Positions 1 to 22,395 of a stretch of DNA of 22,395 bases are shown here, piece by piece (the stretch's first letter is position 1; each line of letters begins with the position of its first letter). The translations under genes and the position numbers were made by a program. The stretch is from a virus. The DNA lies in the IMG/VR virus record IMGVR_UViG_3300034200_001186, positions 1-22,395 of that record, one strand, 5' to 3'. The notes beneath the pieces were generated by a model. That model was not told where the DNA came from and searched no databases. It saw only the letters and a program-made list of their open reading frames with translations.

Positions 1-1242
1 AGCGTCTTGTTGAACCTTGACGCGGATTGGGCGACGACGACCGAGGTAGAAACGACGTACGTTTGCAAGGTGCAACACAGTGCGGTTCACAGTCGTAGCA
101 TCGTACACGCCGGAAGCGTTGAGGTCTTCACGGATGAACTCAGACACAACGATTGGGATACCACGGAACACAGCGAGAGCGCCGCTGAGAACGGTAGCCT
201 GTGGGCCAAACTTCTCAACAGTAGCAACTTCGTCGATGTTCAGGAGCTGAGCGTAAGCGCTTGGCCCAACAACCCATGCGAGTTCTTTTGGATTCGTTCC
301 GTACTTGCCCATGAGCTTTCTCATGCTGTCCAAGCCAGCCTTGGTCACGCCAGCGCCGGAGAAGGAAACAGTCGAAGAAGCAGCCAAAGCGAGCTTACGA
401 AGACCTTTCCAAGCCTTACGGTTGGAGCTTGCAGCAACTGTATCGCTGTCCATGTGTGTTCCAGTTGTGTCACCGTTGATGATGCAGTCCTCTACACTCC
501 TAATTTGGCTTGTAAGAACGTCGGCTCGTGCCAATTCCAGTATGGCTGGGGCGCTATCTTCGTTTAGTTCTTCTGGCAGTAGGTAATATTCAACCAATTT
601 AGGTGCCGAGAATTGAATCTTCTCAGTTCCGAAGTTTGCGTCGGTTGCAGCAGCGCCTTCGCCAATCAAGCGAGCTTTGGTCACGCCATACTGAACAGGC
701 AATTCAAAAGGATTGCTGCTCATTGGGATTTCGCGGAATGCAGCAGCCAGTTTCTTCTCAAGCTCATACTCTTCGATGTAGGAAGCCGAGATTGCTGTAG
801 GAACCCACTCATCGCCGTCGCCAGCAACTGTGGAACCGAAGCTCTTCAAGCGAGCTTTGAGGTCAACCATGCGAGCGAAAGGAGTTTCGAGAACGCCTTT
901 GACGTGAGCAGCGCGGTCTTCGTCGCCACGGTCTTGAGGTTGGCCACCGAAGATCTGAGCCGACATGCGAGCGATGTCCATGTCTTTCTTGAGCTGCATA
1001 ACAGCAGACTTCAGATTGTCGTTGACGTGTGCAAAGCGAGGATGAGCAACGTTCACTTCAAGGAGCTGCTTGACGTTTGCAGCGCCGAAAGAAGCGAGAA
1101 GTTTTTGCTCGTCGCTGTTGCTACGGTTGCTGAAGCTGGTTGCTCCACCAACGATACCAGCCGACTTGGCCTTTTCAATTTCACCGACAGCAGACTGAAC
1201 TTTGCTTTCAAACTCAGCCAGCCGTTTCTCAAAATTCGACAT
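1..1242 (-). CDS. Major capsid protein, HK97 fold (3' end beyond window)
   Basis: This is the main shell protein of the phage head. The frame is open for 414 codons from ATG 1242 to base 1, so the C-terminus lies outside the window. GGAGG sits 4 bases upstream of the ATG. Residues 1-27 (MSNFEKRLAEFESKV...) are charged and helical. They probably begin the N-terminal delta/scaffold region that the protease removes in HK97-type phages. The body has features of the Phage_capsid family: an ELPVQYG segment, GEGAAATDANFGTEKI, a KLVEYYLLPEELNED stretch resembling the E-loop/spine helix, and a RGIPIVVSEF strand near the end of the visible part. It follows the protease gene by 87 bases that carry two hairpins. 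Family assignment rests on overall pattern and gene order; the delta-domain boundary is inference. Confidence 0.93.
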   Translation of the reverse strand, partial: MSNFEKRLAEFESKVQSAVGEIEKAKSAGIVGGATSFSNRSNSDEQKLLASFGAANVKQLLEVNVAHPRFAHVNDNLKSAVMQLKKDMDIARMSAQIFGGQPQDRGDEDRAAHVKGVLETPFARMVDLKARLKSFGSTVAGDGDEWVPTAISASYIEEYELEKKLAAAFREIPMSSNPFELPVQYGVTKARLIGEGAAATDANFGTEKIQFSAPKLVEYYLLPEELNEDSAPAILELARADVLTSQIRSVEDCIINGDTTGTHMDSDTVAASSNRKAWKGLRKLALAASSTVSFSGAGVTKAGLDSMRKLMGKYGTNPKELAWVVGPSAYAQLLNIDEVATVEKFGPQATVLSGALAVFRGIPIVVSEFIREDLNASGVYDATTVNRTVLHLANVRRFYLGRRRPIRVKVQQDA

Positions 1243-1251
1243 ACTTCCTCC

Positions 1252-1296
1252 AAAAAGCGGCTGACTGCCGCAAAGTTAAACGCCTCGTCATGAGGC
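1252..1296 (-). promoter_or_regulatory. Two hairpins in the capsid gene leader
   Basis: The leader read leftward holds GCCTC-ATGAC-GAGGC (1296-1282) and then GCGGC-AGTCA-GCCGC (1271-1257). The second is followed at once by TTTTT (1256-1252) and by the GGAGG ribosome site of the capsid gene. The second hairpin plus T-run looks like a short intrinsic terminator or attenuator. It could equally be a processing or stability element for the abundant capsid message. Stems are 5 base pairs each, so strength is modest. Confidence 0.5.
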
Positions 1297-1329
1297 TCCG
1301 AGTAACAGTGTATCACACGGACAGAATTT

Positions 1330-2646
1330 TCAAGCGAGCAAGCCTTTGAGCTTGGCCTCGTAGCGGTCAAGAATGGCCTTCATTTGCTCGGCTGCCTCTG
1401 CTGGCATTTCCGCTTCAGGCTCTTCTTTTTCCACTTCAACTTCAACCTTTGGCTTTTCAGCCGCGGCCATGAACACTTCAGCCAGCTTGTCGAGCTTGAC
1501 GGAGATTGCACCGAGCATCTCAAGCTGAGACTTCATCAACATCAAAAGTGCGTTGTCGTTCATGCCTTCTGGTTCCTTGTTCGGTACAGCGACCGATTCT
1601 TGAGGTGTGCCTTCTTGTTCAGCTTGCTTCACTTTGTCGCAATCATCAAGCCACTTCGCCATCATTTCACGAGTTGGTTGAAACTCTGAACAGCCTTTTT
1701 CCTTTGAACACATCGAGATTGCAATGGCCACAGCCTGCTCTTGCTCTTTGCCTTCTTGGATGAGCTTTGGGATCTTCTCCGAGACGCATTCTTGCACAGC
1801 CTGGGACAGCGGAGGATATTCTGCTTTTTCGTCCTCTTTCTTTTCCTCTGGCTTATCTTCCATTTTCTCTTCTGGCTTCTCGGCGTCCATCTTCTTCTGA
1901 GCTTCAACGTCGTGTGCGTTGTGTTCAGCCAAAACGGAAGCGTCAATGCCAAGAACCGAAGCGAGTGCCGAAAGCACAGGCTCTGGAACTGGAGTCACGT
2001 TGCCTGCGAGAACCTCTGCAAGCTGTCCAGGCTCACTGCCAGACTGCTCAGCAATCTTCTCGAGCAGTTCGTCTTTCTTCTCGCCAGCCTCTTCGAGCTT
2101 CGCAATGTGTTCAGCAGCTACTTGAGCGACCATCGCGCCTTTGGCCTTGAGAACCATCTGACGAGCTTCGCCAAGTGACTTGGCGTTGGCCAATGAGAAT
2201 GTTGAATCCGGTTGCGCTGGAATGGACACGATTGATACCTCCTGCAATTCCCAGTTTTTGATGAGCTTACCACCAGCGACTTCTGGGTCTTCGACCACTT
2301 GTTCGCCAGCAAAACGCACAGAGAAAGTGCAGAGCGTACCATCGGCAACCAGCTCGCGCACATAGGCAACCTTTTCGTGGTCGGCATGACTGACGGCAGC
2401 TTTGACAAACAAGCCGTCTTCACGAGGTTCCACGGCAATGACCTTGCCAACAGGATAGTTCATGTCGTGATTGAAAAGAAGAATCGGGTTTTGCTTATAG
2501 CGTTCGAGTTTGACGCTCAATGGATCCATGCGCTCATTGTAAGCATCGCTTAGGAACCGATTCGCGTAGCCTTCGATGACCACTGCGTTGTCTGCTGCCT
2601 TTTGGCCAAGTGCTTTGAACTTGGCTTCCTTCATTGACTTAATCAT
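1330..2646 (-). CDS. HK97-type prohead protease with long C-terminal extension
   Basis: This is a capsid maturation protease (peptidase U35-like) that trims the capsid protein after prohead assembly. The protease domain spans about residues 10-155. Candidate catalytic residues are H60 in LLFNHD and S109 in FSVRF, and the family-typical EVSIVSIPAQP lies at 136-146. Usual members are about 160-230 residues; this one is 438. The extra part has a helical region (155-200), a Lys/Glu-rich stretch (250-277), a cysteine-bracketed motif at 287-313 (C-x3-KIPKLI-x-EG...QAVAIAISMC), and an acidic helical tail. The extension may be a scaffold, which is inference. The ATG overlaps the portal stop as ATGA, implying coupled translation. 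Confidence 0.9.
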   Translation of the reverse strand: MIKSMKEAKFKALGQKAADNAVVIEGYANRFLSDAYNERMDPLSVKLERYKQNPILLFNHDMNYPVGKVIAVEPREDGLFVKAAVSHADHEKVAYVRELVADGTLCTFSVRFAGEQVVEDPEVAGGKLIKNWELQEVSIVSIPAQPDSTFSLANAKSLGEARQMVLKAKGAMVAQVAAEHIAKLEEAGEKKDELLEKIAEQSGSEPGQLAEVLAGNVTPVPEPVLSALASVLGIDASVLAEHNAHDVEAQKKMDAEKPEEKMEDKPEEKKEDEKAEYPPLSQAVQECVSEKIPKLIQEGKEQEQAVAIAISMCSKEKGCSEFQPTREMMAKWLDDCDKVKQAEQEGTPQESVAVPNKEPEGMNDNALLMLMKSQLEMLGAISVKLDKLAEVFMAAAEKPKVEVEVEKEEPEAEMPAEAAEQMKAILDRYEAKLKGLLA

Positions 2647-4901
2647 TCTGCATTCTCCTTCAGTGCTTCGAGTTCAGCACGATAATCTTCAAGGTCTTCC
2701 GGAGCCAGAGTCACTAGGACGCATCGGCAGTTCACATTGGAGGCGGCATCTCCGTCCGGATCTCTTGGATACATTAAACCATTGCTGAACTTTTCGTCAG
2801 TATCCCGAATCTCACCGTTTACAGCTCTGTGCGATTCACGCACGTCCTCATCTTGTGATGTAATCCAGCTCTTCTTGAGGCCAGGAATCGCCTTGGCAGC
2901 AAGTTCCATCATTGATGCCTGTCCAAGTGAAACGGCTGTAAGCGTTTCTGTTCTGGCAATCGTCTGAGCGCGGCTTGCACCAATTTTGATTGAGTCCTCG
3001 ACAATCAGCTTTGCCACGTCATCGACTGAAAGGCCATCTTCAATACCTTTTTGGACAATCTTCATCACGCGGTCAGTGGTTGTCTTGCTGACGTTCTTGA
3101 ATGTTTCGATGTTGCGAGCTTCCAAAGCAGCAGCGCGACCTTTGGCATCTGTTTGCTTGGCAGCGAGCAGTGCGTCACGGCTTGGCTTGTCGAATATCAT
3201 GTTCGCTTGGAGGTCGTATCCAAGGCTCATTGAGGCTTCAAGCGGTTCGTCGAACTTCTCATTGTATTGCTTTTGAAGGCTCTTGAGCGCCTTATCCAAA
3301 CGCTTTTTGTATTCTTTTGCTGATGGAAGGTCTGCCTTGATGCCTTTGCTTGAGCGCAGCGTCTTGACCGCGGTCTCAGCTTCAAGAGCAAGGAAGTCCA
3401 AAGCGGCTTCAGTCACTGTTGGCAGCTCTTTCTTCAGGTAAGCGTCCAGGCTGTCCTCGTTTGCTTTGACCTGTGAGGCATAGCGGCCAAGTTCCTTGGT
3501 TTGAGGCATCTCAACTTGCGCCGGCTGTTCTTCTGGTACTGGCTGAGGTTCAACTGCTTCGATGACCTCCAGCTTCGGCAGTTCCGGCTGAGGCATTGGT
3601 TCTGCTGATGTCAAACCAAGCGTTGGCAACGGCTGAGCAACACCTGGCGTGTAGTCGCCTTCTGGTAGTGGAGGCAGACCGAAGACCTGAGCACGAACTT
3701 CATTGAGCGTGTGTGTCTGAAGAAGAAGGTTTGCCGTCTCAGCATTGGCCTTGAGGTCATCTTGCAAGATTGCGACTTCGGACGTGTCGAATCGCAGCTC
3801 TTCATTGACTGCCAGCATTCCGGCTTGACGGAAGTGTTTGGTCAAAGATGCAGCCAAAGCGTTTGCCGTTGGAAGCAGAGCCGCTGTCCAGAAATACTTA
3901 AGCGCCATTTTGTGTTCTTCTGAGCCGAGCGAGCCAGCTTCTTGAAGAGACACGACGTGCTTTGGAATGTGAAGCGTGTTGAGAATTGTCTCGCGGTTCA
4001 TGCGCACGAGTTCAGTGATTTGCTGGTCGGCAATCTTATGGTCGGCAGCAGACCACTTCACGCCTTTTGGCAAAAGCATTGTGCGGCGTTGGTTTCGTCT
4101 TCCTGTGTGAGCCAACTCAAACGATCGCAGCAAGCGGAGAACAGACTGCTCATTGGCTGATTGTTCCATCTCAAGGATGCCTTGAGGAGTCGCGCCTTTA
4201 AGGTAGAAGCTGTTCAGGTAGTCTTGGCTATACCGATTGAACAGCACAGACCGTCTGCCTGGAACGAATGGCGAAAGTCCCCAGATTGGTGAGCTTGGAT
4301 TCGGCCTGCGAACGTGCACCATCTCGGAAAGCTGGATGGTGATGCCTTTGGTCACGTTTGGAATGATTTCTTCATTGTCTGGATAGACGATGTAACTTTC
4401 AGGCAAGCCGTTGCCATCGAGCTTGTACTGCACGCGGTCAAAGCTGATGTGATAAGCCTGCTTGTTTTGCTTGGCATGATACAGGAACGAGTTGCCACCG
4501 AGAACGTAGTCGCAGGCGAGTGAATACTTCAAAGCCACGCCATCAACGAACTGGTTTGGATTCTCAAGAAGCTGAGACACTGGATGGAACTGCACTGGCT
4601 TCTCGACAGCTTGTCCATCTTCGGAGGTCTTGCGAACAACCTGCAACGGCAATGACGAAATCGGTTGAGCGTAAGCATCGACGCAGATGAAAACCCAATC
4701 CTCGCTGAATAACAAAGCCTTCAGGTTCTGGCTTGTCAGGAACGCCTTGGTTTCAACCGACCATGCCGAGTTGAAAGGTTCATCTGAAGGCATTCCGTTT
4801 GGATCGATGTAGCGAAGCGAGTAATCACTCTTTGGCTTTCGCCTCATTCGCTCTTTTGACGATGACCGCTCCTTGTCGTTCCGCATCTCGTTGTTCCTCA
4901 T
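2643..4901 (-). CDS. Portal protein fused to Mu gpF-like head protein
   Basis: The N-terminal part is a portal, the dodecameric ring at the head vertex through which DNA is packaged. The C-terminal part is a Mu F-like minor head protein. Residue numbers count from the longest reading (TTG 4925). The Phage_portal region covers about 40-420 (LKYSLACDYVLGGNSFLY; MVHVRRPN; YLNSFYLKGATPQGI). A Pro/Glu-rich linker runs from 420 to 480 and a helical connector from 480 to 615. The gpF-like domain is at 617-740, with RAQTIARTET, VRESHRAVNGE, YPRDPDGDAASNVNCRC. These two are usually separate neighbouring genes. Possible starts are TTG 4925, ATG 4901 (GGAG 9 bases upstream), ATG 4886 (AGGA 8 bases upstream) and ATG 4847. 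The 5' end overlaps the CsrA-like gene in any case. Confidence 0.9.
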   Translation of the reverse strand: MRNNEMRNDKERSSSKERMRRKPKSDYSLRYIDPNGMPSDEPFNSAWSVETKAFLTSQNLKALLFSEDWVFICVDAYAQPISSLPLQVVRKTSEDGQAVEKPVQFHPVSQLLENPNQFVDGVALKYSLACDYVLGGNSFLYHAKQNKQAYHISFDRVQYKLDGNGLPESYIVYPDNEEIIPNVTKGITIQLSEMVHVRRPNPSSPIWGLSPFVPGRRSVLFNRYSQDYLNSFYLKGATPQGILEMEQSANEQSVLRLLRSFELAHTGRRNQRRTMLLPKGVKWSAADHKIADQQITELVRMNRETILNTLHIPKHVVSLQEAGSLGSEEHKMALKYFWTAALLPTANALAASLTKHFRQAGMLAVNEELRFDTSEVAILQDDLKANAETANLLLQTHTLNEVRAQVFGLPPLPEGDYTPGVAQPLPTLGLTSAEPMPQPELPKLEVIEAVEPQPVPEEQPAQVEMPQTKELGRYASQVKANEDSLDAYLKKELPTVTEAALDFLALEAETAVKTLRSSKGIKADLPSAKEYKKRLDKALKSLQKQYNEKFDEPLEASMSLGYDLQANMIFDKPSRDALLAAKQTDAKGRAAALEARNIETFKNVSKTTTDRVMKIVQKGIEDGLSVDDVAKLIVEDSIKIGASRAQTIARTETLTAVSLGQASMMELAAKAIPGLKKSWITSQDEDVRESHRAVNGEIRDTDEKFSNGLMYPRDPDGDAASNVNCRCVLVTLAPEDLEDYRAELEALKENAE

Positions 4902-5043
4902 CGTGCAAGACTCCGAGCCGTTCAATCTTCACATCTTTTGGAGCGTCCAGGACAATGCGAGCACCACGGCTTGCGCTTACGATCAACACTTGGTCACCGA
5001 CTTTGAGTGCTTCGCCTTTTTTGAGCTGCACGACCAAGGCCAT
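4825..5043 (-). CDS. CsrA/RsmA-like RNA-binding regulator
   Basis: This 72-residue protein resembles the post-transcriptional regulator CsrA. CsrA proteins are small beta-stranded dimers that bind GGA motifs in mRNA leaders and usually block ribosomes. The family pattern is visible: GE at 10-11, GD at 16-17, RG at 26-27, DAPKDV at 33-38 and an Arg at 42 where CsrA has its RNA-contacting Arg. The loop between the middle strands is about three residues shorter than in E. coli CsrA. The N-terminal strand reads LVVQLKK rather than LxLTRK, so one classic RNA-contacting Arg is replaced. A charged tail follows (residues 47-72). ATG 5043 has GGAG 10 bases upstream. It sits between large terminase and portal, overlapping the portal start. 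RNA binding and targets are inference. Confidence 0.75.
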   Translation of the reverse strand: MALVVQLKKGEALKVGDQVLIVSASRGARIVLDAPKDVKIERLGVLHDEEQRDAERQGAVIVKRANEAKAKE

Positions 5044-5075
5044 CTTGTCTCTGCTCCGGTTGGTGATGGATTGCG

Positions 5076-6494
5076 TCAGAAGTCATCGTTTTCGTCGGCA
5101 AGAGAAGCGTACCACGACTCCACGGAAAGCGCAGTTTTTGGCAGGTCTTCCAAGAAACGCACATCAAATACACGGTCTTGAGTCTCAAGGACGGCTGACC
5201 AAGCCAAGAAGCAGGCGGTCACGATGTCGTCATGCAATCCAGGCGGTGCTGAATAGGTCGGCTTGCCAAGGACGCTCATCTTCACGTCATAGTTGTCATG
5301 CTCTTTGATCAGGTCAAGCCAGTTCGGAAGCACTAGGTTCCGTGTCTCAATGGCCACCATATAGGCATCAACCATTGATGACTTGCTTTCGTTGGTGAAC
5401 ACGACCGGATCAATCGGACAACTGAAGTTCGAAAGCATATCGTTGATGACGTCACCAATACCAGTGCGGTCATGGCGAATGAGCAGGACTTCGTTGAACT
5501 GCTCGGTGAACTGGTACAGCTCTCGAATGGCCACTTTGTAATCTAAGCCTTGGAAGCGGCGAAAGCCAATGATGCGTGGTCTTGAGGTTCCAACTTCAAA
5601 GGCGACGAAGACGCCATAGTCGGTGCGTTTTGCCCAATCGGCTCCGATGACTACCTTTCGTGTCTTGGCATCTGGCACCTGCCAGGCTTGCATCTTGCCG
5701 TGGACGTCAATCAAGTCGCCTTCAACGCAATCTCGATGGCCGACAAAGACCGAACCGTCATCAAGGAACTCAGCAAGGTAAAGCTGGCGGAACAATCTGT
5801 CGGGCAGTGAGAGCTTGGCCTGCTCAACCACGCGCTTGTCAACGTAAGGCGAGTCGATGGTTCGCGCAGTGGCACAAAACTGCTCGTAAGGCTTCTGATG
5901 CTTTTCGGCCCAAGCCATGTGTTCCTGGCATTGGCGGTACAGATCATAGAACCAATTTTTGCCACGAGGAGTCGAAGTACATGCAATCCAGCCACCAGTT
6001 TGTGAGGTTGTTGACATGACTGATGCGAAGGTCTGAGCTGAACACTTTGCAGCCTCGTCAATCAGGTTTCCGTGTGTGCGCTCGCCTTCAATGCTGCGTT
6101 CTGGGTCTTGAGCATGGACGCACTGAATGATTGCACCGTTGTGATTCCACTTCATTCTCATGCGTGATTCGCTGCGCTCTGGCGTGAGTTGTGACCATTG
6201 ATGCTGCGCGGCTTTGTATTGCTCAGGAGTCAATCCAGCCTGAGGCGGAAGCACCTGTGGAAACAATCGGTCAAGATATTTGTAAGTGATGCTGGCTTGC
6301 TGATACGTCGGCGCGACGATTCGATAAAGCGCAGCCTGTTCGCGTGGCGCTTGGAAACTGAAGTTCGCAATGCGACCAGCTCCGCCTAAGGTCTTACCGA
6401 CCTTTGTCCCTAGTGCCAGGCAAATTAATCGCGTTTTTTCATTGATAAGATGCTTTTGCCACGATGAATACGGCTTCGGAAGTGTAAGCTGCAT
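5076..6494 (-). CDS. Terminase large subunit
   Basis: This is the ATPase-nuclease motor that cuts concatemeric DNA and pumps it into the prohead through the portal. Numbering from ATG 6494 (472 residues), the Walker A motif GTKVGKT lies at 29-35. A Walker B-like LIDEAA follows after about 110 more residues. The C-terminal nuclease region shows VIGADWAKRTDYG, LLIRHDRTGIGD and GLHDDIVTA, which carry the expected acidic residues. ATG 6494 is preferred over the longer reading (6548) because it lies one base past the small-subunit stop (TGAGATG) and the protein then begins just before the ATPase core. It belongs to the leftward packaging operon. Confidence 0.93.
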   Translation of the reverse strand: MQLTLPKPYSSWQKHLINEKTRLICLALGTKVGKTLGGAGRIANFSFQAPREQAALYRIVAPTYQQASITYKYLDRLFPQVLPPQAGLTPEQYKAAQHQWSQLTPERSESRMRMKWNHNGAIIQCVHAQDPERSIEGERTHGNLIDEAAKCSAQTFASVMSTTSQTGGWIACTSTPRGKNWFYDLYRQCQEHMAWAEKHQKPYEQFCATARTIDSPYVDKRVVEQAKLSLPDRLFRQLYLAEFLDDGSVFVGHRDCVEGDLIDVHGKMQAWQVPDAKTRKVVIGADWAKRTDYGVFVAFEVGTSRPRIIGFRRFQGLDYKVAIRELYQFTEQFNEVLLIRHDRTGIGDVINDMLSNFSCPIDPVVFTNESKSSMVDAYMVAIETRNLVLPNWLDLIKEHDNYDVKMSVLGKPTYSAPPGLHDDIVTACFLAWSAVLETQDRVFDVRFLEDLPKTALSVESWYASLADENDDF

Positions 6495-6495
6495 C

Positions 6496-6966
6496 TCAAT
6501 TCTCAACCAACTTGAGTTTAGGTTGCGCGACAAGAGTCGTGCCACCATCTGGATTCACAACCGACTCAAAGTCGAACAGCGTTTCTTGCATCTGTTCTTC
6601 CTTACCAGCTTCCACCATTCCAGTCACAACATCTTCAATCATCATGCGGCTTGCATAGCCAAGAATCTTCTCAGCAGCTTTGAGTCGCAAGTTGAGCACC
6701 TGCAAGTCCATTTGATTCTCGACGTTCAAGTTCGGTTGACACAGGTCAACCAAGGTCTTCAACGCCAGCGGTGCTTGCTCACGCAACAAAGCGCGGAGCA
6801 TGATGCGATGGCTGCTCGCACCTTCGCGCGTTTCTCTTGCAACGGCTGCAATCAGTTCGTTTGATTCATCAATGCTGAGTTTGTATTTTGCCGCAATCTG
6901 ATGCACTGATGCGCCATTGCGTATGGCTCGGAGTGCTTCTTCGTGTTGTGCATTTGTCAGTTTCAT
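6496..6966 (-). CDS. Terminase small subunit (candidate)
   Basis: This is probably the DNA-recognition subunit that brings the large terminase to its packaging site. Assignment rests on position directly upstream of the large subunit, size (156 residues) and an N-terminal helix-turn-helix-like segment (GASVHQIAAKYKLS, about residues 18-31). A helical middle and a Gly/Pro-containing tail ending in PKLKLVEN follow. The chosen ATG 6966 overlaps the methyltransferase stop as ATGA; longer starts at 6978 and 6993 exist but would deepen the overlap. No signature identifies a specific small-terminase family, so another DNA-binding role is possible. Confidence 0.75.
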   Translation of the reverse strand: MKLTNAQHEEALRAIRNGASVHQIAAKYKLSIDESNELIAAVARETREGASSHRIMLRALLREQAPLALKTLVDLCQPNLNVENQMDLQVLNLRLKAAEKILGYASRMMIEDVVTGMVEAGKEEQMQETLFDFESVVNPDGGTTLVAQPKLKLVEN

Positions 6967-7694
6967 TGTTTTGCCCATCCGATACGCTTCCATGCAATTT
7001 CAAAGTATTTGTCATCTTGTTCAATTCCAATGAACTTCCTGCCGGTAATCATGCAAGCCACACCCGTTGAACCTGATCCCATGGTGAAGTCCAAAACTGT
7101 TTCACCTTCCAGCGTGTACGTTTTGATCAAGTATTCGAGTAAAAGGACAGGCTTTTGAGTGGGGTGATCTTTGTTTCCGTTTTCAGATCGAAATGAAATG
7201 AGATTGCGCGGCCAGTTTTCAAACTCTTGAACATATTCTGTCTCGAGGCCGCCTGACACTGTTGAAGTTTTGTTGCCCATTCCTCTTTCAACATCACTTT
7301 GAGAGTTTTTCATTTTGCGTGGCTTATAAATCAATCCTTGCGCCTGATAAGTTGGCTGGTTTTTGTAGAAAACAAGGATGTCTTCAATCTGTTTCATAGG
7401 ACGCTTTTTGGCGTTCAGATGACCCGTTGCGTGTTGTTTGTCCCACGCCCACGCATACTGCAAAAACTTGAGTTGACTTGCCCCTAATGCCGATGTGAAA
7501 GGCTGACAACCAAACAACAGGCAAGCACCGTTGGGCTTTAGGACACGCCAGATCTGTTCCCACATGGGTTCAAATGGGATCACGTTATCCCACTTGCAGG
7601 CTGTCGTTCCGTAGGGCGGATCTGTGAGAATCATATCCACTGATCCATCTGGGATTTGTTTCATAAGTTCTAGGCAATCACCATGCAGTAGCAT
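6963..7694 (-). CDS. DNA methyltransferase (N6-adenine/N4-cytosine, beta-type order)
   Basis: This protein transfers a methyl group from S-adenosylmethionine to the amino group of adenine or cytosine in DNA. In 243 residues the catalytic DPPY (25-28) comes before the cofactor motif DFTMGSGST (202-210). That order is typical of beta-class enzymes in the N6_N4_Mtase family. No restriction endonuclease is nearby, so it probably acts as an orphan enzyme that protects phage DNA or marks DNA next to packaging. ATG 7694 has GGAAGG about 6 bases upstream; an adjacent GTG at 7697 is an alternative. It is the first gene of the leftward packaging operon and diverges from the gene at 7771. Target sequence cannot be read from the protein. 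Confidence 0.9.
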   Translation of the reverse strand: MLLHGDCLELMKQIPDGSVDMILTDPPYGTTACKWDNVIPFEPMWEQIWRVLKPNGACLLFGCQPFTSALGASQLKFLQYAWAWDKQHATGHLNAKKRPMKQIEDILVFYKNQPTYQAQGLIYKPRKMKNSQSDVERGMGNKTSTVSGGLETEYVQEFENWPRNLISFRSENGNKDHPTQKPVLLLEYLIKTYTLEGETVLDFTMGSGSTGVACMITGRKFIGIEQDDKYFEIAWKRIGWAKQ

Positions 7695-7770
7695 CACAAG
7701 CCTTCCATGCTTTCATCTTAGGCAATCTTCTGCTATACGAAGCGGCTAGTCAAATAACATGGAGGCACTC
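7695..7770. promoter_or_regulatory. Divergent intergenic region with candidate promoters
   Basis: This 76-base gap separates the leftward methyltransferase operon from a rightward gene, so promoters for both sides are expected. Rightward, TGCTATACG (7731-7739) resembles an extended -10 element, with no good -35. Leftward, TTGACT (plus-strand AGTCAA) is a possible -35 with only a weak -10 at 17 bases. GGAGGCAC at 7761-7768 is the ribosome site of the rightward gene. Confidence 0.35.
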
Positions 7771-8121
7771 ATGGCGTCTATCGCAAATTCTCATGATGAA
7801 CTGTGGTCATCGCGTTCGTTTCTGATTGAAGAACAAGGTATTCCTGAGAAACTCGCTGCTCAAATCTCGAAGGAACTGGACATTGAACACGTCCAAGACC
7901 TTTGCAATCTGTCACGCGAAGAGATGGAAAACCGTCTGGCAGAAGCACTTGTTGAAACCGAACGCGCAAAGCGTGAAGTACAAAACAATGAGAACTACAA
8001 GAAAGCAAAAGAGGACGTGAAGTATTTCGAGGACGCTTTGAAAGACAAAGTGAATCCCTTGAAAGCCGTGGCTGCGTTGATGTTGTTCAAGCTCGACAAT
8101 GCCGTGGAGTCTGCCGAGTGA
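7771..8121 (+). CDS. Unknown helical protein
   Basis: This is a 116-residue protein of unknown function. It is strongly helical, with a charged likely coiled coil at about 50-92 (SREEMENRLAEALVETERAK... NENYKKAKEDVKYFEDAL). The NENYKKAKEDVK segment resembles small phage early proteins, but no function is known to me. ATG 7771 is chosen because the recurrent ribosome site GGAGGCAC (7761-7768) would be inside the gene if ATG 7759 were used. It is the first of a two-gene rightward unit and overlaps the next gene by GTGA. Confidence 0.75.
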   Translation: MASIANSHDELWSSRSFLIEEQGIPEKLAAQISKELDIEHVQDLCNLSREEMENRLAEALVETERAKREVQNNENYKKAKEDVKYFEDALKDKVNPLKAVAALMLFKLDNAVESAE

Positions 8122-8522
8122 ACGCTTTGATTGGACGCAATCAAGACATCAAAGACCTAAAATTGTCTTACGGTGAACGACAAGAAATCTTACGTCTGGC
8201 GGAAGAGAACACGCTTGGTGATGTGTACGAGTACATCATCCAGCGCATGAACGAGTACGAGCTTTCGTTGGTTGAAGGACAGTTCTTCTCTGTCATGTTC
8301 GAGGAACAGATGAGCTTCAATCACGTCGTTTGTCTCATGCGGAATGACGTGACTCAGAACTGCAAGATTGAAGTCTCACCTGGCTTGGCAAGCAAGCTCG
8401 TCAAGCTGTTTCTCAAGGCTTTGGTCGAGTGCTGCGAGGAAGACGGTGTTGTTGAGCTTGACGCTCAAGACGTTCTAAAGCGAAGCGCGTATCTCGGTCG
8501 TGGTATGGTAGCTGGTACTTAA
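8118..8522 (+). CDS. Unknown protein, coupled to upstream gene
   Basis: This is a 134-residue protein of unknown function with mixed helices and no recognisable motif. It starts at GTG 8118, which overlaps the preceding TGA (GTGA), so translation is probably coupled. Its last 110 bases overlap the 3' end of a leftward winged-helix gene in the opposite orientation. No membrane segment or signal peptide is visible. Coding status is supported by the coupling and by continuous leftover-free packing from the upstream gene. Confidence 0.65.
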   Translation: MNALIGRNQDIKDLKLSYGERQEILRLAEENTLGDVYEYIIQRMNEYELSLVEGQFFSVMFEEQMSFNHVVCLMRNDVTQNCKIEVSPGLASKLVKLFLKALVECCEEDGVVELDAQDVLKRSAYLGRGMVAGT

Positions 8523-8772
8523 GGATTTCATTGACGTTGAGTTCAAAGATATTGGCTTGTAGTTCCGTCTTGCCGACCAACTTCACAAGCCTCCTGTCCA
8601 CAAGCTCACGCAATGCGAAGCGCACCGTCTTGGCATCTCCGCCAATGATTTCCACCAGGTCTTTGACGAACCATTGCTTCTGTCTCCAGTGCGCTGCCAT
8701 GATAAGCAGCACCAGCTTACAGGTCTTTCCACAATCCAGCGGCAGAATCTTTTGAATCAGTTCGATTTCCAT
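8413..8772 (-). CDS. Winged-helix DNA-binding protein
   Basis: This is a 119-residue protein. Residues 1-85 form a plausible winged helix: LVLLIMAAHWRQKQ (helix 1), FVKDLVEIIGGDAKTVRFALRELVDRRLV (helix-turn-helix), then a short wing KLVGKTELQANIFELN. The basic tail (95-119) is encoded by the stretch overlapping the rightward gene 8118-8522 and may be of lesser importance. ATG 8772 has GAGG 6 bases upstream. It is the last gene of the leftward replication block and may have its own promoter (TTGACA at 8816-8811). It may be a repressor or replication accessory; which one is not evident. Confidence 0.65.
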   Translation of the reverse strand: MEIELIQKILPLDCGKTCKLVLLIMAAHWRQKQWFVKDLVEIIGGDAKTVRFALRELVDRRLVKLVGKTELQANIFELNVNEILKYQLPYHDRDTRFALERLERQAQQHRLPRSTRPKP

Positions 8773-8779
8773 TGATGAC

Positions 8780-8848
8780 CTCTGTTTTTACCAGAGTACC
8801 GCAAAACGTCTGTCAAGGTGAGATCTAGCCATAAGTTCTCACGTTGAC
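8780..8848. promoter_or_regulatory. Inverted repeats and candidate promoter
   Basis: Two symmetric elements fill this gap. The larger has 12-base arms, GTCAAGGTGAGA (8812-8823) and TCTCACGTTGAC (8837-8848), matching at 11 of 12 positions around a 13-base centre, ending right at the stop codon of the gene at 8849. The smaller is CTCTG-N7-CAGAG (8780-8796). Leftward TTGACA (8816-8811) is a good -35 with a weak TGGTAA (8793-8788) 17 bases on. Together they suggest an operator-controlled promoter for the winged-helix gene. A hairpin without T-run is the alternative. Confidence 0.45.
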
Positions 8849-9238
8849 TCATTCTCGGTGGTTGTAATCAACGCACTTTTCCACGCATTCTCGTGGGTCT
8901 TTGTACTCTGGATGAATCACATGGATGAACCAGAAAGGAAGCTCCTGCTTCTTTCCATCAAGCGATACTTCCTTGATAGCTGCCTCGGTTCCGAGGTGGT
9001 AGAAGCCAGCACCGATGAAGTTGTGGATACGTGACTGAATCCAGTTCATCGCCTTGTCGCAGTCAATTGCCATATCCACTGGCACTTCCATTTTGATTGT
9101 CCACGACTGGCTCATCATGGTCTTCTCAGAGACTTCCTTGATGAGCTGGTGATTCATGACTTGCCTCGGATAGCCTTTTTTGAGCTGGCCTTCGAGGTGT
9201 AAGATGAGGTTCTTTCGTTCGAGCTTGTCGTGGTTCAT
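8849..9238 (-). CDS. Unknown protein in replication block
   Basis: This is a 129-residue protein of unknown function. It has an amphipathic N-terminus, a middle segment with a predicted strand (SWTIKMEVPVDM), a helix (DKAMNWIQSRIHNFIGAGFYHLGTEAA) and a Cys-containing C-terminus (RECVEKCVDYNH). The ATG overlaps the TAA of the upstream gene by one base (TAATG), so translation is likely coupled. Its place directly after the P-like gene suggests a replication role, but nothing in the sequence proves it. Confidence 0.7.
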   Translation of the reverse strand: MNHDKLERKNLILHLEGQLKKGYPRQVMNHQLIKEVSEKTMMSQSWTIKMEVPVDMAIDCDKAMNWIQSRIHNFIGAGFYHLGTEAAIKEVSLDGKKQELPFWFIHVIHPEYKDPRECVEKCVDYNHRE

Positions 9239-9849
9239 TACTTTGCCTTCAGCTTTGCAAGATTAGCTTTCGTCATTTCTTCTATTTTCCGAGCAATATC
9301 TGGATCTGGCACAAAAGCCTCCAAAGAAGGCCGTGACTGCGTTTCAGGTGCGAGCTTGAGTCTTTCATCGGTCGAGGCAGTCAAGGCGGCTTGCTGTTCG
9401 TTTTTGGCCGTCTTCAAGGCGTCTTCAGCCAAAGTCTTCAATTCAAACCGAAGGTCGGTCATGGCTCGTGGACTTTCAGAACGAACGTGCAAGTCATACC
9501 AACGTCCAGCCTTCATCAGCAGGCCATAGGCTTCTGGGTCTGCTTTGTAGGCTTGAGAGTCGCCACCGTTCTGTGGATAGCGAAGCAATGCGATTGCTCT
9601 GGCAGTCAGTTTCTCTGCCTCGGCTTTGTCAGATGAAGTGGCTTTCTGATTGAAGGCCAGAATCTCGTTCACCGAAGGCCAATGGTTGTCCAGGCTGTAG
9701 TGCTTGATGGCAGCCAAGATTTCACCTTCCGAGAGCTTTGGAAGCAACTCGGCAGCGTAGAACTCGATTTGACTAGATTTTAAGCTCTCTTTTTGTATCA
9801 ATTCTCGCCCATGCTGAAGCAAGTTCTCCATTACTTTGCTGAACTTCAT
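9238..9849 (-). CDS. Lambda P-like helicase loader candidate
   Basis: This is a 203-residue helical protein. Its first 70 residues show a pattern seen in phage helicase-loading or helicase-interacting proteins: a helix ending in ELLPKLSEGEILAAIKHYSLDNHWPSVNEILAF, similar to the proline-marked segments of such loaders. A charged helical remainder with a basic C-terminus (KANLAKLKAK) follows. There is no Walker motif, so it is not a DnaC-type ATPase. It directly follows the O-like initiator, matching the O-P order of lambdoid phages. ATG 9849 has AAGGA 8 bases upstream; a longer reading to 9882 is less likely. It overlaps the initiator's 3' end by 77 bases. Function is inference from pattern and position. 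Confidence 0.6.
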   Translation of the reverse strand: MKFSKVMENLLQHGRELIQKESLKSSQIEFYAAELLPKLSEGEILAAIKHYSLDNHWPSVNEILAFNQKATSSDKAEAEKLTARAIALLRYPQNGGDSQAYKADPEAYGLLMKAGRWYDLHVRSESPRAMTDLRFELKTLAEDALKTAKNEQQAALTASTDERLKLAPETQSRPSLEAFVPDPDIARKIEEMTKANLAKLKAK

Positions 9850-10756
9850 CTGCGGTTTCCTTTGCTGTCTGACGGTTTTCAATGTGTTTGATTTGCGAGC
9901 TGGTCATTGTGATTCCGGTATGGAAGCTGCGTCGGACTTCTGTGAGGTCACGAAAGCACCATTCCAAGCTGTGGCCTTTCTGGATGAACCACGCTTTGTT
10001 CATTTGAACGTAATGCTGCACGAGCGAGCATCCTTCATCGATTCCGACTTCCTCGTAAATCTTCTTTGCCCAACGATTGGCTTCTTTGCCTCTGGTCGGT
10101 TCAAAGCCGTACTTGTTGGAATAGGCCAAAGCATATGCCTCAAAGATGAGCGAACCGCCTGTTTGCTCTTTGGATGCAATGCGAACCTTGTCAACTGTTT
10201 TTTGACCTTCAAAGACCTCCACAGCGGATGCTGTGGGAACTGAGGAAAGAGAGCCGGAAAGAGAGACGGATCCTAACGATAGTAGGGTTCCGCCATTTTG
10301 GCAGGACTCACCGCCATTTTGGCGGAACTCACCGCCAGTTTGGCAGAACTGATTGTCAGTTGTTCCGCCATTTTGACTGGACTGAATCGCCTCATTTTGG
10401 CCGAGCTGAAAGTCATCGTCGTTGAGAATGCGTTCGATTTGCTTCTGAACTGGTCGGTAGTGATTGCCTGTTTTTTTATCAATTCTGATTTCAATAAGAC
10501 CGAGCTTTTCAAGACGCTCAAAAACTCTGAACAGCGTTCGCTCGGATAGCCACGGAAACTTGATAAGCCAATACTGCTGCTTGCCTTGCCACCAAGAAAT
10601 ATTGTCTGTTTGCTTCTTTGAACGGCAGAGTTCATACAATGTGCGAAGAACTATCGCCTCATTCAGGCCAATCTTTGCGGCGAGCTGATTATCAACTTTG
10701 CAATAATCGCTGGAAATCTTCCAATAATCTTTTGGATCGTCCTTGTACTTACTCAT
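9773..10756 (-). CDS. Phage replication initiator, O-like (winged-helix)
   Basis: This is probably the origin-binding protein of the phage. In 327 residues it has a winged-helix domain at about 10-110 (LNEAIVLRTLYELCRSKKQ; LSERTLFRVFERLEKLGLIEIR). A low-complexity stretch with repeated QNGG/QTGG (117-156) follows. The C-terminal domain (about 205-310) contains EAYALAYSNKYGFEPTRGKE and a Trp-rich helix region. The low-complexity stretch is encoded by tandem DNA repeats that look like iterons, as in the lambda O gene where the origin lies inside the initiator gene. ATG 10756 overlaps the upstream gene by 8 bases. Function is inferred from domain order, the iterons and the loader-like gene downstream. 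Confidence 0.72.
   Translation of the reverse strand: MSKYKDDPKDYWKISSDYCKVDNQLAAKIGLNEAIVLRTLYELCRSKKQTDNISWWQGKQQYWLIKFPWLSERTLFRVFERLEKLGLIEIRIDKKTGNHYRPVQKQIERILNDDDFQLGQNEAIQSSQNGGTTDNQFCQTGGEFRQNGGESCQNGGTLLSLGSVSLSGSLSSVPTASAVEVFEGQKTVDKVRIASKEQTGGSLIFEAYALAYSNKYGFEPTRGKEANRWAKKIYEEVGIDEGCSLVQHYVQMNKAWFIQKGHSLEWCFRDLTEVRRSFHTGITMTSSQIKHIENRQTAKETADEVQQSNGELASAWARIDTKRELKI
10290..10409. repeat. Iteron array, candidate replication origin
   Basis: Repeats with a 21-base unit built on CCGCC-ATTTT-GGCRG and ending in GRACTSA lie at 10290-10310, 10311-10331 and 10332-10352 (head to tail). A 12-base spacer and further copies follow at 10365-10385 and, degenerate, 10387-10409. Copy 2 is a perfect inverted repeat (CCGCCA-TTT-TGGCGG). 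They sit inside the initiator gene. An AT-rich stretch with a run of seven T lies about 55-90 bases away (10466-10498) and could be the unwinding element. This mirrors lambda ori within O; origin function is inference. Confidence 0.65.
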
Positions 10757-11117
10757 TGTAGAATCCCTTTAAAGTCATCGAACCGCCAACTTGATTGAGC
10801 AGCGTGAAGTTCAGCTTGAAACGAATCTCATCATCCATTTTGTGAGCCTGGAAGACGTCAGCTTTGAAAAGAAATTCCAAAGCATCGTGAATGCGGCGCT
10901 CTGGCCACCTGCAAGCAGCAAGCATGCTGTTGGCATTCCAGAGAAACCATTCTCCGGCGTTGGTGTGAATCTTATCGCCATAGGCATAAGCGCGAATCAT
11001 ATCGGAAAGAACGAACGTCGCGTCAGTTCCAAACTCACGGACGAAGTTTCTATTAAGAGTCCAGCAGCCAACGCCACCAGCTCCACGACAAAGCAATAAC
11101 GAGTCTTGAGGATTCAC
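10749..11117 (-). CDS. Winged-helix-like replication accessory protein
   Basis: This is a 122-residue protein of unknown precise role. Residues 20-105 look like a compact helix-turn-helix fold: LNRNFVREFGTDATFVLSDMIRAYAYGDK, then GEWFLWNANSMLAACRWPERRIHDALEFLFKADVFQAHKM. It starts at GTG 11117 with GGAGG 5 bases upstream and overlaps the initiator start by 8 bases, so the two are probably translated together. The similarity in layout to the initiator's own winged helix suggests it binds DNA or assists initiation. It could also be a repressor. Confidence 0.65.
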   Translation of the reverse strand: MNPQDSLLLCRGAGGVGCWTLNRNFVREFGTDATFVLSDMIRAYAYGDKIHTNAGEWFLWNANSMLAACRWPERRIHDALEFLFKADVFQAHKMDDEIRFKLNFTLLNQVGGSMTLKGFYNE

Positions 11118-11154
11118 GAACGCCTCCTTGCTAAGTATTGCAATGGAGGCAAAG

Positions 11155-11267
11155 CTGAACTATGTTCACCTTGAACCGACCACGGCAACTGGTTTGTTCC
11201 ATTCCCGGTGATTGCAGTCAGCCGGGATTTTCTTTTTGAAAACTGATTCGTGTTTACCTTGAACCGA
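11155..11267. repeat. Direct repeat pair in leader of replication genes
   Basis: Two 25-base direct repeats at 11155-11179 and 11243-11267 share the core ACCTTGAACCGA and match at 20 of 25 positions, 88 bases apart. They lie in the 168-base noncoding stretch upstream of the leftward replication genes. The first copy also holds a small inverted repeat, GTTC-ACCTT-GAAC. They may be binding sites for a regulator of the downstream operon. No clear sigma-70 promoter was found in the stretch. Confidence 0.5.
11203..11237 (+). terminator. Rightward intrinsic terminator-like hairpin
   Basis: TCCCGG (11203-11208) and CCGGGA (11222-11227) form a 6-base-pair stem around a 13-base loop, followed by TTTTCTTTTT on the plus strand. 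All neighbouring genes run leftward, so this would stop rightward (antisense) transcription or end a small rightward RNA. A 25-codon frame (11162-11239, MFTLNRPRQLVCS...) runs through it but has poor ribosome-site spacing and is not called as a gene. Confidence 0.4.
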
Positions 11268-11285
11268 ACAGAATCTCAAATTGCA

Positions 11286-12506
11286 TCATCTTGACGCAAT
11301 AGAGTTGAAGGTTTCTCCAGTTTCTTCCAGGTGCGCTTCTTTGCCTGTGTATTCCTGCCAGCGGCGGATTATCACTTCAATGTACTGAGGCGAGAGTTCC
11401 ATGCCGTAGCATTTGCGTCCGGTCTTTTCGCAGGCAATGAGTGTGGAGCCGGAGCCTAGAAACAAATCGAGGATTATTTTTACATCATGATTCGACAATG
11501 CTGTTTCACATAGCTTTGTTGGCTTTTCCATTGGATGTCTACCATCACGATCATTAGATGATCTGAAATCTGGCAGTTCCCAAACGGTTGTCTCTTTGTT
11601 TGAACCAATCCATTTTTGATTGCATCCTTTTTTAACGGCATAAAAGCATGGCTCGTGAACTTGGTTGTAGTATGTTTTTGAAAGAATCCACGGTTTCTTC
11701 CAAATTATTTGGCTTTTCAATTCATAGTCATATTTCGCTAATTGATTGATGAGATCGACAGAGTTGCAGCCAGCGTGCCAAATGTATGCAATTTCAGCTT
11801 GAACATTTCCAAGAAAGCTCGGAAATTTATCATCGTTTAATATTTTTTGATTTTTACCAGGAACGCCACCAACAAGTTTGCGCCATTCTCCGTCATAATT
11901 TACACCATATGGCGGATCTGTGAACAACATATCTGCCTTCACACCATTCATCAGCTTTGCCACCATTGCTTCGTCGGTGGAGTCACCACACATGATTTTA
12001 TGATTGCCAAGAATCCACACGTCACCAATCTTTGTCTTTGGCGGTGCTTGTTCATCGACTTCTGGAACGGCGTCTTCGTCAGTCAGTGGTTCCGATTTGT
12101 TTGGCATGATTTCGGAAACCATCGCCTCGTCAAAGCCAGTCAAGCTGGTATCGAAGCCAAGGTCTTTGAGTTCAGCAAACTCCAGAGCCAACAGTTCATT
12201 ATCCCACTCAGCGAGTTCAGCCATGCGATTCACCGAGATTCTGAACGCTTTGATTTGTGCATCTGACAGGTCATCAGCCAGGACGACCGGAACTTCCTTG
12301 AGGCCAAGTTTTTGTGCAGCCTTCAAACGCAAGTGACCATCGACAAGCAAACCATCGGACTTGGCGACAATCGGCACTCGAAAGCCGAACTCCTTGATGG
12401 CAGCAGCGACTTGTTCAACAGCTTGGTCATTCTTGCGTGGATTCCTGGCATAAGGAATCAGCTTGTCGATTGGCCAGTTCTCAACTTTCAGCTTCTTGCT
12501 GGTCAT
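11286..12506 (-). CDS. ParB-like domain fused to DNA methyltransferase
   Basis: This is a two-domain phage protein of 406 residues. Residues 8-100 are a ParB/sulfiredoxin-type domain (IDKLIPYARNPRKND; VDGHLRLKAAQKLG). Residues 155-395 are an N6-adenine/N4-cytosine methyltransferase with DPPY at 197-200 before DLFLGSGST at 347-355. ParB-methylase fusions are known from phages and mobile elements; the usual view is an orphan enzyme that methylates phage or host DNA. ATG 12506 has AAGGAG 5 bases upstream; an earlier ATG at 12527 is poorer. The region between DPPY and the cofactor motif has clearly lower GC than the rest of the gene, pointing to exchange of the target-recognition part. Confidence 0.9.
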   Translation of the reverse strand: MTSKKLKVENWPIDKLIPYARNPRKNDQAVEQVAAAIKEFGFRVPIVAKSDGLLVDGHLRLKAAQKLGLKEVPVVLADDLSDAQIKAFRISVNRMAELAEWDNELLALEFAELKDLGFDTSLTGFDEAMVSEIMPNKSEPLTDEDAVPEVDEQAPPKTKIGDVWILGNHKIMCGDSTDEAMVAKLMNGVKADMLFTDPPYGVNYDGEWRKLVGGVPGKNQKILNDDKFPSFLGNVQAEIAYIWHAGCNSVDLINQLAKYDYELKSQIIWKKPWILSKTYYNQVHEPCFYAVKKGCNQKWIGSNKETTVWELPDFRSSNDRDGRHPMEKPTKLCETALSNHDVKIILDLFLGSGSTLIACEKTGRKCYGMELSPQYIEVIIRRWQEYTGKEAHLEETGETFNSIASR

Positions 12507-12567
12507 ATGAACTCCTTGATGAATCATTGTTCAACAAGGACTAGCACAAGAAGGAAAGGCTGACCAA

Positions 12568-12834
12568 TTACAGCAGCTCTTTCCACTTTTTGATGAGTGT
12601 CTTGTGCTCGTCAATCGAAGCTCGTTTGTCGGCAACGGTTGCACCGCCACTGAGGCGCTGAAGGAAGTGAATCAACCGCGCATCTTTACGCTCAATGTTT
12701 TGCAGCTTGATGGCCACTTGCAGCATCTCTTGTGCCAACGTCTTCACGTCCTCTGGCGACCGAGCAAATGGGCCACAGCAATAGGTCATCATCTGCGCGA
12801 TGTCTCTGAGGTCTTTGTCAAGTATCGTCTTCAT
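12568..12834 (-). CDS. Unknown small helical protein
   Basis: This is an 88-residue, strongly charged helical protein with no known motif. Its ATG overlaps the stop codon of the endolysin gene (ATGA), so it is translated with the lysis genes. It lacks a membrane segment and a signal peptide. The position suggests an accessory role in lysis or simply co-transcription. No function can be assigned. Confidence 0.7.
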   Translation of the reverse strand: MKTILDKDLRDIAQMMTYCCGPFARSPEDVKTLAQEMLQVAIKLQNIERKDARLIHFLQRLSGGATVADKRASIDEHKTLIKKWKELL

Positions 12835-13448
12835 GCCATCACCAGATAATCTTTGATGCCCATCGCAATTGCCAAAGCTTCAGCCTCGATGACGTCATCT
12901 GGAATCTTGCTTTTGAATTTAACTGAGTCGATGAAGAACGCTTCAGTCAAGCAAGCCGGAATGGATTCAGGACAACCTTTCAGCACTCCAAGTTGCTGCC
13001 ACTTGATGCCACGGTCTGTGAAGCCAACGTGTTCCATGATGCGAGCGTGAATCTTCTTTGCAAGCGCAACATCTTCTACCGTCGCTTGCGAATGAACGAG
13101 AACCTCTGTTCCTTGTGCAGCGCCATTGAAGGCATTGTGGTGAATAGAAACGAACACGTTGGCCTTGACTGCGCCAGCGCGTCTTCCTTTCTCAGAAAGC
13201 CACAAGCGAGGCGAACCAGGTGCGGAGTAATCAAACACATGAACCACTGCGCCAAGCGTTTGCAAGATGGCTTGCACCTTGAAGGCAACCTTGGCGTTCA
13301 ATTCTTGCTCAGTCGTGCCGTTTCCTTTTGCACCGACGTCATAAGCCGCCGCTTGCGACCAGCCGTGGCCAACGTCAATCGCAACAATCTTTCCGGCAAG
13401 AATCTTTTCCAGCACTGGCTGCTCGCACAGTTCGCATTTTTCTTTCAT
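12831..13448 (-). CDS. N-acetylmuramoyl-L-alanine amidase (endolysin)
   Basis: This zinc amidase of the Amidase_3 type cuts the bond between MurNAc and the peptide stem of peptidoglycan, releasing progeny phage at lysis. Candidate zinc and catalytic residues in 205 residues are H28 (IDVGHGW), E47 or E49 (TTEQEL), H103/H104 (SIHHN) and E169 (ACLTEAFFID). No signal peptide or wall-binding domain is visible, so export probably needs a holin. ATG 13448 has GGAGG 10 bases upstream; a longer reading to 13517 would run through the upstream membrane gene. The upstream gene overlaps it by 74 bases and encodes a candidate holin. Confidence 0.9.
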   Translation of the reverse strand: MKEKCELCEQPVLEKILAGKIVAIDVGHGWSQAAAYDVGAKGNGTTEQELNAKVAFKVQAILQTLGAVVHVFDYSAPGSPRLWLSEKGRRAGAVKANVFVSIHHNAFNGAAQGTEVLVHSQATVEDVALAKKIHARIMEHVGFTDRGIKWQQLGVLKGCPESIPACLTEAFFIDSVKFKSKIPDDVIEAEALAIAMGIKDYLVMA

Positions 13449-13548
13449 GGCGCAAGTTCCTCCACTCTTTCCAGAAGAATACAGGCAAAACAAAGATGAC
13501 GCAGAGGACGTAAACAATAAATGCCAACAAGTCTTTGAATAGATTCAT
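13375..13548 (-). CDS. Small membrane protein, candidate holin
   Basis: This is a 57-residue protein with one strong membrane segment (LLAFIVYVLCVIFVLPVFFW, about residues 7-26), followed by a basic tail (KEWRNLRHERKMR...). It starts at ATG 13548 with GGAGGCAC upstream and overlaps the endolysin gene start by 74 bases. A short membrane protein next to a signal-less endolysin fits a one-segment holin or lysis accessory. Family membership cannot be shown. The alternative is an unrelated membrane peptide. It is the first gene of the leftward block. Confidence 0.65.
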   Translation of the reverse strand: MNLFKDLLAFIVYVLCVIFVLPVFFWKEWRNLRHERKMRTVRAASAGKDSCRKDCCD

Positions 13549-13640
13549 AAAAGTGCCTCCACTTTTCGATTGCTTTTGATGTTTGTTTGTGCAAATAACA
13601 CATCTCGCATCCAAACAACACAATTCATTCGGAGGCACCG
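13549..13640. promoter_or_regulatory. Divergent promoter region between lysis and recombination genes
   Basis: This 92-base, AT-rich gap separates the leftward lysis/replication block from the long rightward operon, so two promoters are expected. Rightward, TTGCTT with AATAAC 18 bases on is a weak sigma-70-like pair. Leftward, TTGTGT with TGTTAT 17 bases on is another. GGAGGCAC occurs at both ends as ribosome sites (13553-13560 leftward, 13631-13638 rightward). No strong operator symmetry was seen. Confidence 0.35.
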
Positions 13641-13877
13641 ATGTACAAGTACGATATTATCACCTTAGACAATGCTGCTGGATTCTACACAGTTGCTCAG
13701 TTGACGCAGGATGTTCTGCTCAAGACGCTCGCAGCACTTCCACCAGATGACTACAAGACAGAAAGCGAAGTGCTCTTCCACCTTCGCCAGAACAAGATGC
13801 TTCTCGCGCACTGCAAACAACTCATGTCGGAAGAAAAGGTCACGAGCCTCAAGGCGGTGAAGAATGAACACCACTGA
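13641..13877 (+). CDS. Unknown protein, first gene of early operon
   Basis: This is a 78-residue, soluble helical protein of unknown function that opens the rightward recombination operon. ATG 13641 has the recurrent GGAGGCAC site ending two bases upstream of it, giving strong initiation. The 3' end overlaps the exonuclease gene by 14 bases. It may be a partner or inhibitor of host recombination, as small proteins at this position sometimes are (for example lambda Gam). It has no visible similarity to Gam, so this is speculation. Confidence 0.75.
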   Translation: MYKYDIITLDNAAGFYTVAQLTQDVLLKTLAALPPDDYKTESEVLFHLRQNKMLLAHCKQLMSEEKVTSLKAVKNEHH

Positions 13878-14625
13878 ATACCGCCAGCATCAGGCACTTT
13901 CGTATAGCAAGCTGAAAGCCTATCTCAAAAGCCCGTTGCATGGCCTCACTCAGCAACCATTGACCGAGAGCGCAGCAATGCGCTTCGGTTCGGCTGTTGA
14001 CCTGGCACTCAAAGGCGAACTGCAAGACGTCATCGTCAATCCGTTTGAAGACGGTCGCACCAAGGCGGCAAAGGACTTCAAGGTAGAGAACGCTGGCAAG
14101 CTCATTCTCACGCAAGCTGAGATGGACAAAGTTTTGCATTGCGTTGCTTCAGTGAAGTCGCATCCAGCCGTGAAGGCGTTGAACCTGGAAATGCTCGATT
14201 CTGACAAGCCGATGTTCGGTGAGATTGAAGGCATCGCCATGAAAGGCTTGCCTGACTGGTCGTTTGGCGGAACGCTCATCGACCTCAAGACCACGAGTTA
14301 CGAGGTCAGTGCTTCAGAGTTTGCAAAGGCTGTGAACCATTTCCACTATGACCTCCAGGCTGCCGTCTATTGCGAACTGGCTAAGCAAGCAGGCGAAAGC
14401 AATCCGTCGTTCTTCTGGATTGTCGTTGAGTCAGACCATCCGTTCGACGTGGCTGTTTACAAGGCCACAGAGCGCATCATGGCTGTCGGTCAAGCAAAGC
14501 TGAAGCTCGCGCTTTCAAACGTCAGGAAGGCCCAGATTGGCGAGTTCCTTGGCACGTCTGAGTTCGTGCAAGAGCTTGATATGCCGCCTTGGTATGGAAA
14601 AGCCTTTCAACTGGACGGCTTTTGA
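13864..14625 (+). CDS. PD-(D/E)XK exonuclease, RecE/YqaJ-like
   Basis: This is a 253-residue nuclease that probably degrades one strand at double-strand ends to make 3' tails for the annealase encoded next. Candidate active-site residues are E120, D131 (KGLPDW), D140 and K142 (LIDLKTT), followed by Q165-x3-Y169 (LQAAVY), as in RecE C-terminal and Cas4-like nucleases. An N-terminal SYSKLKAYLKSP and a GSAVDLAL helix match the usual start of such proteins, with Asp in place of the more common His. ATG 13864 overlaps the preceding gene. The RecE-RecT order is typical of phage recombination cassettes. Confidence 0.85.
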   Translation: MNTTEYRQHQALSYSKLKAYLKSPLHGLTQQPLTESAAMRFGSAVDLALKGELQDVIVNPFEDGRTKAAKDFKVENAGKLILTQAEMDKVLHCVASVKSHPAVKALNLEMLDSDKPMFGEIEGIAMKGLPDWSFGGTLIDLKTTSYEVSASEFAKAVNHFHYDLQAAVYCELAKQAGESNPSFFWIVVESDHPFDVAVYKATERIMAVGQAKLKLALSNVRKAQIGEFLGTSEFVQELDMPPWYGKAFQLDGF

Positions 14626-14670
14626 AGTAAAGCCATCAGTCTAACAATTTCATATCAATAGGAGGCACCT

Positions 14671-15453
14671 ATGACGCAACTTGTGACACGCGAACTCAAC
14701 GCTCAAGACGTTGACCTTATCAAAAAGAACATCGCCAAAGATGCCAGCGACAATGAGCTGAAGCTCTTCCTTCAGATTTGCAATCGCACTGGCCTTGATC
14801 CATTTGCTCGACAAATCTTCTTTGTGAAGCGCGGAGGCGTTGGTCAAACAACGCTTTCGATTGATGGCTTTCGCTTGGTGGCTGAACGCACTGGTCGATA
14901 CGAAGGTCAGATTGGCCCATTCTGGTGCGGTGAAGATGGCGAATGGAAAGATGTTTGGCTGAAGAATGAACCGCCTCTTGCAGCCAAGGTCGGTGTCTTT
15001 CGCTCCGGATTTCGTGAACCGCTTTACGCCGTGGCGAACTTCTCGGCTTACAACGCAGGAAGTCCAATCTGGAAAAAAATGCCTTCGCTAATGTTGGCAA
15101 AGTGTGCAGAGAGTTTGGCCTTGAGGCGAGCGTTTCCGATGGAACTTTCTGGCTTGTATACCACCGACGAAATGGAACAAGCCGAAGCGCCAATGCAGAA
15201 CGTCACGCCTCAACCAACGGCACAGCCAGCACCGAAGATTGCCATTGGCCCTGCAACTGAGAATCCAATCGTCAAAGCATTCTTCTCCGTCAACGTCACG
15301 CAGCGCGACCTTGAGACAGCTCTCGGAAAGCCTGCTGCTGATTGGAATGACGAAGACACCAAGTCACTGCGCGATTGCTACCAGGCAATCAAAGGCGGAG
15401 CGAAGCCTGCTGATGCGTTGAATAAGCTGGTCAGAGATGCGGTGTTCTCATGA
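14671..15453 (+). CDS. bet: Single-strand annealing protein, Bet/RecT family
   Basis: This 260-residue recombinase pairs complementary single strands made by the exonuclease. The core, about residues 10-170, has the Bet pattern: [54 protein letters not shown], and [23 protein letters not shown] Pro/Gln-rich linker (180-210) leads to a C-terminal helical domain that may bind SSB or the nuclease. ATG 14671 has GGAGGCAC upstream. It overlaps the following membrane peptide by ATGA. Identification is based on strong family pattern and operon partners. Confidence 0.92.
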
Positions 15454-15563
15454 ATCAAGAATGGATAAATCTCGCTCTGGTCATCATTGGCATTGGCGTA
15501 TTCAGCGCCATTCTTGGAAGTCTGACTGCACTTTTGGATAAGTATGAAAGGAAACGCAAATGA
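15450..15563 (+). CDS. 37-residue membrane peptide
   Basis: This short frame ([16 protein letters not shown]...KYERKRK) is linked by ATGA to the annealase stop upstream and by ATGA to the SSB start downstream, which supports real translation. It has one hydrophobic membrane segment at about residues 5-28 and a basic tail, giving an expected cytoplasmic C-terminus. Function is unknown. Being inside a recombination operon it might tether or modulate something at the membrane, but that is speculation. Confidence 0.6.
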
Positions 15564-15907
15564 TTAACAAGCTCACTCTTATTGGTCGCGCTGGAAAAGA
15601 TGCTCGCGTTGGCGTCACTCAAAAAGGAACTCACTATGCTTCCGTCTCGCTGGCGTCCGGCTCGAAGGAGAACACTGTTTGGTTCGATGTGGTGGCTTAT
15701 GACAAACAAGCTGAATGGCTTGCTAAGGCGACTAAAGGAGCGATGGTTTACGTCGAAGGCCCAGTATCAATCAATTCATACCAGGGTAAAGACGGAACTC
15801 AGAAATCATCATTGCAAGTCACCGCCTACCAGGTACGACTTTTGTCTGGGAATCAAGCTCAGCAAGAAACTCCAGCATTTGATGAAGTCGATGATGTTCC
15901 TTTTTGA
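15560..15907 (+). CDS. ssb: Single-stranded DNA-binding protein
   Basis: This 115-residue OB-fold protein coats single-stranded DNA during replication and recombination. It begins with the typical [17 protein letters not shown], has strands WFDVVAYDKQAEW and GAMVYVEGPVSINSYQGKDGTQ, and ends in a short acidic tip (DEVDDVPF) used by SSB proteins to contact partners. It is shorter than the bacterial protein (about 178 residues) because the flexible linker is almost absent. AAGGA lies about 7 bases upstream of ATG 15560, and translation is coupled to the membrane peptide before it. Confidence 0.92.
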   Translation: MINKLTLIGRAGKDARVGVTQKGTHYASVSLASGSKENTVWFDVVAYDKQAEWLAKATKGAMVYVEGPVSINSYQGKDGTQKSSLQVTAYQVRLLSGNQAQQETPAFDEVDDVPF

Positions 15908-16021
15908 AAACAATGTTCTTCTTGTTCATGCTTTTTACGGGATTAAACCATGATGATTTTATTTATTGGTTCACTACGAAACGTATTGTTGGATTCTCAA
16001 GTGAATACTAAAGATATTACG

Positions 16022-16243
16022 ATGAGTGAACAAAATGAACTTGTTACCGTATCGGTTATAAACCGCAGACGAACAAAGCGGGTATCCTGGATGAAATCTG
16101 AAATCATCGACAATCCAAACGCTTTCGTTACTCAGCTCGTTGAGATGGCAAACTGGTACCATGGCGGTTCTATTCCACAGAAACTGTCGTTTGCTGAATG
16201 GGTAAGCGATGTTTTTGCGAAGCCGTTTAGCTTGAGCAAGTAA
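16022..16243 (+). CDS. Unknown small basic protein (AT-rich segment)
   Basis: This is a 73-residue protein of unknown function with a basic patch (VINRRRTKRVSWMKSE). The start is uncertain: ATG 16022 gives a compact protein, while ATG 15950 or 15953 would add about 24 residues; none has a strong ribosome site. GC content here is about 30% (15961-16020, counted by eye) against about 48% nearby, suggesting a recently gained gene. It is encoded in the direction of the operon, with 35-120 bases of spacing on either side depending on the start. Confidence 0.5.
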   Translation: MSEQNELVTVSVINRRRTKRVSWMKSEIIDNPNAFVTQLVEMANWYHGGSIPQKLSFAEWVSDVFAKPFSLSK

Positions 16244-16277
16244 AAGAATTTCGGAAAAATACGGAGTGAATTTCAAG

Positions 16278-16565
16278 ATGTGGTCGAATGAGTTTTTGAA
16301 GTTTGGAGCATACGAAATGATAATAGCTGCAATTTTAGCTTCTGCTAATTTGATTTTAGTTGTTGCTGGAGTTGTTCATATCGCTTCGATTATCAATAAT
16401 AAACAAACATGCAAAAACACAGCAACAATCGTCGAGATTGGCATGTGCGATAAAAACGCTCTTTGCGGAGTCATCGTAGAAGATAACAACAAGCAAAGAA
16501 CAAAAAGCAAAGCAGAGTATCCAATTCTCGGAGAACTGGCTTGTTCGGGTGAGGTGATTCCATGA
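16278..16565 (+). CDS. Unknown membrane protein
   Basis: This is a 95-residue protein with an N-terminal hydrophobic segment (MIIAAILASANLILVVAGVVHIASII, about 14-39), likely a membrane anchor or signal anchor. A soluble domain with three Cys residues follows (C45, C57, C63 region) and another Cys near the end. ATG 16278 has GGAG 11 bases upstream; a GTG at 16266 is an alternative. It overlaps the next gene as ATGA. The segment is AT-rich (about 32% GC at 16321-16380), like its upstream neighbour. Function is unknown; a cell-envelope or exclusion role is conceivable. Confidence 0.65.
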   Translation: MWSNEFLKFGAYEMIIAAILASANLILVVAGVVHIASIINNKQTCKNTATIVEIGMCDKNALCGVIVEDNNKQRTKSKAEYPILGELACSGEVIP

Positions 16566-16789
16566 AACGCAGTGAGATGATTAAATGCTTACAGAAGCGA
16601 TTCTACTTCGGTGAGTCTGAAGTCATTGCTGATTTGGCTGACGAAATCATCGACTTTCTTGTTGAACAAGGGATGCAACCGCCGCCAACTGAAGTGCAAG
16701 AGTATCTTGTTCCTGCACAAGATGAACAAGAGGCTTTGCTTCCGTATACGACAACTGTGAATCAATGGACACCAGAGGAAGCGCCATGA
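16562..16789 (+). CDS. Unknown small early protein
   Basis: This is a 75-residue acidic protein. The N-terminal MKRSEMIKCLQKRF and a helix with ADLADEIIDFLVEQGMQPPPTE match a type of small phage early protein I have seen without known function. ATG 16562 overlaps the previous stop (ATGA) and has GAGGTG 6-7 bases upstream. It overlaps the next gene by ATGA as well. Confidence 0.72.
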   Translation: MKRSEMIKCLQKRFYFGESEVIADLADEIIDFLVEQGMQPPPTEVQEYLVPAQDEQEALLPYTTTVNQWTPEEAP

Positions 16790-17046
16790 CAATCGAGTTC
16801 ATCATTCAATCAGCTCATCAGCGCGGAATGGAATTGCTCAAGACCTTTCCGCATGAGCCGAACTATGTACCGCACATCACGATTGATTCGCGCACTCACA
16901 AGGCTTCAATGATTGTTGATTCGCTGAACAGCAAAGTTGAACGCACGTTTCCAGTAAACGTGTTAACAAGCGTTCCGAAAAATCAAGCTCAAGACGTTCT
17001 CGCAATGGTTTACCGCGACTGTGTGCGTGAGTTGAGGACGAAATGA
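16786..17046 (+). CDS. Unknown small protein
   Basis: This is an 86-residue protein of unknown function, with a helical N-terminus, two predicted strands (HITIDSRTHKASMIVDS) and a helical C-terminus. ATG 16786 has GAGGAAG 4-5 bases upstream and overlaps the preceding stop (ATGA), which makes the longer reading from 16765 unlikely. The next gene again overlaps by ATGA. Confidence 0.7.
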   Translation: MTIEFIIQSAHQRGMELLKTFPHEPNYVPHITIDSRTHKASMIVDSLNSKVERTFPVNVLTSVPKNQAQDVLAMVYRDCVRELRTK

Positions 17047-17294
17047 TTACGATTGACCGCGCCATCAATGGTTGGATTCTGACCTACAAAGACGACGAAC
17101 AGATACACACCTACGTCTTTGATGATGGCGAGACAGAAGAAGATGAAGCCAACAGCTTCTCAATCCTTCTCTGGCGCGTGAAATCGCTCATTGGCCCATC
17201 TGACAGTCGATATTCTGCACATCGAGTCTTTATTGAAGTTCGGCCAGGTGATAAACACATCTCACATCCAGACAATCAGGAAGAAGCCGAATGA
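17043..17294 (+). CDS. Unknown acidic protein
   Basis: This is an 83-residue protein with a strongly acidic middle (DDGETEEDEAN) and strands on either side (GWILTYKDDEQIHTYVF; RVFIEVRPGD). The charge pattern could suit a DNA mimic or inhibitor of a host enzyme, but that is only a possibility. ATG 17043 overlaps the upstream TGA (ATGA), and its own stop overlaps the next ATG in the same way. Confidence 0.68.
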   Translation: MITIDRAINGWILTYKDDEQIHTYVFDDGETEEDEANSFSILLWRVKSLIGPSDSRYSAHRVFIEVRPGDKHISHPDNQEEAE

Positions 17295-17563
17295 GAGTGT
17301 ATCGTCATCCAATCAGAGACTTGGCCGAATGCCGTGAAAAACAAGCTCGCCATGATGCGGTTGTTCTTGAAACCATTTGTCGTCTTGGTGGTGTTGTTCA
17401 CATGCGCGTCATGGAGTTTAGAAAGCACATTCCAGAACCGCTGCGTGAAGTGCAAATAAAAGACGCTCTTAAGCGTTTAACTGAAAACGGTTTGATTGAG
17501 ATGGTCGGTGAGCGACACGATTCAAGAGGAAACAAATACAGAATCACAAAGGAGGCACTGTGA
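17291..17563 (+). CDS. Winged-helix DNA-binding protein
   Basis: This is a 90-residue protein. The C-terminal two thirds fit a winged helix: VLETICRLGGVVHMRVMEF (helix 1), EPLREVQIKDALKRLTENGLIEMVG (turn and recognition helix), then RHDSRGNKYRITKEAL as the wing. It is probably a transcription regulator or replication accessory of the early operon. AGGA lies near ATG 17291, which overlaps the preceding stop (ATGA). The target site is unknown. Confidence 0.7.
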   Translation: MRVYRHPIRDLAECREKQARHDAVVLETICRLGGVVHMRVMEFRKHIPEPLREVQIKDALKRLTENGLIEMVGERHDSRGNKYRITKEAL

Positions 17564-17811
17564 TCTATCCGTGGCTTGAATGGCAAAAGCAAAACAATCC
17601 TGAGACAACAGACGATGCAATGCTGACCGCGTGTCCGTTCTGTTCAAGCAGGCACCTGAGCGTGAACGTTGGCTTTGAAGGCAAGGCAGCTCGTATCTAT
17701 TGCCGAAGCTGCAATGGACAAGGCCCGTGGATTGTCAGCGAAAATCCCAAGCGCGTTGTTGCTGAAGCAAAGATCGCTTGGAACGGCCTGTTCAGTGAAA
17801 CTCGTGTATGA
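17560..17811 (+). CDS. Lar-like zinc-ribbon protein
   Basis: This 83-residue protein has a zinc-ribbon pattern, ACPFCSSRH (C-x2-C) followed by YCRSCNGQGP (C-x2-C), and ends with VVAEAKIAWNGL. This is the layout of the Lar (restriction alleviation) family found in Rac and many phages, which helps phage DNA avoid type I restriction, perhaps by boosting its modification. It starts at GTG 17560 after GGAGGCAC. Restriction alleviation is family knowledge; many Lar-like phage proteins have not been tested. Confidence 0.75.
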   Translation: MIYPWLEWQKQNNPETTDDAMLTACPFCSSRHLSVNVGFEGKAARIYCRSCNGQGPWIVSENPKRVVAEAKIAWNGLFSETRV

Positions 17812-18035
17812 TTTGGTGCCTTGGTTATTATATGACCAGAAATGGCCAGACTGTCGAAATCACGCGCATCCTGGAGAGTCAACCGCTGGCTGAAGGTTAT
17901 CTTATGAAAGCTGGCTTCCGAGACACGTTTCACTTGTGGAACATTGACGGCAGCTTTAATCGACTGAAAGAGACAGACCGTGATATTGTGAGGTTCATGT
18001 ACAACCTCACAGTAAACGAGTCTTATGATGACTAG
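17808..18035 (+). CDS. Unknown small early protein
   Basis: This is a 75-residue protein. From about residue 9 it reads MTRNGQTVEITRIL... then HLWNIDGSF and a closing DRDIVRF. This resembles short phage proteins with a 'TRDG ... DG ... DL' rhythm, whose function is unknown. ATG 17808 overlaps the previous stop by ATGA; ATG 17832 is an alternative start. It overlaps the next gene's start by 11 bases. Confidence 0.62.
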   Translation: MIWCLGYYMTRNGQTVEITRILESQPLAEGYLMKAGFRDTFHLWNIDGSFNRLKETDRDIVRFMYNLTVNESYDD

Positions 18036-18306
18036 CGATTATTTCATGCTCGCGCAAAGCGCACTTGTCTATTCAGTTGATGAGCTTGATAAAGCTGATT
18101 TGGAGAACTTCCTTCGGCTGGTTCGCTCAAAGAAGAATCAAAACTGGTCACATGAAATGATTGAAACGCACCTGATTGCCAACGTGGCAGACCGCATCAG
18201 AAGGCAATATCCCAAGCTCAAAAAAGAAGAGCGCCTTGGCATCGCTGAAGAAATGATTCAGGCCATGATTGAGCGCATCTTGTCGGAAAAGATTGACGTC
18301 CAGTAA
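18025..18306 (+). CDS. Unknown helical protein
   Basis: This is a 93-residue helical protein (DELDKADLENFLRLVRSKKNQNW; HLIANVADRIRRQYPKLKKEERLGIAEEMIQAMIERIL) with no known family. It starts at ATG 18025 or 18028 inside the end of the previous gene. Its stop lies 6 bases from the stop of a leftward gene, with no terminator between them. Confidence 0.68.
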   Translation: MMTSDYFMLAQSALVYSVDELDKADLENFLRLVRSKKNQNWSHEMIETHLIANVADRIRRQYPKLKKEERLGIAEEMIQAMIERILSEKIDVQ

Positions 18307-18312
18307 TTCCAA

Positions 18313-18510
18313 TCAGTTCAACTTGAGGTCTTCAAAGCCAGCAAGGAAGCGCACAGAACCGATGTTTTCTGCGCTCATCTCGGCTTGCTCAAGTTGGAAC
18401 ATGACTTCTTTGATGACCTCAGCGAATCGCTCGTCTTCCGTGTTCTGGAGTGCTATGTAAAGGCATTCATTGATAATCGGCATCAACTGAGAAGAGATTG
18501 GAATAAGCAT
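18313..18510 (-). CDS. Unknown small protein, divergent to resolvase gene
   Basis: This is a 65-residue protein of unknown function, inserted leftward within a rightward operon. ATG 18510 is well served by GAGGTG 4-5 bases upstream. That ATG shares the same CATG with the resolvase start on the other strand. The sequence shows a helical middle (ERFAEVIKEVMFQLEQAEM) and no membrane segment. A longer reading to 18546 has no ribosome site. The orientation is unusual, and the gene could be under separate control. Confidence 0.6.
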   Translation of the reverse strand: MLIPISSQLMPIINECLYIALQNTEDERFAEVIKEVMFQLEQAEMSAENIGSVRFLAGFEDLKLN

Positions 18511-18883
18511 GAGGCACCTCACGATTGAATCCGATATTCGAGTCAAGCCAAAAGCTCGGCCGCGTTTTTATCGTGGCATAGCTTTGACTGATCCCACGAC
18601 GAGAGAATTTGAACGCACCGTCAAGGCTTTGTTTCGCAGCTTTTGCCGGGAACCATTCGAAGGCCCAATCAAGGTTGAGCTTGAGTGCTTCTTTGCCAAG
18701 CCCAAGAAGACCGAGTTCTCGTATCCGCCACGAGGCGATTGTGACAACTTCTTCAAGTCGGTTGCCGATGCTGGCAACGAGGTTCTGTGGGAAGACGATT
18801 CTCAGATAGTGCGGCTTGTTTGCACCAAGAAATGGTCGGCAGGAGATGGATTTCGAATCACCGTCACCGAAGTTGTTGAGTGA
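18509..18883 (+). CDS. rusA: Holliday junction resolvase, RusA family
   Basis: This 124-residue endonuclease cuts four-way DNA junctions and branched replication intermediates before packaging. Family residues are present: basic KPKARPRFYRG near the start, D77 and D79 in RGDCDN, K83 and D87 in the following helix, and WEDDSQIV (D96/D97). ATG 18509 has only a weak upstream ribosome site. GAGGCACC, resembling the window's recurrent start signal, lies inside codons 2-4, so the start is not certain. The stop codon touches the stop of the leftward phosphoesterase gene with no base between. Confidence 0.88.
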   Translation: MRHLTIESDIRVKPKARPRFYRGIALTDPTTREFERTVKALFRSFCREPFEGPIKVELECFFAKPKKTEFSYPPRGDCDNFFKSVADAGNEVLWEDDSQIVRLVCTKKWSAGDGFRITVTEVVE

Positions 18884-20119
18884 TTACTTGCAAAGCACTG
18901 GCATTCGGATTGTGATGCCGTGATTCTCATGCACTAAGAACATTGCCTGCTGTGGTTCTTCATATCCAAAATTCATAGAATAAGCCCATTCGTCCAGACC
19001 CTTAGTTGAGCCATTTGTTATCAATCCGCTTGTGTGAATGTACGAATGGAAGTGGCCGACCATCATCACATCGAACGGCTTTTGAACCGCTTGCTGGCGC
19101 TTCAACTTCCTTGAGGCTCCAAGCATCAATGGCGTGAAGATGCCAGAGATTCCTGAGCCGCCTTTGAACTGGTCGCCATGAGTCAGCAGGAAAGTCGTGT
19201 TGAATATCTTGAAAGTGACGTCTGTGCTGTCTGGAATCTCGAACGTGACTCGTGAATCACCTGCAAATCGTTGTGCGAGAAGCTGATAAATTATCCATTC
19301 ATAATTCTGCTGAACACGGAACTTCGCTCGCGGTTTCTTGTGGATCCGACCATGATTGCCAACAACACATGGAACGTACAGCTTGCCGAACTCGTCGACC
19401 ATCTGCTGAAGGCCAGCATGAAGAATCTCAGTCAAGGCCAACACACTCTCAAGGATTGTTGCTTCGTTTGTCTCAGCAAGCTCTTCGTGGATGTTGCCCG
19501 AAAGAAGGTCACCTCCAAGTGCAACCACGGCTCCGGCATACTTAGCCTTCAGTTTCTTCGTCAGCAGGTCGAGTGCATTGTTGAACACTGCTTTGATTCT
19601 TTTCGTGGCAATCTCTCGATTGTACTCGTTGACGAACTCCACCTGTGACGGTTCAACCACTTCATCAAAATGAAGGTCGCTTAAAAACAGCACAGGAACG
19701 CTTTTAGACGAGTCGCCTTTGCTCTTATACGTCAACCAACTTTTATCGCACTGTGGCTCTGTATCTGCTGCGTTTCGGATAATGCGAACCAAACGCTCAT
19801 TTGAGATGGAATCTTCATGGCTGGCGTCCAGTTGTTCGCGCAGTTGCTTGAGCTGTGCCTTGAGAACCATGTTCTCTCTGGCGTACTTGTTCTCGGAACG
19901 TGTCTCGTGGTCTTTTATGGCTTCGTTGACCAGCAGCCTAGGCTTCAGTTTGAATCCAGCCTGTTTGGCTTGCACAAGCATGCGTCTGAAATGCCTATCT
20001 GTGACTTGAAAGTGCTTGGCACATTCCTCGACGCTCTTGAAGCGTGCCAGGTCGTTGTACGCCTCGACCACTGATTCTAGCTTTTTGCGTTGTTCAGGCG
20101 TCAGCTTCTTTGTCGTCAT
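18884..20119 (-). CDS. Metallophosphoesterase with N-terminal DNA-binding-like region
   Basis: This is a 411-residue protein. From residue 140 onward it is a calcineurin-like phosphoesterase, a two-metal enzyme acting on phosphodiesters or phosphoproteins. Motifs are D148-x-H150 (LSDLHF), GGD (D204), GNH (N255, H256), H314 (LTHGD) and GHFH (H356, H358). The first 65 residues include a helix-turn-helix-like VEECAKHFQVTDRHFRRMLVQAKQAG. A coiled coil follows at about 75-105. ATG 20119 is chosen because GGAGGCAC lies 9 bases before it. A DNA repair or nuclease role is possible given the DNA-binding-like region, but the substrate is unknown. Confidence 0.85.
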   Translation of the reverse strand: MTTKKLTPEQRKKLESVVEAYNDLARFKSVEECAKHFQVTDRHFRRMLVQAKQAGFKLKPRLLVNEAIKDHETRSENKYARENMVLKAQLKQLREQLDASHEDSISNERLVRIIRNAADTEPQCDKSWLTYKSKGDSSKSVPVLFLSDLHFDEVVEPSQVEFVNEYNREIATKRIKAVFNNALDLLTKKLKAKYAGAVVALGGDLLSGNIHEELAETNEATILESVLALTEILHAGLQQMVDEFGKLYVPCVVGNHGRIHKKPRAKFRVQQNYEWIIYQLLAQRFAGDSRVTFEIPDSTDVTFKIFNTTFLLTHGDQFKGGSGISGIFTPLMLGASRKLKRQQAVQKPFDVMMVGHFHSYIHTSGLITNGSTKGLDEWAYSMNFGYEEPQQAMFLVHENHGITIRMPVLCK

Positions 20120-20390
20120 CGGCTTGTGCCTCCAGGTCAATGACTTTTCGTGAGCGTTTCACTTTGAGAACTTCAACTTCTGAAGCGAGTCTGGCCAGCA
20201 CAAAGGCATCCCAGGCAACCATCAGCACAGGCGTCTTTCCGTCTTCGCCATACACAGCCAAGCACGACGAACCAGCGCCATCGCCAAGAGCGTAGCCAGC
20301 GATGGAACTGCCTTCTATGCGGATTGTCTGTGGTGTTTCGCCATGCGAGAACGTGACTTCGTAAGTGCGAAGCGCGTGTTTTTTGCTCAT
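20094..20390 (-). CDS. Unknown protein upstream of phosphoesterase
   Basis: This is a 98-residue protein with several strands in its first half (TYEVTFSHGETPQTIRIEGSSIAGYALGDGA; LAVYGEDGKTPVLMVAWDAFV) and a charged, acidic tail. No family is recognised. ATG 20390 has GAGGTG about 8-9 bases upstream; a GTG at 20399 is an alternative. Its 3' end overlaps the phosphoesterase start by 26 bases, so the pair form a two-gene leftward unit. Confidence 0.68.
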   Translation of the reverse strand: MSKKHALRTYEVTFSHGETPQTIRIEGSSIAGYALGDGAGSSCLAVYGEDGKTPVLMVAWDAFVLARLASEVEVLKVKRSRKVIDLEAQADDDKEADA

Positions 20391-20415
20391 CTGAGACACC
20401 TCTCAAAAGAGCTTA

Positions 20416-20428
20416 CCTGATAATCAGG
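20416..20428. promoter_or_regulatory. Palindromic operator candidate
   Basis: CCTGAT-A-ATCAGG is a perfect 13-base inverted repeat in the gap between divergent genes. On the leftward strand it covers a possible -10 (TATCAG), with TTGTTG as a weak -35 sixteen bases before. A repressor bound here could control the leftward pair of genes and perhaps the rightward Rha gene. Confidence 0.45.
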
Positions 20429-20442
20429 CAAATCGTGGCAAC

Positions 20443-20479
20443 AAAAAACCGACAGTGGACGGGATAATCACACTGTCGG
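20443..20479 (-). terminator. Leftward intrinsic terminator
   Basis: CCGACAGTG (20449-20457) and CACTGTCGG (20471-20479) form a perfect 9-base-pair stem with a 13-base loop. On the minus strand this is followed by TTTTTT (20448-20443). It would stop leftward transcription coming from the genes at 21338-22333 after it has crossed the Rha gene antisense, and it shields the leftward genes that start at 20390. The same hairpin would form in the leader of a rightward Rha message. Confidence 0.8.
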
Positions 20480-20508
20480 CTGGCTCAACTAATGGAGGCA
20501 CCATTTGA

Positions 20509-21336
20509 TTGAACACTCATTTCAGTAGCACATTTGCATCGGTGCGCAAGAAGAGCTTAAGAATTGTGCGCGACTTGACAGTGCTGGCATTGTGGTCAAA
20601 AAAAGGCCCCGGCGTGTATGAAGCACCCGGGATTGGCACCACACATAAGGAAAAAGCAGTGCACAGCGATATAGTCACAGTCCAGCGCGACAATCAAGTT
20701 TTCGTATCATCTCGTGAAGTAGCAGCGAAATTTGGCAAACGTCACAGTGATGTGGTGCGAGATATTAAGAAACTGTTCTTCACGAACAAAGACAAACAAG
20801 AGTTCATGCAATTCTTTTCCCGCAATTTTGCGGAACAGCGGATATCATTAGATAATTCTCCAAGACGTGGCCGTCCACCAGAACCACACTATCTGATGAC
20901 ACGCGACGGCTTCGCGTTTCTTGCAATGGGGTTCACAGGCCGCAAGGCTATTGAATGGAAGGTGCGATTCCTCGAAGCCTTTAATCTGATGGAACGAACC
21001 ATTGTTGAGCAGATTCCAGCTTTGAAAGCGAGGATTGCCGAACTGGAATCCAGGCCACTGAAGGTTTTGCCTGGCCCACGAAAAGATATGATTCCGGTGC
21101 CAATCATGCAGGAGAATCTTTTCGGAGTAGTTGAGGCTGTGCGTTGGGAACTGCGACACAAGGAAACTCTGGACGAATTGCAAAAAGCAAAAGCTCAAGC
21201 TCGTCAGTTAAGAAAGATGCTCAAAGGATTGGCTGCAAAACATGATGTTCTGAACGAAAGGATTGACCTTCTGGAAGGCAACAAGAAGTCCAAACTTATT
21301 CGTATTCTTAAAGACGAACCAGAGAAGCCAATCTAG
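20509..21336 (+). CDS. Rha-family phage regulatory/antirepressor-like protein
   Basis: This is a 275-residue protein if it starts at TTG 20509, with GGAGGCAC ending 7 bases upstream. The Rha domain (about 55-165) is clear: VTVQRDNQVFVSSREVAAKFGKRHSDVVRDIKK and LMTRDGFAFLAMGFTGRKAIEWKVRFLEAFNLME. A likely DNA-binding and coiled-coil C-terminus (205-260) follows. In P22-related phages Rha interferes with infection of cells lacking IHF; many relatives are thought to be regulators. A second start, GTG 20659 with AAGGA 7 bases upstream, would give 225 residues and the usual N-terminus. The extra 50 residues of the longer form match nothing I know. The stop is one base from that of the next leftward gene. 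Confidence 0.85.
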   Translation: MNTHFSSTFASVRKKSLRIVRDLTVLALWSKKGPGVYEAPGIGTTHKEKAVHSDIVTVQRDNQVFVSSREVAAKFGKRHSDVVRDIKKLFFTNKDKQEFMQFFSRNFAEQRISLDNSPRRGRPPEPHYLMTRDGFAFLAMGFTGRKAIEWKVRFLEAFNLMERTIVEQIPALKARIAELESRPLKVLPGPRKDMIPVPIMQENLFGVVEAVRWELRHKETLDELQKAKAQARQLRKMLKGLAAKHDVLNERIDLLEGNKKSKLIRILKDEPEKPI

Positions 21337-21337
21337 C

Positions 21338-21841
21338 TCACTCAACCACAACATCCGCAAACACGCGCAAGTTGTCAGGCCCAAGTGCCATCAATTCTCT
21401 TTTGCCTTTCTGGTTCAGCTTCACATGAACAAACATGCAAGGCTTGCCAAAGCCAATGTAAGCCAGGCGATACTCTTCAGCGAACAGGCTCACGTCATAC
21501 TGATTGCCAACATTGCACAACTCAACTTTGAACAGCTCACCAGCCTTTACAAAGCGAGGTGCTTTCAGCTCTGGAAGCGGTGGTTTTGTAGGAGTTGGTT
21601 GAGGAGTTGGTGATGGTGTGATGGCAGGCGTTGGTACAGGCGAGGCTGAAGGCACAGGAGAAGCCGGAGACTTATCTTGATGGTCACATCTGTCAAGCAG
21701 TGCAACCAAGCCTCCGGCGATGGTGCTTACAGCAACCATCAATACCTTCACCTTAGCAGGCATGAACCTAGCCAATAGACCGGAAATCCATCCTATCCGG
21801 CCAAGCCATAGTTTGATTTGTTCACTTTTGGATTTCGGCAT
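21338..21841 (-). CDS. Membrane-anchored protein with proline-rich spacer
   Basis: This is a 167-residue protein. It has a basic N-terminus, one membrane segment (VLMVAVSTIAGGLVALL, about 33-49) and a Pro/Thr/Ser-rich spacer at 58-95 (SPVPTPAITPSPTPQPTPTK-like). A small beta-rich domain follows (96-167; FVKAGELFKVELCNVG..., two Cys). This suggests an envelope protein whose domain is held away from the membrane. It is the distal gene of a three-gene leftward group. A spanin-like or lysis role is possible because of position and build, but there is no lipobox. ATG 21841 overlaps the previous gene by 20 bases; the longer frame to 21982 is only shadow. Confidence 0.65.
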   Translation of the reverse strand: MPKSKSEQIKLWLGRIGWISGLLARFMPAKVKVLMVAVSTIAGGLVALLDRCDHQDKSPASPVPSASPVPTPAITPSPTPQPTPTKPPLPELKAPRFVKAGELFKVELCNVGNQYDVSLFAEEYRLAYIGFGKPCMFVHVKLNQKGKRELMALGPDNLRVFADVVVE

Positions 21842-22079
21842 ACAACACGCCAAGCAGTTCAACGGCTTCAGCAGCATCAATGTCTTTTGCTTCAGCAGGA
21901 ATGGAAGACAAGCCAGCAAAGCCTTCAACCAACGCCTTGCGGAACTCTTCGTCAGCCAATGCCTTCGCAATGGCGACCGCATCGCTCAAGTCCACACCAT
22001 CACCGAGTTGTTTGGCTGCAAGTTTGCCGAGTTTCACCAAAGCAATCAAGAGTTCCTTGGATTCTTTCACGTCAGTCAT
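21822..22079 (-). CDS. Unknown small helical protein
   Basis: This is an 85-residue helical, acidic protein (LLIALVKLGKLAAKQLGDGVDLSDAVAIAKAL; IPAEAKDIDAAEAVELLGVLYAEI). No membrane segment. Its ATG overlaps the preceding stop (ATGA) and its end overlaps the next start, so the three genes are likely co-translated. It resembles small proteins found beside phage lysis or tail genes, without known function. Confidence 0.7.
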   Translation of the reverse strand: MTDVKESKELLIALVKLGKLAAKQLGDGVDLSDAVAIAKALADEEFRKALVEGFAGLSSIPAEAKDIDAAEAVELLGVLYAEIQK

Positions 22080-22333
22080 CGCTTTACTCCTTTACGTTCG
22101 AGGTCATTCACACGCTGGTCTATCTTTTCGAGCTTGTTGGCGAACTGTGTGTTCATCTCAAGCTGGTTCTCTGCCAGGCGCTTGATCTCGTACTTCAGCT
22201 CAAGGAACTGCGTGGAAAGCGATGCTGTCTCACGGCCAATGTCTTTGAGGTAAGAAACGGCAAATCCAGCGATGCCAAGAAGAACAACTCTGAGAATCCA
22301 CTCAGGCCAATGCTCTTGATGATTGTTCTTCAT
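22076..22333 (-). CDS. Small membrane protein with coiled coil
   Basis: This is an 85-residue protein with an N-terminal membrane segment (ILRVVLLGIAGFAVSYL, about 13-29) followed by a coiled coil (about 38-80: LSTQFLELKYEIKRLAENQLEMNTQFANKLEKIDQRVNDLE). That build is like an inner-membrane spanin or a holin-type accessory. ATG 22333 has GGAGG 5 bases upstream, which makes it preferable to the longer reading (22384). It starts the three-gene leftward group, and transcription probably comes from beyond the right edge. Identity is unproven. Confidence 0.68.
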   Translation of the reverse strand: MKNNHQEHWPEWILRVVLLGIAGFAVSYLKDIGRETASLSTQFLELKYEIKRLAENQLEMNTQFANKLEKIDQRVNDLERKGVKR

Positions 22334-22395
22334 TCCTGCCTCCAAGGCGAGTGAAAGGCCAGTCGAACTTCTGACACTAGGCAAGGTAAGCGCCG

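Follow-up and report, generated by a model that had tools for sequence, protein, structure and literature searches.

To our knowledge, no origin has been assigned for most phages that are known from sequence alone. The question raised by the locus described here is whether an array of inverted repeats lying inside a phage replication initiator gene marks the origin of that phage. The stretch of DNA analyzed, referred to below as the window, comprises the whole 22,395 nucleotides (positions 1 to 22,395) of IMG/VR virus record IMGVR_UViG_3300034200_001186. An earlier reading of its letters, made without database searches and referred to as the sequence-only reading, had proposed a candidate origin at these repeats. 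The gene that contains them and its parts are as follows.

9773-10756, minus strand: replication initiator gene, 327 aa, with an N-terminal winged helix, a linker, and a helical C-terminal domain
10421-10711, minus strand: winged-helix (wHTH) domain, residues 16-112, from the AlphaFold model and the family alignment
10526-10546, minus strand: start of the recognition helix, S71-E72-R73-T74-L75-F76-R77, with x2 = E, x3 = R, and x6 = F in the notation given below
9779-10159, minus strand: C-terminal domain, residues 200-326, 87% shared with the relative L618

When the protein was searched with hmmscan, its matches to phage initiator profiles were weak but consistent, i.e., PHROG 6493 (DnaD-like helicase loader; 9e-8) and the replication-initiation PHROGs 428 (1.5e-6) and 11233 (3.4e-6). 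Searches of Pfam and NCBIfam gave no match, and the DnaB_2 (DnaD) C-terminal domain of Pfam, which 15 of 68 family members match, is absent from the window initiator. An AlphaFold model built on a 62-sequence alignment predicted the wHTH at residues 16-112 (pLDDT of about 90) with its recognition helix at residues 72-84, a disordered linker at residues 121-181 (pLDDT below 50) that contains most of the stretch encoded by the array, and a helical C terminus at residues 200-326. The window wHTH carries the family signature GLNEAI ... FP.[WL]S..T..R, as seen by hmmscan, alignment, and the model, and the family alignment has invariant G-N-E, W, F-P, R, and Y. Solved structures searched by sequence gave no significant match; Foldseek found only generic winged-helix matches among solved structures (best E = 0.045), and its best match among predicted viral proteins was an initiator-like Klebsiella protein (5e-11). 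By hhalign, the open reading frame at 10749-11117, upstream of the initiator, is unrelated to the family profile.

Five 15-bp dyads occupy 10290-10403 on the minus (gene) strand, with start-to-start spacings of 21, 21, 33, and 24 nt.

10290-10304, minus strand: iteron copy CTGCCAAAATGGCGG, from the weight matrix and repeat analysis
10311-10325, minus strand: iteron copy CCGCCAAAATGGCGG, with perfect arms
10332-10346, minus strand: iteron copy CTGCCAAACTGGCGG
10365-10379, minus strand: iteron copy CAGTCAAAATGGCGG
10389-10403, minus strand: iteron copy CGGCCAAAATGAGGC, the most degenerate of the five

The array lies 350-465 nt into the initiator gene, in its linker-coding part, and all five copies share one reading frame. 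A weight matrix built from the five dyads scored them at 18-24, and a scan with it found no sixth copy elsewhere in the window, the best non-self site scoring 10.6. TRF called 10290-10350 with a period of 21, 2.9 copies, and 90% matches. The sequence-only reading had described three repeats with an exact period of 21 and two spaced copies; TRF and the weight matrix bear out both the period and the spaced copies, but the copies are not identical, and perfect arms occur in 10311-10325 alone. The array strand also folds better than its own shuffles (z = -3.9), an excess expected from dyads within one array.

An array of this kind might reflect protein coding only, with the QNGG linker being a flexible protein repeat whose DNA is incidentally repetitive; the single frame of the five window copies at the spacings above and the predicted disorder of the linker fit such an account. 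We compared the array with a null model in which the protein was held fixed and codons were redrawn synonymously from the codon usage of the window. Five CAAANTG cores had a P of 3.5e-4 under this null, the observed arm complementarity was reached in 0 of 20,000 draws, and the mean pairwise repeat identity of 0.72 (null, 0.59 ± 0.025) was reached in 0 of 5,000. Both the palindromy of the dyads and the identity of the repeats exceed what coding for the protein requires. In the next gene, moreover, QNGG is encoded at 9562-9573 as CAG-AAC-GGT-GGC, which is not the iteron word, so the peptide does not force that word. As the DNA core occurs in every reading frame among relatives (see below), we consider a mere coding repeat very improbable; the codon null and the multiframe conservation rule it out, unless the array in the window has lost its function.

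The relatives of the window phage indicate with which part of the protein the repeats are inherited. L001 is the same phage as the window, and L002 is a different phage with structural genes about 75-79% identical to those of the window in DNA. Window and L002 share the following segment.

10240-10756, minus strand: exchanged module of wHTH, iterons, and 12-nt repeats, with 96.7% DNA identity to L002

This homology runs from the start codon to just beyond the 12-nt repeats and then stops abruptly; past this point the L002 initiator gene is unalignable to the window as DNA, with 34% identity between the two C-terminal domains. A search with the gene downstream of the initiator retrieved L618 to L622. 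L618 has the C-terminal domain (87%) and downstream genes of the window but an unrelated wHTH, and its array slot holds three CTAGTGCAACCATTGCA dyads spaced 23 and 22 nt apart. In L619 and its near-copy L621, another wHTH is paired with a C-terminal domain 98% identical to that of L002, and the slot is occupied by three GGATCTCAGATCC dyads, again with spacings of 23 and 22 nt; L620 and L622 have further wHTHs with less regular repeats. As judged by these alignments, the iterons travel with the wHTH, and never with the C-terminal domain, among the window, L002, and L618 to L622, and the C-terminal domain of the window was inherited independently of them. The sequence-only reading had asked whether relatives keep the QNGG peptide while losing the DNA repeats; L002 retains both peptide and repeats, and L618 to L622, without this wHTH, have neither.

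A gene at 11286-12527 on the minus strand encodes a ParB_N domain fused to an N6/N4 DNA methyltransferase. As this protein is encoded 530 bp away and the dyads resemble centromere sites in form, the array could be a parS-like partition site for it. However, arrays track the wHTH helix and not the ParB gene, and L621 and L618 have a close ParB_N homologue, with the methyltransferase in L621, but not these dyads. These two domain-swap relatives rule out a ParB centromere, and we hold a partition role to be extremely unlikely.

Family members were collected by tblastn and profile scans, yielding 301 distinct genes with this wHTH. At least two CAAANTG-core dyads follow the wHTH in 180 of them, mainly at spacings of 21-24 or 42-50 nt, and the window array has this pattern, with CAAANTG-core dyads just after the wHTH and about 21-24 bp apart. 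Initiators with CAAANTG dyads in the same slot come from both Gammaproteobacteria and Firmicutes. More than one reading frame is used by 156 of the 180 arrays (core frame counts of 290, 197, and 174); since the cores occur in all three frames across relatives, it is the DNA that is conserved and not the peptide. In the other 121 genes, this strict core gave no array with at least two exact CAAANTG matches; some relatives have variant cores, CAAAACG for example, or different dyads, and others may lack an array altogether.

We then compared the recognition helix, written S-x2-x3-T-phi-x6-R, with the half-site, written p4p3p2p1-CA, in 69 nonredundant arrays by taking the closest independent pairs. 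Base p4 differed in 26 of 28 pairs with a change at x6 compared to 8 of 33 without one (p = 3.4e-8), and p1 differed in 17 of 28 pairs with a change at x3 compared to 6 of 31 without one (p = 0.0013, or about 0.02 once corrected for 16 tests). In this test, arm bases did not follow changes at the buried position phi5. Distant pairs agreed in sign: p1 was shared in 85% when x3 was shared versus 32%, and p2 in 79% when x2 was shared versus 26%. At x3, residues S, A, and P go with p1 = T, N with C, D with G, and K or R mostly with A or C; at x6, K goes with p4 = G or A, R and I with T, and F with C, as in the window. Examples of helix and half-site are S-K-N-T-I-I-R with TACCCA, S-E-S-T-L-K-R with GGGTCA or AGGTCA, S-N-V-T-I-R-R with TGCTCA, and S-S-D-T-V-K-R with AGTGCA. 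The window combination of x6 = F and CCGC arms was found only in the window phage (including L001) and L002 of the sampled set. With half-sites collected on a fixed core, a sample biased to cultured hosts, and a pair test that is not a full phylogenetic model, the data support that recognition-helix residues and iteron arm bases change together across the family. The open-access papers searched, in which older literature is thinly covered, held no description of a helix-iteron code for this family; this covariation is more novel than the locus itself, which is of a known kind.

Among lambdoid phages, a type-specific pairing of O with ori has long been recognized. The iterons of lambda lie at O nt 349-433; like those of the window, they are imperfect inverted repeats, 20-24 bp apart, in the linker-coding slot of the initiator gene. 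Lambda copies 1 and 3 read ATCCCTCAAAACGAGGGA and ATCCCTCAAATTGGGGGA, and their cores, CAAAACG and CAAATTG, are close to the CAAANTG core of the window family. L009, an E. coli relative, joins a window-type wHTH and CAAANTG iterons to the C-terminal domain of lambda O (34% over 148 aa, E = 3e-28). The slot, the form, and, in L009, the partner domain thus match ori-lambda, although the window protein is unlike O; the lambda-like design and the dissimilar initiator had both been part of the sequence-only reading, and by BLASTP the window protein has no significant match to lambda O (best E = 4.5). The window also differs from lambda in its arms and in having its AT-rich tract on the opposite side of the array. 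Compared to the initiators of PHROG 6493 and 428 (mEp460-like O and staphylococcal and Bacillus DnaD-like proteins), the window is alike in wHTH family, slot, and dyad core, but its CCGCCA arms are matched by L002 alone, its C terminus is not of the DnaB_2, Phg_2220_C, or O type, and its copies are all in one frame.

As proposed for the window, origin repeats lie within the replisome organizer gene in SPP1, Tuc2009, TP901-1, and 80alpha. In-gene repeats are established origins in TP901-1 (ORF13) and Tuc2009 (Rep2009) (PMC8965321) and in SPP1 (G38P/oriL) (PMC6316719), and for 80alpha ORF20 the origin in the initiator gene was established by failure to complement (PMC5499656). By BLASTP, the initiators of TP901-1, Tuc2009, and 80alpha show no resemblance to the window protein; none of the three has an array of CAAANTG dyads, and by sequence they belong to other lineages.

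Co-inheritance with the wHTH and covariation with its helix would also follow if the array were an operator through which the initiator mainly represses or road-blocks its own transcription, with the origin elsewhere; wHTH binding is equally supported under this account, and a stand-alone paralogue in L002 could regulate such sites. Yet the sites are 350-465 nt inside the gene, not at a promoter, and in a similar place in relatives, their slot is that of ori-lambda, and in-gene repeats are proven origins in other phages (PMC8965321, PMC6316719). We regard an operator with a separate origin as unlikely; autoregulation alongside origin function is possible. The stand-alone protein of L002 (L002:923-1285) is a wHTH without a C-terminal domain, encoded directly upstream of and overlapping the initiator gene and 37% identical to the initiator wHTH (E = 1e-23); it may compete with the initiator for the iterons or have a regulatory role there.

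Altogether, the comparative evidence from L002, L618 to L622, and the family arrays supports the candidate origin inside the initiator gene. The sequences show that the array exists, that it goes beyond what coding requires, that it is inherited together with the wHTH, and that iteron arms covary with the recognition helix in the family; the domain swaps and the covariation both point to the wHTH as the part of the protein that reads the dyads. On these grounds it is highly probable that the repeats form the iteron block of a phage replication origin inside the gene of its own O-type initiator, an analogue of ori-lambda, and that they are the sites bound by this protein. As the 22.4-kb record may be a fragment, a second origin beyond it is possible.

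Two elements flank the iterons.

10458-10497, no strand assigned: AT-rich 40-mer, 75% AT, on the gene-5' side of the iterons, at the 99.9th percentile of window 40-mers
10244-10270, minus strand: 12-nt tandem repeat of the GGCTCTCTTTCC type, 2.2 copies, on the gene-3' side of the iterons, called by TRF

The AT-rich tract that had been noted near the iterons exists, but it sits on the gene-5' side, where it codes for the wing, opposite to that of lambda; no such tract lies on the gene-3' side, about 10181-10285 being only 50% AT. It is possibly an unwinding region or merely the coding of the wing. L002 has the GGCTCTCTTTCC repeats as well, conserved as far as its homologous segment extends. About half of the nonredundant family genes, including L137, L213, and L297, carry 12-nt ACAGAGACTACT repeats directly downstream of the iterons, with ACA-GAG codons fixed. 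The Glu codon is GAG at 87 of 95 positions (92%) in these repeats versus 531 of 1369 (39%) elsewhere in the same genes, and in 33 of 34 genes the GAG share is higher within the repeats than in the remaining sequence, which argues that the DNA itself is under constraint. The GGCTCTCTTTCC repeats of the window are a candidate counterpart of these, and we would guess that the 12-nt repeats serve as a DNA-opening site. Cumulative GC skew, which the sequence-only reading had put forward as a check, did not place the origin at 10.3 kb; its minimum, at about 13.5-14.5 kb, coincides with a strand switch of the flanking genes, and the skew tracks gene strand and is uninformative. By the pattern used, no DnaA box was found. 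Adjacent genes for a DUF3799 exonuclease (PHROG exonuclease VIII), RecT, and SSB occupy 13864-15907 on the plus strand; this block diverges from the initiator operon, and the skew minimum falls at the junction.

In the model that we infer for binding, dimerization, DNA opening, origin function, and helicase loading, the initiator wHTH would bind each C-AAA-N-T-G palindrome through its recognition helix, probably as one dimer per dyad, with the arm bases chosen by x2, x3, and x6. The bound copies, about two helical turns apart, would assemble into a complex resembling the O-some and promote the opening of neighboring DNA. The helicase or a helicase loader would be recruited by the C-terminal domain, which is variable. 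One neighboring gene may be relevant to this last step.

9238-9849, minus strand: gene P0002, 203 aa, overlapping the 3' end of the initiator gene, predicted to be all helical

P0002 accompanies replication genes in related phages, and its place next to the initiator gene is the one that the P-type helicase loader has in lambda. It had no profile match, and its structure model is of low confidence, so a helicase-loader role, suggested by position, is conjecture.

For the family as a whole, we lean toward the proposal that the wHTH module has been swapped between phages of Gammaproteobacteria and Firmicutes together with its iterons, in front of unrelated helicase-recruiting domains, that helix and iteron are related by an amino acid-base code, and that the 12-nt ACAGAGACTACT repeats may open the DNA. 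If this is true, the code would allow origins to be located and replication incompatibility to be predicted from sequence. The present case indicates that an origin can be read from the initiator gene itself and that wHTH and iterons change hands together, like a cassette. A phage with its own wHTH-iteron pair would neither titrate its relatives nor be titrated by them, and avoidance of such titration may be why neighboring phages have mutually different iterons. The locus is valuable for having pointed to a specificity rule that can be tested, and the covariation raises the testable question of whether three helix residues predict the origin specificity of a phage initiator.

Two further repeat families were noted. 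In L618 (L618:2512-2554), L619, L620, and L622, near relatives of the window phage with other wHTH domains, the iteron region is followed by three GAACTAGATTCC-type repeats at distances of 14-15 nt. When the collection was scanned for GCCAAAATGGC pairs, most matches belonged to an unrelated element with a spacing of 29 bp, and only those in L017, L023, L053, and L002 were recognized as initiator genes. This dispersed element consists of two CTGCCAAAATGGCAG dyads at 29-bp spacing with a GC-rich middle (L019:8943-8983, L026, L029, L036, and others) and is present in many copies per contig, at intervals of roughly 0.7-1.5 kb, in several virus contigs.
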